Shown here one piece after another: positions 1 to 64,000 of a DNA stretch of 64,000 nt; the first letter of the stretch is position 1; each line of letters opens with the position of its first letter. The stretch is taken from assembly GCA_905479265.1 (NCBI GenBank), contig CAJQLX010000025.1:1-64000 (forward strand). The letters are read 5' to 3'. The notes beneath the pieces are model-generated. The model ran no database searches, was not told where the DNA came from, and was given only the letters and a program-made list of their open reading frames with translations. The stretch is from an uncultured Alphaproteobacteria bacterium (GTDB taxonomy: Bacteria; Pseudomonadota; Alphaproteobacteria; UBA7985). The position numbers and the translations under genes were made by a program.

Positions 1-126
1 GGCTGGGGGTGTTGCTGTTTGTCAGCGGGCCGAACCGCTTGTTCTCAGTGACTTTTACGCCCGCCAATACCCGGGCTGCTGATTCGCGCTTTAAGCGGGC
101 GTGATGCCCTGCGTTTGGTGGCGAAT

Positions 127-156
127 TTGACGGCCAGCCATGCGTGCGCATAAGAC
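127..156 (+). promoter_or_regulatory. Candidate sigma-70 promoter for the spc operon
   Basis: TTGACG at 127-132 is followed after 18 bases by TAAGAC at 151-156. The -35 box is a good match to the alphaproteobacterial housekeeping consensus; the -10 box is only fair. Transcription would start near 163 and give a leader of about 137 bases before rplN. This is a visual prediction. Confidence 0.35.
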
Positions 157-210
157 GGCTAGCGGTTGCGCAGACACGCTGGTTTCCGTAGTAACCCTAT
201 TCATCGCAAT

Positions 211-256
211 GCCGACAGGAACTCCTTTTCCCTTTGGGGGAAGAAAGCCCGTCGGC
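211..256 (+). promoter_or_regulatory. Stem-loop in the rplN leader
   Basis: GCCGAC at 211-216 pairs with GTCGGC at 251-256. The stem continues inward by two more pairs across one mismatch, and a second internal helix is possible. A short T-rich stretch follows. It may be the end of an upstream transcript or an attenuator or autoregulatory structure in the spc mRNA leader; the sequence alone does not decide. Confidence 0.5.
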
Positions 257-299
257 TCTTTGTGCTGTTATAAACAATATTTAGCTTGGGGAGATCGAC

Positions 300-668
300 A
301 TGATCCAGATGCAGTCCAACATGGATGTTGCCGATAACTCGGGCGCTCGCCGCGTTCAGTGCATTAAAGTGCTGGGCGGCTCGAAGCGCCGTACGGCTGG
401 TGTCGGTGACATCGTCGTTGTTTCCGTTAAGGAAGCTATTCCACGGGGTCGCGTGAAAAAAGGTGACGTGCAGCGCGCTGTCATCGTTCGCACCCGCTAC
501 GACATCCAGCGTCCTGACGGCTCGGTTATCCGGTTCGACAAGAACGCTGCTGTGTTGATCAACAAGAACAACGATCCGATTGGTACACGTATCTTTGGCC
601 CCGTGACGCGTGAGCTGCGGGCAAAGAACTTCATGAAGATCATCTCTCTGGCACCGGAGGTTCTCTAA
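300..668 (+). CDS. rplN: 50S ribosomal protein L14
   Basis: L14 is a 23S rRNA-binding protein of the large subunit and forms inter-subunit contacts with 16S rRNA. The 122-residue product has exactly the family length. It opens with the typical MIQ start, has the conserved NSGAR segment near residues 13-17, and ends in the RELR...[10 protein letters not shown] tail. The ATG has a GGGGAG ribosome binding site about seven bases upstream. It is the first gene of the spc-type operon and is followed by rplX after three bases, so the two are probably translationally coupled. Confidence 0.98.
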
Positions 669-671
669 GCC

Positions 672-986
672 ATGAAGCTCAAGATCAAAACCGGTGACGC
701 CGTTGTCGTTACGGCAGGTAAGGATAAAGGCAAGCGTGGGAAGGTGACGAAGGTTATTCGTTCATCCAACCGCGTTATCGTCCAAGGCGCGAACATGGTG
801 CTCAAGCACCAGAAGCCATCGCAGGATTCTGCGGGTGGCATCATTCCAAAGGAAGCGTCTCTGCACATCTCCAACGTTGCTTTGGTTGACCCAACCGATG
901 GTAAGGCAACGCGCGTTGGGTACCGTTTCAATGATGCAGGCGTAAAGGAGCGGTTCTCGAAGCGCTCTGGCGCTGTGATCGCTTAA
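672..986 (+). CDS. rplX: 50S ribosomal protein L24
   Basis: L24 binds the 5' domain of 23S rRNA and is an assembly initiator of the large subunit. The 104-residue product has the KOW motif at residues 7-24 ([18 protein letters not shown]) and the GG[I][12 protein letters not shown] segment typical of bacterial L24. It starts three bases after the rplN stop, and rplE follows 15 bases after its end. The length is normal and nothing is unusual. Confidence 0.98.
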
Positions 987-1001
987 GGGAGCGCTGATAC
1001 A

Positions 1002-1547
1002 ATGAGCGAACCTCGTCTCAAAACGCACTACAAGGAAGTCGTGGTCCCCAAGTTGACCACGGACCTCGGTATTCAAAACCCGATGGCCATTCCTAAAATT
1101 TCCAAGGTTGTCCTGAATATGGGCGTCTCTGGTGCTGTGACCGACCGTAAGGTGCTGACGCAGGCCATGGAAGAAATGACCTTGATCGCTGGTCAGAAGC
1201 CGGTTGAAACCATCGCGCGAAAGTCTGAAGCAGGCTTTAAGATCCGTGATGGCATGAAGATCGGTTGTAAGGTTACGTTGCGCGGCACGCGCATGTACGA
1301 ATTCCTCGATCGCCTGATCACCATGGCAATGCCACGTATTCGTGACTTCCGCGGTGTGTCCTCCAAAGGCTTCGACGGGAAGGGCAACTACTCGTTCGGT
1401 ATCACCGAGCAGATCATTTTCCCCGAGATCGAGTACGACAAGATCGACACGATTCGTGGAATGAACGTGGTCATCGTGACCACGGCCCAGAACAACGAAG
1501 AAGGCCAAGCTTTGCTGGCTGCCTTCGAAATGCCCTTCACAAGCTAA
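1002..1547 (+). CDS. rplE: 50S ribosomal protein L5
   Basis: L5 contacts 5S rRNA in the central protuberance and touches the P-site tRNA. The 181-residue product carries the usual N-terminal LKTHYKE...KLTTDLG segment, the KVVLNMGVS core, the GCKVTLRG motif and the EIEYDKID...[11 protein letters not shown]-terminal half. The length matches the 179-185 residues usual for the family. A GGGAGCG ribosome binding site lies upstream of the ATG. It is followed by rpsN after an 18-base gap. Confidence 0.98.
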
Positions 1548-1565
1548 GCGGAGAGGATCGAAAAA

Positions 1566-1871
1566 ATGGCTAAGAAGTCTATGATTGCCCGCGAAGTAAA
1601 GCGGGAGCGCCTGGTGAACAAGTTCGCTTCAAAGCGTGCTGAGCTCAAGGCGACCATCAACAACCGTGAGCTGGACCCGTCCGAGCGCTTCATGGCTGTG
1701 CTGAAGCTGCAGAAGTTGCCACGCAACTCCTCGCGGATTCGGATTCACAACCGCTGTGTCCTCACCGGTCGTCCGCATGCGGTTTACCGGCGCTTTAACA
1801 TTTCTCGTATCGCTCTGCGCGAGCTGGGCTCCAACGGACGCCTGCCTGGCGTCATCAAAGCGAGCTGGTAG
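1566..1871 (+). CDS. rpsN: 30S ribosomal protein S14, zinc-free form
   Basis: S14 assembles late into the 30S head. The product is 101 residues, the long form without the CxxC zinc ribbon of short S14 proteins; only a single Cys is seen, in the RCVLTGRPH segment. The C-terminal [16 protein letters not shown] region and the end KASW are typical of alphaproteobacterial S14. Its stop codon lies just before the ribosome binding site of rpsH. Confidence 0.98.
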
Positions 1872-1882
1872 GGAGAACGCAA

Positions 1883-2281
1883 ATGGCAATGTCCGATCCA
1901 TTGGGTGATATGCTCACCCGCATTCGTAACGGTCAGCGCGCGCGCTTGTCCGCTGTTAAGTCTCCAGCGTCTAAGATGCGTGAAAACGTGCTGAGGGTTC
2001 TGGAATCACAGGGCTTTATCCGCGGTTACAGCGTTGCTGAGGTCCGCAAGGGCATCTCTGAGCTGACAATCGAACTCAAATATCACGATGGCGATCCAGT
2101 GATCCGCGAACTTGATCGCGTCTCTACGCCTGGCCGTCGTGTGTTCACCAAGATTGGCGATCTCCGTCCGTTCCGTAACGGCCTCGGTGTTCAGATCATC
2201 TCCACCTCCTCGGGTGTGATGGCTGACGGCGAAGCGCGTGCAAAGAACGTTGGCGGCGAAGTCCTCTGCCGGATCTTCTAA
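1883..2281 (+). CDS. rpsH: 30S ribosomal protein S8
   Basis: S8 binds helix 21 of 16S rRNA in the central domain. In E. coli it also represses translation of the spc operon by binding near the rplE start; whether that holds here is not visible. The 132-residue product has the DPLGDMLTRIRNGQ start and the VSTPGRRVF and STSSGVMAD...GEVLCRIF segments of the family. GGAG lies seven bases before the ATG at 1883; a second in-frame ATG two codons later is less well placed. Confidence 0.98.
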   Translation: MAMSDPLGDMLTRIRNGQRARLSAVKSPASKMRENVLRVLESQGFIRGYSVAEVRKGISELTIELKYHDGDPVIRELDRVSTPGRRVFTKIGDLRPFRNGLGVQIISTSSGVMADGEARAKNVGGEVLCRIF

Positions 2282-2298
2282 GAAGGGATAACTGAGAC

Positions 2299-2832
2299 AT
2301 GTCTCGTATTGGTAAAAACCCAGTCCCTGTTCCAGGTGGCGTGGAAATTTCCGTCAGCGGTCAGGAAGTCAAGGCCAAGGGCAAACTTGGCGAATTGAGC
2401 TTCATGGCGAACAGTGCTGTTGAAGTAAAATTCGAGAACGGTGAAGTAGCCGTTTCTCCTCGCGATGAAAGCCGTGATGCTCGCGCCCAGTGGGGCACGG
2501 CTCGCGCGCGGATTGCAAACATGGTTGCCGGTGTATCAGAGGGCTTCTCTAAGGAGCTCGAGCTGGTAGGCGTCGGTTACCGTGCTGCGCTCAAAGGTTC
2601 CGATCTGCAGCTGCAGCTTGGTTTCTCTCACGATGTTCTTTACCCGATTCCAAAGGGTGTGAAGGTCACGTGTGAAAAGCCGACTTCGATTAAACTCGAA
2701 GGTGCTGACAAGCAGGAAATCGGCCAGATGGCTGCTGAAATCCGCGCTTACCGTCCGCCAGAGCCTTACAAGGGTAAGGGCATCCGTTATGCCGGCGAAC
2801 ATATCGCTCGTAAGGAAGGTAAGAAGAAGTAA
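2299..2832 (+). CDS. rplF: 50S ribosomal protein L6
   Basis: L6 lies near the GTPase-associated centre and binds 23S rRNA domain VI. The 177-residue product has the N-terminal MSRIGKNPV start, two alpha/beta repeats, and the diagnostic [14 protein letters not shown] segment near its end. The length is normal. It is followed by rplR after 45 bases. Confidence 0.98.
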
Positions 2833-2877
2833 GCCTCTCAACAGGGGTTTACGGCTTCCACAAAGGGAAACCGAATC

Positions 2878-3240
2878 ATGCGTACTCGTTACACAAAACG
2901 GATTGATCGTGCGAACCGCACCCGCTCCGCTCTGGCTCGCAAATCGCGCGGCCGGTTGCGTCTGAGTGTCTTCCGTTCCTCCAAGCACATCTATGCTCAG
3001 GTCATCGACGATGTCCGGGGCGTCACTCTTGCTGCTGCGTCGACTGTCGATACAGCGCTCAAGGGCAAGCTTTCCAAGACCACGGACATCGCTGCGGCGG
3101 CTGAGGTTGGCAAGTTGGTTGCTGAGCGAGCAAAAGCGGCTGGTGTAGACACGGTTGCTTTCGATCGTGGGTCGTACCAGTTCCATGGCCGCGTTAAGGC
3201 TGTGGCTGATGGCGCACGCGAAGGCGGTCTGACTTTCTAA
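2878..3240 (+). CDS. rplR: 50S ribosomal protein L18
   Basis: L18 binds 5S rRNA and, with L5, anchors it in the central protuberance. The 120-residue product has the basic N-terminus, the [18 protein letters not shown] core, and the [25 protein letters not shown]-terminal region (named here as a whole segment; key residues are the FDRG and HGRV blocks). A 126-base gap with two stem-loops separates it from rpsE. Confidence 0.97.
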
Positions 3241-3246
3241 AGACGA

Positions 3247-3316
3247 GAGCCGTTTTGGCGGCTCAAACGACAGCGGTGTTGACCTGGCTGGTCCGATTTT
3301 TCGGACATCGCAGGTC
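3247..3316 (+). promoter_or_regulatory. Two stem-loops between rplR and rpsE
   Basis: The first hairpin pairs GAGCCG (3247-3252) with CGGCTC (3259-3264). The second is two-tiered: an inner perfect helix GTCCGA (3291-3296) with TCGGAC (3301-3306) around a TTTT loop, and an outer helix GACCTG (3281-3286) with CAGGTC (3311-3316). Neither has a clear U-tract, so they look like structured mRNA (processing, stabilisation or regulation) rather than a terminator. Confidence 0.6.
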
Positions 3317-3366
3317 TCGCTTAGAAAGCACCAAAGCTGTTCCAACACTGAAAAGGACGTAGTCGA

Positions 3367-3954
3367 ATGGCTCGTGATGATAACAGAGGCGGAGGTCGCG
3401 GTGGTCGCGATCGTCGCAATAAGCGCGATGATGATGGTCCAGAGCTGATTGAAAAGCTCGTATTCATCAACCGCGTTGCAAAAGTTGTTAAGGGTGGTCG
3501 CCGGTTTGGCTTCGCTGCTCTGGTTGTGGTTGGCGACGGCAAGGGCCGCGTTGGTCAGGGCCACGGTAAGGCGAAGGAAGTTCCTGAGGCGATCCGCAAA
3601 GCAACTGAGGCTGCTAAGAAGTCCATGGTTCGCATTCCCCTCAAGGAAGGCCGGACTTTGCACCACGACGTCGAAGGTCGGTTTGGTGCTGGTAAGGTTG
3701 TATTCCGGACGGCACCTGCGGGTACCGGTATTATCGCGGGTGGTCCTTCACGTGCGGTTATGGAAGCATTGGGCGTGTCCGACGTTGTTGCTAAGTCCAA
3801 CGGTACGTCGAACCCTTACAACCTGGTTCGCGCAACCATCGATGCTCTGACCCGTACGCAGTCGCCTCGTCAGGTGGCGCAGCGTCGTGGTGTCAAGGTT
3901 GCTGAAGTGCTGCAAACCGGTGAACAAAACGAAGAGGCAATGGCCGACGCCTAA
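3367..3954 (+). CDS. rpsE: 30S ribosomal protein S5
   Basis: S5 lies at the back of the 30S body and affects decoding accuracy and translocation. The 195-residue product has a Gly/Arg/Asp-rich N-terminal extension (about residues 1-25), the double-stranded RNA-binding-like S5 N domain with [10 protein letters not shown], and the GTGIIAGGP...VRATIDAL C-terminal domain. Slightly longer than the E. coli protein, as is usual in alphaproteobacteria. An AAGGA ribosome binding site precedes the ATG. Confidence 0.98.
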
Positions 3955-3989
3955 GGGCGGTGGCTGTTCCTTCGTAAGGGAGAAAGACA

Positions 3990-4178
3990 ATGGCTGATAA
4001 GCGTGTCCGCGTTACTCTGCTGCGCTCTGCGATTTCTTGTACCGAGAAGCAGAAAGCAAACCTCGTAGGTCTGGGCTTGAAAAAGCGTCACCAGACCCGC
4101 GATCTCGAAGATACACCGGCTGTGCGTGGCATGATCAATGTCGTGAAGCACATGGTTGTGGTGGAAGACGCTGCCTGA
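3990..4178 (+). CDS. rpmD: 50S ribosomal protein L30
   Basis: L30 is a small 23S rRNA-binding protein, not essential in all bacteria. The 62-residue product has the family pattern: VRVTLLRSAISC at the N-terminus, the GLGLKKRHQTRDLEDTPAV block, and the GMINVVKHMV end. AAGGGAGA lies upstream of the ATG. It sits between rpsE and rplO as in most bacteria. Confidence 0.97.
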   Translation: MADKRVRVTLLRSAISCTEKQKANLVGLGLKKRHQTRDLEDTPAVRGMINVVKHMVVVEDAA

Positions 4179-4252
4179 ATCAGGCAAGCGGTTTTTGTTA
4201 GGTCGAGTGCGCAGGTTTCAACACTGCGTGCGTAAGGCAAGGAAGACAGACT

Positions 4253-4747
4253 ATGCGTTTGAATGAACTGCGCGACAATCCGGGCGCGTTTAAAACCAAA
4301 AAGCGGCTTGGCCGTGGTATCGGTTCCGGTAAGGGCAAGACCTCTGGTCGTGGCCACAAGGGTTTGAAGGCCCGTTCCGGTGCAACGATTAACGGTTTTG
4401 AGGGTGGCCAAATGCCGCTCTACCGTCGTCTGCCAAAGCGCGGCTTCTCCAACCAGCCTTTCAAAAAGGATCTGGTTGAGGTGAACGTTGGCCGCATTCA
4501 GCAAGCTGTTGATGCGGGCAAGTTGGACGCAAAGGCGACCGTTGATGCGGCTGCACTGATTGCTTCCGGCGTCATTCGTCGCGAGCGCGATGGTGTTTCT
4601 TTGCTGAGCAATGGCGACTTGACCACCAAGCTCGACATCCATGTTTACCGTGCCTCCAAGGGCGCTGTAGAAGCGGTAGAGAAGTCCGGCGGCTCACTCA
4701 AAACTGACTACGTTGCAAAGCGTAAGCGGGAGCGTGGCGGCAAATAA
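4253..4747 (+). CDS. rplO: 50S ribosomal protein L15
   Basis: L15 is a late-assembly protein that binds widely across 23S rRNA. The 164-residue product starts with [12 protein letters not shown], followed by the Gly/Lys-rich [18 protein letters not shown] stretch and the [15 protein letters not shown] motif, all diagnostic. The C-terminal end KRKRERGGK is basic. It is followed by a 244-base gap with a terminator-like hairpin before secY. Confidence 0.98.
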
Positions 4748-4848
4748 GTCACTGAGAACCCTCAAAAGCACCGCTTTGTCGCCTCTGAGCGCTCAAGCGT
4801 TGTTGAATACCGCGGGTTCATGGCTTATTTAGACGCTAATAATAAAAG

Positions 4849-4874
4849 GGCTGGCGCTTTGCCAGCCTTCTTTG
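4849..4874 (+). terminator. Terminator-like hairpin between rplO and secY
   Basis: GGCTGGC (4849-4855) pairs perfectly with GCCAGCC (4861-4867) around a GCTTT loop, followed by TTCTTTG. The U-tract is imperfect, so partial read-through into secY is likely. The rest of the 244-base gap (4748-4991) shows no gene; a short open frame across it lacks family similarity and a convincing start. Confidence 0.6.
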
Positions 4875-4991
4875 TGCTTGGACAGTGGCGATTATGCTGT
4901 TGGATCCAAGGATTAGAACAACAGGCGGCACGCAGGCCCTCGTCCCTTTGGACGCAGCGGGCGGCAAACAAACAAGGGCGGGAGTGTTTTA

Positions 4992-6449
4992 ATGACGTCT
5001 GCAGCTGAGCAGCTCGCGCAAAATTTTTCTTGGGGCACCTTTAGCAAGGCCAGAGACCTGCATCAGCGTTTGCTGTTCACGCTCGGCGCCTTGATCGTGT
5101 TCCGTTTTGGTATCTTTATCCCGTTACCCGGCATTGATATCGAGATCTACAAAGCGGCCTTTGGTGGCGGCGATGACACGGCATTCCAGGCGCTGTTGCA
5201 GCAAATCAACCTGTTTGCCGGTGGCGCGCTTGAGAACCTGTCGATCTTCTCTTTGTCGATTTTCCCTTACATTTCCGCGTCGATTATCACGCAGCTCATG
5301 CGTACGGTTATCCCGGAATTTGAGCGTTTGCAGAAAGAAGGCGAGTCTGGTCGTCGCAAGATGAACCAGTACACCCGCTATCTGACGGTCTTTATTGCGC
5401 TGTTCCAGGCTCTGGGCATCGCGCTGCTGCTTGAAAACTTCCCCGGCGTGGATTTGGTCATGAACGGCGGCTTCATCTTCCGCATCACCACTATGGTGAC
5501 GCTGGCGGGCGGTACAGTCTTCCTGATGTGGCTGGGTGAGCAGATTACCGCGCGCGGTATTGGTAACGGTATTTCGTTGCTGATTTTCGCTGGTATCGTT
5601 GCTTCCATGCCGAGCGCGCTGTGGAACTTGCTGCGCAGTCTGCGCGAGGATGCCTCAGCGCTTCAGGCGCTTGGCGTGATGGCGATCTTGATTGTATCGC
5701 TGGCTATGGTCGTGCTGATTGTTTACGTGGAACGCGCGCAGCGAAAGGTGACGATCCAGTATCCGAGCCGGACCGCGGGCAACAAGCAGTTCCAAGGCCA
5801 GACGTCCTTCATTCCGATGAAGATCAACGCGGCTGGTGTGATCCCGGCGATTTTTGCATCGACCATCGTAACCCTGCCGCTGCTGGGTGCGACCTTTGGT
5901 GATAGCCTGTCTGACAACCCGAACGCCGCTCTGGCGGCTGTCGGTGCGGGTATGAACTGGTTTGCGGCGAACTTCCGCGCGGGCGAGTGGCCTTACCTGT
6001 TCCTGCTTGTGGCGTTTGTTGTGTTCTTCACGTTCTTCTACACCGCGATTGTGTTCAATCCGGAAGACACCGCGAAGAACCTCAAGGAATACGGCGGGTT
6101 TATCCCGGGCGTTCGCCCTGGCAAGCAAACCGTAGCCTATCTGGATATCATTCTTTCGCGTTTGACCGTGATTGGGGCGTCTTATTTGGCCTTTGTGGTG
6201 GCTGTGCCTGAATTGGCAAGGGTCATCGTTCAGGCGAACTCCACCGGATTGATCGTCCCGATCTTCCTTGGTGGTACGTCGCTGCTGATTATGGTGACGG
6301 TGTCGATTGACTTTGTCACACAGGTCCAAACGCATCTGATGGCTCAGCAGTACGAGAGCCTGCTCAAGCGGAACCAGCAATCTGGCAAAGCGAAGCGTAG
6401 AGACACCAAGTCGAGCCGTCGGTCACGTCGGATCAAGCAAGATAACTAA
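4992..6449 (+). CDS. secY: Protein translocase channel subunit SecY
   Basis: SecY forms the membrane pore of the Sec translocon with SecE and SecG. The product is 485 residues, longer than the usual 440-450 because of extra loops and a C-terminal tail. It has the N-terminal HQRLLFTLGALIVFRFG first membrane segment, the plug region, the FPYISASIITQL segment in TM2, and about ten membrane spans. After the last span (ending near residue 440) comes a strongly basic tail (about residues 455-485, rich in Lys, Arg and Ser). A GGGAG ribosome binding site precedes the ATG. It is followed by adk, the classical order. Confidence 0.98.
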   Translation: MTSAAEQLAQNFSWGTFSKARDLHQRLLFTLGALIVFRFGIFIPLPGIDIEIYKAAFGGGDDTAFQALLQQINLFAGGALENLSIFSLSIFPYISASIITQLMRTVIPEFERLQKEGESGRRKMNQYTRYLTVFIALFQALGIALLLENFPGVDLVMNGGFIFRITTMVTLAGGTVFLMWLGEQITARGIGNGISLLIFAGIVASMPSALWNLLRSLREDASALQALGVMAILIVSLAMVVLIVYVERAQRKVTIQYPSRTAGNKQFQGQTSFIPMKINAAGVIPAIFASTIVTLPLLGATFGDSLSDNPNAALAAVGAGMNWFAANFRAGEWPYLFLLVAFVVFFTFFYTAIVFNPEDTAKNLKEYGGFIPGVRPGKQTVAYLDIILSRLTVIGASYLAFVVAVPELARVIVQANSTGLIVPIFLGGTSLLIMVTVSIDFVTQVQTHLMAQQYESLLKRNQQSGKAKRRDTKSSRRSRRIKQDN

Positions 6450-6512
6450 AAGAGGCTCAGGCCGTGCAAACGCTGCGCGGCCTGACTTGGTATAGTTAAG
6501 GGACACTTTACC

Positions 6513-7160
6513 ATGAACATCATTCTCCTTGGCCCTCCGGGTGCTGGTAAAGGCACACAAGCAAAGATCCTGGTTGCCGAACGTGGCATGGTTCAGCTTT
6601 CAACGGGCGACATGCTGCGTGAAGTCCGTGCTTCGGGCTCCGAGCTGGGTCAGCGGTTTGGTGAGATGATGGACCGGGGCGACCTGATCCCCGATGGCAT
6701 GATGATCGAAATGATCGATGCGCGCCTTGACGAGCCAGACTGCAAGAATGGCGCGATCTTCGATGGCTTCCCCCGGACAAACGCACAAGCGATCGCTTTG
6801 GACGAAATGCTGCAGCGCAAATCTTTGCCGCTCAAGGCTGTGATCGAGCTGACGGTCGATGAAGAATCACTGGTTGGGCGCATTACAGGACGTTATTCCT
6901 GTGCAAAATGCGGTGCTGGCTATCACGAGCAATTCCAGCGCCCTGCTGTGCCGGGCGTGTGTGACACGTGCGGCCATCAGGATTTCAAGCGCCGCCCGGA
7001 CGACAACGAAGCAACGGTTCGGGATCGCCTTGAGGTGTACCGAAGAGACACGGCTCCGATCATTCCGCACTACGAAGCACAGGGTCTTGTGCAGCGTGTA
7101 GACGGCATGGCGGAGATCACAGAAGTCGAAGGAGCGGTCGCGGCCATTCTGGACGCGTAG
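6513..7160 (+). CDS. adk: Adenylate kinase with zinc-type LID domain
   Basis: This enzyme interconverts ATP + AMP and 2 ADP in the cytoplasm. The 215-residue product has the P-loop GPPGAGKGTQ (residues 7-16), the NMP-binding STGDMLR segment, the FDGFPRT motif, and a long-type LID. The LID carries four cysteines (130, 133, 150, 153) in CxxC...CxxC spacing, the zinc-binding form of the domain rather than the hydrogen-bonded form of E. coli. It lies 63 bases after secY and was probably once one transcript with it; rpsM begins a new unit downstream. Confidence 0.98.
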   Translation: MNIILLGPPGAGKGTQAKILVAERGMVQLSTGDMLREVRASGSELGQRFGEMMDRGDLIPDGMMIEMIDARLDEPDCKNGAIFDGFPRTNAQAIALDEMLQRKSLPLKAVIELTVDEESLVGRITGRYSCAKCGAGYHEQFQRPAVPGVCDTCGHQDFKRRPDDNEATVRDRLEVYRRDTAPIIPHYEAQGLVQRVDGMAEITEVEGAVAAILDA

Positions 7161-7225
7161 CCCAACCTTCGCTTAGCGCGGTGCAGTCCTTCGCAAATTG
7201 CGGTCTCAGTTTGGCAGACTGGACG

Positions 7226-7254
7226 TTGACAGTTTGTCAAGGGACTTCTAAACC
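7226..7254 (+). promoter_or_regulatory. Candidate sigma-70 promoter of the alpha operon
   Basis: A perfect -35 box TTGACA (7226-7231) is followed after 17 bases by TAAACC (7249-7254). The -35 box is part of an inverted repeat, TTGACA-GTT-TGTCAA, which could also be a binding site. The position, 77 bases ahead of the rpsM start, suits a promoter for rpsM-rpsK-rpoA-rplQ. Confidence 0.4.
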
Positions 7255-7269
7255 GTGCGCTAAGATAGT

Positions 7270-7307
7270 GGCAGTCTCGGTTCTCCGCGGCTGCCGTTTT
7301 TGATTTT
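7270..7307 (+). promoter_or_regulatory. Terminator-like stem-loop in the rpsM leader
   Basis: GGCAG (7270-7274) pairs with CTGCC (7291-7295), with an inner helix CGG/CCG and a TTCT loop. Two T-runs follow (GTTTTTGATTTTT). It lies between the predicted promoter and the rpsM ribosome binding site, so it could act as an attenuator, or as the late terminator of the adk transcript. Confidence 0.5.
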
Positions 7308-7330
7308 TCTGGTTAGTGAGGAGACCAAGT

Positions 7331-7699
7331 GTGGCTCGTATTGCTGGGGTAAACATCCCAACTGACAAGCGCGTTCACATCGCTCTGACTTACATTCACG
7401 GCATCGGCAATACCAAGGCGAAAGAAATTACGACCGCTTTGGGCATTGACGAAATGTCGCGTGTAAATCAGCTCAGCGATGATCAAGTGGTGGCAATCCG
7501 TGAAAAGATTGATGCTGATTACCTTGTCGAAGGTGAACTGCGCACCCAAGTTCGCATGAATATCAAGCGTCTGCAGGACATGAAGTGTTACCGGGGTCTT
7601 CGTCACCGCCGGAAGCTCCCTGTTCGTGGTCAGCGTACCCGCTGTAACGCCCGTACCCGTAAGGGTAAGGCTGTCGCTATTGCTGGTAAGAAGAAGTAA
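7331..7699 (+). CDS. rpsM: 30S ribosomal protein S13
   Basis: S13 sits in the 30S head, forms bridges to the large subunit and contacts P-site tRNA. I use the GTG at 7331, giving [10 protein letters not shown] and 122 residues, the normal family length; a GAGGAGA ribosome binding site ends about five bases upstream. A GTG at 7316 would add five residues but overlaps that binding site. The helix-two-turn-helix core ([14 protein letters not shown]) and the basic end ([16 protein letters not shown]) are typical. Confidence 0.97.
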
Positions 7700-7711
7700 T
7701 TGCTGCTTTTT

Positions 7712-7779
7712 ACCTGAAAATCAGGTTTTTAGTCGGCTTATGTATTTTCGATGATATGGCGCCCGGTGGGACCGGCGCC
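7712..7779 (+). promoter_or_regulatory. Two stem-loops between rpsM and rpsK
   Basis: The first, ACCTGA (7712-7717) with TCAGGT (7721-7726), is followed by a run of T and resembles a weak terminator. The second (7758-7779) pairs GGCG-CCGGT with ACCGG-CGCC with one bulged C; it is very GC-rich and lies 26 bases before the rpsK start, so it could influence rpsK translation or mRNA processing. Confidence 0.55.
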
Positions 7780-7805
7780 GTGTAGAAGAATGAAAGGATG
7801 TCCCA

Positions 7806-8195
7806 ATGGCACAGCCAGCACGCGGTTTACGTCGTCGCGAACGTAAGAACATCACCAATGGTGTGGCACACGTAAACTCGACGTTTAACAACACGATCAT
7901 CACGATCTCTGACGTACAGGGCAACGTGATCTCTTGGTCGTCCGCCGGTGGACAGGGCTTTAAAGGCTCTCGTAAGTCTACGCCTTACGCTGCTCAGGTT
8001 GCAGCGGAAGATGCCGGTAAAAAAGCACAAGAACACGGTATGAAGTCTCTTGACGTAAACGTTAAGGGTCCGGGTTCCGGTCGCGAGTCCGCACTTCGCG
8101 CGCTCCAAGCCGTTGGCTTTACCATTACCTCTATCCGTGACGTGACACCCGTTCCTCACAACGGTTGCCGTCCACGGAAGCAGCGCCGCGTTTAA
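7806..8195 (+). CDS. rpsK: 30S ribosomal protein S11
   Basis: S11 is on the 30S platform near the mRNA exit and E-site. The 129-residue product has the [20 protein letters not shown] start, [20 protein letters not shown] in the middle, and the C-terminal [17 protein letters not shown], all diagnostic. An AAAGGATG ribosome binding site lies upstream. Length normal. Confidence 0.98.
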
Positions 8196-8210
8196 TCGCC
8201 GGCGCTTTAG

Positions 8211-8253
8211 GCTTGGGCGGGGAAACTCTTCGCCTGAGCTTGAAAATTTTTTT
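8211..8253 (+). terminator. Attenuator-like hairpin between rpsK and rpoA
   Basis: GCTTGGGCG (8211-8219) pairs with CGCCTGAGC (8231-8239) over nine positions, two of them G-U. A seven-to-eight base T-run follows after a short A-rich spacer. It would reduce transcription into rpoA if it acts as a terminator. Confidence 0.5.
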
Positions 8254-8315
8254 CGTCCGCACTGTCACTGGGCAAGAGACAGTCGGTGAACCCGAATACA
8301 AGAGGTATCTGCCGC

Positions 8316-9332
8316 ATGCAGAGCAACTGGACGGACCTGATCAAGCCGACGGCACTCGATATCACCCCGGGTGATGAACCGCTTCGGCAAGCAACGGTCG
8401 TCGCGGAGCCACTCGAGCGTGGTTTTGGTCGTACTCTGGGTAACGCACTCCGTCGCGTTCTCCTGTCCTCCTTGCGAGGTGCCGCAGTGACCGCCATCCA
8501 AATTGATGGTGTCCTGCACGAGTTTTCTTCCATCGCCGGCGTCCGCGAAGACGTAACCGATATCATTCTTAACATTAAGTCTTTGGCGCTCAAGCTGCAC
8601 TCAGACGGTGCTAAGAAGTTTCGCCTCCGTGGCCAAGGCCCGGGTGAAATTACCGCTGGTATGATCGACGGCGGTGCGGATCTCGAAATCATGAATCCGG
8701 ATCTGGTGATTTGTACACTGGATGACGGTGCTGTTCTTTCCATGGAAATCACGGTTGATCACGGCAAGGGCTACCGCCCTGCGTCGACCAACCGTCCAGA
8801 AGACGCGCCGATCGGCCTGATTCCCGTAGACAGCCTGTTTTCCCCGATCAACACGATTTCTTACCAAGTCGAGAACACACGTGTTGGTCAGCAGACTGAT
8901 TATGACAAGCTCACGATGCAGCTTGATACCAACGGTGCCGTAAACCCTGAAGACGCTCTGGCTTTGGCCGCTCGCGTCCTGCAGGACCAGCTGCAGCTGT
9001 TTATCAACTTCGAAGAGCCAAGCCAGAACGTGGCGCAGCAGCCGGAAGAAAACGCATTGCCGTTTAACCGGAATCTGCTTCGCAAAGTGGACGAGCTGGA
9101 ATTGTCTGTTCGTTCTGCAAACTGCTTGAAGAACGACAACATCGTTTACATCGGCGACCTGGTGCAAAAGACCGAAGCAGAAATGCTGCGCACGCCGAAC
9201 TTTGGCCGTAAGTCTCTCAACGAGATCAAAGAAGTTCTGCTGCAAATGGGCCTGCACCTCGGGATGGAAATTCCGAACTGGCCACCAGAGAACATCGAAG
9301 ATCTGGCAAAGCGTCTCGAAGAGCCGTTCTAA
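8316..9332 (+). CDS. rpoA: RNA polymerase alpha subunit
   Basis: Alpha dimerises to start RNA polymerase assembly, and its C-terminal domain binds UP elements and activators. I start at the ATG at 8316, with AGAGG nine bases upstream, giving 338 residues, the normal alphaproteobacterial length; an upstream GTG at 8286 would add ten atypical residues. The N-terminal domain has the [17 protein letters not shown] assembly motif. The C-terminal domain (from about residue 255) has the [13 protein letters not shown] and [14 protein letters not shown] helix-hairpin-helix segments. Confidence 0.98.
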
Positions 9333-9355
9333 GCCTGATCATCGTACTGAGAAAA

Positions 9356-9450
9356 GGGGGCGTCTGCGCCCCCGCTTTGTCGTGTTGTTGAGCGATGGGG
9401 CAGAACGCAGGCCACTAAACTGGAAAACCAAGAGGTCTCAATCCTGAGAC
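9356..9450 (+). promoter_or_regulatory. Two stem-loops between rpoA and rplQ
   Basis: GGGGGCG (9356-9362) pairs perfectly with CGCCCCC (9367-9373) around a TCTG tetraloop and is followed by GCTTTG, resembling a weak terminator. A second hairpin, GTCTCA (9435-9440) with TGAGAC (9445-9450), lies 50 bases before the rplQ start. Confidence 0.55.
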
Positions 9451-9499
9451 ACTCCGGCGGCGCACAAGCGCTAACAACACAGTAAACAGGAGTTGTACC

Positions 9500-9934
9500 A
9501 TGCGGCATCGCATGTCCGGGCGTAAGCTCAATCGTACCAGCACCCACCGTAAGGCGATGTTTGCGAACATGGCTGTGGCTCTGCTCAAGCACGAACAAAT
9601 CAAAACCACGCTGCCTAAAGCCAAGGATCTGCGCCGCTACGTCGATCGCTTGATCACGCTTGGTAAGAAAGGCACCTTGGCTGCACGTCGTCAGGCGCTG
9701 TCCCAGCTGCACAACGACAACACCATCGCTCAGAAGCTGTTTGACGAATTGGCGAGCCGCTACGAGAAGCGCGACGGTGGTTACACCCGCGTGCTCAAGG
9801 CTGGCTTCCGCTTTGGCGATATGGCGCCGATGGCGTTCATCGAGCTGGTTGATCGTGACCCCGACGCAAAGGGTCAGGATAGCGGCCCGACCATGTACGA
9901 AGACGACGAAGAAGACGACTTCGACGACGAGTAA
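9500..9934 (+). CDS. rplQ: 50S ribosomal protein L17 with acidic tail
   Basis: L17 lies near the peptide exit of the large subunit. The 144-residue product starts with [20 protein letters not shown], continues with the [19 protein letters not shown] core, and has the family's [18 protein letters not shown] segment near residues 108-125. After that comes a tail ending in a dozen mostly Asp/Glu residues (about 133-144). The strongly acidic tail is not part of the conserved fold and is unusual on an otherwise basic ribosomal protein. The gene is last in the alpha operon and is followed by a strong terminator. Confidence 0.97.
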
Positions 9935-9960
9935 AAATACGGCGCTACGCTGTTTTTTCA

Positions 9961-9986
9961 AAAGGGCGGTTTTTCCGCCCTTTTTT
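9961..9986 (+). terminator. Rho-independent terminator of the alpha operon
   Basis: AAAGGGCGG (9961-9969) pairs perfectly with CCGCCCTTT (9975-9983) around a TTTTT loop, and the T-run extends to 9986. It lies 27 bases after the rplQ stop. Confidence 0.9.
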
Positions 9987-10047
9987 ATTGCCTCATTCTC
10001 GTTAGCTTACCGGCGGATCACCGTCGTTTTGAACCCTGGAGCCTCAC

Positions 10048-10473
10048 ATGTCCCTTACTTTGCAAAACGCTCAAACCATCATTGCCGCTGCCTTTGAAAA
10101 GGGCGGGGCGTTGGGGCTGAAGCCTCTTTCCGTCGCTGTCTTGGATGCGGGCGGGCATGTCATGGCGTTTGCGCGTCAGGATGGATCGTCAAACCTGCGC
10201 TTTAAGATCGCCGAAGGCAAAGCGGCCGGTGCCATTGCCTTGGGCATGGGCTCACGAGCAATCTTTGAGCGGGCTCAGCAGCAGCCTTATTTTGTTGGCG
10301 CGTTGAATGGTCTGATGGATGGCTCAATGGTCCCGGTTCCGGGCGGTGTTCTGATCATGGACGGCGGCACGCTGATCGGTGCCGTTGGTGTGACCGGTGA
10401 TACATCGGACAACGACGAGATCGCTGCCATCGCCGGTATCGAGGCCGCCGGCCTGACGGCGAATGCTGGATAA
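10048..10473 (+). CDS. HbpS/GlcG-like heme-binding family protein
   Basis: The 141-residue product is a single PF03928-type domain (HbpS, GlcG and relatives): the N-terminal helix LTLQNAQTIIAAAFEKG, the VAVLDAGGHVMAFARQDG strand pair, and a C-terminal GGVLIMDGGTLIGAVGVTG segment are all characteristic. Some members bind heme or degradation products of it; others are linked to glycolate or small-molecule metabolism, so the ligand is uncertain. No signal peptide is seen. The Sco-type gene begins on the base after its stop codon, which indicates a two-gene operon and hints at a cofactor or metal role. A GGAG ribosome binding site precedes the ATG. Confidence 0.85.
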   Translation: MSLTLQNAQTIIAAAFEKGGALGLKPLSVAVLDAGGHVMAFARQDGSSNLRFKIAEGKAAGAIALGMGSRAIFERAQQQPYFVGALNGLMDGSMVPVPGGVLIMDGGTLIGAVGVTGDTSDNDEIAAIAGIEAAGLTANAG

Positions 10474-11040
10474 ATGAAAGTCCTAGGCGGCGCTTTAGGG
10501 GTTTTGGCGGTCGGCATTTTGGCGGCCACCTTCGCATTTTGGCCCGCGCCGCCGGCGGATTCACCCTTGAGTATTGGTGGTGATTTCCGGCTGATGCATG
10601 AAAGTGGTGAGGTCTGGGACACGGCCCAAGCCTTTGCGAACCGGCCCATGCTGGTTTACTTCGGCTACACCTATTGCCCCGATGTTTGCCCTACGACGCT
10701 TTTGGATATGATCGTGGCCAGCGAAGCGACAGCGGTTGATGAGGCGCTTGTGTTTGTGAGCGTAGATCCCGCGCGCGACAACGCGGCGGACCTTGCCGCG
10801 TACACCGATTTATTCGACGCTCACCTGCACGGTTTTACCGGGACGCCTGCGGCGCTAGAGGCGGTAAAGACCGACTGGGCCATTTTCTCAGCGCGGCATG
10901 ATTCGCCGGAATTCACCGACTACCTGCTCGATCACACCACGCTGACCTTCTTAACCGATGCGCAGCACCGGGTGGTCGAGGTGTTTCGGGACAGCGCGAC
11001 GGCTGCAACCATCGCGGACACCATCAACACCCGGTTCTAG
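10474..11040 (+). CDS. Sco1/SenC family copper chaperone-like protein
   Basis: Sco proteins are membrane-anchored, thioredoxin-like proteins that deliver copper to the CuA site of cytochrome c oxidase or act as thiol-redox partners. The 188-residue product has an N-terminal membrane anchor (residues 1-24), the GYTYCPDVCPTT motif with the CxxxC copper pair near residues 67-71, and the conserved downstream His in LLDHTTLTFL. All three expected copper ligands are present. Length is typical. It directly abuts the upstream HbpS-like gene, and its stop codon touches that of the convergent flavoprotein gene. Confidence 0.92.
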   Translation: MKVLGGALGVLAVGILAATFAFWPAPPADSPLSIGGDFRLMHESGEVWDTAQAFANRPMLVYFGYTYCPDVCPTTLLDMIVASEATAVDEALVFVSVDPARDNAADLAAYTDLFDAHLHGFTGTPAALEAVKTDWAIFSARHDSPEFTDYLLDHTTLTFLTDAQHRVVEVFRDSATAATIADTINTRF

Positions 11041-12048
11041 TCAGCGCGCTTTGGCCCATTGGGTCAGCTGTTGACCCGCATGGTGGCCTGACTGCCAAGC
11101 AGACTGAATCCCAAAAAAAGGCAAGTGCGGCGGGTTGAGCCAGTCACCGGCCAAGGCCAACCCCAGGCCGGGGTCGAAGAAACTAACGTCATCGCGCGCC
11201 ACCGCCGGCCCTTCCGCGTTGGCGAAACGCCAGCGGTGTGCCGTTGTGTAAATGGTTTGCGGCAAGGGCGCATCGAGCCAATGTTCGAAGGCGGCGAGCA
11301 GGTCGCTGATAACCTCTTCCTTTGGGTGATCGATGAATTGCTCGCTGATGTCTGATGCCGCATGGAACACCCAAGTCTCTGGTGCGCGGTCACGCTGCGG
11401 TTTCGAATTGTTCCGCGCCGCCCACGCCAGCGGCTCACCGTCCATGACGATACCATCAAAGCCGGTTTTAACAGGTCGCTGGAACGCTGCCATAACGGTC
11501 CAAACGGCGCGCATGGTGCTGGTGGCTTGCTCGAACGGTTCGCTTAGGATGCCGGCGGTGAGCCGCTGTGCCTGTTCCGGTGGGCAAGTGAGCAGTACGG
11601 CGTCATACGTGCCCAGAACCCGCCCTTCGCCGTCCAGCAGCCCCCATTGGCCATCGGGCTCTGCGACCACACTGGCGATTTCCACAGGCAGGTAAAGGTT
11701 TAGACCCTCAGCCAGCATTTTGGGTAAGGCGCTCATGCTTGGTGCGCCAACAAAAGGCGTGATGTTGGCGGGCAATCCGGAAAACTGACCTTTCCAACGC
11801 TGCGCCTTGGTGGCAATCATCCACTTACGAAGCACGCCCTTGAAGTCTCCGTCCGTTGCGCCGATCAGTTGCGCGCCGTGGTCAAAGGCGAAATCGTCAC
11901 GCCGCCGGGTCGCACACCGCCCACCCACGCCGCGGCCTTTGTCAAAGACAGTCACGGACATGCCGGCGCGGTGGCAAATCTGGGCGGCGGTGAGGCCTGC
12001 GATACCGCTGCCAATCACGGCCAAGGATGTTTCAGAAAGTCGGGGCAT
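11041..12048 (-). CDS. Renalase-like FAD/NAD(P)-binding oxidoreductase
   Basis: The 335-residue product begins with a Rossmann dinucleotide-binding fold: LAVIGSGIAGLTAAQICHRAG at the N-terminus with the GxGxxG pattern, then the acidic end of strand 2 (VFDKGRGVGGRCATRR). The GGRCATRR block and the C-terminal LALAGDWL...GIQSAWQSG segment, which contacts FAD, match the renalase/YP_ family of bacterial flavoproteins. The substrate is unknown; some relatives oxidise aberrant dihydronicotinamide dinucleotides. No signal peptide. It converges on the Sco-type gene with no bases between the two stop codons. Confidence 0.8.
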   Translation of the reverse strand: MPRLSETSLAVIGSGIAGLTAAQICHRAGMSVTVFDKGRGVGGRCATRRRDDFAFDHGAQLIGATDGDFKGVLRKWMIATKAQRWKGQFSGLPANITPFVGAPSMSALPKMLAEGLNLYLPVEIASVVAEPDGQWGLLDGEGRVLGTYDAVLLTCPPEQAQRLTAGILSEPFEQATSTMRAVWTVMAAFQRPVKTGFDGIVMDGEPLAWAARNNSKPQRDRAPETWVFHAASDISEQFIDHPKEEVISDLLAAFEHWLDAPLPQTIYTTAHRWRFANAEGPAVARDDVSFFDPGLGLALAGDWLNPPHLPFFGIQSAWQSGHHAGQQLTQWAKAR

Positions 12049-12286
12049 GGGTCCTCAGGAATGAAACTTCAGCAAAACTCAGTCATTTCAATCGCATAAC
12101 AAAAGAATTTCACAAACTAGATTAAATATTATACGATGCAGGCGTTGTGGAAACCCAATCTCGCGCGCACGTCTCGAATTTGACGCGAAGGCGCTATCGT
12201 TTGTCCGGTTTTCTAAAACATTAATTCAGGCGGTCCTCGACATTTTCAAGAGGGCAACGCGCTTTTTAAAATACGGGAGCTGGGCC

Positions 12287-13165
12287 TTGATTTCCTTTGG
12301 CCGGATTACGAGCGCATTTGTGCGCCGTGCAATTGCTGTAACGTTGCTGCTGGGCTTGTCTGCCTGTGCGCAAAAAAACGAACCCAAGCAAGAAATACGC
12401 GTGACCGAGTTCGCGATGGCGCAACGCGCTGCGAGTTTGGAGAAGGTGCGGCCCTATGGGTTGTTCCGGCAAGCGGGCCGGGAATGGGAAAAGCTGGAGA
12501 TGACGCCCGAAGAGCTGGCGGCTCCCGGGCGTCGCTGCATCCGTCAGAACAACTACTGGTGCGTAAAAACCCCGCCAACCGAGCGTTGGCGTGGACAAGT
12601 GGGCGAAGACAACTCCGGCCACGCGATTTTTGCTGACCCCGTCTATTCCGCTCGAGCCTTTGCGCGGCTGATGCGGAATTACCGCTTCAAGCATGAAATT
12701 ATCACGGCGCGAGAGCTCGCCATGCGGTATGCGCCACCAAGCGATTGTATTGGGACGCTGAGCTATTGCCCCGTGAGCACAGCGACGCCTATTCCCCGCA
12801 ATTGGACGCGGGGCTCGATGGATGGAAAGACCGTCGCCTATACGGAAACCCAGCCCAGCAGTGCGTTCCAGCGTGCGAAGACCTCGGCCTGTGAAACGCC
12901 GGTGTTGTATTGTCCCCGTGGCTTCAACGACAGTCTGACCTATGCCTCGGCTTTGGCAAAGGCTGTGGGCGCCCGGTCGATTGATCAAAACATTGGTTTG
13001 TTTGATCGCGCAGGTTTGCTGCACTACGCCCGCGCTCAAAAGCTTTATCAGGCCATGGCGCGGTACGAGATGGGCGCCGATTATGCTGTTGATCCGACGC
13101 TAATCCGGCGCGGTATGGTGATGGAGGCGCAAGACTACCTCACCGACAAGGGCCGCTTGCACTAG
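12287..13165 (+). CDS. Lipoprotein with P5-like phage structural domain and three Cys pairs
   Basis: The 292-residue product has a lipoprotein signal peptide with lipobox LSAC (Cys27), so the mature protein is probably anchored in the outer membrane facing the periplasm. From residue 82 it resembles a family known mainly from phages and prophages as structural protein P5-like: IRQNN (85-89), WRGQVGEDNSGHAIF (101-115), a YxxRAxARLMRNY helix (120-132), and ITARELAMRYAPPS (139-152). In phage relatives the last block is followed by an N-x-T/Y segment, here NDSLTYASALAKAVGA (214-229), but an insert of about 60 residues separates the two. Six cysteines form three close pairs: 84/92, 154/161, 202/209. 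I infer the relationship from memory of the motif pattern. The start is a TTG with GGGAGCTGGG upstream; a GTG at 12320 is the alternative. Function unknown. Confidence 0.7.
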   Translation: MISFGRITSAFVRRAIAVTLLLGLSACAQKNEPKQEIRVTEFAMAQRAASLEKVRPYGLFRQAGREWEKLEMTPEELAAPGRRCIRQNNYWCVKTPPTERWRGQVGEDNSGHAIFADPVYSARAFARLMRNYRFKHEIITARELAMRYAPPSDCIGTLSYCPVSTATPIPRNWTRGSMDGKTVAYTETQPSSAFQRAKTSACETPVLYCPRGFNDSLTYASALAKAVGARSIDQNIGLFDRAGLLHYARAQKLYQAMARYEMGADYAVDPTLIRRGMVMEAQDYLTDKGRLH

Positions 13166-13182
13166 GCTCGCGTTCAGGCGTT

Positions 13183-14205
13183 TCAGGCGTTGGCGGCGGC
13201 AATCACGGCGTCAACGTCTTCTTGGTGCGTGTTAAACGCTGTCACCATGCGCACGGCGGTTGGGCCGTCGTCTGGCCAGTCGTAAAAATAAGCGCCTGCA
13301 TCCATCAGTTTTGTTTGCAGCGCGGGTTCCATCGCCATGAAAATCTGATTGCCCGACGGCGGGCGGCACAGCTCGATGCCGTCCACAGCGGACAGGCCAT
13401 CGGCCAACCGTTGCGCCATGCGATTGGCATGCTGCGCGTTATCGAGCCACAAGTCATCGTTCAGGTAAGCGGCCAAAGGGGCGGAGAGGATCCGCATTTT
13501 CGAATATAAGTGCCCGGCGCGCTTGCGTCTGAATTCCAGCTCTTCGGCGACGGTGGGGTCAAAGCACACGATGATCTCGCCCGCCATGGCCCCATTTTTC
13601 GTCGCGCCAAAAACCAGAATATCCACGCCCAAACGCCAAGTCATGTCCGCAGGCGATACGTTTAGCCCAACAATCGCATTGGCAAAGCGCGCGCCATCCA
13701 TATGGATTTTCAGATCGTGCGACTTGGCGATTTCTGTGAGTTCAGTGAGTTCGTCCAGGGTATAGGTCACGCCGTATTCGTTCATTTGCGTGACGGACAG
13801 CGCTGCCGGCTGGGGATGGTGGATGACGCCCTTGCCAAAAATGGCGCCGCGCAGCTCTGCCGGGTCAATCTTGCCGTTCTCACCATCCAGCGTCACCAGC
13901 CGCGCGCCAGCGGTTGCAGCTTGAACGGCGTTTGCCTCGTCCACCACGATATGCGACGTGCGGTGGCAGTAGATCGCGCCCCAAGCCGGTGTCATGGTCG
14001 CCAGAGCCAAGGCATTGGCGGCAGACCCCGTTCCAACCAAGACAGTCTTGAGGCGATCGTGTTCAAAAATGCGGCGGCATTCTTGTTCGACTTGCGCATT
14101 GAAAGGATCTTCGCCGTAGGCATTTAGCGTTTGATCGTTAATATCGGCGAGTGCTTGAAGCAGGGCAGGGTGAGCACCTGCAACATTGTCGGAGGCGAAG
14201 TTCAT
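13183..14205 (-). CDS. ltaE: Low-specificity L-threonine aldolase
   Basis: This PLP enzyme cleaves L-threonine or allo-threonine to glycine and acetaldehyde. The 340-residue product has the N-terminal FASDNVAGAHP segment, the GTGSAANALAL phosphate-binding turn, HMDGARFANA with the Asp that contacts the PLP ring nitrogen, and GATKNGAM with the PLP-binding Lys. Length normal. It is divergent from rluD with 46 bases between the starts, and converges on the lipoprotein gene with 17 bases between stops. No clear ribosome binding site is seen before the ATG. Confidence 0.93.
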   Translation of the reverse strand: MNFASDNVAGAHPALLQALADINDQTLNAYGEDPFNAQVEQECRRIFEHDRLKTVLVGTGSAANALALATMTPAWGAIYCHRTSHIVVDEANAVQAATAGARLVTLDGENGKIDPAELRGAIFGKGVIHHPQPAALSVTQMNEYGVTYTLDELTELTEIAKSHDLKIHMDGARFANAIVGLNVSPADMTWRLGVDILVFGATKNGAMAGEIIVCFDPTVAEELEFRRKRAGHLYSKMRILSAPLAAYLNDDLWLDNAQHANRMAQRLADGLSAVDGIELCRPPSGNQIFMAMEPALQTKLMDAGAYFYDWPDDGPTAVRMVTAFNTHQEDVDAVIAAANA

Positions 14206-14251
14206 GGTTAAGCCAAAGACCCAGAGTTTGAATGGTATGGAAACCTAACCC

Positions 14252-15229
14252 GTGGATGATCTCGACGATAGCGCGAAACTGACGCTGCAAGTGGCGGACG
14301 AAGAACAGGGCAAGCGCCTGGACCATTTGTTGGCCAAGCATTTCCCCGATATTTCGCGCAGCCGCATCAAGGCGCTGATCGTGGATGGAAAGGTTACGGT
14401 CGATGGCGTGGTCTCCAAAGCCCCGGCCCTGCGCGTAAAGACCGTTGGCGCAGCGGTGGAAATGCACGTCCCGCCCACTGTTTCCGTCGATTTGCTGCCT
14501 CAAGATCTTCCGCTCGATATTCTGTATGAAGACGAGCACCTGATTATCATCAATAAAGCAGCCGGTATGGTGGTGCATCCCGCACCAGGGCACCCGGATG
14601 GCACGCTGGTCAACGCCCTGTTGCATCATTGCGGAGAAACCCTGTTGGGTATCGGTGGCGAACGGCGTCCGGGTATTGTGCATCGGCTGGATAAGGACAC
14701 CAGCGGGGTCATGGTCGCAGCCAAGCATCAGGCAGCGCACGAAGGGCTTTCTGCGTTATTTGCCGAGCACGACCTAGAGCGAACCTATCAGGCTGTGCTG
14801 TGGGGTGCGCCCAGTCCGACGTCAGGCGTAGTCGAAGGGGCCATTGGTCGTGACCGGATGAACCGTAAAAAGATGGCTGTTGACCTGAAACATGGAAAAG
14901 AAGCTGTCACCCATTATCAGGTTCTCAAGCATTTGGGTTTGGGTGCCACACAGGTCGCCTGCACGCTGGAAACCGGACGGACCCACCAGATCAGAGTCCA
15001 CATGAGCGCCATCGGTCACTCCCTGATGGGCGATCCGCTCTATGGTCGGGCGTCCCCGGCCCGCAAGGCTCGTTTCACCGAAGAGCAGCAAAAGGCGATT
15101 GCCGCTTTTCCTCGGCAAGCGCTTCACGCCGCCGTTCTCGGATTCGTTCATCCGATCACAAAGGACTTTGTTCGGTTCGAAAGTGAGCTTCCGGCTGACA
15201 TGGAAAATCTGATCAACGCATTAAGTTGA
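14252..15229 (+). CDS. rluD: 23S rRNA pseudouridine synthase, RluD type
   Basis: RluD makes pseudouridines in helix 69 of 23S rRNA. The 325-residue product has an N-terminal S4 RNA-binding domain (about residues 15-75, with KRLDHLLAKHFPDISRSRIK) and a catalytic domain with HRLDKDTSGVM (about residues 145-155), which includes the catalytic Asp. TGRTHQIRVHM and the LMGDPLYG block complete the RluA/RluD family signature. The start is GTG at 14252; there is no suitable ATG. In RluA-family terms the S4 domain favours RluD over RluA. Confidence 0.93.
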   Translation: MDDLDDSAKLTLQVADEEQGKRLDHLLAKHFPDISRSRIKALIVDGKVTVDGVVSKAPALRVKTVGAAVEMHVPPTVSVDLLPQDLPLDILYEDEHLIIINKAAGMVVHPAPGHPDGTLVNALLHHCGETLLGIGGERRPGIVHRLDKDTSGVMVAAKHQAAHEGLSALFAEHDLERTYQAVLWGAPSPTSGVVEGAIGRDRMNRKKMAVDLKHGKEAVTHYQVLKHLGLGATQVACTLETGRTHQIRVHMSAIGHSLMGDPLYGRASPARKARFTEEQQKAIAAFPRQALHAAVLGFVHPITKDFVRFESELPADMENLINALS

Positions 15230-15237
15230 TTATTTTC

Positions 15238-15265
15238 TTGTTTTGTTCTCACGCTTTTGCATAAT
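15238..15265 (+). promoter_or_regulatory. Candidate promoter of rpoH
   Basis: TTGTTT (15238-15243) is followed after 16 bases by CATAAT (15260-15265), a good -10 match, just after the rluD stop. It would give an AT-rich leader of roughly 195 bases. A CTTGAA at 15322-15327 resembles an RpoH-type -35 box, but I cannot find a convincing partner for it. No gene lies in the 239-base stretch 15230-15468. Confidence 0.4.
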
Positions 15266-15468
15266 CACAGGCCTGTGACCGCATTTTAGTGCAATTTAAT
15301 CACACTTTTGCGGCTACACGCCTTGAAATCGCCGTGAGAAATGCTTTTCTTAACAATAACAAAACGCGCAACGCGAAAAAAAACAAACGGCCCGTGTCGG
15401 AAATGCCACAGAACACCAACTGTGGAATTTTAAACAAACGAGTGGGTCAACTTAAGGAGATGAACCCA

Positions 15469-16365
15469 ATGGCGAACGTAGCATCGATCCCCAGTCTAAG
15501 CGGCGAAGGCAATCTGTCTCGCTACCTCGACGAGATCCGCAAATTTCCGATGCTCTCTGCCGATGAAGAATTCATGCTGGCGAAGGCATGGGCTGAGCGC
15601 GAAGACACGCAAGCCGCCCACAAGATGGTGACATCTCACCTTCGCCTCGTTGCTAAAATCGCCATGGGCTACCGTGGCTACGGTCTGCCGGTGTCGGATC
15701 TGATTTCCGAAGGGAACGTCGGAATGATGCAGGCGGTAAAGCGCTTTGACGCTGACAAAGGTTTCCGCTTGGCGACATACGCCATGTGGTGGATCCGCGC
15801 TTCGATCCAGGAATACATCCTGCGGTCTTGGTCGTTGGTCAAAATGGGTACAACGGCGGCTCAGAAGAAGCTGTTCTTTAACCTGCGCAAGCTGAAAGGC
15901 CAGATGCAGGCAATTGAGGACGGCGATCTTTCCCCAGAGCACGTCAAGAAAATCGCAACGCATCTGGATGTGCCAGAAGAGGAAGTTGTGAACATGAACC
16001 GCCGTATGGCGGGCGCAGACCACTCGTTGAACGCTCCTTTGCGTGCGGACAGCGAAGGCGAATGGCAGGACTGGCTCGTAGATGACGACCAGACCTCGCA
16101 AGAAGCCACTTTGGTGGAAAGCGATGAGTTTCGGAAGCGTCACGCGTTGCTTGAGGAGGCTATGGCCGACCTGAACGACCGCGAGAAGCACATCATCACG
16201 GAGCGCCGGTTGGCCGAGGATCCAACCACGCTCGAAGACCTGGCAAAGGTCTACAATATCTCGCGGGAGCGAGTGCGGCAGATTGAGGTTCGCGCCTTTG
16301 AAAAACTGCAGCAGAAGATGGTCTCTATGGCCAAAGAGCAGCGGCTTCCCATGGCTGTTGCTTAG
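15469..16365 (+). CDS. rpoH: Heat-shock sigma factor RpoH
   Basis: RpoH (sigma-32) directs RNA polymerase to heat-shock promoters. The start is the ATG at 15469, nine bases after AAGGAG; this gives 298 residues, normal for the family. An ATG at 15460 touches the AAGGAG and is unlikely. Region 2 contains DLISEGNVGMMQAVKRFD and the YAMWWIRASIQEYIL segment of region 2.4. The RpoH box AQKKLFFNLR (residues 131-140) distinguishes it from other sigma-70 members. Region 4 has the NISRERVRQIEVRAFEKL helix-turn-helix. A strong terminator follows, so it is probably a single-gene unit. Confidence 0.97.
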   Translation: MANVASIPSLSGEGNLSRYLDEIRKFPMLSADEEFMLAKAWAEREDTQAAHKMVTSHLRLVAKIAMGYRGYGLPVSDLISEGNVGMMQAVKRFDADKGFRLATYAMWWIRASIQEYILRSWSLVKMGTTAAQKKLFFNLRKLKGQMQAIEDGDLSPEHVKKIATHLDVPEEEVVNMNRRMAGADHSLNAPLRADSEGEWQDWLVDDDQTSQEATLVESDEFRKRHALLEEAMADLNDREKHIITERRLAEDPTTLEDLAKVYNISRERVRQIEVRAFEKLQQKMVSMAKEQRLPMAVA

Positions 16366-16461
16366 ACGACCGACTATCGAGGATGGAGCCGCTTTCAGGA
16401 GCTTTTTCATTCTCTTCTCCGACCCCTCGCAGCTCGCACCCCAACTGAGCAGCGAAACTTA

Positions 16462-16504
16462 GCCCCGCCGGATATCCATCTCCATCCGGCGGGGCATTTT
16501 TTTT
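16462..16504 (+). terminator. Rho-independent terminator of rpoH
   Basis: GCCCCGCCGGAT (16462-16473) pairs perfectly over 12 bases with ATCCGGCGGGGC (16484-16495), with a ten-base loop, followed by A and eight T. Confidence 0.93.
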
Positions 16505-16568
16505 GGCGTAAACGTCCCCCAAGTGTATGGTCTTAACCACAACGAAATTAGCCTTAGGGATCGGGCAT

Positions 16569-16988
16569 ATGCGCTATTTACACACCATGGTTCGAGTCAA
16601 AGATATCGAGGCGAGCAAGCGGTTTTACTGCGAAGGCTTGGGCTTGAAAGAAACCCGCCGTTACGAAAACGAAGCGGGACGATTTACACTCGTGTTTTTG
16701 GCCCCTGAGGGTCAGGAAGAATGCCCGGTGGAATTGACCTATAATTGGGATCCGGAAGACTACGACGGCGGTCGTAACTTTGGCCATTTGGCTTATGAAA
16801 CCAAGAACATCTATGACCTGTGCGCGCATTTGGCGGGGATGGGTTACACCATTCATCGCCCACCACGCGATGGTCGCATGGCTTTCGTTAAGTCGCCGGA
16901 CGGAATTTCGGTTGAATTGCTGCAAGAGGGCGAGTCTTTGGCCCCGGCGGAGCCTTGGGCAAGCATGGAAAATACGGGCAGTTGGTAG
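16569..16988 (+). CDS. gloA: Lactoylglutathione lyase (glyoxalase I)
   Basis: Glyoxalase I converts the hemithioacetal of methylglyoxal and glutathione to S-lactoylglutathione. The 139-residue product starts MRYLHTMVRVKDIEAS with the first metal-ligand His, has the ELTYNWDPEDYDGG...FGHLAYE block with the Glu and His ligands, and the SPDGISVELLQ segment with the final Glu. The start at 16569 gives the standard N-terminus with AGGGAT upstream; a frame start at 16527 would add 14 residues and lacks a ribosome binding site. Single gene after the rpoH terminator. Confidence 0.95.
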   Translation: MRYLHTMVRVKDIEASKRFYCEGLGLKETRRYENEAGRFTLVFLAPEGQEECPVELTYNWDPEDYDGGRNFGHLAYETKNIYDLCAHLAGMGYTIHRPPRDGRMAFVKSPDGISVELLQEGESLAPAEPWASMENTGSW

Positions 16989-17001
16989 TCCACGTGCGTC
17001 C

Positions 17002-17033
17002 CAACCTTCGCTGCGCTAGGCGAACGGAGGTTG
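17002..17033 (+). repeat. Small inverted repeat between gloA and asmA-like gene
   Basis: CAACCT-TCGC (17002-17011) pairs with GCGA (17020-17023) and, after a four-base bulge, AGGTTG (17028-17033). There is no T-run, so it is not a standard terminator. The 12-base word CCAACCTTCGCT also occurs just after adk near 7162, but without the full second arm. Confidence 0.4.
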
Positions 17034-17102
17034 TGGGGGTAATCTGTGCGTATCCGAGCGACAGAAGTCGCCGCAAACTGGTTCTACTGGTAGCCTGACC
17101 CT

Positions 17103-19868
17103 ATGATGGGACGTCTGCTTTCCTTGATCGCGTTTGCGGTCATGATCCTGCTTTTGTTGGCGGTCGGCGCAGTGCTGGCCCTGCCGTTGCTGCCGGTTGA
17201 CCGGTTTTCCGACCGGATCGAAGCGGAGATTGAGCGGGCAACGGGGATGCCGGTTCAACTCAATGGTCGTATTCGTTTGGCGGCTGTGCCCGAAGTGAAG
17301 TTCGAGCTGCGCGATTTTGTCATCGAGGCGACAGAGCCGGGTTTGCCCCCGCTTGCAACCGCTGGCTCAGCGTCGATTGCATTGAATGCGGGTGATCTGC
17401 TCCGGCGCGAAATCACGGTGACCAAGCTCCGCTTGGCGGACGCTTCGATCAATCTGCAACTATCGCGAGACGGCGGGATTGCCGGATTGCCGGAGTTTGG
17501 CAATGGCAATGGCAACGCGAGCGGGAGCAGTCTGGATGTTCGTCCAGAAGAGATCAAACTCAGCGGCGTCTCACTGGAGCGAACGGCATTCCGGCTGAGC
17601 GATCCTGACCGCGCTGATTTGGTCGTCTTGCAGAATATCAATGCTGCGGCTGCACTGGAGAGCATGAACAGCCCCTTCCGCTTAGACATCAGTGCAGATT
17701 GGCAAGACACGCCCATCAGTTTCAACGGTTCGATTTCCACAGCAGAACGGTTTCTCACGCGCAAATCCGCCGGTTTGGATGGCTCAGTCAGCTTCGCCCA
17801 AGCACAGGCCTCAGTCGCGGGTGATTTGGATCTGACGACCGGAGAGCCGGCATTGCTGGGGTGGCAAGTGCGGGCAAAGGGGCCAAACTTGGCCGGTGTA
17901 CTGACGCGCCTGGGTTTGGATCTTCCCGTCGATTCGACCCTCCTGTCGGATTTTAGTGCCGATTTGTCATTTGATTACGACGCTGGATTGTTATCGGCCC
18001 CGCGCGTTGATGCGAGCATTGGAAACATGCGCGTCAGTGCGCCCATACAAGCCATTGTTTCGCCCTCGGGACGCATGACCTTCGAAACACTCGAAGCGGC
18101 TCGATTGACCGATCCATCGCTGAATAAGTGGCTTCAAGGCATGGCCCTCGGTCTGCCGTCTGATCCCGAAATCTTTGGCGCGACGCGGTTGCAAACCTTG
18201 GTCAGCGGGTCCGTGGCCCCAGATGGCGTTCTGACGCTCCGTGCGAGCAATGCGACGGCATCGGTTGGCCGTCAGTCCTTGAAATTCGACCGAATGCTCG
18301 TGACGGCGGGCGATGGCTTTTTCGCTGGCGCAACGATGGAGGGTCTCTCGGCTAACGTTCCGAGTTTGCGGCGCGTGCTGGCAACCTTTGACGCGGTTCC
18401 TGACGGGGTGGAGGAAGACGCTCTGGGCGCTTTTTCGGTGTCTGGGGATCTGCGATTCACGGATAGTGACGTGGCGGTTTCCCAAGCGCTGGTGACGCTG
18501 GACAATCAGAGCGCCCGTGGTGATGCGTCGATCTATTTTGACGCGGTGCCCACCATTCGCGCTGATCTTTCGGGCGGAACGCTCGATTTATCACCCTATA
18601 TCAACCTTGAAGGATCATCCGCCACTCAGCGCCAGAACGTTGCAGCGCGCTCTGATCCGTCGGCGCCGTGGGGCAGCGACCCGATCGACGTTTCTGGTTT
18701 GAAGCTCGCCAACGCGCAAATAAATGCAACGATCGATGGTTTAGACTTGGGCATTACCCAATTTGGCCCGTCAAAGGTCAGTTTGGTGCTTGAGGACGGG
18801 ATATTCCAAGCGCAGGTCGATGAAACCAGCGTCTATCGCGGCGCAGCGCGGGGCCGGATTTTGATTGACGGGCGGAGTGACGTGCCAGCCTTGAGCGCTC
18901 AGCTTCAAGCCTCGGCGGTGCAAGCGGGCGATATTCTGCGCGACTTCATGGGGGTTGAGTTCCTCGAGGGATCCAGCCAAACGTCGATTAATCTCACAAC
19001 ACGTGGCCAAACCATGCAGGCTTGGATGGCCAACCTGAATGGAAATGTCGGCACAGAATTGTCACCGAGCGCGCTGCAAGGCTGGGATATTCCGCGACTG
19101 ATTGAGGGGCTGAAGGGCGGAAATCTGCTGCAAAGCTCAACAACAAACTTCTTCATTGGTCAGCAGTTCGCGACAGCCTTGGAGCGTTTGGGGGCCAGTG
19201 GCAGTATTCAGAATGGTGTTCTGCGTCATGAAGATTTCTTTGCCACAACCCCGGTGCTTTCGATCCAAGGCGGGGGCTTGATCGACCTGGCATCCCAGCA
19301 GCTTGATTACGGGCTTACAATCAACGTGGATCAAGGCGCGTTGCTGGTGCCCATCCGTATTGTGGGCCGTTGGGACAGTCCCCAGCTGACAATCGACGGC
19401 CCAGCGCTGTTGGCGTGGTTAAAGAGCAATCCGGATATTTTATCGACAATTGCGGGGTTGTGGGATTTGGACAAATATCTGCCTGAGGGGGCTTCGGTTG
19501 CGTCCTTGGAGGCTGAAGCACGGTCCTACGTTGCCGCCGAAACCCAGCGGGTGTTGAGCCAAGCACGGGCGATCGAGCAGCAAATTGAGCAGGCCGTGAC
19601 CGACGAACGCGACCGAATTGCGCAGCAATTGGGCGATGAAGCCGCCCGCCAGCGCGCATTGGTGGAGCAACAAGCAGCCCAAGTCCAAGCGCAGCTGCAG
19701 GCCCAACGCGCAGCGTTAGAGGCGCAAGCGCTTCGAGAAATTCAAGCCGCGCAAGAACAAGTTCTAACCTCGCGTCGGCAGTTGCAGCAGCAGCTGGAAG
19801 ACGAGGCAAATCAAGCTGTTCAAGACGGTCTGAACAGTCTTGGTTTGGGTGGTTTACTCGGAAACTAG
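17103..19868 (+). CDS. AsmA family protein with C-terminal coiled coil
   Basis: AsmA-like proteins are anchored in the inner membrane and span the periplasm; relatives take part in lipid transport to the outer membrane. The 921-residue product has an N-terminal membrane anchor (about residues 4-28) followed by the AsmA N-terminal pattern (IEAEIERATGMPVQLNGRI, then RDFVIE). A long beta-rich middle follows. The AsmA C-terminal domain lies at about 600-760, with NLNGNVGTELSPS, GSIQNGVLRHEDF, the GGGLIDLASQQLDYGL strand and VPIRIVGRWDSPQLTID. Residues about 800-905 are a Gln/Ala/Glu-rich coiled coil, not part of the AsmA core. Its stop overlaps that of the convergent ppx gene by four bases (CTAG). 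Confidence 0.9.
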   Translation: MMGRLLSLIAFAVMILLLLAVGAVLALPLLPVDRFSDRIEAEIERATGMPVQLNGRIRLAAVPEVKFELRDFVIEATEPGLPPLATAGSASIALNAGDLLRREITVTKLRLADASINLQLSRDGGIAGLPEFGNGNGNASGSSLDVRPEEIKLSGVSLERTAFRLSDPDRADLVVLQNINAAAALESMNSPFRLDISADWQDTPISFNGSISTAERFLTRKSAGLDGSVSFAQAQASVAGDLDLTTGEPALLGWQVRAKGPNLAGVLTRLGLDLPVDSTLLSDFSADLSFDYDAGLLSAPRVDASIGNMRVSAPIQAIVSPSGRMTFETLEAARLTDPSLNKWLQGMALGLPSDPEIFGATRLQTLVSGSVAPDGVLTLRASNATASVGRQSLKFDRMLVTAGDGFFAGATMEGLSANVPSLRRVLATFDAVPDGVEEDALGAFSVSGDLRFTDSDVAVSQALVTLDNQSARGDASIYFDAVPTIRADLSGGTLDLSPYINLEGSSATQRQNVAARSDPSAPWGSDPIDVSGLKLANAQINATIDGLDLGITQFGPSKVSLVLEDGIFQAQVDETSVYRGAARGRILIDGRSDVPALSAQLQASAVQAGDILRDFMGVEFLEGSSQTSINLTTRGQTMQAWMANLNGNVGTELSPSALQGWDIPRLIEGLKGGNLLQSSTTNFFIGQQFATALERLGASGSIQNGVLRHEDFFATTPVLSIQGGGLIDLASQQLDYGLTINVDQGALLVPIRIVGRWDSPQLTIDGPALLAWLKSNPDILSTIAGLWDLDKYLPEGASVASLEAEARSYVAAETQRVLSQARAIEQQIEQAVTDERDRIAQQLGDEAARQRALVEQQAAQVQAQLQAQRAALEAQALREIQAAQEQVLTSRRQLQQQLEDEANQAVQDGLNSLGLGGLLGN

Positions 19869-20860
19869 TCGGCGTTTGGCTCGTCAAGATTGAGCATAAA
19901 TTGCCGATCATCCTTGGGCTGTTGGTGGTTGCCTGACCGAAGCCATTCGACCAGCAAACCCTCACGAATGCCGTATTGGGAAAACCTCACCCGCTTGACG
20001 CCTGATTGCCGGATAAGCCGCCGGAGAACCATCGCCGCATAGGGCAGGGTTTTTGCGCGGTCGGGCCGTCGTAAATACGGGGCAATTCGGTGCGACTTTT
20101 CTCTGACAATCTTTCGGGCAAACCGGCGTGCCGTTCTGGACGGGAGCACGTAGCCCTCGATCAACAGGGGGATTGGCTCGTTCTCTAACCGCCGGTGGAG
20201 CGCGGCGAAGTGCCGCCACGACCCCCCGACCAAGTGCAGGGTTTCGCCTCTCGCTCGTTTTAGAAAGCGTATGTTCTTGAGCGCCTTAATGATGGTTTTT
20301 CGGGCTTTTCCACGCTTGTCCTGCGCCGTTTCGCGCAGCCGCACCACCCCGATGGGCAGGGACGTAAGGGGCCCATCTTCGCCGAGGCTCAACTCCAAAG
20401 ATCCACCGCCCAAGTCGGCAAACAACCCTGTCGCGTCTTTCAGCCCGTAATTCACCCCAAGCGTGGCGTAACGCGCCTCTTCCTCGCCGGTCAAAACACG
20501 CGGGGGTGCGCCGAACGCTCGGTTGATTGCTTGAATGAGGCGTCCGGCGTTGGTGGCGTCGCGGACGGCTGCGGTCGCCAGCACGTCGATGTGCGCGTCG
20601 GGTGCTTCCGTGACCAGCGCCCGCCGAAAATCGCGTATGGCCCGGACAGCGTGGGCCAGATTGGCAGCCTTCATCGCGCCGGTGGTCGCCAGCCCTTCGC
20701 CCAAGGCGCAAGCCTCGCGAATGTTGAAGACTTCATACCAATTGGCCCATTCTGGCTCTTGGTCGTTTGACAGCCTGCGGAACAGCACGAGTCGGACAGT
20801 GTTGGACCCAATGTCCAAAACGCCTAAGGGGGGATAGTCAGAATGGTCAGAGATAAGCAC
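19865..20860 (-). CDS. ppx: Ppx/GppA family phosphatase
   Basis: Members hydrolyse the terminal phosphate of polyphosphate or pppGpp. The 331-residue product has the actin-like ATPase-fold motifs: GVLDIGSNTVRLVLF at the N-terminus, the ATAAVRDATN block, TGEEEARY, and GLFADLGGGSLEL. It lacks the long C-terminal HD domain of the E. coli proteins, so it is the short form common in this class. The start is GTG at 20860, seven bases after the ppk stop, so it is co-transcribed with ppk. Exopolyphosphatase is favoured over GppA by this linkage. Confidence 0.92.
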   Translation of the reverse strand: MLISDHSDYPPLGVLDIGSNTVRLVLFRRLSNDQEPEWANWYEVFNIREACALGEGLATTGAMKAANLAHAVRAIRDFRRALVTEAPDAHIDVLATAAVRDATNAGRLIQAINRAFGAPPRVLTGEEEARYATLGVNYGLKDATGLFADLGGGSLELSLGEDGPLTSLPIGVVRLRETAQDKRGKARKTIIKALKNIRFLKRARGETLHLVGGSWRHFAALHRRLENEPIPLLIEGYVLPSRTARRFARKIVREKSHRIAPYLRRPDRAKTLPYAAMVLRRLIRQSGVKRVRFSQYGIREGLLVEWLRSGNHQQPKDDRQFMLNLDEPNAD

Positions 20861-20867
20861 GGATCAT

Positions 20868-23057
20868 CTAGGCCTTTGGCTTCCGTTTCGCTTTGCCCTT
20901 ATTCTTCGACTTGCGGATCGCTCGCCCGCGACCGGACAAACTCGGATTTTCCATGAAGTATTGGTGGGCTGAGATCGATTCTTTGTTTTCGGCCTGCACG
21001 TGCTCATAAGAGCCATCCGACCGCAATGTCCAGGCGTTGACGGTATCGCGCAGGTTGGCGACCATAATCTCGTCGAGGATTTGCTTGTGTACCGTCTCGT
21101 TAAGAATCGGGATCAGCGTTTCCACGCGCCGATTGATGTTTCGCGGCATCCAGTCGGCGGATGAAATAAAGACCTTTGCGGTCCGCGACGGCAAGGTTTC
21201 TCCATTGCCAAAGCAACAAATCCGCGAGTGCTCAAGAAAGCGGCCAACGATGGATCTGACTTGAATATTGTCGGACAGCCCGCTGATGCCCGGACGCAAG
21301 CAACAGACCCCCCGAACGACCAACTCAATCGTGACGCCCGCTTGCGAGGCGCGATACAGGCCGTCGATGATGTCGGGGTCAACCAAGGCATTCATTTTGG
21401 CCCAAATGCCTGCCGGCTTGCCTGCCTTTGCGTTGGCGGTCTCGTCTTCGATTGCCGCCATGAGGGTTTCACGCATGTTCAGTGGCGCCACAGACAGGCG
21501 GTTCATTTTCTCTGGAACGGCGTAGGAGGTCATGTAGTTGAACAAACGGCCAGCGTCCTGTGCAAACTCAGGATCGTCGGTGAAGTATGAAAGGTCGGTA
21601 TAAATCCGAGCCGTGATGGGGTGATAGTTGCCCGTCCCAAAGTGGCAGTACGTGCGCAATTTGCCGTTCTCGCGCCGGGCAACCAAGCTGACCTTTGCGT
21701 GGGTTTTCAGGTCGAGAAAACCGTAGACAACCTGCACACCCGCGCGCTCCAAATCCTGCGCCCAACGGATGTTGGCTTCCTCATCAAACCTTGCCTTAAG
21801 CTCCACCAAGGCCGTGACGGATTTTCCAGCCTCGGCCGCGTTTTTCAGTGCTGAAACGATGGGGCTGTCGTTTGAGGTGCGATACAGGGTTTGTTTGATC
21901 GCGACCACATCCGGGTCCATCGCGGCCTGATTAAGAAAACGAACCACCACGTCGAAACTTTCGAAAGGGTGGTGGATCACAAAATCTTTGGCGCGGATGG
22001 CAGCAAAGCAGTCCCCGTCGAAGTCACGAACGCGCTCTGGGAAACGGGGGTCGAAGGGCTGGAATTTCAGGTCGGGCCGTTTGATTTCGCAAATTTCGCT
22101 CAGCTGCGCCAAATTCAGGTTGCCGCCCATGCGGACGCAATCTTCGGGCCTGAGGTCAAATTCTTCCAGCAGTGTGGTGACCAAGTGGTCTGGGATATCC
22201 CGATCGACGTTGATCGAAACAGACTCGCCCCGCGTCCGCCGCTTTAAAGCCGTTTCGAAGTAGCGCACGAGGTCTTCGGCTTCTTCGGCCAGTTCCAAAT
22301 CGCTGTCGCGGAACAACTGGAAGAAACCGGCGTTATGGACCTCAAAGCCCGGGAACAGCCGGTCGAGATAGCGATAGAGAACTTCCGAAACCGGGATGAT
22401 CCGAGATTGCGCATCGCCAGCCTGCGGCAGACGGATGAAGCCGGGCATATCGGTCGGGATCATCAGCAAGCCCGTGAACCGCCGAGAGTCGCTGCGGCGT
22501 GTAAGCTCCATCACCATCGACACGGCCAGATTACGGATGAACGGGAAGGGATGGGTGGGGTCAACAGAGATCGGCGTGAGAACCGGCAGCCATTCGGTTT
22601 CGAATGTCTCTTCCAAGTAGAACTTTTCGCCGTCCGTCAGCTGTTTGCGGTCGATGACGTGAATATCAGCGTCAGCAAGTTCGTCGCGCAGTCCGCGCCA
22701 TATTTCTAGCTGTTGCTTCTGTAGCGAGCGAACACGCGCTGTCGTCATCTCGACTTGCTGGGAAGCGGTCAAACCTTCGGGGGAGACAGCCTCGATGCCC
22801 TCCCGCTCCTGCGCTTTCAGGCCCGCAAGCCGAACCATGATGAATTCTTCGAGGTTGGTGGCTGAAATCGCCACGAAGCGCACGCGCTCGAGCAGGGGGT
22901 GTTCGACACGGCTGGCTTCCGCCAAAACCCGCTCGTTGAACCCAAGCCAAGACACTTCCCGGTTGATGAACCGATTGGGGGACTGGAGATCAATACTGGC
23001 CCCTTCCAGCAGTCCCCGGATGTCTTCGCGGTCGGGGGCTGTTACTGGTTGGCTCAT
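20868..23057 (-). CDS. ppk: Polyphosphate kinase 1
   Basis: PPK1 polymerises the ATP gamma-phosphate into polyphosphate, through a phosphohistidine. The 729-residue product has the four expected domains: the N-terminal RFINREVSWLGFNERVL segment, the head domain, and two phospholipase-D-like C domains with the HPFESFDVVV start, GLDLKTHAKVSL-type motif (here FLDLKTHAKVSL, with the His expected to be phosphorylated) and CHFGTGNYHP. I start at the ATG at 23057, giving MSQPVTAP and an AAGGA upstream; the frame is open for 47 more codons but that would overlap the MATE gene. Part of a MATE-ppk-ppx run. Confidence 0.96.
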   Translation of the reverse strand: MSQPVTAPDREDIRGLLEGASIDLQSPNRFINREVSWLGFNERVLAEASRVEHPLLERVRFVAISATNLEEFIMVRLAGLKAQEREGIEAVSPEGLTASQQVEMTTARVRSLQKQQLEIWRGLRDELADADIHVIDRKQLTDGEKFYLEETFETEWLPVLTPISVDPTHPFPFIRNLAVSMVMELTRRSDSRRFTGLLMIPTDMPGFIRLPQAGDAQSRIIPVSEVLYRYLDRLFPGFEVHNAGFFQLFRDSDLELAEEAEDLVRYFETALKRRTRGESVSINVDRDIPDHLVTTLLEEFDLRPEDCVRMGGNLNLAQLSEICEIKRPDLKFQPFDPRFPERVRDFDGDCFAAIRAKDFVIHHPFESFDVVVRFLNQAAMDPDVVAIKQTLYRTSNDSPIVSALKNAAEAGKSVTALVELKARFDEEANIRWAQDLERAGVQVVYGFLDLKTHAKVSLVARRENGKLRTYCHFGTGNYHPITARIYTDLSYFTDDPEFAQDAGRLFNYMTSYAVPEKMNRLSVAPLNMRETLMAAIEDETANAKAGKPAGIWAKMNALVDPDIIDGLYRASQAGVTIELVVRGVCCLRPGISGLSDNIQVRSIVGRFLEHSRICCFGNGETLPSRTAKVFISSADWMPRNINRRVETLIPILNETVHKQILDEIMVANLRDTVNAWTLRSDGSYEHVQAENKESISAHQYFMENPSLSGRGRAIRKSKNKGKAKRKPKA

Positions 23058-23110
23058 GATGGTGTCGTTCCTTGTTGTGCCCATTGGTCTTGATATGGGC
23101 TGCGCGAGGA

Positions 23111-24679
23111 TCAGGCGGCGGGGGTATTGAACTCCCGCGCCATGACTCGTTTCATTCGGCCCGGAGTATACCACATTGCGAACAGTCCGCAGCCCCAAGC
23201 AACGGCACCGTAGCCCAGCCAGAAGAATAGCAAGTTACCGGGCGCAAACCGAGACACAAGGATGTAGACAACCGCTGGTCCTGCGACCAGCCGGACGCTG
23301 TTAATAAGCATGGCAAACAGCGGGCGTTTCATGCCTTGCAGCGTGCCGGAGTTGATAAAGATCAAGGCGTAGGCCGTCAGCAGGAAGGCCGAAATTGACA
23401 GCACTTGCGAGGACACCGACAGCGTTTCTTCTGAGCTGTTGATCCACGATGGGAAGAGCTGGTGGCCAGCAAACTGAATGATGGTTGCGGTGACGGTCAT
23501 GGCAATGGCGGTGATCAGGCCCAAGCGGTAAACACGCCAGATGCGGTCTTCGCGGCGTGCGCCCAAATTGTTGCCGACGATGGAAATCAGCGCCAGCTCC
23601 AACCCGATGACAGGCAGCAACAGCAGTTGCTCGATCCGCGCGGCGTTCATGTAGCCGTTGATGGCGGCTTCGGCTGCATCAGCCGCAGACATGGTTTCGA
23701 GCAGGACATTGCCGGTTTGTTTGACGATTTCAGGCACAAAGAACTGAATAGAAATAAAGCCCCCCGCGATCAGCAACATGTTAACCGCCGCCGGGACGCC
23801 TTGCCCAATCACTTGGCTCAAGACCGGCCAAAAGGGGATGAATTCGGTGATTTTCAGCCCGTTGAAAATGCCGGTTCGCAGCGCAACGATCATCACAACC
23901 AAAGCGCCCAGCAACTGTGTGATCACTGTCGCCCACGCCAGCCCCGCAACGCCCAATTCGGGCAGGAAGTTCGGCAGGTCTACGGACAGACCATAGAGGC
24001 TAAACGGCGTGCCGCCGAAAACAAGGATGGGGTCGAGGATCAAGTTCATGAAGAAAGCGGCAACTTGCACGATCCCGAACGTCGTGAAATCGCCCTTCGC
24101 GCTCAATATGGCGTTGAACACGGAAATAACGATCAAGAAAGGCGCGAGGTACAAAATGGGCAGGATGTACGCCATGCCAAGCCGGGTCGCCTCGACATTG
24201 CCGCCGGAAAGGGTGCGGTAGTAGAGCTCGATGAACGAACCGCCCATGCCCGGTACGGGGATAAACTGCGCAAAGATCAGCAAGGTCGCGCCAACGATGA
24301 CGCCGGCAACCATGGCTTGCGCGATGGTGTGGCGGGCTTTTTCGCCTTTTTTCGCGCCCAAGGCGTTTGAAACCAGCGCGGTTGTTCCTTGCATCAGGCC
24401 AATGGAGAAAGCCTGCATCAGGAAAAAGGGCCCAAATGACCGCCCCAGCGCTGCGCCCGTCATGTTCGCAGCTTCACCCGGTGCCGGGTACTGATTGGCC
24501 CAGATGGTGTCGACAAGATTGTAGGCAATCATGAAGAAGAACCCGATTCCCGCTGGAAGAGCGAGCATGATCAGCAGCTTGCCAATCGGATCGCCGATCA
24601 TATCGGGGCCGCGGCGCTTTGCCTTGGATGCTTCAGCCGCCGTTGCCTGGGAGGTGCTGTCTTGGGTGCGTTCTGTCAT
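23111..24679 (-). CDS. MATE family efflux transporter
   Basis: MATE proteins export cationic drugs or metabolites in exchange for sodium or protons. The 522-residue product has about twelve membrane segments in two pseudo-repeats. The first starts with PIGKLLIMLALPAGIGFFF and the NLVDTIWANQ segment, the second with PVLSQVIGQGVPAAVNMLLI. It is somewhat longer than the usual 450-480 residues, with a charged 30-residue N-terminus and longer loops. It lies 53 bases upstream of ppk in the same direction; a functional link is not evident. The substrate cannot be told from sequence. Confidence 0.92.
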   Translation of the reverse strand: MTERTQDSTSQATAAEASKAKRRGPDMIGDPIGKLLIMLALPAGIGFFFMIAYNLVDTIWANQYPAPGEAANMTGAALGRSFGPFFLMQAFSIGLMQGTTALVSNALGAKKGEKARHTIAQAMVAGVIVGATLLIFAQFIPVPGMGGSFIELYYRTLSGGNVEATRLGMAYILPILYLAPFLIVISVFNAILSAKGDFTTFGIVQVAAFFMNLILDPILVFGGTPFSLYGLSVDLPNFLPELGVAGLAWATVITQLLGALVVMIVALRTGIFNGLKITEFIPFWPVLSQVIGQGVPAAVNMLLIAGGFISIQFFVPEIVKQTGNVLLETMSAADAAEAAINGYMNAARIEQLLLLPVIGLELALISIVGNNLGARREDRIWRVYRLGLITAIAMTVTATIIQFAGHQLFPSWINSSEETLSVSSQVLSISAFLLTAYALIFINSGTLQGMKRPLFAMLINSVRLVAGPAVVYILVSRFAPGNLLFFWLGYGAVAWGCGLFAMWYTPGRMKRVMAREFNTPAA

Positions 24680-24797
24680 GAGACTTCCTGAAGTGCGGGT
24701 TCGGAGACAGAATTAGTCCGCTCAGAGACCTGCGCAACGGGCAAGTTCGCTGACATGCCGTGCGTTTTTCAAACTTGGATGGGCGCTGCAGGCGACT

Positions 24798-25964
24798 TTA
24801 CAGCGCTTGGGTGTAAATCTCTAAAGCGGCATCGTAGGTCATTTCTCTGAGATTATTTTGCAGCAAGCGGGTTTGCTTCATCGCATCCTCGGCCAGCTTG
24901 GGCAGGTCGTTATGGGAAATCCCAACCTCTCGCAGCCGCGGATTAACACCGCAATCGGCGGTCAGACGCTCCATGTATTCGATGAAGTTCCCGGCACGTT
25001 GGCTGACGCTGCCAGCGCTGCCTGGCACCAGCAAATCAGCAAGTTCAGCATAGAGATCGGGGTGGGTTTCCGCGTTGTAGCGCAGGACCGGGCCGAGCAC
25101 TTGGGTGTTTGAAAGGCCGTGAGGAACGTGGAACAGCGCGCCGATGGGGTAGGCGAGGGCGTGGACAGCGGCAACGGGAGCGTTGGCGAAAGCCTGTCCA
25201 GCCAGCATGGCACCAAGCAGCATATCACCGCGGGCGCGTACGTTGCTGCCGTCTGCCATTGCGGCGGGCAAGCCGGCGGCGAGCAGCGTTAGCGCCTGCT
25301 GCGCCAATCCATCGGATAGGGGATTTTTCCGGACTTTCGAGGTGTAGGCTTCGATGGCGTGGACCATCGCGTCGATCCCGGTGTGCGCGGTTACATGCGG
25401 TGGCAAGCCAACGGTAAGGCTGGGGTCCAAAACGGCGCCATCGGCATAGAGGATGGGGTCGACAACGCCGAGTTTGATTTCCGCACCGACGGTGACAATC
25501 GCAATGGGCGTGACTTCGGAGCCGGTGCCTGCGGTCGTTGGCACCTGGAACAGCGGCAAGCGCCCTTCCGCGATCTGCGCCCGGTCCACCTGTGCGACGC
25601 CGTACATGTCGCCCAAGGCCTGTGTAGAGCGGCACAGCAGGGCGACGAGCTTTGCGGTATCCATAGGGCTACCCCCGCCCAAGCCGACAATGGCTTCTGC
25701 GCCAAAATCTTGCGCGGCAGAAACGGCGGCCAGCACTTTGGCTTGCGGGGGGTCGGCTTCGACATCATCGTAAACGGCGACGGTGAGACCCAACTCTGTC
25801 AAAGCGCTGGCGACTGGATCCACCAAGCCAGCGCTGACAACGCCGGGGTCGGTGATAATCATGAGCCGCTTTGCGCCGAAATTGCCTAACATTGCCGCTA
25901 AAGCTTCAGCCGCTGGTTCACCAAACTTAAGGCTGGGGACGGTTTGAAAAGAAAAGGCTGTCAT
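24798..25964 (-). CDS. Iron-containing alcohol dehydrogenase
   Basis: Group III alcohol dehydrogenases use NAD(P) and Fe(II) or another divalent metal. The 388-residue product has the GGGSPMDTAKLVALL nucleotide-binding motif, the TTAGTGSEVTPIAIV segment, and the metal-ligand region with the His residues in HTGIDAMVHAIEAY and AVHALAYPIGALFHVPHG. The start at 25964 has AGGAG eight bases upstream; a 20-codon upstream extension lacks this. The substrate is unknown (primary alcohols, 1,3-propanediol and 4-hydroxybutyrate are known in the family). Divergent from the nitronate monooxygenase-like gene. Confidence 0.93.
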   Translation of the reverse strand: MTAFSFQTVPSLKFGEPAAEALAAMLGNFGAKRLMIITDPGVVSAGLVDPVASALTELGLTVAVYDDVEADPPQAKVLAAVSAAQDFGAEAIVGLGGGSPMDTAKLVALLCRSTQALGDMYGVAQVDRAQIAEGRLPLFQVPTTAGTGSEVTPIAIVTVGAEIKLGVVDPILYADGAVLDPSLTVGLPPHVTAHTGIDAMVHAIEAYTSKVRKNPLSDGLAQQALTLLAAGLPAAMADGSNVRARGDMLLGAMLAGQAFANAPVAAVHALAYPIGALFHVPHGLSNTQVLGPVLRYNAETHPDLYAELADLLVPGSAGSVSQRAGNFIEYMERLTADCGVNPRLREVGISHNDLPKLAEDAMKQTRLLQNNLREMTYDAALEIYTQAL

Positions 25965-26058
25965 TGTGCGGCTCCTACGGGTCTCGACCTTGAACAACAC
26001 CTGTTTTGGGACAACTTGCCACATAAGAACAAGTCTGAGCGGTTAAGGGAGACCCAAA

Positions 26059-27027
26059 ATGAGCGAAAAATTACCGATAGACCTGCGTGAACGCATCAAA
26101 GACTTTCCAGTTATCGGAGCCCCACTTTTCATCATTTCCAACCCTGACCTCGTGATTGCCCAGTGCAAGAGTGGTGTCGTTGGTTCTTTTCCAGCGTTGA
26201 ACGCGCGTCCGCTGGAGGTTTTGGACGAGTGGCTGACACGGATCACCGAAGAGCTGGCCGCGTACAATGCCGCTAACCCGGACAAGCCCGCTGCACCCTT
26301 CGCCGTCAATCAGATTTGCCACCCTTCGAACGATCGTTTGGAGCATGACGTTGAGATGTGCGTGAAGCACCGGGTTCCGATCGTCATAACCTCTCTCAAC
26401 CCCCCGAAGGCTGTGGTTGAAGCGGTGCATTCCTATGGCGGGATCATCATGCACGACATCATTTCTGTGCGGCATGCTGAGAAGGCATTGGAGCAGGGTG
26501 TTGATGGTTTGATCTGCGTCGCCGCTGGCGCCGGTGGTCACGCTGGCATGCTTTCCCCCTTTGCGTTGATCAAGGAAATCCGCAGCTTCTTTGATGGTCC
26601 GATTGCCCTCTCTGGTGCGATTTCCTATGGCGGCGCGGTGTTGTCGGCGCAGGCGATGGGCGCGGACTTTGCCTATATCGGCACGCGCTTTATCGCCACG
26701 GAAGAAGCCAACGCTGATCCGGCTTACAAGCAAATGATTGTGGATTCAGCGGCGAAAGACGTCGTTTACACCAACCTGTTTACCGGCGTTCACGGCAACT
26801 ATCTGTCAAAATCAGTCACGCAGGCGGGACTGGACCCGGCTGAGTTGCCGGTGGCCGATAAAACGAAGATGAACTTTGGATCCGGCGGGAACACCAAGGC
26901 TAAGGCTTGGAAAGACATTTGGGGCGCTGGGCAGGGTGTCGGCAATATCAGCAACGCCGGTCCGGTTGCCGATGTTATCGCCGAGATGAAAGCCGAATAT
27001 CAAGCAGCGAGGGAGCGCTTGCTCTAG
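26059..27027 (+). CDS. Nitronate monooxygenase-like FMN enzyme
   Basis: The family oxidises alkyl nitronates with FMN and oxygen; other members have unknown substrates. The 322-residue TIM-barrel product has PVIGAPLFIISNPDLVIA at the N-terminus, the GVDGLICVAAGAGGHAG segment with the catalytic-position His, and PIALSGAISYGGAVLSAQAMGA followed by GADFAYIGTRF, the FMN phosphate site. A GGGAGA ribosome binding site precedes the ATG. It shares a 94-base divergent region with the alcohol dehydrogenase gene. Confidence 0.9.
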   Translation: MSEKLPIDLRERIKDFPVIGAPLFIISNPDLVIAQCKSGVVGSFPALNARPLEVLDEWLTRITEELAAYNAANPDKPAAPFAVNQICHPSNDRLEHDVEMCVKHRVPIVITSLNPPKAVVEAVHSYGGIIMHDIISVRHAEKALEQGVDGLICVAAGAGGHAGMLSPFALIKEIRSFFDGPIALSGAISYGGAVLSAQAMGADFAYIGTRFIATEEANADPAYKQMIVDSAAKDVVYTNLFTGVHGNYLSKSVTQAGLDPAELPVADKTKMNFGSGGNTKAKAWKDIWGAGQGVGNISNAGPVADVIAEMKAEYQAARERLL

Positions 27028-27030
27028 CCG

Positions 27031-27549
27031 CTAGCCGCCATAGGGAAGGCGCGAAGCGGCGAGATATTGGAGCGTCGCCGCGCCGAACTCAAAGGTGGTG
27101 TCTGCGTCGATCCCAAGCGCTTCTGCCTCACCACCATCAATTTCCAAAACAAACCGTGCAGGCCCGTCGGAGGGTCTGGGCGTTCGGGTGCGGGGTTCAG
27201 CCTGTCGCTGGATGCTGACCAGTTGGCCCTTGTTGTCGATGAAGACCATATCGAGCGGGATCAACGTGTTTTGCATCCAAAACGACAAGCCGCGCTCTTG
27301 GCCAAAGATAAACAGCATCCCTTTGTTCGGCCCCAACACGGGCCGCCACATCAGGCCGCGTGCTTGCTGATCTGGCGTGACCGCGACTTCGATATCATAG
27401 ACAAAACGCCCCTTGTCCGTGGTGATGGCCATAACATCGCGCCCGAATTCCATGGGCGGCACACCTTGGGGCAGCACGGCTTGGCTGGCCGCGTTTCCGG
27501 TCCATCCCAGAGAAAGCATGAGGAGCGCGAGGAGGAAAATGCGGGGCAT
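27031..27549 (-). CDS. DUF192 family secreted protein
   Basis: The 172-residue product has a cleavable signal peptide (about residues 1-22, ending near AASQA) and then a single DUF192 domain. The recognisable parts are VAVTPDQQARGLMWRP, GMLFIFGQ, LSFWMQNTLIPLDMVFID and the FVLEIDGGEAEALGI end. The function of the family is not established. It converges on the FMN enzyme gene with three bases between stops. Its upstream region is shared with the TPP-riboswitch operon, which runs the other way. Confidence 0.92.
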   Translation of the reverse strand: MPRIFLLALLMLSLGWTGNAASQAVLPQGVPPMEFGRDVMAITTDKGRFVYDIEVAVTPDQQARGLMWRPVLGPNKGMLFIFGQERGLSFWMQNTLIPLDMVFIDNKGQLVSIQRQAEPRTRTPRPSDGPARFVLEIDGGEAEALGIDADTTFEFGAATLQYLAASRLPYGG

Positions 27550-27643
27550 GCGAAATGTCCAAAACCAGTTGAGTTCCCGCCGACTTTAGCGACCGCCCCA
27601 CAAAAACGCACGCGGCCCTTGTGTGACATCCGGTAACATTTCT

Positions 27644-27672
27644 TTGTTTTTAGAAATTAATCCGCCTAAGCT
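27644..27672 (+). promoter_or_regulatory. Candidate promoter of the TPP-controlled operon
   Basis: TTGTTT (27644-27649) is followed after 17 bases by TAAGCT (27667-27672). Transcription would start near 27679, a few bases before the TPP aptamer, which is where a riboswitch promoter is expected. Confidence 0.4.
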
Positions 27673-27685
27673 GCTCCCAAATTAA

Positions 27686-27772
27686 CGCAGGGGAGCGCCT
27701 TGAGTTCAAGGTGCTGAGAGGCGGACGTCCGCGACCCTACAACCTGATCGAGTTCGTACTCGCGGAGGGAGC
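27686..27772 (+). promoter_or_regulatory. TPP riboswitch (THI element)
   Basis: The conserved blocks are present in order: AGGGGAGC at 27689-27696, GCTGAGA near 27713, GACCC near 27733, ACCTGATC near 27741, and the helix CGAG/CTCG closing TTCGTA, followed by GCGGAGGGAG. Thiamine pyrophosphate binding stabilises this fold. The GGAGGG block is at the same time the ribosome binding site of the next gene, whose GTG start lies at 27773. The switch therefore most likely acts on translation by hiding the ribosome binding site; no terminator hairpin lies between aptamer and start. Confidence 0.95.
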
Positions 27773-28573
27773 GTGCCTAGACTGATCCGAACGGGTAGAC
27801 CGTTCATCCTTCTTTTCGGACTTTTGGCCCTTTGGTGGCTGGCAGCGCTTTTGATCGAAGCGTTGACGGGCAAAGGTCGCTTCCTGCTTCCAACCCCTGA
27901 TTTGGTCTGGGCAGCGTTCGTCGAGAACCCGACCTATTTCATCAAAGGCTTTCGCGTCACGTTGATTGAAGTGGTTTTCGGGCTGCTGCTTGGCGCGTGG
28001 TTGGGGCTGTGCCTGACGATTGTGATCGCTGTGTCCAAGGTCGTTCGGTTCTGGCTGTTGCCTTTGCTGGTGATTTCCCAAGCCATACCCGTGTTCGCGC
28101 TGGCGCCGCTGTTGGTGCAGTGGCTGGGGTGGGGGCTGGCACCAAAGATTGCGATGACGACGCTGATCCTGTTTTTCCCCGTAACCATGGCGTTTTGGAG
28201 CGCCCTTCGGTCGGTGGATCGCGACTTGGTTGACGCCGGGCGCGTTTACGGGGCGGAACGCTGGCAGTTGTTGTGGCGCGTTTACCTGCCTCTCGCCTTG
28301 CCCGGTGGTCTGAACGGCTTGAAAGCTGCTGCTGCGATCGCGCCGATTGGGGCGTTTATCGGTGAGCTGGTTGGCGGGCAGCAGGTCGGCGGGGCTTATG
28401 GGCTGGGGTACGTCATCCTGCGGGAGCTGAAAATCAATGCACGCACGGACACGATGATGGTCGCGGTCGTGTGCATGGTAATCCTGGCGTTGGGTCTTTA
28501 CGGCCTGGTGTCTCTTATTGCGGCGCGGGCTGCATCTTGGTCTGAAACGGACCTGAAACCTCTGGAGAATTGA
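27773..28573 (+). CDS. ABC transporter permease, thiamine-precursor uptake (ThiX-like)
   Basis: The 266-residue product has six predicted membrane segments and the binding-protein-dependent permease (BPD) signature with the EAA-loop region VDAGRVYGAERWQLLWRVYLP. Permeases of this group (ThiX, SsuC/TauC relatives) work with NMT1/THI5-like binding proteins to import thiamine precursors such as formylaminopyrimidine. Control by a TPP riboswitch and the following ThiY-like gene support that role. The start is GTG at 27773, three bases after the GGAGGGA block of the riboswitch. Its TGA ends two bases before the next ATG. Confidence 0.88.
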   Translation: MPRLIRTGRPFILLFGLLALWWLAALLIEALTGKGRFLLPTPDLVWAAFVENPTYFIKGFRVTLIEVVFGLLLGAWLGLCLTIVIAVSKVVRFWLLPLLVISQAIPVFALAPLLVQWLGWGLAPKIAMTTLILFFPVTMAFWSALRSVDRDLVDAGRVYGAERWQLLWRVYLPLALPGGLNGLKAAAAIAPIGAFIGELVGGQQVGGAYGLGYVILRELKINARTDTMMVAVVCMVILALGLYGLVSLIAARAASWSETDLKPLEN

Positions 28574-28575
28574 GA

Positions 28576-29523
28576 ATGAAAAAGCTTCTTGCAGCGGCGG
28601 TTACCGCTGTTTTTGGCCTGAACGTCTTTGCCCAAGCGGCGAGCGCCGAGAAAGTGACGATCCTGTTGGATTGGTTCATCAACCCCGATCATGGCCCCCT
28701 GTTTGTTGCTGAGGAATTGGGTTTGTTTGATGCGCAGGGTATCGAGGTGGAGCTGATCGAACCCGCTGATCCTTCTGCGCCGCCGCGCTTGGTGGCTGCG
28801 GGTCAAGCTGAGTTGGCGATTTCCTACCAGCCACAGTTGCATATTCAGGTGTCCGAAGGCCTGCCGCTGGTGCGTGTTGCAACCATCGTTGCAACGCCCC
28901 TGAATACGGTCGTTGCGCTCGAAGATGGCCCGATCCAGTCGCTGGCTGACCTGAAAGGCAAGAAGGTTGGCTTTTCGGTTGGCGGGTTTGAGGACGCGCT
29001 GTTGGGAGCGATGTTATCGGGCGAGGGTTTGAGTCTGGATGACGTTGAGCTGATCAACGTGAACTTCTCGCTGAGCCCTTCGCTGTATTCCGGTCAAGTC
29101 GATGCCGTCGTTGGCGCGTTTCGGAACTTTGAGCTGAACCAGATGGACATCGCAGGCCGCCCCGGTGTGGCGTTCTATCCCGAAGAAAATGGCGTTCCCG
29201 GCTATGACGAATTGATCTTGGTTGCCGCGCAAGACGGCTTGGATAACCCGGCTTTGCCCAAAGTGATTTCCGCGTTGGAAGCGGCGACCCAGTACATGGT
29301 CAACAATCCCCAAGGGGCGTGGGACTTGTTTATCAAAGGTCGCGAAGAGTTGCTCGACAATGAACTGAACCGCCGCGCGTGGCGGGATACGCTGCCGCGG
29401 TTTGCGCTGCGTCCAGCGGCGATGGATACCGGCCGCTATGAACGGTTTGAAGCGTTCCTGTTGGAACAGGGCTTGATCGATAGCACCACACCGATAGGTG
29501 ACTACGCCATCCAGCTGGATTAG
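28576..29523 (+). CDS. NMT1/THI5-like substrate-binding protein (ThiY-like)
   Basis: This is the periplasmic binding protein of the transporter. The 315-residue product has a signal peptide (residues 1-24, cut after AQAASA) and then VTILLDWFINPDHGPLFVAEELGLF, the characteristic start of NMT1/THI5-like proteins, whose ligands are hydroxymethylpyrimidine-type thiamine precursors. LADLKGKKVGFSVGG and VDAVVGAFRNFE are the expected ligand-pocket regions. I start at ATG 28576, with TGGAGA upstream. No ATPase gene follows; a strong terminator comes 7 bases after the stop, so the third transporter component must be elsewhere. Confidence 0.9.
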   Translation: MKKLLAAAVTAVFGLNVFAQAASAEKVTILLDWFINPDHGPLFVAEELGLFDAQGIEVELIEPADPSAPPRLVAAGQAELAISYQPQLHIQVSEGLPLVRVATIVATPLNTVVALEDGPIQSLADLKGKKVGFSVGGFEDALLGAMLSGEGLSLDDVELINVNFSLSPSLYSGQVDAVVGAFRNFELNQMDIAGRPGVAFYPEENGVPGYDELILVAAQDGLDNPALPKVISALEAATQYMVNNPQGAWDLFIKGREELLDNELNRRAWRDTLPRFALRPAAMDTGRYERFEAFLLEQGLIDSTTPIGDYAIQLD

Positions 29524-29529
29524 ATAACA

Positions 29530-29562
29530 GGGAGTTCCCATATATCGGGAACTCCCTTTTTT
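29530..29562 (+). terminator. Rho-independent terminator of the TPP-controlled operon
   Basis: GGGAGTTCCC (29530-29539) pairs perfectly with GGGAACTCCC (29547-29556) around a seven-base loop, followed by six T. Confidence 0.93.
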
Positions 29563-29589
29563 AATTGAAGCCAGAGGTTCACTCCCAAC

Positions 29590-30417
29590 ATGCTGACAAA
29601 GACGATTGTTGTTCACCTTGAGCATTCTGACTTGGGCCGAGCCCGCGTTGCTACCGCCGTTGAGCTGGCAGCACGCCAACGCTCGCACCTGACTGGATTG
29701 TTTCTTTCGCTCGAAGACTTTGACGGCGATCTTTATGGCCGAGCGCGTGGCCGTATTTTGGAAGGCGCGCGCCATGAGCGGATCAGCGAGGAATCGCTGC
29801 AGTCTCGCTTGCACTTTGAGGACGCCTGCAAAGCCGCAGGTCTAAGCTCGTTCCGCTTTGCTTCCGAAATTGGCGAAGATGAGCGCGATCTTGAGGCGCA
29901 TGCCCGCGCGGCCGACTTGCTGATCGTCTCGGACGTGCAAGAGCGGAGCATGGAAGATCGATTTGTGCGTGGGCTGCCTGAGACGCTGGCGCTTTCGTCT
30001 GGTTTGCCGGTGCTGGTTCTGCCGCAGGAATATGAAGGCGCGTTTGATCCGCAGAATGTATTGGTCGCTTGGAAGTCATCGCGGGAAGCGGTTCGCGCCG
30101 TGCGGGATAACCTGACGCTGCTCCGAGATGCCAAGCGGGTGACCGTTCTTTCTGTTGGCACCAGCGAAGAAACGGGCCGGTTGCCGGCGGATCAGGTGAT
30201 CCATTTCCTCGAACGCCACGGCATAAGCGCCGAGCTGCGGAAGGACTATGGGGACAATCAAGCGGGCAAAGTTGTTATCCAAACAGCAGAAGAGATTGGC
30301 GCGGATGCCATCATTATGGGGGCAAACGGGCACCCTTCGTGGCGCAATCTGATCTTGGGCAACACGACGCGCTATGTGTTGCGACACCATCGGATGCCGC
30401 TGATCCTCAGCAACTAG
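29590..30417 (+). CDS. Universal stress protein family, tandem domain
   Basis: The 275-residue product has two UspA-like halves. The first (about 1-147) begins TIVVHLEHSDLGRARVATAVELA. The second (about 152-275) begins NVLVAWKSSREAVRAVRDNL and ends with GADAIIMGANGHPSWRNLILGNTTRYVLRHHRMPLIL. That ending carries the ATP-binding pattern GxxG-x9-G followed by N/T, so the second half probably binds nucleotide, while the first looks degenerate. Such proteins support survival in stationary phase or other stress. It is a single gene between two transcription units. Confidence 0.9.
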   Translation: MLTKTIVVHLEHSDLGRARVATAVELAARQRSHLTGLFLSLEDFDGDLYGRARGRILEGARHERISEESLQSRLHFEDACKAAGLSSFRFASEIGEDERDLEAHARAADLLIVSDVQERSMEDRFVRGLPETLALSSGLPVLVLPQEYEGAFDPQNVLVAWKSSREAVRAVRDNLTLLRDAKRVTVLSVGTSEETGRLPADQVIHFLERHGISAELRKDYGDNQAGKVVIQTAEEIGADAIIMGANGHPSWRNLILGNTTRYVLRHHRMPLILSN

Positions 30418-30466
30418 GCAAGCGCTGGGTGGATGGTTGCGCATGACCGTGTAACGTTGTGCGCAA

Positions 30467-30495
30467 TTGCCTTTATTGCTTGCTTTGGGTACACG
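30467..30495 (+). promoter_or_regulatory. Candidate promoter of rpsB
   Basis: TTGCCT (30467-30472) is followed after 17 bases by TACACG (30490-30495), giving a leader of about 85 bases. Only a moderate match; the 170-base gap between the stress protein gene and rpsB holds no gene. Confidence 0.3.
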
Positions 30496-30587
30496 ACGCT
30501 CATCACACACACGTGGACATTCCCGGTTGAGGCAAAAATGCCTGAGACAGGTTCACGTGGAGGTTTAAACCGGAAGGAAAACAAACG

Positions 30588-31421
30588 ATGGCAGCGCCTA
30601 TGTTCACGCTGCGTCAGCTCATGGAAGCTGGCGTACACTTTGGTCACAACACCCGCCGCTGGAACCCGAAGATGGCTCCGTTCCTCTTTGGCGCGCGCAA
30701 CGGTGTTCACATCATCGATCTCGATCAAACCCGTCCATTGCTTTACCGCGCTCTCGAAGCGGTAACGGCGACTGTTTCTAAAGGCGGTCGTATTCTCTTC
30801 GTTGGCACCAAGCGCGCCGCGTCAGAGAAGGTTGCGGAAGCAGCACAGCGCTGTGGTCAGTACTACGTCAACCACCGCTGGCCGGGCGGCATGCTGACAA
30901 ACTGGAAAACCATTTCCCAGTCGATCAAGCGCATGCGTGACATTGAGTCCACGATGGAGTCCGACGACCTCGCGAAGCTGTCCAAGAAAGAAGCGCTGAT
31001 GATGTCTCGCGACCACGCGAAACTGATGCGCACGCTGAACGGTATTCGTGACATGGGCGGCCTGCCTGACCTGATCTTCGTTCTCGATACGAACAAAGAG
31101 CACCTTGCTGTGGCGGAAGCCAAAGTATTGGGTATTCCGGTTGTTGCCGTAATCGACTCGAACTCGAACCCAGACAACATCACGTTCCCCGTACCGGGCA
31201 ACGATGACGCCCTGCGCGCAATCGACCTGTACTGTGACCTGCTCGCTGATGCTGTGCTCGAAGGTCTGCAGGAAGAAGTTACGGCTTCTGGTGCTGACGT
31301 TGGCGCGGCTGAAGAAGCGCCGGTTGAGACCGTTGTTGTCGAAGAGGCTGCACCTGCTGCGGAAGAAGCGCCAGCAGCCGCAGCGGCTGAAGAAGCTCCA
31401 GCAGAAGAAGCTAAGGCTTAA
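30588..31421 (+). CDS. rpsB: 30S ribosomal protein S2 with Ala/Glu-rich tail
   Basis: S2 joins the 30S subunit late and is needed for S1 binding. The 277-residue product has [22 protein letters not shown] at the N-terminus, the [14 protein letters not shown] segment and the [14 protein letters not shown]...[15 protein letters not shown] end of the conserved domain. After about residue 228 comes a tail of some 45 residues built almost only of Ala, Glu, Val and Pro. Such tails are seen in other alphaproteobacterial S2 proteins. The start MAAPMFTL has GGAAGG upstream. Confidence 0.97.
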
Positions 31422-31446
31422 TCAGCGGATCGACTTCACAGAATTG

Positions 31447-31478
31447 AAACGCCCCGCTGCTTCAGTGGGGCGTTTTAT
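31447..31478 (+). terminator. Attenuator or terminator between rpsB and tsf
   Basis: AAACGCCCCGCTG (31447-31459) pairs with CAGTGGGGCGTTT (31463-31475) over 13 positions with one G-U, around a three-base loop, and ends in a short T-run. In E. coli a similar attenuator lies between rpsB and tsf. Part of the transcripts probably reads through. Confidence 0.8.
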
Positions 31479-31546
31479 ATCCCACTTATCCAGCACGTTC
31501 CCAATGGTGGGATGTGCTTCGTTCATAAAGACAAGGGACCAAGGCA

Positions 31547-32476
31547 ATGGCTAACGTTACCGCCGCAATGGTTAAAGAACTGCGCGACACCACCGGCGCA
31601 GGCATGCTCGACTGTAAAAAAGCTCTGGTTGAGTCCGATGGTGACATCGAAGCGTCAATCGATTGGCTGCGTCAGAAAGGCCTTTCTAAGGCTGCTAAGA
31701 AGTCCAGCCGCGTGGCTGCTGAAGGACTCGTTTCCTTCGCCACTGATGGTGCAAAGGGTGCAGTGATTGAGCTGAACTCCGAGACTGACTTCGTTTCCCG
31801 GAACGATTCCTTCCAGAAAGTGGTTGGTGATATTGCTGGTTTGTCGATTCAGGCAGGCGGTGACATCGACACGCTGCTGAACACGGATTACCCCGGCACG
31901 GGCCGTAACGTTAAGGACGAAGTAACCCACCAGGTTGCGACCATCGGCGAGAACATGAACCTGCGCCGCACCGCGATGCTGGAAGTGTCCGACGGCGTCG
32001 TGACGGGCTACATGCACAACGCAGTAACCCCTTCGATGGGTAAAATTGCTGTTCTGGTTGCGCTTGAGTCCACCGGTGACAAAGCAAAGCTGGAAGCGCT
32101 GGCCAAGCAAATCGCTATGCACGTCGCAGCAACGAACCCTGCTTCGACCTCTGTTGACGATCTCGACCCCGCTCTGCTTGAGCGTGAGAAAAACGTCCTG
32201 ACCGAACAAGCTCGTGAGTCTGGCAAGCCGGACAACATCATCGAAAAGATGATCGTTGGCCGCATCCAGAAGTACTACGAAGAAGTTGTCCTGACAGAGC
32301 AGGTTTTCGTCATCGACGGTGAAAACCGCGTTAAAGACGTTGTTGCGAACCTTGGCAAAGAAATCGGCGCTGACGTGACGCTCAAAGGCTTCATCCGCTT
32401 TGAACTGGGTGATGGCATTGAGAAAGAAGAAGGTGACTTCGCGGCAGAAGTCGCAGCGGCGGTTTCCGGCGCTTAA
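31547..32476 (+). CDS. tsf: Translation elongation factor Ts
   Basis: EF-Ts recycles EF-Tu by releasing GDP. The 309-residue product has the N-terminal UBA-like domain with [19 protein letters not shown] and [19 protein letters not shown], the core with [16 protein letters not shown] including the conserved TDFV, and the coiled-coil and C-terminal modules. AGGGA lies eight bases before the ATG. Normal length and position after rpsB. Confidence 0.98.
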
Positions 32477-32498
32477 GCAGCAGACACAGTTTGTCTTG

Positions 32499-32527
32499 AA
32501 AAGGGTCGCTCCGGCGGCCCTTTTTTT
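32499..32527 (+). terminator. Rho-independent terminator after tsf
   Basis: AAAAGGGTCGC (32499-32509) pairs with GCGGCCCTTTT (32514-32524) with one U-G pair and a TCCG loop; the T-run reaches 32527. It lies 22 bases after the tsf stop, so pyrH probably has its own promoter in the next 100 bases. Confidence 0.88.
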
Positions 32528-32632
32528 GTGGACAGCGTGCCCTGTTGAAAAAGCGGTGATGAATCCCGCTTTAATCTCGGCGATGCCTCAGCTACAACAG
32601 CACTGATCATTATCAAGGACAGGTCACGCCCA

Positions 32633-33367
32633 ATGCCAGACGGTACTCCGCAAGTCTTTCGTCGCGTTTTGTTGAAGATTTCAGGAGAGGCCTTGATGGG
32701 TGATCGTAGTTACGGGCTGGACCCGAACTACGTCGCGCGTGTGGCTAACGAAGTCAAAAGCGTGATGGAGCTGGGCGCTCAGGTTTGCTTGGTCGTCGGT
32801 GGCGGTAACATCTTCCGGGGCGTTTCTGGTGCAGCTGAGGGTATGGAGCGGGCGACCGGTGACCAGATGGGTATGCTGGCGACGGTGATTAACGCGCTGG
32901 CCATGCGCTCTGCCTTGCAAGACACCGGCGTTGAGTGCCGCGTGATGTCGGCTATTCCAATGAACAACGTATGCGAGCCCTTTATCCGGCAAAAAGCATT
33001 GCGGCACCTTGAAAAAGGGCGGGTTGTGATCTTTGCGGCGGGGACCGGGAACCCGTTCTTCACGACGGATACGGCTGCGGCCTTGCGCGCGTCCGAGATG
33101 AACTGTGATGCCTTGCTCAAAGGGACCAAGGTTGACGGCGTCTATAACGCGGATCCAGCCAAAGACTCCACCGCCGTTCGGTATGAGCGGCTGTCCTTCC
33201 ATCAGGTTCTTGCCGAGGATCTGAACGTCATGGACCACGCCGCCATTTCACTGGCGCGAGAAAACCATATCCCAATCCTCGTATTTTCGCTGAACGAGAT
33301 TGGGTCGATGGCCGCCGTGGTTCAGCAACAGGGTAAGTTCACAATCGTTAATGATAACGGCGATTGA
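32633..33367 (+). CDS. pyrH: UMP kinase
   Basis: UMP kinase phosphorylates UMP to UDP with ATP. The 244-residue product is of the amino-acid-kinase fold: [21 protein letters not shown] at the N-terminus, [26 protein letters not shown] and the [17 protein letters not shown] segment. It is hexameric and allosterically controlled in relatives. It is followed by frr, the universal order. Confidence 0.98.
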
Positions 33368-33524
33368 AGCCCGTCAGGCACGCGGTTTCACCGGTGAACA
33401 ACTGACTGACAAACCAACGTAAGCTTGGTAAAACGGCACAACACACCGAGAATTATGGTCAAAATGGGCGCATTGCTGCCGCAATGTTCAACCAAAGATC
33501 AAAGGCTATCAGGAGCACGATTTC

Positions 33525-34082
33525 ATGACGAACGATCTGCTGCAAGATCTCGACAAGCGCATGTCTGGCGCAATCGAAAATTTCAAAACCGAACTGCTCG
33601 GCTTGCGCACGGGTCGTGCCTCCGCCGACCTGCTTGCTCCCGTGATGGTTGAAGCCTACGGCAGCAGTGTTCCGATCAATCAGGTCGGGGCGATTTCTGT
33701 GCCAGAGCCGCGGATGATCTCCGTTTCCGTTTGGGACAAGAGCATGGCCGGCGCGGTGGAGCGGGCTATTCGTGATTCGGGTCTGGGATTGAACCCGATG
33801 TCGGATGGCACGTTGATCCGAGTTCCTATTCCCGACTTGAACGAAGAGCGTCGCAAGGAGTTGTCCAAGGTTGCGGGCAACTACGCTGAAGCGGCGCGCG
33901 TTGCTGTGCGGAACGTCCGCCGAGACGGGATGGATAAGTCGAAGAAGATGGAAAAAGACGGGGACATTCCCAAGGATGAGATGCACGATCTGAACGACGA
34001 GATTCAGAAGCTCACCGACCGTCATGTGGGAACCATCGACACGATGCTGGCGGACAAGCAATCGGAAATTATGCAGGTTTAA
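33525..34082 (+). CDS. frr: Ribosome recycling factor
   Basis: RRF, with EF-G, splits the post-termination ribosome. The 185-residue product has the family length, the [20 protein letters not shown] segment, [20 protein letters not shown], and the C-terminal helix pair ending in [24 protein letters not shown] lies nine bases before the ATG. The 157-base gap upstream (33368-33524) shows only a short palindrome and no gene. Confidence 0.98.
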
Positions 34083-34089
34083 CCGCGTC

Positions 34090-34115
34090 AAAACGGTTTT
34101 AGTGGCCGTTTTCTT
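34090..34115 (+). terminator. Weak terminator-like hairpin between frr and uppS
   Basis: AAAACGG (34090-34096) pairs with CCGTTTT (34106-34112), followed by CTTC. A and T pairs dominate the stem base, so if active it would be a weak attenuator. Confidence 0.45.
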
Positions 34116-34163
34116 CTCGGCTTGTTGGTGTAAACGGTCGGGTTGTCAAAGGGACAGATTGAG

Positions 34164-34916
34164 ATGTCTAACAAGCTAGCGCTTGCCTCTGTTGATCGGG
34201 ATAAACTCCCACAGCACCTTGCTGTGATCATGGATGGCAATGGCCGCTGGGCCTCTGACCGGGGCATGCCGCGCACCTTTGGGCACAAGCAAGGCGTGGA
34301 GGCGACCAAGCGCTTGGTCACCGCTGCTCGAGACGTGGGCATCGAACACCTGACGATTTATGGATTTTCGACCGAGAATTGGGCGCGGCCAAAGGATGAG
34401 GTCGACGTTCTCATGGGCTTGCTCAAGTCCTACTTCAACGCCGAAATTTCCGAGCTTCATCGCGCCAACATTCGCATCCGTGTGATTGGCAACAAAGGTG
34501 ATTTTTCGCGGGATATCGCTGCGCTTCTGGACCGGTCCGAAACCCTAACGGCGCAAAACAGCGGTATGACCTTGTGCGTGGCGCTTTCCTATGGGGGCCG
34601 TAACGAGATTGTTGCTTCGGTGCAGTCACTGGCCGCACGCGTGGCGGCGGGTGAGTTGGCGGCAGACGAGATCACAGCCGATATGGTTGCCACTGGATTG
34701 GAGACCGCAGACCTGCCTGACCCAGATTTGATCATCCGCACCTCTGGTGAGCAGCGCCTGTCGAACTTTTTGCTCTGGCAAGCCGCTTATGCGGAGTTAT
34801 ATTTTGATCCGGTGCTCTGGCCTGACTACTCGGCTGAACACCTCGCGACCGCGTTGAATGTCTTTGCGAACCGGGAGCGTAGATTTGGTGGGTTGAAGGC
34901 ACAGACGGCCCTCTAA
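34164..34916 (+). CDS. uppS: Undecaprenyl diphosphate synthase
   Basis: UppS extends farnesyl diphosphate with isopentenyl diphosphate to the C55 carrier used for peptidoglycan and LPS. I start at ATG 34164 with AGGGA nine bases upstream, giving 250 residues; a TTG at 34143 adds seven. HLAVIMDGNGRWA carries the catalytic Asp, and YGFSTENW, LSYGGRNEI and DLIIRTSGEQRLSNFLLWQ are all present. It leads into cdsA after 26 bases. Confidence 0.97.
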   Translation: MSNKLALASVDRDKLPQHLAVIMDGNGRWASDRGMPRTFGHKQGVEATKRLVTAARDVGIEHLTIYGFSTENWARPKDEVDVLMGLLKSYFNAEISELHRANIRIRVIGNKGDFSRDIAALLDRSETLTAQNSGMTLCVALSYGGRNEIVASVQSLAARVAAGELAADEITADMVATGLETADLPDPDLIIRTSGEQRLSNFLLWQAAYAELYFDPVLWPDYSAEHLATALNVFANRERRFGGLKAQTAL

Positions 34917-34942
34917 GCGGGCACAAACCGACAAGGCGTGGA

Positions 34943-35764
34943 ATGACTCACAACAGTCAGCCAGTCGCACAGCCGACAACCAGTGAAAAACTCAGATCGC
35001 GTGTCCTGACAGGGCTGGCTGCGACGGTGTTTGGCCTCATCGTCTTCGCCGTTGGCGGGCCGTTGGTTCAATTTGCCGGCATGTTTATCGCGCTGGTCAT
35101 TGCCTATGAGTGGAGCGGCATCATCCGGGGAACCAACCAGCCGTCCATTGGAACGGCTTTAATGCTCTTCGGCGTCGGCTTGGGTGTTTTCGCGACGGGT
35201 TACGGGGCGTTTTGGGTCGCTGGCATTGGAACGGCGGTGCTGTGTGGGCTGACGGCGATTGCGGCGTGGAACAATCCGGTTGAGCGCGTTTGGCTGCCCT
35301 TGGGTATCCTTTACGCCGCTGTTCCTTGGTCGCTTTTGGTTGGTCTGTTTGTCGTCGGCGGCATTGGCCCGTGGGTGCTCTTCATTGGCTTATCACTGGT
35401 GATCAACGCGGACATTGCCGCTTACTTTGCTGGCAAGCACTTAGGCGGCCCCAAGCTGGCGCCCAAGATTAGCCCGAAAAAGACTTGGATTGGTCTGCTG
35501 ATGGGTGTGGCGGCTGGATATGTGGTGGCGCAAGTTATGGTGACGTGGTCGCCCATCACCTCTTGGACCTTTGCCCTTGCCGCGCCGCTGCTTGCCGCTC
35601 TGTCACAGGTTTCGGATTTGTTGGAAAGCATGGTCAAGCGGCGGTTCGGCGTGAAAGATGCGGGAAAGCTCTTGCCCGGTCACGGGGGTGTTATGGATCG
35701 GATGGATGGCATGACGCTCACATCCGTCGCTCTGGCCATTTTTTGTTGGTTTGGGTGGTCGTGA
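34943..35764 (+). CDS. cdsA: Phosphatidate cytidylyltransferase
   Basis: CdsA makes CDP-diacylglycerol from phosphatidic acid and CTP in the inner membrane, the entry to all phospholipid head groups. The 273-residue product has about eight membrane segments and the C-terminal family signature: KISPKKTWIGLLMG, then SQVSDLLESMVKRRFGVKD and LLPGHGGVMDRMDG, with the metal-binding Asp residues. Dxr begins three bases after its stop. Confidence 0.96.
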   Translation: MTHNSQPVAQPTTSEKLRSRVLTGLAATVFGLIVFAVGGPLVQFAGMFIALVIAYEWSGIIRGTNQPSIGTALMLFGVGLGVFATGYGAFWVAGIGTAVLCGLTAIAAWNNPVERVWLPLGILYAAVPWSLLVGLFVVGGIGPWVLFIGLSLVINADIAAYFAGKHLGGPKLAPKISPKKTWIGLLMGVAAGYVVAQVMVTWSPITSWTFALAAPLLAALSQVSDLLESMVKRRFGVKDAGKLLPGHGGVMDRMDGMTLTSVALAIFCWFGWS

Positions 35765-35767
35765 TCC

Positions 35768-36943
35768 ATGAATGACAGCGGCGGCCCGACACGCGTTTCA
35801 ATTCTTGGCGCAACAGGCAGCATTGGCAGCTCGACCCTGCGCGTTTTGACCCACAACCCGGAACAATTCGCGGTGGTGTCACTGGTCGCGCAACGTAATG
35901 TCGAGCGCTTGGCGGAAATTGCATTGCGCACGCGGGCTGAGTTTGTCGCCATCGCCGATGAACGCCAATTCGCAGCGTTGAAAGACCACTTGTCTGGCTC
36001 ATCGATTGAGGTTGGAGCCGGCGGCGAAGCGGTGATTGAGGCGGCTTCGCGGCGGGCGGATGTCGTGGTCAGTGCGATCACGGGCTACGCCGGACTGCGA
36101 TCGACGCTTGCCGCCGCACGATCCGGCGCAAACCTTGCGCTGGCGAATAAGGAGGCGATGGTCACCGCTGGCACCATGGTGCGCGCGGCTTTGGCCAAGG
36201 GCGGCGGTGCGCTCATTCCGGTGGATTCCGAGCATGCGGCGCTTTTTCAATCGCTTTGGGGGCAAGATCGCGACGCGATTACGCAGCTGATTCTGACCGC
36301 CTCGGGCGGGCCGTTTCGAACGTGGTCCAAGGAGGATATCCAGCAGGCCGCGCCAGACCAAGCGCTCAAGCATCCCAATTGGGATATGGGGGCCAAGGTC
36401 ACGATTGATTCAGCGTCTATGATGAACAAAGGGCTGGAGCTGATTGAAGCGCAGCAAATCTTCGACATTGCACCAGACCGCTTAGATGTCGTCGTACACC
36501 CCCAGTCGATTGTTCACTCGCTGGTTGCCTATCATGACGGCGGGCAGTTGGCTCAGCTTGGGGTGCCGGACATGCAAACCCCGATTTCTGCGGCTCTGCG
36601 ATGGCCCAAGCGGACCAAGACGTCTGTTCCACCGCTGGATTTGGCGCAATACGGCAGTTTGACCTTTGAACCGCCGGACCGCGACCGGTTCCCGTGCTTG
36701 GCTTTAGCCGAAGCGGCGATGCGGCATGGGGGCGCAGCGCCCATTGCCATGAATGCGGCAAACGAAGTGGCCGTCCGTGCGTTTTTAGACGGTGCGTTTC
36801 GCTTCGGCGGCATTCCACAGGTCGTGTCTGAAGTGCTGGACCAAACGGTTGCTGAAGCCCCCGTATCGCTGGACGAAATTGCTGTCATTGATGCGGACAG
36901 TCGGACCAAGGCACACGCGGCCGTGGCTAAATTTTCCAAATAA
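35768..36943 (+). CDS. dxr: 1-deoxy-D-xylulose 5-phosphate reductoisomerase
   Basis: Dxr makes methylerythritol 4-phosphate with NADPH, the committed step of the MEP isoprenoid pathway that feeds UppS. The 391-residue product has the NADPH-binding SILGATGSIGSSTLRVL, the LALANKEAMVTAG block, PVDSEHAALFQ with the metal-ligand Asp and Glu, and TASGGPFRTW. HPNWDMGAKVTIDSASMMNK is also conserved. Normal length. Confidence 0.97.
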   Translation: MNDSGGPTRVSILGATGSIGSSTLRVLTHNPEQFAVVSLVAQRNVERLAEIALRTRAEFVAIADERQFAALKDHLSGSSIEVGAGGEAVIEAASRRADVVVSAITGYAGLRSTLAAARSGANLALANKEAMVTAGTMVRAALAKGGGALIPVDSEHAALFQSLWGQDRDAITQLILTASGGPFRTWSKEDIQQAAPDQALKHPNWDMGAKVTIDSASMMNKGLELIEAQQIFDIAPDRLDVVVHPQSIVHSLVAYHDGGQLAQLGVPDMQTPISAALRWPKRTKTSVPPLDLAQYGSLTFEPPDRDRFPCLALAEAAMRHGGAAPIAMNAANEVAVRAFLDGAFRFGGIPQVVSEVLDQTVAEAPVSLDEIAVIDADSRTKAHAAVAKFSK

Positions 36944-36944
36944 A

Positions 36945-37083
36945 TTATGCCGTGGCGGTCTTGGCATAAAACCAGCAAGGCTTTATCCACATTATACGGT
37001 TCAGGGGGCGCGACGCTGGTTCAGAAGCCTGCTATCTCCTTGAAAGCCGAGCGCGGTCAATTTCTGGCCGACTTTTTCGGCCA
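36945..37083 (+). promoter_or_regulatory. Two stem-loops between dxr and rseP
   Basis: TTATGCC (36945-36951) pairs with GGCATAA (36963-36969) directly after the dxr stop. TGGCCGA (37065-37071) pairs with TCGGCCA (37077-37083) around CTTTT and is followed by an A/T-rich stretch. They lie in the only gap of more than 200 bases inside the frr-to-lpxB run, so the envelope genes downstream may have a separate promoter here; I see no clear one. Confidence 0.5.
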
Positions 37084-37172
37084 ATAGGTTTTAATCTGCG
37101 GCAGAAGTCGCGTAATGCAATGCATGCTGGCTTTCGAGAGCGCCGTGCACGCGAAGAGGAAATGAGCGACAG

Positions 37173-38285
37173 ATGGGGTCTATAGTCGACATCCTGCTAT
37201 ACAATGTTGTCGCGTTTCTTGCTGTCCTTACAGTGATTGTTGCGGTCCACGAGGCAGGACACTTCTTCGTTGCCCGCTTGTGCCGGGTGCGCGTGCTGAC
37301 ATTCTCCATCGGCTTTGGCCCCGAACTCTTTGGTTGGACCGGCAAAGGCGGCACGCGCTACAAGCTGTCATTGCTGCCCTTGGGCGGCTACGTGCAGATG
37401 GCTGGCGGCTTAATGCCCGATAGCCCCGAAGCGCGGGAAAAGGGCGCCTTTCCGTCTCGACCCGTATGGCAACGCGCGCTGGTCATTTTCGCCGGTCCGT
37501 TCGCCAACTTTGCGTTTGCGTTTGTGATCCTGTTCGTGATGGCCATGACGTTTGGCGGCACCACGCTACCGCCGAAAATTGGTGGCTTCACCGATAATTC
37601 TGCGGCTGCGGATAGCGCGCTGGCTGAGGGTGACGTCATCGTTTCGGTCAACGGAAAGACGACGGAGACCTTTGGCGACGTGGCGCGGATCATGGCGCTT
37701 CATACCGGCGGCACCTTGGACATCGAAGCGCAGCGACCAGATGGCGGGCGTTTCACGGTTGCTTTGGCGCCAAACGAAGAATTCATCGAAACGGCGACCG
37801 GCCCCGTTCGCGTTTTCCGCTTGGGCATCCGGTCCACAGATGAAGTCGAACGCCAAAAATACGGCGTTGTCGGTGCAGCAGGGGCTGCGGTTGGTAATCA
37901 GATCCAAATCACCTCGATGGTGTTCCAGGGGATGGGGCAGGTTTTGACGGGACGGCGTCCGGTCACGGAATTGGAAGGCCCCGTTGGGATTTCTCAACAC
38001 GTGGCGGAAGCCTCGCGCTCGGGTCTCTGGACCGTACTGCAGATGATGGTTTTCCTGAACATGATCATCGGTTTGATGAATCTGCTGCCCATTCCGGTTT
38101 TGGATGGTGGGCATCTGGTTTTTCTAGCCTACGAAGCAATTTTTCGCCGTCCATTGCCGACACGTGTGATGGAAGTGGCTCTGATGATTGGGCTGGGTTT
38201 GATTATTGCTCAGTTTGCATTTGTAACTTTTCAAGACTTGGTGCCTAACCGGACGACGATTCCGGGTTGGCTTCCCCGGTTTTAA
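37173..38285 (+). CDS. rseP: Site-2 membrane metalloprotease RseP
   Basis: RseP cuts transmembrane anchors, including anti-sigma factors in the envelope stress response. The 370-residue product has the zinc-binding HEAGH in the first membrane segment (residues 26-30), the periplasmic PDZ region (about 120-205, with GDVIVSVNGK), and the third zinc ligand in LLPIPVLDGG near residues 303-313. Only one PDZ domain is evident, against two in E. coli; that is usual in this class. It is followed by bamA after 13 bases. Confidence 0.96.
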   Translation: MGSIVDILLYNVVAFLAVLTVIVAVHEAGHFFVARLCRVRVLTFSIGFGPELFGWTGKGGTRYKLSLLPLGGYVQMAGGLMPDSPEAREKGAFPSRPVWQRALVIFAGPFANFAFAFVILFVMAMTFGGTTLPPKIGGFTDNSAAADSALAEGDVIVSVNGKTTETFGDVARIMALHTGGTLDIEAQRPDGGRFTVALAPNEEFIETATGPVRVFRLGIRSTDEVERQKYGVVGAAGAAVGNQIQITSMVFQGMGQVLTGRRPVTELEGPVGISQHVAEASRSGLWTVLQMMVFLNMIIGLMNLLPIPVLDGGHLVFLAYEAIFRRPLPTRVMEVALMIGLGLIIAQFAFVTFQDLVPNRTTIPGWLPRF

Positions 38286-38298
38286 TGGGGTTTTTTGA

Positions 38299-40725
38299 AT
38301 GCGTTTGTTGAACAAACAGTTCGTTAAGCACACAGACCGTATTTTGACGGCGCTGGCGGCTGGCCTGATTTTCAGTGCTGGCGTTGCAGGCGCGCAATTC
38401 CCGGTCACCGCCGAGCAAGCCGCCGAGCTGGTACAGGCGCAGGTGGTTGCCGGCGCGGATGAAGACGCCGCCGCCGCAGAGGCCGCTGCGGAGTCCGTCG
38501 TGCAGTTTGATCCGCTTGCCCCCGAAGTCTACGGCGAGGGCACAATCAGTCAGATTGTGGTGCAGGGGAACCAGCGCCTGTCGACCAATACCATCCTGAC
38601 GCTGCTGCCGGTGCAAATCGGCGATGATTTCCAGCCCTTGCGTCTGGATGCAGCGCTGAAAGCGCTGTACGCGACCGGACAGTTCGCCGACGTGAGGCTT
38701 GATCGTCAGGGAAGCGTCCTGGTTATTCAGGTGCGTGAAAACGTGCTGATCAATCAGATTGCTTTTGAGGGCAACCAGGCGATTGGCGACTCAGATCTGC
38801 GGCTCATCATCGAAACAGCGCCTCGCACGGTTCTGACGCGAACCAAAGTGGCGCGCGATATCCAAAAGATGAAGGGCCAATACGAGCGCGAAGGGCGTTT
38901 GCTGGTGCTCATCGAGCCCAAAATCATCCCGCTGACAGGCAACCGCGCCAATCTCGTTTTCGAAATCAACGAAGGATCGCGCGCGCGGGTTGATGCGGTG
39001 AATTTCGTTGGAAACACGGCCTATACAGACCGGCGTCTGCGCTCAGCAATCCTGACGCGGCAGACCAACTTGCTGCGCAATCTGCTGCAGGGCGATGGCT
39101 TTGCGCCGGACAGAATTGCCGTCGATCGACGCTTCCTGACCGAATATTACCAGTCGCGGGGCTATGCTGAGTTCGAAGTGATCTCAGCTGTTGCCGAGCA
39201 AACGCCCGAAAAGCGTGGGTTCATTGTGACCTTTACCGTCAAAGAGGGGCTGAAATATCGCTTCGGACGGGTTCGGATCGCGAATAACTTGCCGGGCGTT
39301 GATACCTCTCGCCTCGTAAACCAGCTCAAAGTCCGCACAGGCCGCACCTATGACGTTCTCGACGTCGAAGAAACGCGTGAAGACATGATTGAGCGGGTAT
39401 CGAGCCAAGGCTTCCCGTTTGTGGATGTCGTGGTGACTGAAGACAGCGACCCGTCTCGCGGTGTCGTCGATTTGACGTTTACGATCGAAGAGGGGCCGCG
39501 CCTTTTTGTTGAGCGCATTTCCATTGCGGGCAACGAGCGGACTGCGGATGACGTAATCCGGCGCGAATTCCGCTTGTCCGAAGGTGATGCATTCTCAGTT
39601 TCTAAACTCCAGCGCTCGCAAGAACGCTTGCTGAGCTTGGGCTTCTTCTCCTCCGTTGAGCTGGAGCCAGAAAGTGGTTCGTCGAGCGACCAAGTCGCCG
39701 TCAATACGATCGTTGAAGAGCAGCGAACCGGCGAATTGCGCTTGGGCGGAACCTATTCCAACACAGCGGGCATTTTGGGTAACTTCAAGATTGCCGACCG
39801 CAACTTCCGTGGCCGTGGTCAGCGGTATGACTTGGACATCAATGCCGGTGTTGACGATAAAGAAGCATCCTTCAGCTTCACCGAGCCCTATTTCCTCGGG
39901 CGTGAAGTCAGTGCTGGAACCAAGGTCTTTTACCAAGACCAGAACGTCAACAACGTCTATGACCGCCGCGAAGTCGGTGCGCAAACGACGCTGGGCTACA
40001 AGCTTTCCGAGCACTTGCGACAGTCGTGGACCTATGCCCTGACACGGACAGAAGTGACCGATATTGACCCATTGGCGTCCTTACTCATCACGCAGCAAGC
40101 CGGTGTAACCGTCCGTTCAGAGCTGCGGCATTCGTTGTTCTATGACAAGCGCGACGTCGCCATTAACCCGACCGAAGGCTACTTGCTGGCCATGCGGAAC
40201 AGCGTGGCGGGAATCGGTGGTTCGGTGCGCTATGCTCGAACGACGGCGGAAGCGACACATTATCTGCCTTTGGGTGAGACATTCACGATCGCAACGCGTG
40301 CTGAAGGTGGATTTATTGAAGGCTTGGGACAGGACACTTTGCTGGCCGACCGCTTCTTCATTGGTGGTGATTTGATCCGTGGATTCACGTCGTCGGGTAT
40401 CGGGCCTCGGGCGTCGTCCGGTGGTGCATTGGGCGCGTCGAAGTACTGGCGGACGACCGCTGAGCTGCGGTTCCCGGTTCCGGGCGTTGCAGAACAAGGG
40501 GTTAAGGGCCGTTTCTTCGTTGATGCTGGTTCGGCGTGGGACGTCGGGCAGGAGACCGGGACGATTGAAGTGAATGATAGTGCTGGCGTTCGCGCATCCT
40601 TTGGTATTGGCGCTACTTGGGATTCTCCGCTTGGTCCGCTCTCTCTGGATTACGGTATTCCAATCCGTAAGGAGAGTTTTGATGTGGAACAGCGCTTCAG
40701 GTTCTCGATCTCGACATCATTCTGA
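38299..40725 (+). CDS. bamA: Outer membrane protein assembly factor BamA
   Basis: BamA inserts beta-barrel proteins into the outer membrane. The 808-residue product has a signal peptide (about residues 1-33, ending AGAQ) and then an Ala/Glu-rich stretch (35-68) before five POTRA domains (about 75-430), the first beginning ISQIVVQGNQRLST. The C-terminal barrel contains the YDLDINAGVDDKEASFSF strand and the FFIGGDLIRGF loop with the conserved RGF of the lid motif. It ends in Phe, the usual barrel signal. Followed by skp and lpxD as in most proteobacteria. Confidence 0.97.
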   Translation: MRLLNKQFVKHTDRILTALAAGLIFSAGVAGAQFPVTAEQAAELVQAQVVAGADEDAAAAEAAAESVVQFDPLAPEVYGEGTISQIVVQGNQRLSTNTILTLLPVQIGDDFQPLRLDAALKALYATGQFADVRLDRQGSVLVIQVRENVLINQIAFEGNQAIGDSDLRLIIETAPRTVLTRTKVARDIQKMKGQYEREGRLLVLIEPKIIPLTGNRANLVFEINEGSRARVDAVNFVGNTAYTDRRLRSAILTRQTNLLRNLLQGDGFAPDRIAVDRRFLTEYYQSRGYAEFEVISAVAEQTPEKRGFIVTFTVKEGLKYRFGRVRIANNLPGVDTSRLVNQLKVRTGRTYDVLDVEETREDMIERVSSQGFPFVDVVVTEDSDPSRGVVDLTFTIEEGPRLFVERISIAGNERTADDVIRREFRLSEGDAFSVSKLQRSQERLLSLGFFSSVELEPESGSSSDQVAVNTIVEEQRTGELRLGGTYSNTAGILGNFKIADRNFRGRGQRYDLDINAGVDDKEASFSFTEPYFLGREVSAGTKVFYQDQNVNNVYDRREVGAQTTLGYKLSEHLRQSWTYALTRTEVTDIDPLASLLITQQAGVTVRSELRHSLFYDKRDVAINPTEGYLLAMRNSVAGIGGSVRYARTTAEATHYLPLGETFTIATRAEGGFIEGLGQDTLLADRFFIGGDLIRGFTSSGIGPRASSGGALGASKYWRTTAELRFPVPGVAEQGVKGRFFVDAGSAWDVGQETGTIEVNDSAGVRASFGIGATWDSPLGPLSLDYGIPIRKESFDVEQRFRFSISTSF

Positions 40726-40796
40726 TTTAATAAAGGCACTAATTCGTGCGCAATCGACTGCGCACTTCCAGCACGCCTAAATCGATTGGAACTGAA

Positions 40797-41408
40797 ATGC
40801 TGCGTTTGGTCGCTAATGTTCGTCTTGCCGCCGTTGCTTTATTGACGTCGCTCTCTCTCATTCTTGGGTCCACAGCGCAGGCGCAGATGACGCCGGTGTT
40901 GGCGGTCGTGGATATGGACTTGGTGGTCCGTGAGTCAAATGCCGTGCGTACGTTGGAGTCACAGTTGCTGGCACTGCAGCAGCGCTGGGAAGCGGAGCTG
41001 ACCGACGTTAACAAGCAATTGGCTGCGACGCTTCGGGGCGCTCAAGAGCAGTTGAACAACGGCGATATTAAGCAGGAAGATTTCCGCAAAGTTCAGGTCC
41101 AGACGCAGCGGGATTTGCAGGCGCTCCGGCAGGAGGCCAATGCACGCCAACGCAAGCTCATTCAAACCCGGCGTCTGGCTGAAACGGAACTGCGCCGGAT
41201 TTTGGAGGAGATTGTGATCGGCCTGGCCTCGGAAACGGGAGCGAACATGGTACTCAATTTCAGCGCTGTCGTGATTTCTGCGGAAGGGTTTGATTTGTCT
41301 GTTGAGGCGCTGCGACGTTTGAACAGTGACGTCCCCGAATTGAACTTAACCGTTTCTGAACCGACAGCTGAAGAGATCGCGGCAGAGACGGTAGACACGT
41401 CAAACTAA
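40797..41408 (+). CDS. skp: Skp/OmpH family periplasmic chaperone
   Basis: Skp trimers hold unfolded outer-membrane proteins on the way to BamA. The 203-residue product from the ATG at 40797 has a signal peptide (1-27, ending TAQAQ), the VLAVVDMDLVVRESNAVRTLE strand typical of OmpH proteins, and a long helical coiled-coil hairpin (about 55-125). The C-terminal part ends in an acidic tail. A frame start at 40746 would put 17 residues before the signal peptide and is unlikely. The ribosome binding site is weak. Confidence 0.9.
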   Translation: MLRLVANVRLAAVALLTSLSLILGSTAQAQMTPVLAVVDMDLVVRESNAVRTLESQLLALQQRWEAELTDVNKQLAATLRGAQEQLNNGDIKQEDFRKVQVQTQRDLQALRQEANARQRKLIQTRRLAETELRRILEEIVIGLASETGANMVLNFSAVVISAEGFDLSVEALRRLNSDVPELNLTVSEPTAEEIAAETVDTSN

Positions 41409-41421
41409 GGCCAGTCTCGCC

Positions 41422-42477
41422 TTGACCGATGAACGATTTTTCACAACGGCCGGGCCCTTTACGCTCGGCCGTTTGTTGTTTGAGTTGGGCTTGCAGACGC
41501 GTGAGGAGCCGGTGGCCCCAGCAGCGGACCCCGTGTTCACTGGCGTCGCAGCGCTCGAACTGGCCACCGCGGACCGCTTGAGCTTCTTTCACAACAGCCG
41601 TTATCAGGCGGCCTTGGCTGAGACCAAAGCAGGCGCTGTTTTGGTGCATGCTGATGACGCGCATCGTGTGCCACAGGGGGCGGTTGCGCTGGCCGTTGAT
41701 GACCCTTATCGCGCCTTTGGCCAGCTTGCGGCGTTGTTTCACCCGGTTCGCGTGGAAACGCAGACCACCACGATCCATCCGACAGCCGCCGTCGACGACA
41801 CTGCTGTGGTCGAGGACGGTGTAACGCTTGGGCCATTTGTCAGCGTAGGGGCAGGCGCGGTGATCAAGGCCGGTAGCATCATTGGCGCACACAGCGTGAT
41901 TGGCCCCGGCGTGGTGCTGGGCAAGGCCTGCGTTCTGGAGGGGCATTGTACGCTGTCGCATGCGCTGGTTGGTGACCGGGTCTCTATCAAGGCGGGTGCG
42001 AGATTGGGGCAGGGTGGTTTTGGCTGGGCGCTGGACCCCACGTCACTCAAACACCAGCGCATCCCGCAATTGGGCCGCGTGATTATCGGTGATGACGTCG
42101 AGATTGGTGCGAATACAACGGTTGATCGCGGCGCCGGGCCGGATACCATCATTGGCGATGGATCGCTGATCGACAACCAATGCCAAATTGCCCACAACGT
42201 CAGGCTGGGGCGCGGATGCGTCGTCGCAGGCAGAACGGCAATTGCGGGCTCGGCGGTGTTGGAAGACGGTGTGTTGATCGGCGGATGTTGCGCGGTGTTG
42301 GGGCATTTGACGATCGGGCGCGGGAGCCAAATTCACGCCAGTTCGACGGTCACCAAAACTTGCCCCACAGGTAGCATATTGCGGGGGGTTCCCGCCCGGG
42401 ATTACCGGTTGTATCTTCGCGAAGAAGCGACGCTTCGCCGCATGGCTCGCGCAGCCCGACAAGACGGCGCGCAATAG
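41422..42477 (+). CDS. lpxD: UDP-3-O-(3-hydroxyacyl)glucosamine N-acyltransferase
   Basis: LpxD adds the second hydroxyacyl chain to the lipid A precursor, using acyl-ACP. The 351-residue product has an N-terminal uridine-binding domain (about 1-100, with RLSFFHNSRYQAAL) and a left-handed beta-helix of hexapeptide repeats (about 110-320). DNQCQIAHNVRLGRG contains the catalytic His. The start is TTG at 41422; no in-frame ATG lies nearby, and the next family-consistent residue is that start. It is followed by fabZ. Confidence 0.95.
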   Translation: MTDERFFTTAGPFTLGRLLFELGLQTREEPVAPAADPVFTGVAALELATADRLSFFHNSRYQAALAETKAGAVLVHADDAHRVPQGAVALAVDDPYRAFGQLAALFHPVRVETQTTTIHPTAAVDDTAVVEDGVTLGPFVSVGAGAVIKAGSIIGAHSVIGPGVVLGKACVLEGHCTLSHALVGDRVSIKAGARLGQGGFGWALDPTSLKHQRIPQLGRVIIGDDVEIGANTTVDRGAGPDTIIGDGSLIDNQCQIAHNVRLGRGCVVAGRTAIAGSAVLEDGVLIGGCCAVLGHLTIGRGSQIHASSTVTKTCPTGSILRGVPARDYRLYLREEATLRRMARAARQDGAQ

Positions 42478-42493
42478 GAAAGTGACACAAAAA

Positions 42494-42997
42494 ATGGCGA
42501 ATATTCTCGACGAACCGCTGCTGTCGGCAGATGAACGTCCATCCCTAGACATTCAGGACATCATGGAGCTTTTGCCCCACCGCTATCCCTTCTTGTTGGT
42601 GGACCGGGTGGAGTGGAGCCGCGCTTCTAAGCGGTCTGCGATTGGCTACAAGGGCATTACCTACAACGAAGAATATTTCCAGGGACATTTCCCAAAGATG
42701 CCGGTGATGCCGGGCGTTCTGCAAATCGAAGCGATGGCGCAAACCGCTGGTTTGATGATTCTGGGCTCGCTCGACGACAGCGATGATCGCAGGCTCAAGG
42801 GCGTCTACTTCATGTCGATGGATAAAACCAAGTTCCGCAAACCGGTAACGCCGGGCTGCATGCTGGAAATGCACGTCCATGTGGTGAAGAACCGCGGCTT
42901 GATCTACACGTTCCGTGGCGAATGCTATGTCAACGGCGACCGGATTTCTGAAGCGGAATTCGTCGCTATGGGCATCGAGGACGACGGCTCAGAGTGA
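42494..42997 (+). CDS. fabZ: 3-hydroxyacyl-ACP dehydratase FabZ
   Basis: FabZ dehydrates 3-hydroxyacyl-ACP in fatty acid synthesis and so competes with LpxA and LpxD for the same substrate. The 167-residue product has MELLPHRYPFLLVDRV with the catalytic His, and GHFPKMPVMPGVLQIEAMAQ with the catalytic Glu. I prefer the ATG at 42494, giving MANILDEP; a GTG at 42482 adds four residues but sits on the ribosome binding site. Its TGA shares one base with the lpxA start. Confidence 0.96.
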   Translation: MANILDEPLLSADERPSLDIQDIMELLPHRYPFLLVDRVEWSRASKRSAIGYKGITYNEEYFQGHFPKMPVMPGVLQIEAMAQTAGLMILGSLDDSDDRRLKGVYFMSMDKTKFRKPVTPGCMLEMHVHVVKNRGLIYTFRGECYVNGDRISEAEFVAMGIEDDGSE

Positions 42998-43797
42998 TGA
43001 CGCCCTCACCCACCATTCACCCCTCTGCCGTCATCGAAGACGGCGCGCAGTTGGGGCGTGATGTCACCATTGGCCCGTTCTGTCACATCGGCGGGGGCGT
43101 GGTGCTGGGTGATGGTTGTGTGCTGCATTCGCATGTTGTTGTGCAGGGTGAGACCAGTTTGGGCGCGGGGTGCCAAGTGTATCCCTTTGCCTGTCTGGGC
43201 GCCCCGCCACAGGACAAGAAGTACGCGGGTGAGCCAGCGATGCTGGTGATCGGGGATAACAACGTCATCCGCGAATACGTCACCATGCATCCGGGAACCG
43301 CTGGCGGCGGAAGCGTAACGCGGATTGGTCATCGCGGTCTGTTTATGATCGGTTGCCACGTCGCGCATGACTGCCAAATTGGTGACGATACCATTTTCGT
43401 CAACCACGTTGATTTGGCCGGTCATGTCATCGTGGAGGACCATGCGATCATCGGTGGTCTATCCGGGGTTCACCAATACTGCCGGATCGGTCGGCACGCG
43501 ATGGTCGGCGCGCATTCGATGGTGGTGCAGGATGTCTTGCCCTACACCACGGTCACGGGGCCGCGCGCCCATTTGGCGGGGCTGAATTTGGTCGGTTTAA
43601 AGCGTCATGACTTCGATCGAGAAGCCATCAACCAATTGCGCGATGCTTTGGACGCCTTGTTCGCCGAGCCGGGTACGGTCGAACGCCGCTTGGACGAAGT
43701 ATCACAGATTTTGCCAAATCAAGGTCCGGCTGACGACGTTTTGCGCTTCATCACACAAGCGAAACGAGGCCGGGGATTTACCGGGCCGCTGGAATAG
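42997..43797 (+). CDS. lpxA: UDP-N-acetylglucosamine O-acyltransferase
   Basis: LpxA starts lipid A synthesis by acylating UDP-GlcNAc. The 266-residue product is a beta-helix of hexapeptide repeats (about 1-190), starting IHPSAVIEDGAQLG, with the catalytic His in MIGCHVAHDCQIGDD. The helical C-terminal domain follows, beginning GLNLVGLKRHDFDREAIN. The start ATG overlaps the fabZ stop (TGATG), which implies translational coupling. Confidence 0.97.
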   Translation: MTPSPTIHPSAVIEDGAQLGRDVTIGPFCHIGGGVVLGDGCVLHSHVVVQGETSLGAGCQVYPFACLGAPPQDKKYAGEPAMLVIGDNNVIREYVTMHPGTAGGGSVTRIGHRGLFMIGCHVAHDCQIGDDTIFVNHVDLAGHVIVEDHAIIGGLSGVHQYCRIGRHAMVGAHSMVVQDVLPYTTVTGPRAHLAGLNLVGLKRHDFDREAINQLRDALDALFAEPGTVERRLDEVSQILPNQGPADDVLRFITQAKRGRGFTGPLE

Positions 43798-43801
43798 CCT
43801 G

Positions 43802-44539
43802 ATGCAGAAGGTTGGACTCCTCGCTGGTGATGGGCGTCTTCCTACCCTGCTTTCTGAGCACGTGAGTTTTCACCATATCGTCGACTTGGCACACTGGCCC
43901 CTGCCTTTGGGCGCCTTGGATGCACTTGTTGAAGCGTTGCAGGGGCAGGGGTGTGACGCCGTAATTCTGGCTGGCGGCGTCGATCGCGGCCGGTTCCGCG
44001 CTTTGGATGCGGGCGGCCAGTGGGTTGCCGCACGGGCCGGTGCAGATGCTGGCGACGGACGGTTGCTGGATGCCTTCGTTGCCTATTTCGAGTTTCAAGG
44101 CTTGGCTGTTGTGGGCGCCACGGATCTTGTGCCGTCCTTACGCACGCCAGTGGGTCTGCTGACGCGCGGGGGGACGACGCTGGACCCGTCAGCGGGTTTG
44201 GCACGCGCGCGTGCGCTCGGACGCAAAGATTTGGGGCAAGGTGTGGTTCAATGCGGCGAGCGCCTTTGGCTGGAAGAAACAGCGGCGGGGACCAACGATC
44301 TGCTGTCGCGCGCCGGCGACGCCGGGATCGGCCCGCGAACGCTGTTCAAAGCCGCAAAGCCACAGCAGGACTTGCGGATCGATATGCCCGCATGGGGGCT
44401 GGAAACAGTACTTCACGCGGCCAAAAATGACGTGCAGACGCTGGTTTTTGAAGCGGAGAAAACCCTCGCTCTCGATTTCGAGCAGGCGATCGCACAGGCT
44501 GAGACCCTTGGGCTAACGATCATGGGTGCGCAGGGATGA
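43802..44539 (+). CDS. lpxI: UDP-2,3-diacylglucosamine diphosphatase LpxI
   Basis: LpxI hydrolyses UDP-2,3-diacylglucosamine to lipid X and UMP, replacing LpxH in alphaproteobacteria. The 245-residue product has the N-terminal VGLLAGDGRLPTLL, the cytoplasmic-enzyme core, and the C-terminal DUF1009 signature: FKAAKPQQDLRIDMPAWGLE and the VFEAEKTLALDF block near the end. It is about 30 residues shorter than the usual 270-285. The start at 43802 lies four bases after the lpxA stop; the frame is open further upstream, but only inside lpxA. Its stop overlaps the lpxB start (ATGA). Confidence 0.92.
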   Translation: MQKVGLLAGDGRLPTLLSEHVSFHHIVDLAHWPLPLGALDALVEALQGQGCDAVILAGGVDRGRFRALDAGGQWVAARAGADAGDGRLLDAFVAYFEFQGLAVVGATDLVPSLRTPVGLLTRGGTTLDPSAGLARARALGRKDLGQGVVQCGERLWLEETAAGTNDLLSRAGDAGIGPRTLFKAAKPQQDLRIDMPAWGLETVLHAAKNDVQTLVFEAEKTLALDFEQAIAQAETLGLTIMGAQG

Positions 44540-45651
44540 AAATGGCCGTGCTCACGGGGGAGCCTTCGGGCGATTTGCTGGCGCATGCGGTTGTTAGAGC
44601 CGTGCAGGAGCAGCAGCCGGATCTGGAGCTTTTGGGGATCGGCGGCGAGCGGCTGGAAAGCATTGGCTTGAAGAGCCGTTTTCCCCTGCGCGCGTTTGCC
44701 GTGAACGGTATCGCCGAAGTCCTGCCCCATCTGCCCCGGCTATTGCTGCGGATTGAGCAAATCACGCGCTGGGTGCTGGCTGAAAATCCAGATGTCGTGC
44801 TGACGGTAGACGCGCCCGACTTGACGCTGCGTATCGCAAAGGCGCTGCGGGCAAGGGGATACACCGGAAAGTTGGTGCATTTGGTTGCGCCAACGGTTTG
44901 GGCGTGGAAGCCGGAGCGCGCTGCAAAGATCGCTGCATTCTTGGACCACGTGCTGTGCTTGTTTCCCTTTGAGCCGCGGTATTTCGAGGCGCACGACCTC
45001 CCTGCGACCTTTATCGGGCACCCCATAGTTGATCGGCCACGGCCCGACATCGCCAAGGATCCCAACGCGCTGCTGCTTTTACCCGGCAGCCGGATGACTG
45101 AAGTGCGCCGGATGGTTCCGTTGTTTCGCGAGGTTGTTGAGAAACTGGCCGCAAGTCAGCCGGGACTGCGGTGCTTGGTGCCAACCGTTCAAACGACGCG
45201 GGCGTTTGTCACCGCCCGCATGGGCGATTGGCCCACGCCGATAGAGTTCTTGTTTCGCGAAGAAGACCGCCTTGGCGCCTTTCGACAGGCCGGAACCGCG
45301 CTCGCCGCCTCTGGGACTGTGGCGCTAGAGCTGGCTCAGGCTGACGTCGCAGGGGTTATCACCTATCGGCTGTCCCCTTCGACGTATCGACAGTTCAAGC
45401 GCCAAACCAGCTTGAACCATCTGAGCCTGATTAACATTCTAGCCGGTGAAGAAATCATGCCCGAGCGAATGCAGGATGCCGCACAGCCCGATCAGCTCGC
45501 CCGCGACGTCCAGCGTTTGCTGCAAGACGAATCGGCGCGGAACACGCAGGTTGCCGCGCAACGTGCGACGCTGGACAAGCTGACCTTGTCAGGCGGTCAA
45601 AGCACCGCCAAATTAGCCGCTGAGACTTTGCTGAACGTTATTCGAGCTTAA
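44536..45651 (+). CDS. lpxB: Lipid A disaccharide synthase
   Basis: LpxB joins lipid X and UDP-2,3-diacylglucosamine to the lipid A disaccharide at the inner membrane. The 371-residue product, a GT19 glycosyltransferase, has VLTGEPSGDLLAHAVV at the N-terminus, GIGGERLESIGL, the LVHLVAPTVWAWKPERAAKI segment, FIGHPIVDRP and LLLPGSRMTEVRRM. Its ATG overlaps the lpxI stop by four bases. It is the last lipid A gene of the cluster. Confidence 0.97.
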   Translation: MKMAVLTGEPSGDLLAHAVVRAVQEQQPDLELLGIGGERLESIGLKSRFPLRAFAVNGIAEVLPHLPRLLLRIEQITRWVLAENPDVVLTVDAPDLTLRIAKALRARGYTGKLVHLVAPTVWAWKPERAAKIAAFLDHVLCLFPFEPRYFEAHDLPATFIGHPIVDRPRPDIAKDPNALLLLPGSRMTEVRRMVPLFREVVEKLAASQPGLRCLVPTVQTTRAFVTARMGDWPTPIEFLFREEDRLGAFRQAGTALAASGTVALELAQADVAGVITYRLSPSTYRQFKRQTSLNHLSLINILAGEEIMPERMQDAAQPDQLARDVQRLLQDESARNTQVAAQRATLDKLTLSGGQSTAKLAAETLLNVIRA

Positions 45652-45653
45652 AA

Positions 45654-46628
45654 ATGTCCCTGCACCTCAACGTAAATTTTCGCCCAAAGGCGCCGTGGTT
45701 CGGCGGTGATTTGCAAACAATGTCTGCCGTTCTCTCGCCGCCAAAAGTAAGTTTGGACGGTGCCACCATTGAGGAACTGCGCATCGACACCGACGACGGC
45801 ACCGGTGATATTCTGCTCGGTCAACGACTGGAGCAGGCACCATCACGAGAGACGACGGTGGTTTTACTGCATGGTTTGTTGGGGGATTATGACCGTGATT
45901 ATATGCGGTTGCTGACGCGACACTATCTCGACAACGGCTATCCAGTGGTGCGCATGAATCTGCGCGGCGCAGGGGCGTCGCGCTTGCTTTGTTCCCGGAA
46001 CTATCATGGCGGTTTTACGCAGGATCTGACCGTCATGGCCCGCAGCCTCGCGGCCCGGCGCGACACGGGGCGTCTGGCGTGGATTGGGATCAGTCTCAGC
46101 GGGAATATGCTGCTCAAGGCAGCCAGTGAGACGGCGTTCTGTGGAGCCGCCGATCATGAAAAGCTCGTTTCTATTTCGGCACCCTTTGACTTACGCGCGA
46201 CGGCGACGCGGTTTTCACGGCTGCGAAACGTGTTTTACTCGCGCTATCTGGTGAACAAGATCCGCAAGCAGATGCCGCACCAACCCGGTTTGACAGCAGC
46301 GCAGGTTGAGCACCTCCGCCGGATCAAAAGCGTGGGCGAGTATGACGAGCACTTCACCGCGCCGGACAACGGCTATCCATCGGCGGATGCGTATTATTAT
46401 GAAAACTCCGCATCGCGCTACGTTCTGGATGCGAAGATTCCCTGTTTGGCGATCACGGCTGCGGATGATCCATGGATTGATGCGCAGCCCTATCGCGCGA
46501 TCCCGTGGGAGAAAAATGCGCTCCTGACCCCGGCGATCTGCCAAACCGGCGGGCATGTTGGATTTCACGCCAAGGGGGTTGCTGCGCCGATCTACACCCA
46601 GTGGTCCCAAGCGTTTATTGAGGGTTAA
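45654..46628 (+). CDS. YheT-like alpha/beta hydrolase
   Basis: The 324-residue product belongs to the AB hydrolase group of YheT/ABHD1-3. It has FRPKAPWFGGDLQTM near the start, VVLLHGLLGDYDRDYMR as the oxyanion-strand region, GISLSGNMLLK with the nucleophile Ser, the Asp in ITAADDPWI, and the His in QTGGHVGFH, so the catalytic triad is complete. The substrate is unknown; some relatives are lipases or esterases. It starts two bases after the lpxB stop and is probably co-transcribed, which would fit a role with membrane lipids. Its stop overlaps the dinB stop (TTAA). Confidence 0.9.
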   Translation: MSLHLNVNFRPKAPWFGGDLQTMSAVLSPPKVSLDGATIEELRIDTDDGTGDILLGQRLEQAPSRETTVVLLHGLLGDYDRDYMRLLTRHYLDNGYPVVRMNLRGAGASRLLCSRNYHGGFTQDLTVMARSLAARRDTGRLAWIGISLSGNMLLKAASETAFCGAADHEKLVSISAPFDLRATATRFSRLRNVFYSRYLVNKIRKQMPHQPGLTAAQVEHLRRIKSVGEYDEHFTAPDNGYPSADAYYYENSASRYVLDAKIPCLAITAADDPWIDAQPYRAIPWEKNALLTPAICQTGGHVGFHAKGVAAPIYTQWSQAFIEG

Positions 46629-47758
46629 TCAAACCCAGCCACACCAACGCCCAGCAGTCGGTAGGTTTGCAAGGGCTCGCGCGCCACTTCCGCAGCAAGC
46701 AAACGCTGCGCGACGGAGAACAGCACGCGGGCATCGGCGGTATGGCCATCGAGCGTTTGGCTCCGACTGAGAATATCAAAATCCGTGGTCTTGAGTTTGA
46801 GGGTGATCCGCTTACCCGCCAGCTCATAGGTCGAAAGACGCTCAGCAACGCGATAGGACAGGCGCTCAACAATGGCCGTTAGCTCCGCCAAATCGCCCGT
46901 GTCCGTCATCAACGTGGTTTCTGAACTGACAGACTTTGACCCCCGATCCTCCCGAACGCGGCGCGTATCTTCGCCCCGACAGAAATGATACAGCCGCTCG
47001 CCGAACCGTCCGAACATCGCGATCATATCTTCCTTGGGAAATGCGCGGAGTTGGGCGATGCGTGTGATGCCCAAGGCGTTCATCCGTTTCGCTGTCGCCG
47101 GTCCAACGCCCCAAATGAGCTTCACTGGTTTGTCAGCGAGAAAGTCCTTGGCCTCAGCTTGCCCCAAAATCGCAAATCCATCGGGCTTGTCGAGGTCCGA
47201 GGCAATTTTCGCCAGCAGTTTGTTGTGCGACAGACCGATTGAAAGGGTGATCCCAACTTGGTCTTGAACCGTTTGTGCCAGGCGGGCCAACTCTTGCGCC
47301 GGATGCTTTCCGGCGCGTGCGATGCCGCTCAAATCGAGGAAGGCTTCGTCGATCGACAGCGGTTCCACGTCGGGTGTCAGGGCGCGAAAGTACTGCCGCA
47401 CCTCCAGTCCCGTTTCTCGGTACTTGGCCATATTGGGTTTGACGATCACGGCCTGCGGGCACAACTGCTTGGCCCGATACATCGGCATCGCGGAGCGGAC
47501 ACCTTGGATCCGCGCCAAGTAACACGCGGTCGTCACCACGCCGCGCTGACCACCGCCAATGATGACGGGTTTGTTTCGAATGCTGGGGTCGTCACGCTTT
47601 TCAACGGCAGCATAGAAGGCATCACAATCGATGTGCGCCAGCGAAAGGGTATCCAGCTCGCCATGCTGCACCACCTTGGGACTGCCACAGGAGGCGCAAC
47701 GCGGGCTGATGCTTGCGGTGGGTGTAACAGTCAAACAGGTCCGGCACAGGCTGGACAT
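46625..47758 (-). CDS. dinB: DNA polymerase IV with N-terminal zinc ribbon
   Basis: DinB is an error-prone Y-family polymerase that bypasses template damage. The 377-residue product has a short N-terminal ribbon with cysteines 5, 8, 21 and 24 (CxxC...CxxC), then the Y-family core: LAHIDCDAFYAAVEKRDDP with the first catalytic Asp, EPLSIDEAFLDL with the Asp-Glu pair, and the helix-hairpin-helix and little-finger domains. Such a ribbon is seen in other alphaproteobacterial DinB proteins. I start at ATG 47758 with AAGG upstream; GTG 47770 adds four residues. Confidence 0.95.
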   Translation of the reverse strand: MSSLCRTCLTVTPTASISPRCASCGSPKVVQHGELDTLSLAHIDCDAFYAAVEKRDDPSIRNKPVIIGGGQRGVVTTACYLARIQGVRSAMPMYRAKQLCPQAVIVKPNMAKYRETGLEVRQYFRALTPDVEPLSIDEAFLDLSGIARAGKHPAQELARLAQTVQDQVGITLSIGLSHNKLLAKIASDLDKPDGFAILGQAEAKDFLADKPVKLIWGVGPATAKRMNALGITRIAQLRAFPKEDMIAMFGRFGERLYHFCRGEDTRRVREDRGSKSVSSETTLMTDTGDLAELTAIVERLSYRVAERLSTYELAGKRITLKLKTTDFDILSRSQTLDGHTADARVLFSVAQRLLAAEVAREPLQTYRLLGVGVAGFD

Positions 47759-47818
47759 AAAGCGCTTCACCTTGACTCATCGGGCCAGTAAAACGAGGGC
47801 AACAACGCAGGAAGCCTG

Positions 47819-49189
47819 ATGTCTGGCCACGTTCACTTACTTTACTCAGATACGATGCTCGGCCCGACCCTGCAACGCCAACTGCAGTCCTCGTACTTTC
47901 ATGTCACAGGCGGAAGTGCCGAGGCTTTGGATGACGCTATCGCGGATATTCGCGCGAACAAACCAGAAGTTATCGCGCTGATCCGAGAGCCCGAGACGGA
48001 TCTCAACCGCTTGCGCGCGCTCAAGCACGCTTTTCCCAATCAGTCATTGGTCCTCGTCGATCCGATTCCCAGCCCGCATAGCCAACAGCACGCGTTGGAG
48101 CTTGGCGCAGACATGTATCTAGCTTTGCCCGCATCGCGTCAGCGAATGACGGCGCGCTTGTCGGCTCAGGTGCGCCGGGCGCGGCGTTTGGATGATGCCG
48201 GGTCTACCGAAGATGTGCTGCGTGTGTTGGGGTTCGAGCCGGAGCTCTTTGCCGCTCAAGACGCCGTATCGCAGGCAAGCCCGGTTCTGGTTTGTCACGA
48301 AGATGATGCCTTCGCTCGTGCGATCCAACGTTGCCTGACACAGGCGGGTCTGGTGGCTGAGGTCGCCCCTCTGGCGCAAAGCGGCGTTCTGGTTGAGCAT
48401 GCGTGTCTGGTCCTTGGGGCTGTGTCGGATAAAGGCTGGGATGCCGCCTTTGCCCTGACCGCTCGCACGCGATCCCACGCCGCGCACCGCAACATGCCCA
48501 TCACCCTTGCCAGCGCGCATCTGCCTGACCGGATGATTGAGACGATGGAACGGATGGATGTTCAGGATGCTTGGACCGGGTCCGCGCCGGATTTGTCCTT
48601 GTCCCTGATGGTGCGGGAGCAGGTTCGGATCAGTGAGCAGTTCAAGCAGCGTCGGGGCGCTTTGGCCCAGTCACTCGATTTGGCCATCACCGACGGTCTG
48701 ACGGATCTATACAACCGCCGCTATCTGGCCGCGCACTTGCCGGTTCAAATGCAGATTGCCCGACAGTCTCAACGGCCTTTGTCGCTGGCATTGTTTGATC
48801 TCGACGGCTTCAAAGCGCTCAATGACGCCTATGGGCATCCAGCGGGGGATCAATTTCTCATCGGCGTGGCAGCTCATTTTAACCGCTGCTCGCGCGCGTC
48901 GGATTCGGCAGTGCGCTTGGGCGGTGATGAGTTTGCTTTGGTTCTGCCCAATGCCGATGGGGCTGCGGCCCGCACGGTGGTGCAACGGCTGATCGCTGAT
49001 GTCGCTGATTTGCGTCATGCCGGTTCGGATCAGGGGCTTATCAAGATTTCCGCTTCTGCGGGCTTGGTGACATTGCCCGTGGGCGACTGGGCCTCTACCG
49101 CCGATGCTCTGATCGCCCGCGCAGATGCGCGCTTGTATGCGGCAAAAGAAAAGGGCGGTAACCAGATCGTGGATACCGCCCCCTCTTAA
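47819..49189 (+). CDS. pleD: PleD-like diguanylate cyclase with degenerate receiver domains
   Basis: The 456-residue product has the receiver-receiver-GGDEF order of PleD, which makes cyclic di-GMP. The C-terminal domain is intact: DGLTDLYNRR (292-301), LFDLDGFK (325-332), GGDEF (368-372), and an RxxD inhibitory site, RASD (359-362). The first receiver (about 1-125) keeps one acidic residue at the top (SD, 10-11). At the phospho-acceptor position it has Ile55, and the conserved Lys is Leu103. The second receiver (about 153-275) also lacks the acceptor, as in the known PleD. Control by phosphorylation therefore looks lost. It is divergent from dinB and converges on rpmG, the place where pleD lies in other alphaproteobacteria, but the usual neighbour divK is absent. 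Confidence 0.9.
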   Translation: MSGHVHLLYSDTMLGPTLQRQLQSSYFHVTGGSAEALDDAIADIRANKPEVIALIREPETDLNRLRALKHAFPNQSLVLVDPIPSPHSQQHALELGADMYLALPASRQRMTARLSAQVRRARRLDDAGSTEDVLRVLGFEPELFAAQDAVSQASPVLVCHEDDAFARAIQRCLTQAGLVAEVAPLAQSGVLVEHACLVLGAVSDKGWDAAFALTARTRSHAAHRNMPITLASAHLPDRMIETMERMDVQDAWTGSAPDLSLSLMVREQVRISEQFKQRRGALAQSLDLAITDGLTDLYNRRYLAAHLPVQMQIARQSQRPLSLALFDLDGFKALNDAYGHPAGDQFLIGVAAHFNRCSRASDSAVRLGGDEFALVLPNADGAAARTVVQRLIADVADLRHAGSDQGLIKISASAGLVTLPVGDWASTADALIARADARLYAAKEKGGNQIVDTAPS

Positions 49190-49210
49190 TATCGTCGTTC
49201 CGTCGAACGC

Positions 49211-49378
49211 TTACTTCATCTTCGATTCTTTGAAGACAACGTGCTTGCGTGCAACAGGATCGTACTTGCGCATTTCCAGCTTTTCAGTGGAGGTACGCGT
49301 GTTCTTCTTCTTTACGTAGAAGTAACCGGTATCGGCGGTGCTCACCATTTTGATGAGCACGTTAGCGGGTTTAGCCAT
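49211..49378 (-). CDS. rpmG: 50S ribosomal protein L33
   Basis: L33 is a small protein of the large subunit near the E site. The 55-residue product begins [18 protein letters not shown], has the [20 protein letters not shown] middle, and ends in [11 protein letters not shown]. It has no CxxC pairs, so it is the zinc-free form. AGGAG lies nine bases before the ATG. It converges on the pleD-like gene with 21 bases between stops. Confidence 0.97.
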
Positions 49379-49413
49379 AGCCCCGAGCTCCTAGATTCAT
49401 CAATTTGGAACGC

Positions 49414-49441
49414 ACCCTATAGCCAACCTGTCCTGAGTCAA
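49414..49441 (-). promoter_or_regulatory. Candidate promoter of rpmG
   Basis: On the minus strand TTGACT (49436-49441) is followed after 16 bases by TAGGGT (49414-49419); a better -10 word, TATAGG, is only 14 bases away. The position between the protease gene and rpmG fits a promoter, but spacing makes it uncertain. Confidence 0.3.
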
Positions 49442-49447
49442 CCGTGA

Positions 49448-51079
49448 CTATCGCAGGGATGACAGGCTTGCGCTGGCGGACAGAATGCGTTGATAGGCCT
49501 GAGGCGACATAGCGATTTGCAGCGCGAGGTCTGAATCGTCTTCAGTATAGCGGTCCGATGGCGGGCAAACGTTCCGGTAATTCTTCTTGTCTTTCATATT
49601 TTGCGCAATGATCGAGCGCGCTTGCAGTGCTGCAATATCAGGTGAAGACGCCATGGCGTCATCGATCACAGCCTTTGGGGTGCGGTCCGTGAAGCATACG
49701 TTTGGTGTCACACCCGCCTTGTTCAGCGGCGCGCCTGATGGGGCAAAGAACGCGCCCGATGTCACGGTCATCATCGCGCCGTTTGGCAGGTCAAAACTGG
49801 TCTGGATCGAGCCCTTTCCAAACGACGTAGACCCAATAATGATACCGCGCCCGTTGTCCTGTATGGCCGATGCCAGGATCTCTGAAGCGCTGGCCGAGTT
49901 ACCGTTGATCAGCACCAGCAAGGGTGCGCCGAGCAAAATGTCGTTTGGCTTGGCTTCGACGGTGTCTTTGTTTTCGATGTCTCGCCCGGCTGAAACCAGA
50001 ATTGGACCTTTGCCCACAACATAATCGGCAATTTCTTGAGCAGCCGTTTTCAAGCCACCCGGGTTTTCGCGCAGGTCAAGCAGCCAACTTGCAGGCTGTT
50101 CTTTGCGCAGGCGCCGGACAACGTCTAGGAATTCTTCGGTCGATTGTTCTGAAAAGACGGCCATTTGAATCACGGCCACGTCACCAACCATTTGCCCTCG
50201 CAGCGAAGGCAGAGCAACGATTTGTCGGCTCACCGTGCGGCGCAACGTGCGCCCGTCGCGCTGCAACATGACCGTCGCCAACGAGCCAACCGGCCCGCGC
50301 AGCAGACTAAGAACGAGGTCTTCGCTCATTTCACCGGTCACCCGCTGACCGTTCACGTGCGTAATCAGATCGCCATCGGCCAAGCCTGCTTCTTCCGCGG
50401 GGCCACCACGGACAACTTCGCGAACGCGGATGCCGTTCTCTTCATAGGCGATCAGGATACCCATACCGCCGAAGCCGAACACGTCATCGCGGAACAAATC
50501 GGCATCCGCTGCGGGCAAGTAGCGCGACACGCCATCGAGCAAGGACATGTAGCCTTCGAAAATCTCGGTTTCCCGTTCGGCCTGCGGCATTCGACGGATA
50601 CGCTCGCTGGAGGTGATCATGTGCAGAGCGACAAAAGCTGAGTGCAGACCCCATTCCAGATAGTAGTCGCCGTCCGGTTCTTCGAATTCCATCTGGCCGC
50701 CCGGCCCCTCAATCCGTGTAACCCCGCCGTCGGACTTCAGCGTGAAATTAGCCTGTTGGCCTAAGTTCACCAAGCCGGCCATGGCGACTTCGCGCGGGTG
50801 GAAGGCTTCGACGTACAACTCCTGAATCGCACCAATGCCCACGCCGTACAAAAAGGCTTCGTCGGCATCGGGGAGTTGCCCACCAGATTGGCCCGTTGGC
50901 AGCGCTTCTTCCAAAGCCGTTCGCAGTTCGGTTGGCATCACAATGCTGGAATTGGTGGCTTTGCGAGCCGTCGTCCGCGCATTCACTTGGCCAGCATCAC
51001 AGGCTGACAAAAACAGCGTCAGGACTGCGAGGGCACAAAATGCGAGGTGGGGGCCAAACCGAAATAGGCTCTGAGGCAT
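49448..51079 (-). CDS. S41 family carboxyl-terminal processing protease, lipoprotein
   Basis: CtpA-type proteases act in the periplasm on envelope proteins, often on peptidoglycan enzymes. The 543-residue product has a lipoprotein signal with lipobox LSAC (Cys27). Asp at position 28 would, by the E. coli rule, keep it on the inner membrane. A PDZ domain follows (about 200-285, with GMGILIAYEENGIRV and GLADGDLITHVNG). The S41 domain has the LLDLRENPGG segment, GNSASASEI with the catalytic Ser, and SFGKGSIQ with the catalytic Lys. I start at 51079 with AAGGA seven bases upstream; the frame is open 21 codons further. Confidence 0.9.
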   Translation of the reverse strand: MPQSLFRFGPHLAFCALAVLTLFLSACDAGQVNARTTARKATNSSIVMPTELRTALEEALPTGQSGGQLPDADEAFLYGVGIGAIQELYVEAFHPREVAMAGLVNLGQQANFTLKSDGGVTRIEGPGGQMEFEEPDGDYYLEWGLHSAFVALHMITSSERIRRMPQAERETEIFEGYMSLLDGVSRYLPAADADLFRDDVFGFGGMGILIAYEENGIRVREVVRGGPAEEAGLADGDLITHVNGQRVTGEMSEDLVLSLLRGPVGSLATVMLQRDGRTLRRTVSRQIVALPSLRGQMVGDVAVIQMAVFSEQSTEEFLDVVRRLRKEQPASWLLDLRENPGGLKTAAQEIADYVVGKGPILVSAGRDIENKDTVEAKPNDILLGAPLLVLINGNSASASEILASAIQDNGRGIIIGSTSFGKGSIQTSFDLPNGAMMTVTSGAFFAPSGAPLNKAGVTPNVCFTDRTPKAVIDDAMASSPDIAALQARSIIAQNMKDKKNYRNVCPPSDRYTEDDSDLALQIAMSPQAYQRILSASASLSSLR

Positions 51080-51170
51080 TTTAGCTTCCTTGAAAATACC
51101 ACCAGACCATAGCGGGGTACGTGCCGCTACGCTCCTCTGCATCGGTTTATGCGCGGTAAATAAGCCGAGC

Positions 51171-53426
51171 TTATGGCCTTTTCCTTTGGTTACCCGACTT
51201 TCCCTTTACCTTCTTGCCGGATTTAGTGTTTTTCGCTGCCGCTCGCGCGGCCGACTCGGACGCTCTCAGGTCCAGCGCTGCGGGTTCTGCTTCGCCAACA
51301 ATTTCGCCGACCAGAGACCCGGTCAAACCGTTCGCTTCGACCAAGCGCAATTGAACCCGCTGCGAAACTGAGAAGATCCGGCCCCACCGCCGACCTTCTA
51401 GCGTGAGGGTTTTACCATCGAAATCATAGCGGTCGTCTGGCAGCAGACCCATTGGAACCAGGGCGTGTGCGCCGGAACGGTCCAGCTCGACGAACAGGCC
51501 AAACTTGGTCACGCTGCTGATGCGAGACTCAAAAATCTGACCAATCTGATCGCCATGAAACGCAGCAAGATAGCGATCCTTGGCGCTTCGCTCGGCATAG
51601 GCGGCTTGGCGTTCGCACTCAGAAATGGATTCTGCAAGCGGAATCGGCGCCTCTGATGCACCCAGGGGTTCCCCGCCTTCACCCAAGCCAAAAGCATGGA
51701 TCAGCGCACGGTGCACCGTCAGGTCGGCATAGCGACGGATCGGGCTGGTGAAGTGCGCGTAGCTCTCCAACCCCAACCCAAAGTGGCCAATGTTACGAGG
51801 GGAATAGACGGCTTGAGCCTGTGATCGCAGAACGGCCTCGTTGATCATCGGGGCGTAGTCTTCGCCGGCCACACCTTTGAGGATGCCATTCAACTTGCCA
51901 GCGGTCAGGCGCGTACCGCGCTGGATATTGACGGGTGTGCCGTCGAGCAGGTTGGCTAAGTTTTCCAGTTTGATGGGGTCTGGATGATCATGGACACGGT
52001 ACATGACCGAGTGCTCGACCGCTTCCAGCACTTGAGCAGCGGCCACGTTGGCGAGGATCATCATTTCCTCGATCATCTTGTGCGATGTCAGGCGTTCTCG
52101 CGGGCGAATATCAACAACGTGAGACTTATCTTCCGACAGCTCGATCATGCGTTCTGGAATATCCAACTCCAACGCGCCACGCTCTTCGCGCGCTTGCACC
52201 AGAACGTCATAGGCGGCTTTCAGCGGAACAAGGTTGGGTTCCAGCAGTGGCTGGATTTCTTCATCCGGATTGCCGTTCAATGCGTCTTCAACACGCTCAT
52301 ACGTTAGCCGAGCTGCCGAGCGCATCACGCCGCGCTCAAACCGCTTAGAGAGGAGCTTGCCCTGCGCATTGATGGTCATGTCTGCAACCAAGCATCCCCG
52401 ATCTTCGTGCGGCACCAAGGAGCACCAGCCGTTGGACAGGTTTTCGGGCAGCATAGGGATCACGCGATCGGGGAAGTAGCACGAGTTGCCGCGCTTCTTG
52501 GCTTCCTGATCCAACGGCGATTGCGGGCGCACGTAATGCGCCACGTCCGCAATGGCGACCAGAATGCGAAAGCCGGCACCCTCGGGCAGGCGCTCGGCCC
52601 AAACCGCATCATCAAAATCACGGGCATCCGCGCCATCGATGGTCACCAGCGGAACGTCTCGGTAATCCACGCGGCCTTTGAGCGGCACCGCCTCAGCGGC
52701 CTTTGCGTCTTCAACGGCATCGTCGGGAAAATGCATGCGCAGGCGATGTTCTGCTGCTGAAATCAGCGAAATCGCACCAACATCGTTCTCGTGCCCGATG
52801 ACCTCAATCACCCGCGCCTTGGGCAGATCAAGTCGCCCCGTGCCAACCACCTCAGCACGGACCAGCATACCGGGTTCGAGCGTGCCCCGATCTTGCTCGC
52901 CAATGATAAAATCATGCTTGGTGCGCTTGTCGGTGGGGCGGAGCGTGCCGCCGGCTTCGACCACGCCCACAACGATGTCATGGCGGGGACGGGGCAGCGT
53001 TTTAAAGGGTTTTGCGAGGAAAGCGCCTTCGCCGGTGGGCTCGATCTTGGCCAGCACCCGATCCCCTGCGCCGGGGGCCGCATCAAGGCTGCCGTCGGTA
53101 AGGAAAATCAGAGGGGGAGCGCCGCGAAAGTTGCGCTCAATCGGCATGCAAACAACGTCGCCGTCGTCATTGGGGGCCAAAACCTCTACCGGCAACACGG
53201 CGGGAAGCCCCTGTTTCTGCCAACGGGTTTTCGGGGTTTCGGGCTCTAGCACGCCATCGCGCTCAAACTGCTTCAGCAGGGTTTTCAACCAAACCCGACC
53301 GCCGCCCTTGATGCCAAACTCTTTGGCGATGCTGCGTTTATCGGCGCGGTTGGGATTTTTTTGAATGAACTTGAGGATCGCATCACGATCCAACTGGCCT
53401 GCGTCGTTGCTTTTAGATTTAGCCAT
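51171..53426 (-). CDS. rnr: Ribonuclease R
   Basis: RNase R degrades structured RNA from the 3' end. The 751-residue product has an N-terminal helix-turn-helix-like segment (about 1-60), cold-shock domains, and the RNB catalytic domain from about residue 250. The latter includes TIDGADARDFDDAVWAE with the metal-binding Asp cluster and the HFTSPIRRYADLTVHRAL block. An S1 domain follows (about 630-715, GQIFESRISSVTKFGLFVEL), and the tail is Lys-rich. Downstream of topA in the same direction. Confidence 0.97.
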   Translation of the reverse strand: MAKSKSNDAGQLDRDAILKFIQKNPNRADKRSIAKEFGIKGGGRVWLKTLLKQFERDGVLEPETPKTRWQKQGLPAVLPVEVLAPNDDGDVVCMPIERNFRGAPPLIFLTDGSLDAAPGAGDRVLAKIEPTGEGAFLAKPFKTLPRPRHDIVVGVVEAGGTLRPTDKRTKHDFIIGEQDRGTLEPGMLVRAEVVGTGRLDLPKARVIEVIGHENDVGAISLISAAEHRLRMHFPDDAVEDAKAAEAVPLKGRVDYRDVPLVTIDGADARDFDDAVWAERLPEGAGFRILVAIADVAHYVRPQSPLDQEAKKRGNSCYFPDRVIPMLPENLSNGWCSLVPHEDRGCLVADMTINAQGKLLSKRFERGVMRSAARLTYERVEDALNGNPDEEIQPLLEPNLVPLKAAYDVLVQAREERGALELDIPERMIELSEDKSHVVDIRPRERLTSHKMIEEMMILANVAAAQVLEAVEHSVMYRVHDHPDPIKLENLANLLDGTPVNIQRGTRLTAGKLNGILKGVAGEDYAPMINEAVLRSQAQAVYSPRNIGHFGLGLESYAHFTSPIRRYADLTVHRALIHAFGLGEGGEPLGASEAPIPLAESISECERQAAYAERSAKDRYLAAFHGDQIGQIFESRISSVTKFGLFVELDRSGAHALVPMGLLPDDRYDFDGKTLTLEGRRWGRIFSVSQRVQLRLVEANGLTGSLVGEIVGEAEPAALDLRASESAARAAAKNTKSGKKVKGKSGNQRKRP

Positions 53427-53463
53427 GAATACAGCCAGTGCCCCTTTGTGGAACGCGAAAGAT

Positions 53464-53488
53464 GGGCGGTTCCACCATGAAACCGCCC
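53464..53488 (-). terminator. Terminator-like hairpin between topA and rnr
   Basis: On the minus strand GGGCGGTT pairs perfectly with AACCGCCC (forward positions 53481-53488 and 53464-53471) with a nine-base loop, followed by ATCTTTC. It lies ten bases after the topA stop and 37 bases before the rnr start. The T-run is weak, so read-through is likely. Confidence 0.6.
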
Positions 53489-53497
53489 CCGACTAGA

Positions 53498-56146
53498 TTA
53501 GTCAGCCTTCTTAGCTGGTTTTTTCGCAGCTGTCTTTTTGGCGGCAGGTTTTTTCGCCGCAGCCTTCTTTGCCGGTGCTTTCTTTGCCGGTGCTTTTTTC
53601 GCTGCGGCCTTCTTCGCCGGCGCTTTCTTCCCACCTTTGGCGTCGATCAGGGCAATCGCCTCTTCCAGCGTCAAGGTTTTGGGGTCTTTGTCCTTTGGGA
53701 TTGTCGCATTGGTGCGGCCATGTTTGACGTAAGGGCCGTAGCGCCCTTCGTTCAGCGTAATGGGTTTCTCGTCGCTGGGGTGAACCCCTAACTCGGTTCC
53801 CGGTGCGCCTTTGGCTTTCACCTTTTCTTGCTTTTCAACAATCAGTGCAACAGCACGGTTCAGGCCAATTTCCAGAACGCTCTCGTCCTTGGGAATGTTG
53901 GCGTAGGTCGAACCCATCTTAACAAACGGACCAAAGCGGCCAATGCCAGCGGTGATCATTTCGCCCTCATACTCGCCAACATCGCGCGGCAAGGCCAGCA
54001 GGTCTAAAGCCTTTTCGTAGGTCAGGTCAGAAGGCTCCAACCCTTTGGGCAGAGACGCACGCTTTGGCTTCTTGCCCTCTTCCATGTCTTCGGGTTGGCC
54101 GATCTGCACGTACCAGCCGTATGGACCTTTTTTCAGGAAAATGCCCAAGCCAGTCTTCGGATCTGTGCCAATCGGCTCATCATCTTTCGCCGCTTGACGC
54201 GGTTGGTCTGTGCCGCGGGTCAGCTGATCGGTAAACCGGCAATCGGGATAATTGCCACAGCCGATAAAGCCGCCTGTCTTACCAAACTTCAGCGACAACC
54301 GGCCCTCGCCACAGGATGGACAGGCGCGAGGGTCGAAGTCGATGGGCGTTCCGTCTTCCTTTTGCGTCGGGAAGAAATGGGGGCCAAGCACGTCATCCAT
54401 CACGTTGATGACTTCAGTGATGCGCAGTTCCTTGGTTTCTTCGATCAGCGCGTGGAAATCTGTCCAGAACGCGGACAGCACGTTTTTCCACTGGAGGCGA
54501 CCGCCAGAAATGTCGTCGAGCTGCTCTTCGAGGTCAGCGGTGAAGTCGTATTCCATGTAACGGCGGAAGAAGTTGGCGAGGAAGGCAACGACGATCCGTC
54601 CACGCTCAGCCGGAATAAATCGCTTCTGGTCCAAGCGCACGTATTCGCGGTCTTGCAGCACGGAAATGATTGACGCGTAGGTGGAAGGGCGGCCAATGCC
54701 GAGCTCTTCCATTTTCTTGACCAGCGTTGCTTCGGTGTAGCGCGGCGGTGGAGCGGTAAAGTGTTGGTCTGCAACGACTTTTTCGCGGTTCAGCATCTGC
54801 CCTTTTTCGAGGCGCGGCAAGCGCTGCTCGGCGTCGTCGTCGCCCGCATCGTCGCGGCCTTCCTGGTAGACTTTGATGAAGCCGTCGAACGCCAAAACCG
54901 AACCCGTTGCGCGCATCTGTGCCGCGCCAGCATCGACATCAATGTCAACGCCAACCTGATCAAAAACAGCCGCCGCCATCTGACAAGCGATCGTGCGCTT
55001 CCAAATCAATTGGTAGAGGCGCATTTGGTCGCGATCGAGGATACCTTCGAGCTCAGCGGGCTTGCGGGAGAGCAACGTTGGGCGGATTGCCTCGTGTGCT
55101 TCCTGCGCGTTTTTGGCTTTGGATTTATAGAAGCGCGGGTTTTCGGGCAGATAAACGGTGCCGTAGTCCCCAGCGATCAATTCGCGGGCGCTGTCCAATG
55201 CTTCTTTCGACAGCTGGACGCCGTCCGTTCTCATGTAGGTAATCAGACCCACGGTCTCGCCGTTAATCTCCATCCCTTCGTACAGCTTTTGCGCAACACG
55301 CATGGTGTGAGCGGCGGAGAAGCCCAGTTTACGGCTGGCTTCCTGCTGCATGGTCGAGGTGGTGAACGGCGGCGCTGGGTTCTGCTTGCGCTGCTTTTGC
55401 TCGATCTCCAACACGCGGAGACTGCTGGCGTTTTCGACGACGGTTTTTGCGGCGGTCGCATCGGTTTCGTTGCCAAGTGAGAACTTCGTCAGCTTCTTGC
55501 CGTCGAGGTAGGTCAGGCGCGCTGCGACGGTCTGGGACTGGCCGTCATTCAGTGTTGCGATGACGTCCCAATATTCCACCGGCACAAAAGTTTCGATTTC
55601 GGCTTCACGCTCGGAAATCAGGCGAAGAGCCACCGACTGAACGCGACCAGCGGAGCGCGAGCCGGGCAGTTTGCGCCAGAGGATCGGCGACAGGTTAAAG
55701 CCCACCAGATAATCCAAAGCGCGTCGGGCCATGTAAGCGTCGACGAGATCCTGATCGACGGCGCGAGGATGCTGAAACGCTTCCTTGACGGCGTTCTTGG
55801 TAATCTCGTTAAAGACCACGCGCTGCACGTCTTTGCCCTTGAGCTTACCGCGCTTTTCCAGCTCGTCCTGAATGTGCCAAGAGATGGCCTCCCCTTCGCG
55901 ATCGGGGTCGGTCGCGAGGATGAGTTGGTCGTGGTTCTTCAGCGCTTTTTCTATATCTTTCAAACGCTTATTGCTGTCCGACTCGACCAACCATGACATT
56001 TCAAAATCATTGTCGGGGTCAACAGATCCATCTTTTGCGGGCAGGTCGCGAATGTGTCCAAAGCTCGCGAAGACTTCGAAGTCCTTGCCCAGATACTTGT
56101 TGATGGTTTTTGCCTTGGATGGGGACTCAACGACAACAACGGTCAT
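53498..56146 (-). CDS. topA: DNA topoisomerase I with Lys/Ala-rich tail
   Basis: Type IA topoisomerase that relaxes negative supercoils. The 882-residue product starts with the Toprim domain (VVVESPSKAKTINKYLG, and DPDREGEAISWHI). The active-site Tyr is in GLITYMRTDG (near residue 300). One four-Cys zinc ribbon follows (CPSCGEGRL...GCGNYPDC), then three short repeats of the Toprim C-terminal type, with GPYGWYVQIG, GRFGPFVKMG and GRYGPYVKHG. The last 45 residues or so are nearly all Lys, Ala and Pro in AAKKAPAKK-like repeats, resembling histone H1 tails, and probably increase DNA binding. Confidence 0.97.
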   Translation of the reverse strand: MTVVVVESPSKAKTINKYLGKDFEVFASFGHIRDLPAKDGSVDPDNDFEMSWLVESDSNKRLKDIEKALKNHDQLILATDPDREGEAISWHIQDELEKRGKLKGKDVQRVVFNEITKNAVKEAFQHPRAVDQDLVDAYMARRALDYLVGFNLSPILWRKLPGSRSAGRVQSVALRLISEREAEIETFVPVEYWDVIATLNDGQSQTVAARLTYLDGKKLTKFSLGNETDATAAKTVVENASSLRVLEIEQKQRKQNPAPPFTTSTMQQEASRKLGFSAAHTMRVAQKLYEGMEINGETVGLITYMRTDGVQLSKEALDSARELIAGDYGTVYLPENPRFYKSKAKNAQEAHEAIRPTLLSRKPAELEGILDRDQMRLYQLIWKRTIACQMAAAVFDQVGVDIDVDAGAAQMRATGSVLAFDGFIKVYQEGRDDAGDDDAEQRLPRLEKGQMLNREKVVADQHFTAPPPRYTEATLVKKMEELGIGRPSTYASIISVLQDREYVRLDQKRFIPAERGRIVVAFLANFFRRYMEYDFTADLEEQLDDISGGRLQWKNVLSAFWTDFHALIEETKELRITEVINVMDDVLGPHFFPTQKEDGTPIDFDPRACPSCGEGRLSLKFGKTGGFIGCGNYPDCRFTDQLTRGTDQPRQAAKDDEPIGTDPKTGLGIFLKKGPYGWYVQIGQPEDMEEGKKPKRASLPKGLEPSDLTYEKALDLLALPRDVGEYEGEMITAGIGRFGPFVKMGSTYANIPKDESVLEIGLNRAVALIVEKQEKVKAKGAPGTELGVHPSDEKPITLNEGRYGPYVKHGRTNATIPKDKDPKTLTLEEAIALIDAKGGKKAPAKKAAAKKAPAKKAPAKKAAAKKPAAKKTAAKKPAKKAD

Positions 56147-56206
56147 GTATTTTTTCCGGCCCTAACAACGTGAATGACAGCACTCCACTGAAGAAAACTG
56201 AAGCAC

Positions 56207-57328
56207 TTAAATGAGGCGACAAACCATGTTTCCGGCGGTGCGTTCGACGATACCGCCGAGTTCAAGTTCCACCAGAGCTGCCGCTCCCAATCGGGCGGGT
56301 ACTTGGCATTCACGGTAGAGTTCGTCAATGGCGCACGGTGTTGGTGAAAGAACTTTTAGCAGGGCGTCGCGCGCTTTTCGGACGTCATCATCAGACAATT
56401 TCGTCAGTGTTCGAGGCTGGGATTGCTGGGGTGCGGGTTCGTGCAATTCGTCGATTGAGGGCAAGCAATCCAGGATGTCTTGAGCCTCGCAAACGAGCGT
56501 GGCTCCATCCTTGAGCAGCTGGTTTGTCCCTTCGGCTCGAGGATCCAGAGGATTGCCCGGAACGGCGCAGACTTCACGGGAAAAATCGGCTGCGTAGCGC
56601 GCTGTGATCAGGGAGCCGGAACGATGGGCGGCTTCGACAACCACCGTTGCGGCGCTCATTCCCGCGATGATGCGATTGCGGTGGGGAAAGTGCCGTGCTG
56701 TCGGCTGCATCCCGAGCGGCATTTCCGCGATGACGACAGAATGCTCGACAATCGCGCGGTAAAGGTCGCCATGCTCGCGGGGATAAATAATGTCCACGCC
56801 ACCCGCTACGACTGCAACGGTCCCGGTTTTGACGGTTGAAGCGTGAACGGCCGCGTCGATTCCCCGGGCGAGACCCGAAACGATGCTGAAGTTCTCAGCC
56901 GCGAGCCCCTCGGCAAGTTTGCCGGCAAAGCGAGCGCCGTTGGTTGAGGCGTTGCGTGCACCGACCATCGCAATCGCGGGGCGGGCGAGTTGATCGGTGT
57001 TGCCCATAACTGACAGGACCGGTGGCGGATCGTTGATTTGGCGCAGCAGCGGGGGATAGACGGTATCTGCTGCCGTCAGCAAACTGCCACCCAGAGCGCG
57101 CAGCTGCCGATATTCTTGTTCGGCCAACTCGGAAGAAAAGGGCGTCAGCGGGTTTTTTGCGCCCCCGCGCATCGATAAGTCGGGCAGGGCGGCTAGCGCT
57201 TCAACGGCGCTGTCGAACCGCTCTAGTAGCGACCAGAAAGAATGCGGGCCGATGCGCTTGGTTCGGATGAGCCGCAGCCAAGCGCCGCGTTCAGCAGGTT
57301 CAATCAGGCGGGGTGATGAGAATGACAT
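56207..57328 (-). CDS. dprA: DNA processing protein DprA
   Basis: DprA loads RecA on incoming single-stranded DNA during natural transformation. The 373-residue product has an N-terminal SAM-like domain, the Rossmann-fold core with IAMVGARNASTNGARFAG, IVSGLARGIDAAVH and MPLGMQPTARHFPHRNRII, and a C-terminal winged helix (about 310-373). No ribosome binding site precedes the ATG; a promoter -10 box lies six bases upstream, which suggests a leaderless mRNA. It precedes topA with 60 bases between, as in other members of the class. Confidence 0.95.
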   Translation of the reverse strand: MSFSSPRLIEPAERGAWLRLIRTKRIGPHSFWSLLERFDSAVEALAALPDLSMRGGAKNPLTPFSSELAEQEYRQLRALGGSLLTAADTVYPPLLRQINDPPPVLSVMGNTDQLARPAIAMVGARNASTNGARFAGKLAEGLAAENFSIVSGLARGIDAAVHASTVKTGTVAVVAGGVDIIYPREHGDLYRAIVEHSVVIAEMPLGMQPTARHFPHRNRIIAGMSAATVVVEAAHRSGSLITARYAADFSREVCAVPGNPLDPRAEGTNQLLKDGATLVCEAQDILDCLPSIDELHEPAPQQSQPRTLTKLSDDDVRKARDALLKVLSPTPCAIDELYRECQVPARLGAAALVELELGGIVERTAGNMVCRLI

Positions 57329-57334
57329 AGGTTC

Positions 57335-57362
57335 TGCATAGCGAGCAGAATAGACGCGTCAA
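57335..57362 (-). promoter_or_regulatory. Candidate promoter of dprA (leaderless)
   Basis: On the minus strand TTGACG (57357-57362) is followed after 16 bases by TATGCA (57335-57340). Six bases separate the -10 box from the dprA ATG at 57328, so transcription would start at or next to the start codon. No Shine-Dalgarno sequence is present. Confidence 0.45.
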
Positions 57363-57395
57363 CCTTTTGATTGAACAATAAGGCGATTAAGCAAC

Positions 57396-57905
57396 CTAAA
57401 GAGCGTCCAGCGCAGACTGAAGAATAATGACGGCGGCCATCTGGTCCACAACCTTGCGGCGCTTGTTCCGCGTCATGTCCATATCGTTGATCAAGAACTT
57501 CTCAACCATGGCGGAGGTCAGCCGCTCGTCCCACAGCAGGATCGGTAGATCGATGCCGGCAAGCGTGCGCATGTTGCGGGCAAAGGCGATCGTGGCTTGG
57601 CACCGGGGGCCGGGCGTGCCGTCCATCTGCAAGGGCCAGCCCAGAACAATTCCCCGGATGCTGCGCTCGCTGATAATCAGATTGAGGCGGTCGGCATCGG
57701 CCGCGAACTTCTTGCCGCGAACCAGTGTTTCGACGGGCGAGGCAATAGATTGCAGGCCGTCAGAAACGGCAATGCCGATCTTTTTGTCGCCAAAATCGAT
57801 CCCGAGCAGCCGATCGCCGGTGCTGATAGCTTCACGCATACCAGCCAAATCGACCTCATGGAAACTTCGACCTTTGTTCGTGGAGGGCTTATGTTGATCG
57901 CTCAT
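57396..57905 (-). CDS. ruvX: Holliday junction resolvase-like protein YqgF/RuvX
   Basis: YqgF (RuvX) proteins have an RNase H-like fold; a role in pre-16S rRNA 5'-end maturation is supported in E. coli. The 169-residue product has GDRLLGIDFGDKKIGIAVSD with the first catalytic Asp, the GIVLGWPLQMDGTPG segment, and PILLWDERLTSAMVEKFL and the Asp in VDQMAAVIILQSAL at the C-terminus. I start at ATG 57905; a GTG two codons upstream is possible. Divergent from gatC, a conserved arrangement in the class. Confidence 0.94.
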   Translation of the reverse strand: MSDQHKPSTNKGRSFHEVDLAGMREAISTGDRLLGIDFGDKKIGIAVSDGLQSIASPVETLVRGKKFAADADRLNLIISERSIRGIVLGWPLQMDGTPGPRCQATIAFARNMRTLAGIDLPILLWDERLTSAMVEKFLINDMDMTRNKRRKVVDQMAAVIILQSALDAL

Positions 57906-57967
57906 AGTCACGCTGCTACCAAGAATTCAGACAGATAGACATCATTTCCTGAGACAAAGTCCCCTAA

Positions 57968-58255
57968 ATGAGCATCACCAGAGAAACTGTAGAGCAGGCA
58001 GCGCGTTTGGCGCGACTGACTGTTGCAGAAGAAGACAAGGACCGACTGGCTGGCGAGTTATCAGCCATCCTCGGTTTCGTTGAGCAGTTAGACGCCATCA
58101 ACACCGATGACGTCGAACCGCTGACTTCCGTCGTCGGCGCCACGGCGCGTATGCGGAAGGATGCGGTGAACGCCGGCGATTATCCTGAACGCGTGCTGGC
58201 CAACGCCCCGGATCGGGTAACGGACTTCTATGCCGTTCCCAAAGTGGTTGAGTAG
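57968..58255 (+). CDS. gatC: Asp-tRNA(Asn)/Glu-tRNA(Gln) amidotransferase subunit C
   Basis: GatC stabilises the GatA-GatB complex that converts Glu-tRNA(Gln) or Asp-tRNA(Asn) to the amides. The 95-residue product has the family pattern: [17 protein letters not shown], the [21 protein letters not shown] segment and the end [14 protein letters not shown]. No clear ribosome binding site is seen before the ATG. It leads into gatA after 11 bases. Confidence 0.97.
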
Positions 58256-58266
58256 GGGAAGCGATC

Positions 58267-59760
58267 ATGAGCGAATTAAACCGTTTGACCATCGCCGAAG
58301 CCCAAAAGGGTATGGCTGAAGGTAAGTTCTCATCCGTCGAGCTGACGCAATCGTGTGTCGATGCCATGCAAGCCCGCGCTGATTTGGGTGCCTACATTAC
58401 TCCAACCCCCGATGCCGCGCTTGAAGCAGCGGCAGAAGCGGACAAGAAGCGCGCATCTGGCGACGAAGGCGCGCTGCTGGGCATTCCACTGGGGATCAAA
58501 GATTTGTTCTGCACCGAAGGCGTGCAGACCACTGCGGCCTCCCGCATCTTGCAGGGGTTCAAGCCAACCTATGAAAGCACGGTAACCAGCAATCTTCTGC
58601 GTGATGGTGCTGTGTTCTTGGGCAAGCTGAACCTTGATGAGTTCGCAATGGGCTCATCGAATACCACGTCTTATTACGGCAACGTCGTGAACCCGTGGCA
58701 GTCCAGCGATAAGCCGGACATGGCGTTGGTGCCCGGTGGGTCTTCGGGCGGTTCAGCGTCGGCTGTCGCAGCGCGACTTTGCCTTGGCGCGACGGGAACC
58801 GATACGGGCGGTTCGATCCGTCAGCCCGCTGCGTTCTGTGGCATCACTGGCTTGAAGCCGACCTATGGCCGCTGCTCTCGTTGGGGCGTTGTTGCGTTCG
58901 CGTCATCGCTTGATCAAGCCGGCCCGATGGCGCGTTCGGTCGAAGACTGCGGGATCATGCTTGGCTCGATGGCAGGCTATGACCCGATGGACACGACTTC
59001 CGTTGATACGGCCGTGCCAGACTACACCGCCGAACTTGGCGCTGGGGTCAAAGGTCTGAAGATCGGCATTCCCCGCGAATACCGCGTTGAAGGGATGCCG
59101 GAGGAAGTCGAAAAGCTCTGGATGGAAACGGCGGATCAACTGCGGGACCAAGGCGCAGAGATCATCGATATTTCACTGCCACACACGCATTCAGCGTTAC
59201 CGGCGTACTACATTGTTGCGCCAGCCGAAGCATCATCCAACCTCGCGCGCTATGACGGTGTGCGCTACGGCTATCGCGCCGATGCACCAGAAGGGTTGCC
59301 GGAGTTCTCCAGCTTGGAGGAAATGTATGCAACAACGCGAGGCGAAGGCTTTGGGCAGGAAGTTCAGCGCCGCATCATGATCGGTGCTTACGTCCTGTCA
59401 GCAGGTTTCTATGACGCCTATTACAACAAAGCGCGGCGGGTTCGCTCGTTGATCGCTCGTGACTTCACCGAAGCATTCGGCCAGGTCGATGCGATCCTGA
59501 CACCAACCACGCCAAGCCCCGCTTTCGGTATCACAGAGGAGCCCTCTGGCGTTGAAATGTACATGAACGACGTGTTTACGGTTCCGGCTTCAATGGCGGG
59601 CATTCCGGGTATTTCTGTTCCGGTCGGGCTGTCCAAGGACGGATTGCCGCTGGGCGTGCAGCTGCTGGGTAAGCCGTTCGAAGAAGTCGGACTGCTCCGC
59701 GTTGCGCAGGCGGTTGAAAATGCTGCTGGCTTCACGGCAACACCACAGTTGATGGCTTAA
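58267..59760 (+). CDS. gatA: Asp-tRNA(Asn)/Glu-tRNA(Gln) amidotransferase subunit A
   Basis: GatA is the glutaminase of the complex and delivers ammonia to GatB. The 497-residue product is of the amidase-signature family: [12 protein letters not shown] carries the catalytic Lys, [15 protein letters not shown] the cis-Ser, and [14 protein letters not shown] the nucleophilic Ser. The C-terminal region has [28 protein letters not shown] ribosome binding site upstream. It is followed by gatB after 14 bases. Confidence 0.98.
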
Positions 59761-59774
59761 GGGAGAACTGTTCC

Positions 59775-61226
59775 ATGGCACAGACCATCAAAGGCCAGAC
59801 GGGCGAGTGGGAAATCGTCATCGGCATGGAAGTCCATGCTCAGGTGCTCTCCGAGTCCAAGCTCTTCTCTGGTGCATCCACGACCTTTGGCAAAGCGCCC
59901 AACCACAACGTAGCGCTGGTTGATGCCGCGTTGCCGGGCATGTTGCCCGTGTTGAACGAAGAATGCGTGCGCCAAGCTGTGCGTTCCGGCTTGGGCATCA
60001 AGGCCGAGATCAATCTCTACAGCGTGTTTGACCGCAAGAACTACTTCTACGCCGATTTGCCGCAAGGCTACCAGATCAGCCAGCTCTACCACCCGATCGT
60101 TGGCGAAGGTGAGCTGACCATCGACATGGAAGACGGCGAAAGCCGGGTGATTGGCATTGAGCGCATTCACCTTGAGCAGGACGCCGGAAAATCGATCCAC
60201 GATCAGGATCCGCATCGTTCGTTCATCGATTTGAACCGGACGGGTGTGGCGCTGATGGAAATCGTGTCCAAGCCCGACTTGCGCGGCGGTGATGAGGCGT
60301 CGGCCTACATGACCAAGCTGCGGTCGATTCTGCGCTATCTCGGCACCTGTGACGGGAATATGGAGCAAGGATCCATGCGGGCGGACGTGAACGTTTCTGT
60401 GCGCCCGGTTGGCTCCACAGAACTGGGAACGCGGACCGAGACCAAGAACGTCAACTCTGTGCGCTTCATTCGTCAAACGGTTGAATACGAAGCGCGCCGT
60501 CAGGTTGAAGTGCTAGAAAGCGGGGGGACTGTTGTTCAGGAAACCCGCCTTTACGACCCGGCAAAGGGCGAGACGCGGTCCATGCGCTCCAAGGAAGAAG
60601 CGCACGATTACCGCTACTTCCCCGATCCCGACTTGCTGCCGCTGCAGCTCGATCAGGCGTTTGTCGATGCGATTGCTTCGGATATTCCCGAGCTGCCTGA
60701 TGAGAAGCGCGCGCGGTTCGAGGCGGAATACGGCCTATCGACCTATGACGCAGGCGTTTTGGTTGCGGAGAAGGAAACGGGCGACTTCTTTGAAGCGGTC
60801 GCCAAAGGACGGGACGCCAAGCTTGCCGCGAACTGGGTGATGGGCGAGTTGTTCGGTGCGCTGAACAAGGCCGGCGTTGAATTGGCGAACTCGCCGGTGT
60901 CTGCTGATGCGCTGGGCGGCCTGATTGAAGCCATCGCGAGCGATACGATTTCTGGCCGGACGGCTAAGGACGTCTTCGCGACCATGTTCGAAACGGGAAA
61001 GTCTGCGGATACCATCATTGATGAGCAGGGATTGAAGCAGATTTCGGACGAAGGCTCGATCGAAGCCGCGCTGGACGAAATCATCGCAGCCAACCCGGCG
61101 CAGGTGGAAAAGGCCAAGGAAAATCCCAAGCTCAAGGGCTGGTTTGTCGGGCAGGTGATGAAAGCCACCGGCGGTCAGGCCAACCCGGGCGTCGTTAATA
61201 AACTGATCAACCAAAAACTCGGTTAG
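59775..61226 (+). CDS. gatB: Asp-tRNA(Asn)/Glu-tRNA(Gln) amidotransferase subunit B
   Basis: GatB binds the mischarged tRNA and activates its carboxyl group with ATP. The 483-residue product has [19 protein letters not shown] at the N-terminus, the [15 protein letters not shown] and [12 protein letters not shown] blocks, and [15 protein letters not shown]. The C-terminal YqeY-like helical domain binds the tRNA (about 330-480). It completes gatCAB and precedes the Rid-family gene by 12 bases. Confidence 0.98.
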
Positions 61227-61238
61227 GAGCCATCCCTC

Positions 61239-61622
61239 ATGTCCGAACGTAAACTGATTTCAACGGGCTCCCCTTTCGAGAAGGTTGCGGGTTATTCGCG
61301 GGCTGTTCGCGCTGGTAACATGGTCTATGTGGCTGGCACGACGGGCTATGACTACGAGACAATGACCCTGCCAGAGGGCGTGACCGACCAAGCGCGCAAC
61401 TGTATGGAAACCATCAAGAAAGCGCTCGCCGATGCGGGTGCATCTTTGGAGCACGTGGTCCGCGCGCACTACTACGTCACCGATCAGAGCTACGGCGAAG
61501 AGGTGTTCAAGCTGGTTGGTTCCTACTTTGCCGATATTCGCCCTGCGGCGACGATGGTTGTGTGCGGGCTGTTGAACGACGACATGAAGGTCGAAATCGA
61601 AGTTACTGCGCAAATCGACTAG
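61239..61622 (+). CDS. Rid family protein (YjgF/YER057c/UK114)
   Basis: Rid proteins hydrolyse reactive enamines and imines in the RidA branch; several other branches have unknown roles. The 127-residue product has FEKVAGYSRAVRAGNMVYVAGTTG at the N-terminus, the VRAHYYVTD segment and the conserved Arg in IRPAATMVV, followed by VEIEVTAQ with the conserved Glu. The spacing of its motifs differs from that of the RidA archetype, so I only assign the family. It lies 12 bases after gatB, with TAGGAG upstream. Confidence 0.92.
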   Translation: MSERKLISTGSPFEKVAGYSRAVRAGNMVYVAGTTGYDYETMTLPEGVTDQARNCMETIKKALADAGASLEHVVRAHYYVTDQSYGEEVFKLVGSYFADIRPAATMVVCGLLNDDMKVEIEVTAQID

Positions 61623-61702
61623 TCTTTGCGGCCAGCATGGCACGCGTCATCGCTTGCGGTGGACGGTGCGATGGTCGGTTTGACGAATGATGCAGGCACG
61701 AG

Positions 61703-62911
61703 ATGAAAGCTGACCTCGAACACGCATTCTGGGCTGCGGTAGACGCGGCCCACCCAAGGAAGATCATGGCGGCTCACCTGCCTGATCGTCCGGCAAACAC
61801 GCCCTATGTCTTCGCCGTTGGCAAGGCAGCCGGCCCCATGGCGGAAGAAGTCGAAGCCCTGTGGGGGGACGACATTCGCGGCATGGTGGTTGCGCCCCAT
61901 GGGACTGTGGCCTCTCTAAAATCCCTCGAATGGCGATCTGCCGCCCATCCTTTTCCCGATGCGCAGGGTGCCGCGTCTGCTTCTGCTTTGTTGCGTGCGA
62001 TAACAGCGGTTCCCCCGGGGGCAGACGTGCTGTTCTTGCTCTCTGGCGGCGCGTCGAGCCTGCTGCTGGCCACCGAGGAGGGGCCGAAGCCGGAGGCGCT
62101 GCAGCAGGCTACCAAGGCGTTGCTCAACGGCGGCGCGGATATTCACCAGCTGAACACCGTTCGCCGCGTGTTGTCGCCCTTGCTGGGTGGCGGTGTGGCG
62201 GCGGCCTGTGCGGGAAATCTACAGACGTTAGCGATTTCGGATGTTGTGGGTGATGATCCCATCGCCATTGGCTCTGGTCCAACGGTGGCCAACCCAACCG
62301 GTGCAGCCGAAGCCTCGGCCCTGCTGCAAAGGTATGGCGGTGGCTCGCCCGATATTCTGGCGTGGATTGATCAACAGAAGACCGCGGGCGAGATCGATAG
62401 CCCTTACCGAATCATCGCTTCTGGTCCGCAATCGCTCAAAGCGGCTGAGGTCAAGCTTCGCTCTTTGGGGCATGACGCCACGATAACAGCCGACAGTCAG
62501 GTCGGGTTGGCGGACGATAATGCCCTGATGCTCGCAGAGCGTGTTCGGCGTCGGCCCCAGGGGCGGCCACAAATCTGGCTGATGGGCGGTGAAGTCGATG
62601 TGCGCGTCACCGGCGGTGGTCGGGGTGGTCGCAACGTCCAGTTTGCGGCGCGTATGGCGCAAGCGCTCGATGGCGTGCCCGGCTGGACCTTCTTGGCCGC
62701 CGATACCGATGGACAGGACGGTAACGCCCCCAACGCCGGCGCTTTCTGTGATGGAACCACGTGGGCGCGGGCGCGGGCGCTGGGCTTGGATCCGGATCAC
62801 TTTTTGGACAATAACGACACCCACAGCCTGTTCGAGGCGCTGGGTGACGCCTTTATCACCGGGCCCACTGGCACGAACGTGAACGATTTCCGCGCGCTTT
62901 GCTTCATATAA
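61703..62911 (+). CDS. gckA: Glycerate 2-kinase (GckA/TtuD family)
   Basis: This kinase phosphorylates D-glycerate to 2-phosphoglycerate, feeding glyoxylate or serine-cycle carbon into glycolysis. The 402-residue product has an N-terminal DUF4147 domain (VFAVGKAAGPMAEEVEALW, LFLLSGGASSLL and LNTVRRVLSPLLGGGVAAAC) and a C-terminal MOFRL domain ending in TDGQDGNAPNAGAFCDG and GPTGTNVNDFRAL. The MOFRL family also includes hydroxypyruvate reductase annotations that are generally kinases. The ribosome binding site (GGCACGAG) is moderate. Confidence 0.92.
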   Translation: MKADLEHAFWAAVDAAHPRKIMAAHLPDRPANTPYVFAVGKAAGPMAEEVEALWGDDIRGMVVAPHGTVASLKSLEWRSAAHPFPDAQGAASASALLRAITAVPPGADVLFLLSGGASSLLLATEEGPKPEALQQATKALLNGGADIHQLNTVRRVLSPLLGGGVAAACAGNLQTLAISDVVGDDPIAIGSGPTVANPTGAAEASALLQRYGGGSPDILAWIDQQKTAGEIDSPYRIIASGPQSLKAAEVKLRSLGHDATITADSQVGLADDNALMLAERVRRRPQGRPQIWLMGGEVDVRVTGGGRGGRNVQFAARMAQALDGVPGWTFLAADTDGQDGNAPNAGAFCDGTTWARARALGLDPDHFLDNNDTHSLFEALGDAFITGPTGTNVNDFRALCFI

Positions 62912-62972
62912 GGGTTTCGCGTGGGGGTCATATCCGTTCTAGTGGTGGGTGAACCGAGAGCAGGAAGCGCTG

Positions 62973-63659
62973 ATGATCGATCTCTATACGTGGCCCACGC
63001 CCAACGGCTGGAAAGCCCACATTATGCTCGAAGAGTGTGGCCTGGAATACCAAGTCCACGCGATTGATATCGGCAGGGGCGATCAGCACCAGCCAGATTT
63101 CCTCGCGCTTTCTCCAAACAACCGCATCCCTGCGATTGTCGACCACGATGGGCCCGGCGGTAAGCCAATTTCCGTATTTGAGAGCGGGGCTATTCTGGTC
63201 TATCTCGCGGAAAAGACAGGGAAGTTTTATGCCAGCACCCTGCGAGACCAAACTCAGATCAACCAATGGCTGATGTGGCAGATGGGCGGCGTTGGTCCGA
63301 TGCTGGGGCAGAACCACCACTTCGTGAAATACGCCCCGGAGCAAATTCCCTACGCGCAAACGCGTTACATTAATGAAACCAAGCGGCTCTACGGCGTCGC
63401 TGATAAGCAGTTGGGAAAGAATGCCTTTCTCGCAGGGGATGATTACACCATCGCTGACATCGCCTGCTATGGCTGGATGTCGCTCTGGGAAGGCCAGAAG
63501 CAAGACATTAGCGCCTTTCCGAACGTGGAACGCTGGCTGACACAGGTCGGCGAACGCCCGGCGGTGCAGCGTGGAATGGCCCTGTTGCGCGACCGTCGGG
63601 AGAACTTCGCCAATGTAACGACGGCGCAAGAGCAATTGTTCGGCAATAAACCGACTTAG
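62973..63659 (+). CDS. Glutathione S-transferase, YfcG/YghU-like
   Basis: The 228-residue product has the thioredoxin-like N-terminal domain with DLYTWPTPNGWKAHIMLEE, the SPNNRIPAIVDHDGPGG turn (cis-Pro), and the ESGAILVYLAEK motif that binds the gamma-glutamyl group. The C-terminal helical domain follows. NGxK at the start and the NNxIPAIVD pattern resemble the nu class (YfcG, YghU, Ure2-like), which can reduce disulfides with glutathione. I start at ATG 62973 with AGGA seven bases upstream; a GTG at 62949 would add eight residues. Confidence 0.93.
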   Translation: MIDLYTWPTPNGWKAHIMLEECGLEYQVHAIDIGRGDQHQPDFLALSPNNRIPAIVDHDGPGGKPISVFESGAILVYLAEKTGKFYASTLRDQTQINQWLMWQMGGVGPMLGQNHHFVKYAPEQIPYAQTRYINETKRLYGVADKQLGKNAFLAGDDYTIADIACYGWMSLWEGQKQDISAFPNVERWLTQVGERPAVQRGMALLRDRRENFANVTTAQEQLFGNKPT

Positions 63660-64000
63660 GCGACGGGCGGGCAGATGCGATAGAGCACGTGGGGCCGGTA
63701 AGCGTGCCCTTCTGGGATCATCGGATTGTCAAATGTGCCGCCCGGATCGTGCTGCATCCCTAGTTTCTCCATGACCCGCCGAGATTTTTGGTTGGTTGGG
63801 ACAGTGAAGGCCAGCACTTCGCGGATTCCGAGCGCGTTAAAAGCGTGGTCCAAGACCGCGGTCGCCATCTCAACAGCGTAGCCACGGCCCCAATATTTCT
63901 GTTCCAGCATCCAGCCAATTTCAGTGCCGCCCGTAAACGGCGCCTCAAAATCAATTTTCGCGATGCCTACATCGCCAACGAACGCGCCAGTGCGCTTGTC
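63656..64000 (-). CDS. GNAT family acetyltransferase, 5' end outside window
   Basis: Only the C-terminal 114 residues are in the window; the frame stays open to the edge. The visible part has GDVGIAKIDF, TEIGWMLEQKYWGRGYA with the acetyl-CoA pyrophosphate-binding pattern (here Y-W-G-R-G-Y-A), then LGIREVLAFTVPTNQKSRRVMEKLGM, where the last segment is typical of RimJ/RimL-type enzymes. The substrate is unknown. Its stop codon overlaps that of the convergent glutathione transferase gene (TTAG). Confidence 0.9.
   Translation of the reverse strand, partial: DKRTGAFVGDVGIAKIDFEAPFTGGTEIGWMLEQKYWGRGYAVEMATAVLDHAFNALGIREVLAFTVPTNQKSRRVMEKLGMQHDPGGTFDNPMIPEGHAYRPHVLYRICPPVA

Follow-up and report, generated by a model that had tools for sequence, protein, structure and literature searches.

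A chromosomal alphaproteobacterial lipoprotein with a cysteine-bearing P5/Enc34-type lysin domain, probably a peptidoglycan glycosidase

The P5 protein of corticovirus PM2, formerly called structural, has been reassigned as an endolysin (PMC9502842). The related Enc34 domain (PHA02564) is reported to be active on Gram-negative peptidoglycan and adopts a permuted lysozyme-like fold. Its authors propose a catalytic signature composed of Trp79, Tyr95 and Glu131 and infer an N-acetylglucosaminidase (PMC8943055). The M4Lys domain degrades peptidoglycan with GlcNAc loss, which corresponds to a glucosaminidase activity, and an endopeptidase activity was also inferred (PMC7143992). Enc34 itself is a phage enzyme, encoded in a lysis cassette and carrying a C-terminal transmembrane domain (PMC8943055). 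The same domain is found in Vinavirales homologues of PM2 P5, of which the corticovirus homologue PG21 is included in our alignment (PMC9502842). The open-licence literature on PHA02564, Enc34 and PM2 P5, as far as it was accessible, deals with phage proteins and no bacterial lipoprotein version was seen there, which is weak evidence of absence. A paper on a Xanthomonas effector refers to Enc34 by citation only and has no bearing on the family.

The window, i.e. the whole stretch of DNA analysed here, is 64,000 nucleotides long and comes from an uncultured marine alphaproteobacterium (contig CAJQLX010000025.1). It carries an intact gene of 292 codons at 12287-13165 on the forward strand. A preliminary description, made from the sequence of the window, had read this gene as a lipoprotein with a domesticated P5-like phage domain; the open reading frame, its TTG start, the lipobox and the six domain cysteines were all found at the positions it gave. 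Conservation was counted in 56 representative sequences, 17 of a bacterial form defined by its first cysteine pair (Cys-form) and 39 of the phage type. The features are as follows.

12287..13165, forward strand: coding sequence, 292 aa, TTG start, for a lipoprotein with a P5/Enc34-type (PHA02564) lysin domain (open reading frame and translation).
12287..12367, forward strand: predicted lipoprotein signal peptide and lipobox L24-S25-A26-C27 (sequence; lipobox kept in orthologues and paralogues).
12533..13123, forward strand: P5/Enc34-type lysin domain, residues 83-279 (PHROG_873, hhalign with the phage P5 profile, Foldseek to 7q47 and viral models).
12536..12562, forward strand: first cysteine pair, C84/C92 (17/17 Cys-form, partly by construction since this motif defined the label, vs 0/39 phage-type).
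12728..12730, forward strand: Y148, site of the proposed catalytic Trp (Enc34 W79; aromatic in 16/17 Cys-form and 39/39 phage-type).
12746..12913, forward strand: insert bounded by C154 and C209, with C161 and C202 within (cysteine positions; absent from the phage profile and from the form found in genomes G007, G009 and G010).
12941..12943, forward strand: Y219, equivalent of Enc34 Y95 (Tyr in 14/17 Cys-form and 39/39 phage-type).
13067..13069, forward strand: E261, equivalent of the proposed catalytic Enc34 E131 (Glu in 17/17 Cys-form and 39/39 phage-type).

The protein starts with a signal peptide and a lipobox, including the invariant Cys at +1 of bacterial lipoproteins, and is predicted to be lipidated. 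A linker of about 55 residues precedes the domain, which extends from about residue 83 to 279. An ATG at the homologous position of the orthologue L019 supports the TTG start. Both the lipobox and the domain cysteines are kept in the congeneric orthologues. Residue +2 of the lipobox is Ala, not Asp. In E. coli, the Lol rule directs lipoproteins with a +2 residue other than Asp to the outer membrane. This suggests an outer membrane location, by a rule that may not hold in the host lineage. Once exported and sorted, the protein would face the periplasm, probably anchored in the outer membrane.

The P5-like blocks noted earlier are real rather than due to chance. The PHROG_873 'endolysin' profile matches residues 83-152 (E=4.2e-12). 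A hhalign comparison of the bacteria-only profile (A2) with the phage-only profile (A3) yielded a probability of 99.4% (E=5.7e-21) over 130 columns, covering both sides of the insert, including the block after it; a comparison of A2 with A1 was set aside since these alignments share sequences. In a search of its own genome with the phage-type profile, the lipoprotein gene was the sole match (E=8.5e-15) and no second copy was detected. The phage profile itself matches the Enc34 endolysin structure 7q47 (E=4.8e-36) and the internal protein Gp29 (9vvp, E=2.1e-38), and the bacterial profile reaches 7q47 directly (E=0.0011). Phage homologues identified by tblastn are 31-40% identical among the matches listed. 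They include epsilon15-like head proteins, corticovirus-like PG21, Vibrio phage D526 and BcepGomr gp71, which immediately precedes two holins, Rz and Rz1, in a lysis cassette. Homologues of the PM2 P5 type differ from the lipoprotein in being virus-encoded, and those examined carry neither signal peptide nor lipobox. In gp15 of Uetakevirus epsilon15 and other large virion proteins (PHROG_873, PHROG_992) the domain is recognisable (35-37% identity over residues 83-161) but, in the epsilon15 type, forms part of an internal head protein longer than 800 aa. The P5 of phage phi6 is also a lysin and was the first candidate considered, but it was the family of PM2 P5 and Enc34 that the sequence comparisons confirmed.

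Pfam and NCBIfam scans of the lipoprotein revealed no family even at E<=10, and similar scans of the phage homologues (A3) gave nothing convincing, though the domain is widespread in phages and solved as 7q47. Using phmmer, the single lipoprotein sequence retrieved only chance matches from the PDB, so that a profile is needed. The profile searches proposed with the first reading therefore returned a P5-like match and no match to an unrelated lipoprotein family in Pfam, PHROG or NCBIfam. In the broad sense of significant profile similarity over the domain, the protein is of the P5/Enc34 (PHA02564) type. Phage P5 in the strict sense carries the N-terminal motif RGIRNNNPGN, which reads RCIRQNNYWC here (with Cys in place of both Gly and Asn, and Tyr-Trp in place of Pro-Gly), and is encoded in a virus genome or prophage, whereas this gene, the sole domain copy, lies in core chromosomal synteny. 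As judged from the sequences, the Cys-form protein is a sister family to the phage P5 lysins, not phage P5 itself. The initial view of P5 as a phage structural family holds as to the P5 likeness but not as to a merely structural role, since PM2 P5, Enc34 and M4Lys are described as lysins (PMC9502842, PMC8943055, PMC7143992).

The full-length AlphaFold2 model has a pLDDT of 62, which trimming to the domain (residues 78-292) raised to 80.8 (pTM 0.68). In Foldseek searches with the domain model, 7q47 accounted for the only PDB matches at E<=0.001 (E=6.6e-5, probability 1.00, TM(target) 0.62-0.68) and the best viral matches (BFVD) were virion/lysozyme proteins. The model exhibits the permuted all-helical lysozyme-like fold of 7q47, a match that is not independent of the sequence match because the input alignment contained phage rows. 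The likeness to Enc34 comprises the fold, a whole-domain alignment, the catalytic Tyr and Glu and an aromatic residue at the third position. However, Enc34 has neither such cysteine pairs nor the 155-212 insert, retains an intact RGIRNNNPGN motif, and carries Trp where the lipoprotein has Tyr.

Along the 7q47 alignment, W79, Y95 and E131 correspond to the Trp of RWAPP, the Tyr of N-x-T-x-x-Y and the Glu of HENG, and the alignments map them to Y148, Y219 and E261. The Glu and Tyr of the signature are therefore present while the Trp is replaced by Tyr. This replacement is within the natural range of the family, because Tyr occupies this position in 10 of the 39 phage-type sequences (27 have Trp and 2 Phe); the aromatic residues of the Cys-form are 8 Trp, 7 Tyr and 1 Phe. 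Further phage-conserved motif residues are altered (G84C, N92C, HENG to YEMG). We consider an envelope-anchored, disulfide-braced peptidoglycan glycosidase to be the best explanation of these data and a fairly probable one. Its catalytic domain, a homologue of the phage P5/Enc34 lysin with a fold related to GH73/GH23, would cleave the glycan strands in the peptidoglycan of the cell itself. The role of catalytic acid would fall to E261, and Y219 together with the aromatic Y148 would position the sugar. By analogy with Enc34 and M4Lys, the bond specificity may be that of an N-acetylglucosaminidase.

The main rival, which appears unlikely, is a non-catalytic or strongly attenuated descendant, i.e. 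a lipoprotein that is braced by disulfides and binds peptidoglycan to tether or sense the wall rather than to cleave it. Such a role would agree with the Trp to Tyr change, the loss of the H and N of HENG, the position of the insert beside the groove, the three divergent relatives without catalytic Tyr (see below) and the presence of other glycan hydrolases in the genome. However, a pure binder would not need an acid, and the catalytic Glu is invariant in the Cys-form though its neighbours vary; Y219 and the aromatic character of position 148 are also largely maintained. The earlier suggestion that the protein acts on peptidoglycan is likely to be right. The genome also contains SLT, MltA and GH73 genes, so the role of the lipoprotein may be redundant, one of several. 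A lipid-anchored glycan cutter with a lysozyme fold that works in a similar way is the MltC-type lytic transglycosylase (GH23), whose catalytic Glu is in an equivalent place (PMC8943055). MltC differs by its SLT domain and unpermuted helix order, and the SLT profile (PF01464) which defines this type did not match the lipoprotein (Pfam, E<=10).

A divergent subgroup of Cys-form genes includes one on a Roseibium plasmid (L024:4779-5627), one on a Cupriavidus plasmid (L025:5836-6615) and L035 (G235). Its members have 8-10 cysteines and keep the catalytic Glu but have lost the catalytic Tyr; integrase genes occur near the two plasmid-borne copies. Since these three relatives lack Y219, catalysis may not be common to the whole Cys-form clade.

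The six domain cysteines are at positions 84, 92, 154, 161, 202 and 209. As previously noted, the second Cys of each pair listed in the preliminary description follows an aromatic residue (W91-C92, Y160-C161, Y208-C209). In the phage motif R-G-I-R-N-N-N-P-G-N, the positions of C84 and C92 are occupied by the Gly and the last Asn, respectively. Domain cysteine counts are even (4, 6, 8 or 10) in 16 of the 17 Cys-form sequences, a property that does not result from construction, while those of the phage type scatter (0, 1, 2, 3, 5). DsbB-family genes are present in the genome. A conserved and even cysteine number, as expected of a disulfide protein, supports disulfides in the Cys-form domains, and the disulfide stabilisation proposed at the outset is probable; the bonds would brace the fold in the oxidising periplasm.

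Compared with the phage domain, the insert occupies about residues 155 to 212, between the catalytic aromatic and the catalytic Tyr. Only the third pair had been placed within it; that placement is right but incomplete, as all four cysteines 154, 161, 202 and 209 are within the insert or at its edges. The form present in G007, G009 and G010 has no insert and four cysteines, so the insert was either gained or lost in a lineage. In another alphaproteobacterial family (f73), the insert of the Cys-form varies in length and is closely flanked by one Cys on either side, the two being about 55 to 186 residues apart. In both sequences counted, the second Cys precedes the catalytic Tyr by ten residues, as C209 does Y219. 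The f73 inserts (loci L142-L149, L180-L183 and L186) vary widely in length and have a low-complexity look. As four-cysteine relatives keep one Cys on each side of the insert, pairing of 154 with 209 and of 161 with 202 is favoured over the 154/161 and 202/209 pairs first suggested. The 154-209 bond would close the insert and 161-202 would, by elimination, form an inner rung; the position sums of this nested arrangement are equal (154+209 = 161+202 = 363). The 84-92 disulfide would lie at the N-terminal loop and the two others would close this lineage-specific insert beside the groove.

The gene is found in all 11 genomes of the order (11/11), with orthologues 73-85% identical. Five congeneric genomes share the same gene order: rpoA, rplQ, (GlcG in some), SCO1, FAD oxidoreductase, the lipoprotein gene, a beta-eliminating lyase (LtaA-like), RluD and RpoH. 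The neighbours are different in other families of the order but are likewise cellular genes. The location outside prophages and the occurrence of orthologues in relatives, both raised in the first account, are thus borne out. Nei-Gojobori dN/dS between the window gene and congeneric orthologues is about 0.055-0.083 where Ks is finite, Ks being high; the gene is under strong purifying selection. These observations led us to reject the view that it is a recent prophage remnant or a cargo gene without cellular function. The homology to phage virion and lysin proteins could have pointed in that direction, but the conserved synteny with ribosomal, rpoA and rpoH genes, the low dN/dS, the presence throughout the order, the separate clade and the failure to confirm any Cys-form relative in IMG/VR make it extremely improbable. 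The product is probably a housekeeping cell-wall enzyme, which would participate in wall remodelling.

Several local variations were observed. A paralogue 48-51% identical (L013 / L177:9140-10435 in G005:C12; L014 in G002:C2; L015 in G004:C23) occurs in three of the six congeneric genomes, but not in that of the window; the copy counted has six domain cysteines. The G005 paralogue adjoins genes for a Sel1-repeat protein and Tat-translocase-like proteins. In one congeneric genome, about 2.8 kb of additional sequence separates the lipoprotein gene from that of the beta-eliminating lyase (L022:4465-7275). In a sister family (G006), a GH18-family (chitinase-like) gene is located two genes from the orthologue (L171:6383-7633) and possibly encodes another glycan enzyme.

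Cys-form genes also occur elsewhere in alphaproteobacteria, as identified in sampled class and phylum searches, and on the Roseibium and Cupriavidus plasmids. The distribution in family f73 is patchy (profile match in 25/80 genomes, the cysteine motif not being confirmed in each). When IMG/VR was scanned with the Cys-form alignment, none of the 108 pattern matches could be confirmed as a relative. With a mixed alignment, 167 relatives were found in viral contigs, and the 80 kept of these 167 gave only phage-type representatives. A role directed against phages or rivals, in which the lipoprotein would occupy sites or partners of phage lysins of the same fold, or be released to lyse competitors, is highly improbable. 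It is suggested by the fold shared with lysins that serve phage entry and exit and by the two plasmid-borne relatives. However, no defence, toxin-antitoxin or secretion genes were identified among the housekeeping neighbours, no immunity gene was recognised, and the gene is in every genome of the order, unlike patchy defence genes.

In the tree of the 56 representatives, the Cys-form constitutes one side of a branch with support 100/99. This unrooted tree, in which the cysteine columns were included and several branches are long, separates bacterial from phage forms cleanly but without direction. The initial 'domesticated phage' proposal is plausible, and simpler than the reverse in view of how widely the phage type is spread. 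The reverse course, an old bacterial periplasmic glycosidase whose lysin domain was taken up by phages, would fit any function of the protein. We give it some weight as a minority view: the tree does not nest the Cys-form within phage diversity, but the phage type is far more widespread, and beyond some alphaproteobacteria and two plasmids no Cys-form gene was found.

We tentatively propose, at somewhat less than even confidence, an undescribed and vertically kept bacterial envelope family. In this family, the P5/Enc34 fold would serve as a lipid-anchored, disulfide-locked peptidoglycan glucosaminidase of alphaproteobacteria. The insert next to the active-site groove, bounded by disulfides and variable between lineages, would perhaps gate or regulate cutting. 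If this is true, a bacterial sister clade with an intact catalytic Glu would represent an added class of alphaproteobacterial cell-wall enzymes, and 'hypothetical' genes of the Cys-form kind outside prophages could be re-annotated. It would also show how a lysin fold adapts to the host envelope through a lipid anchor, disulfides and an insert, and would provide a testable case of genes passing between the lysis systems of phages and the wall metabolism of their hosts.
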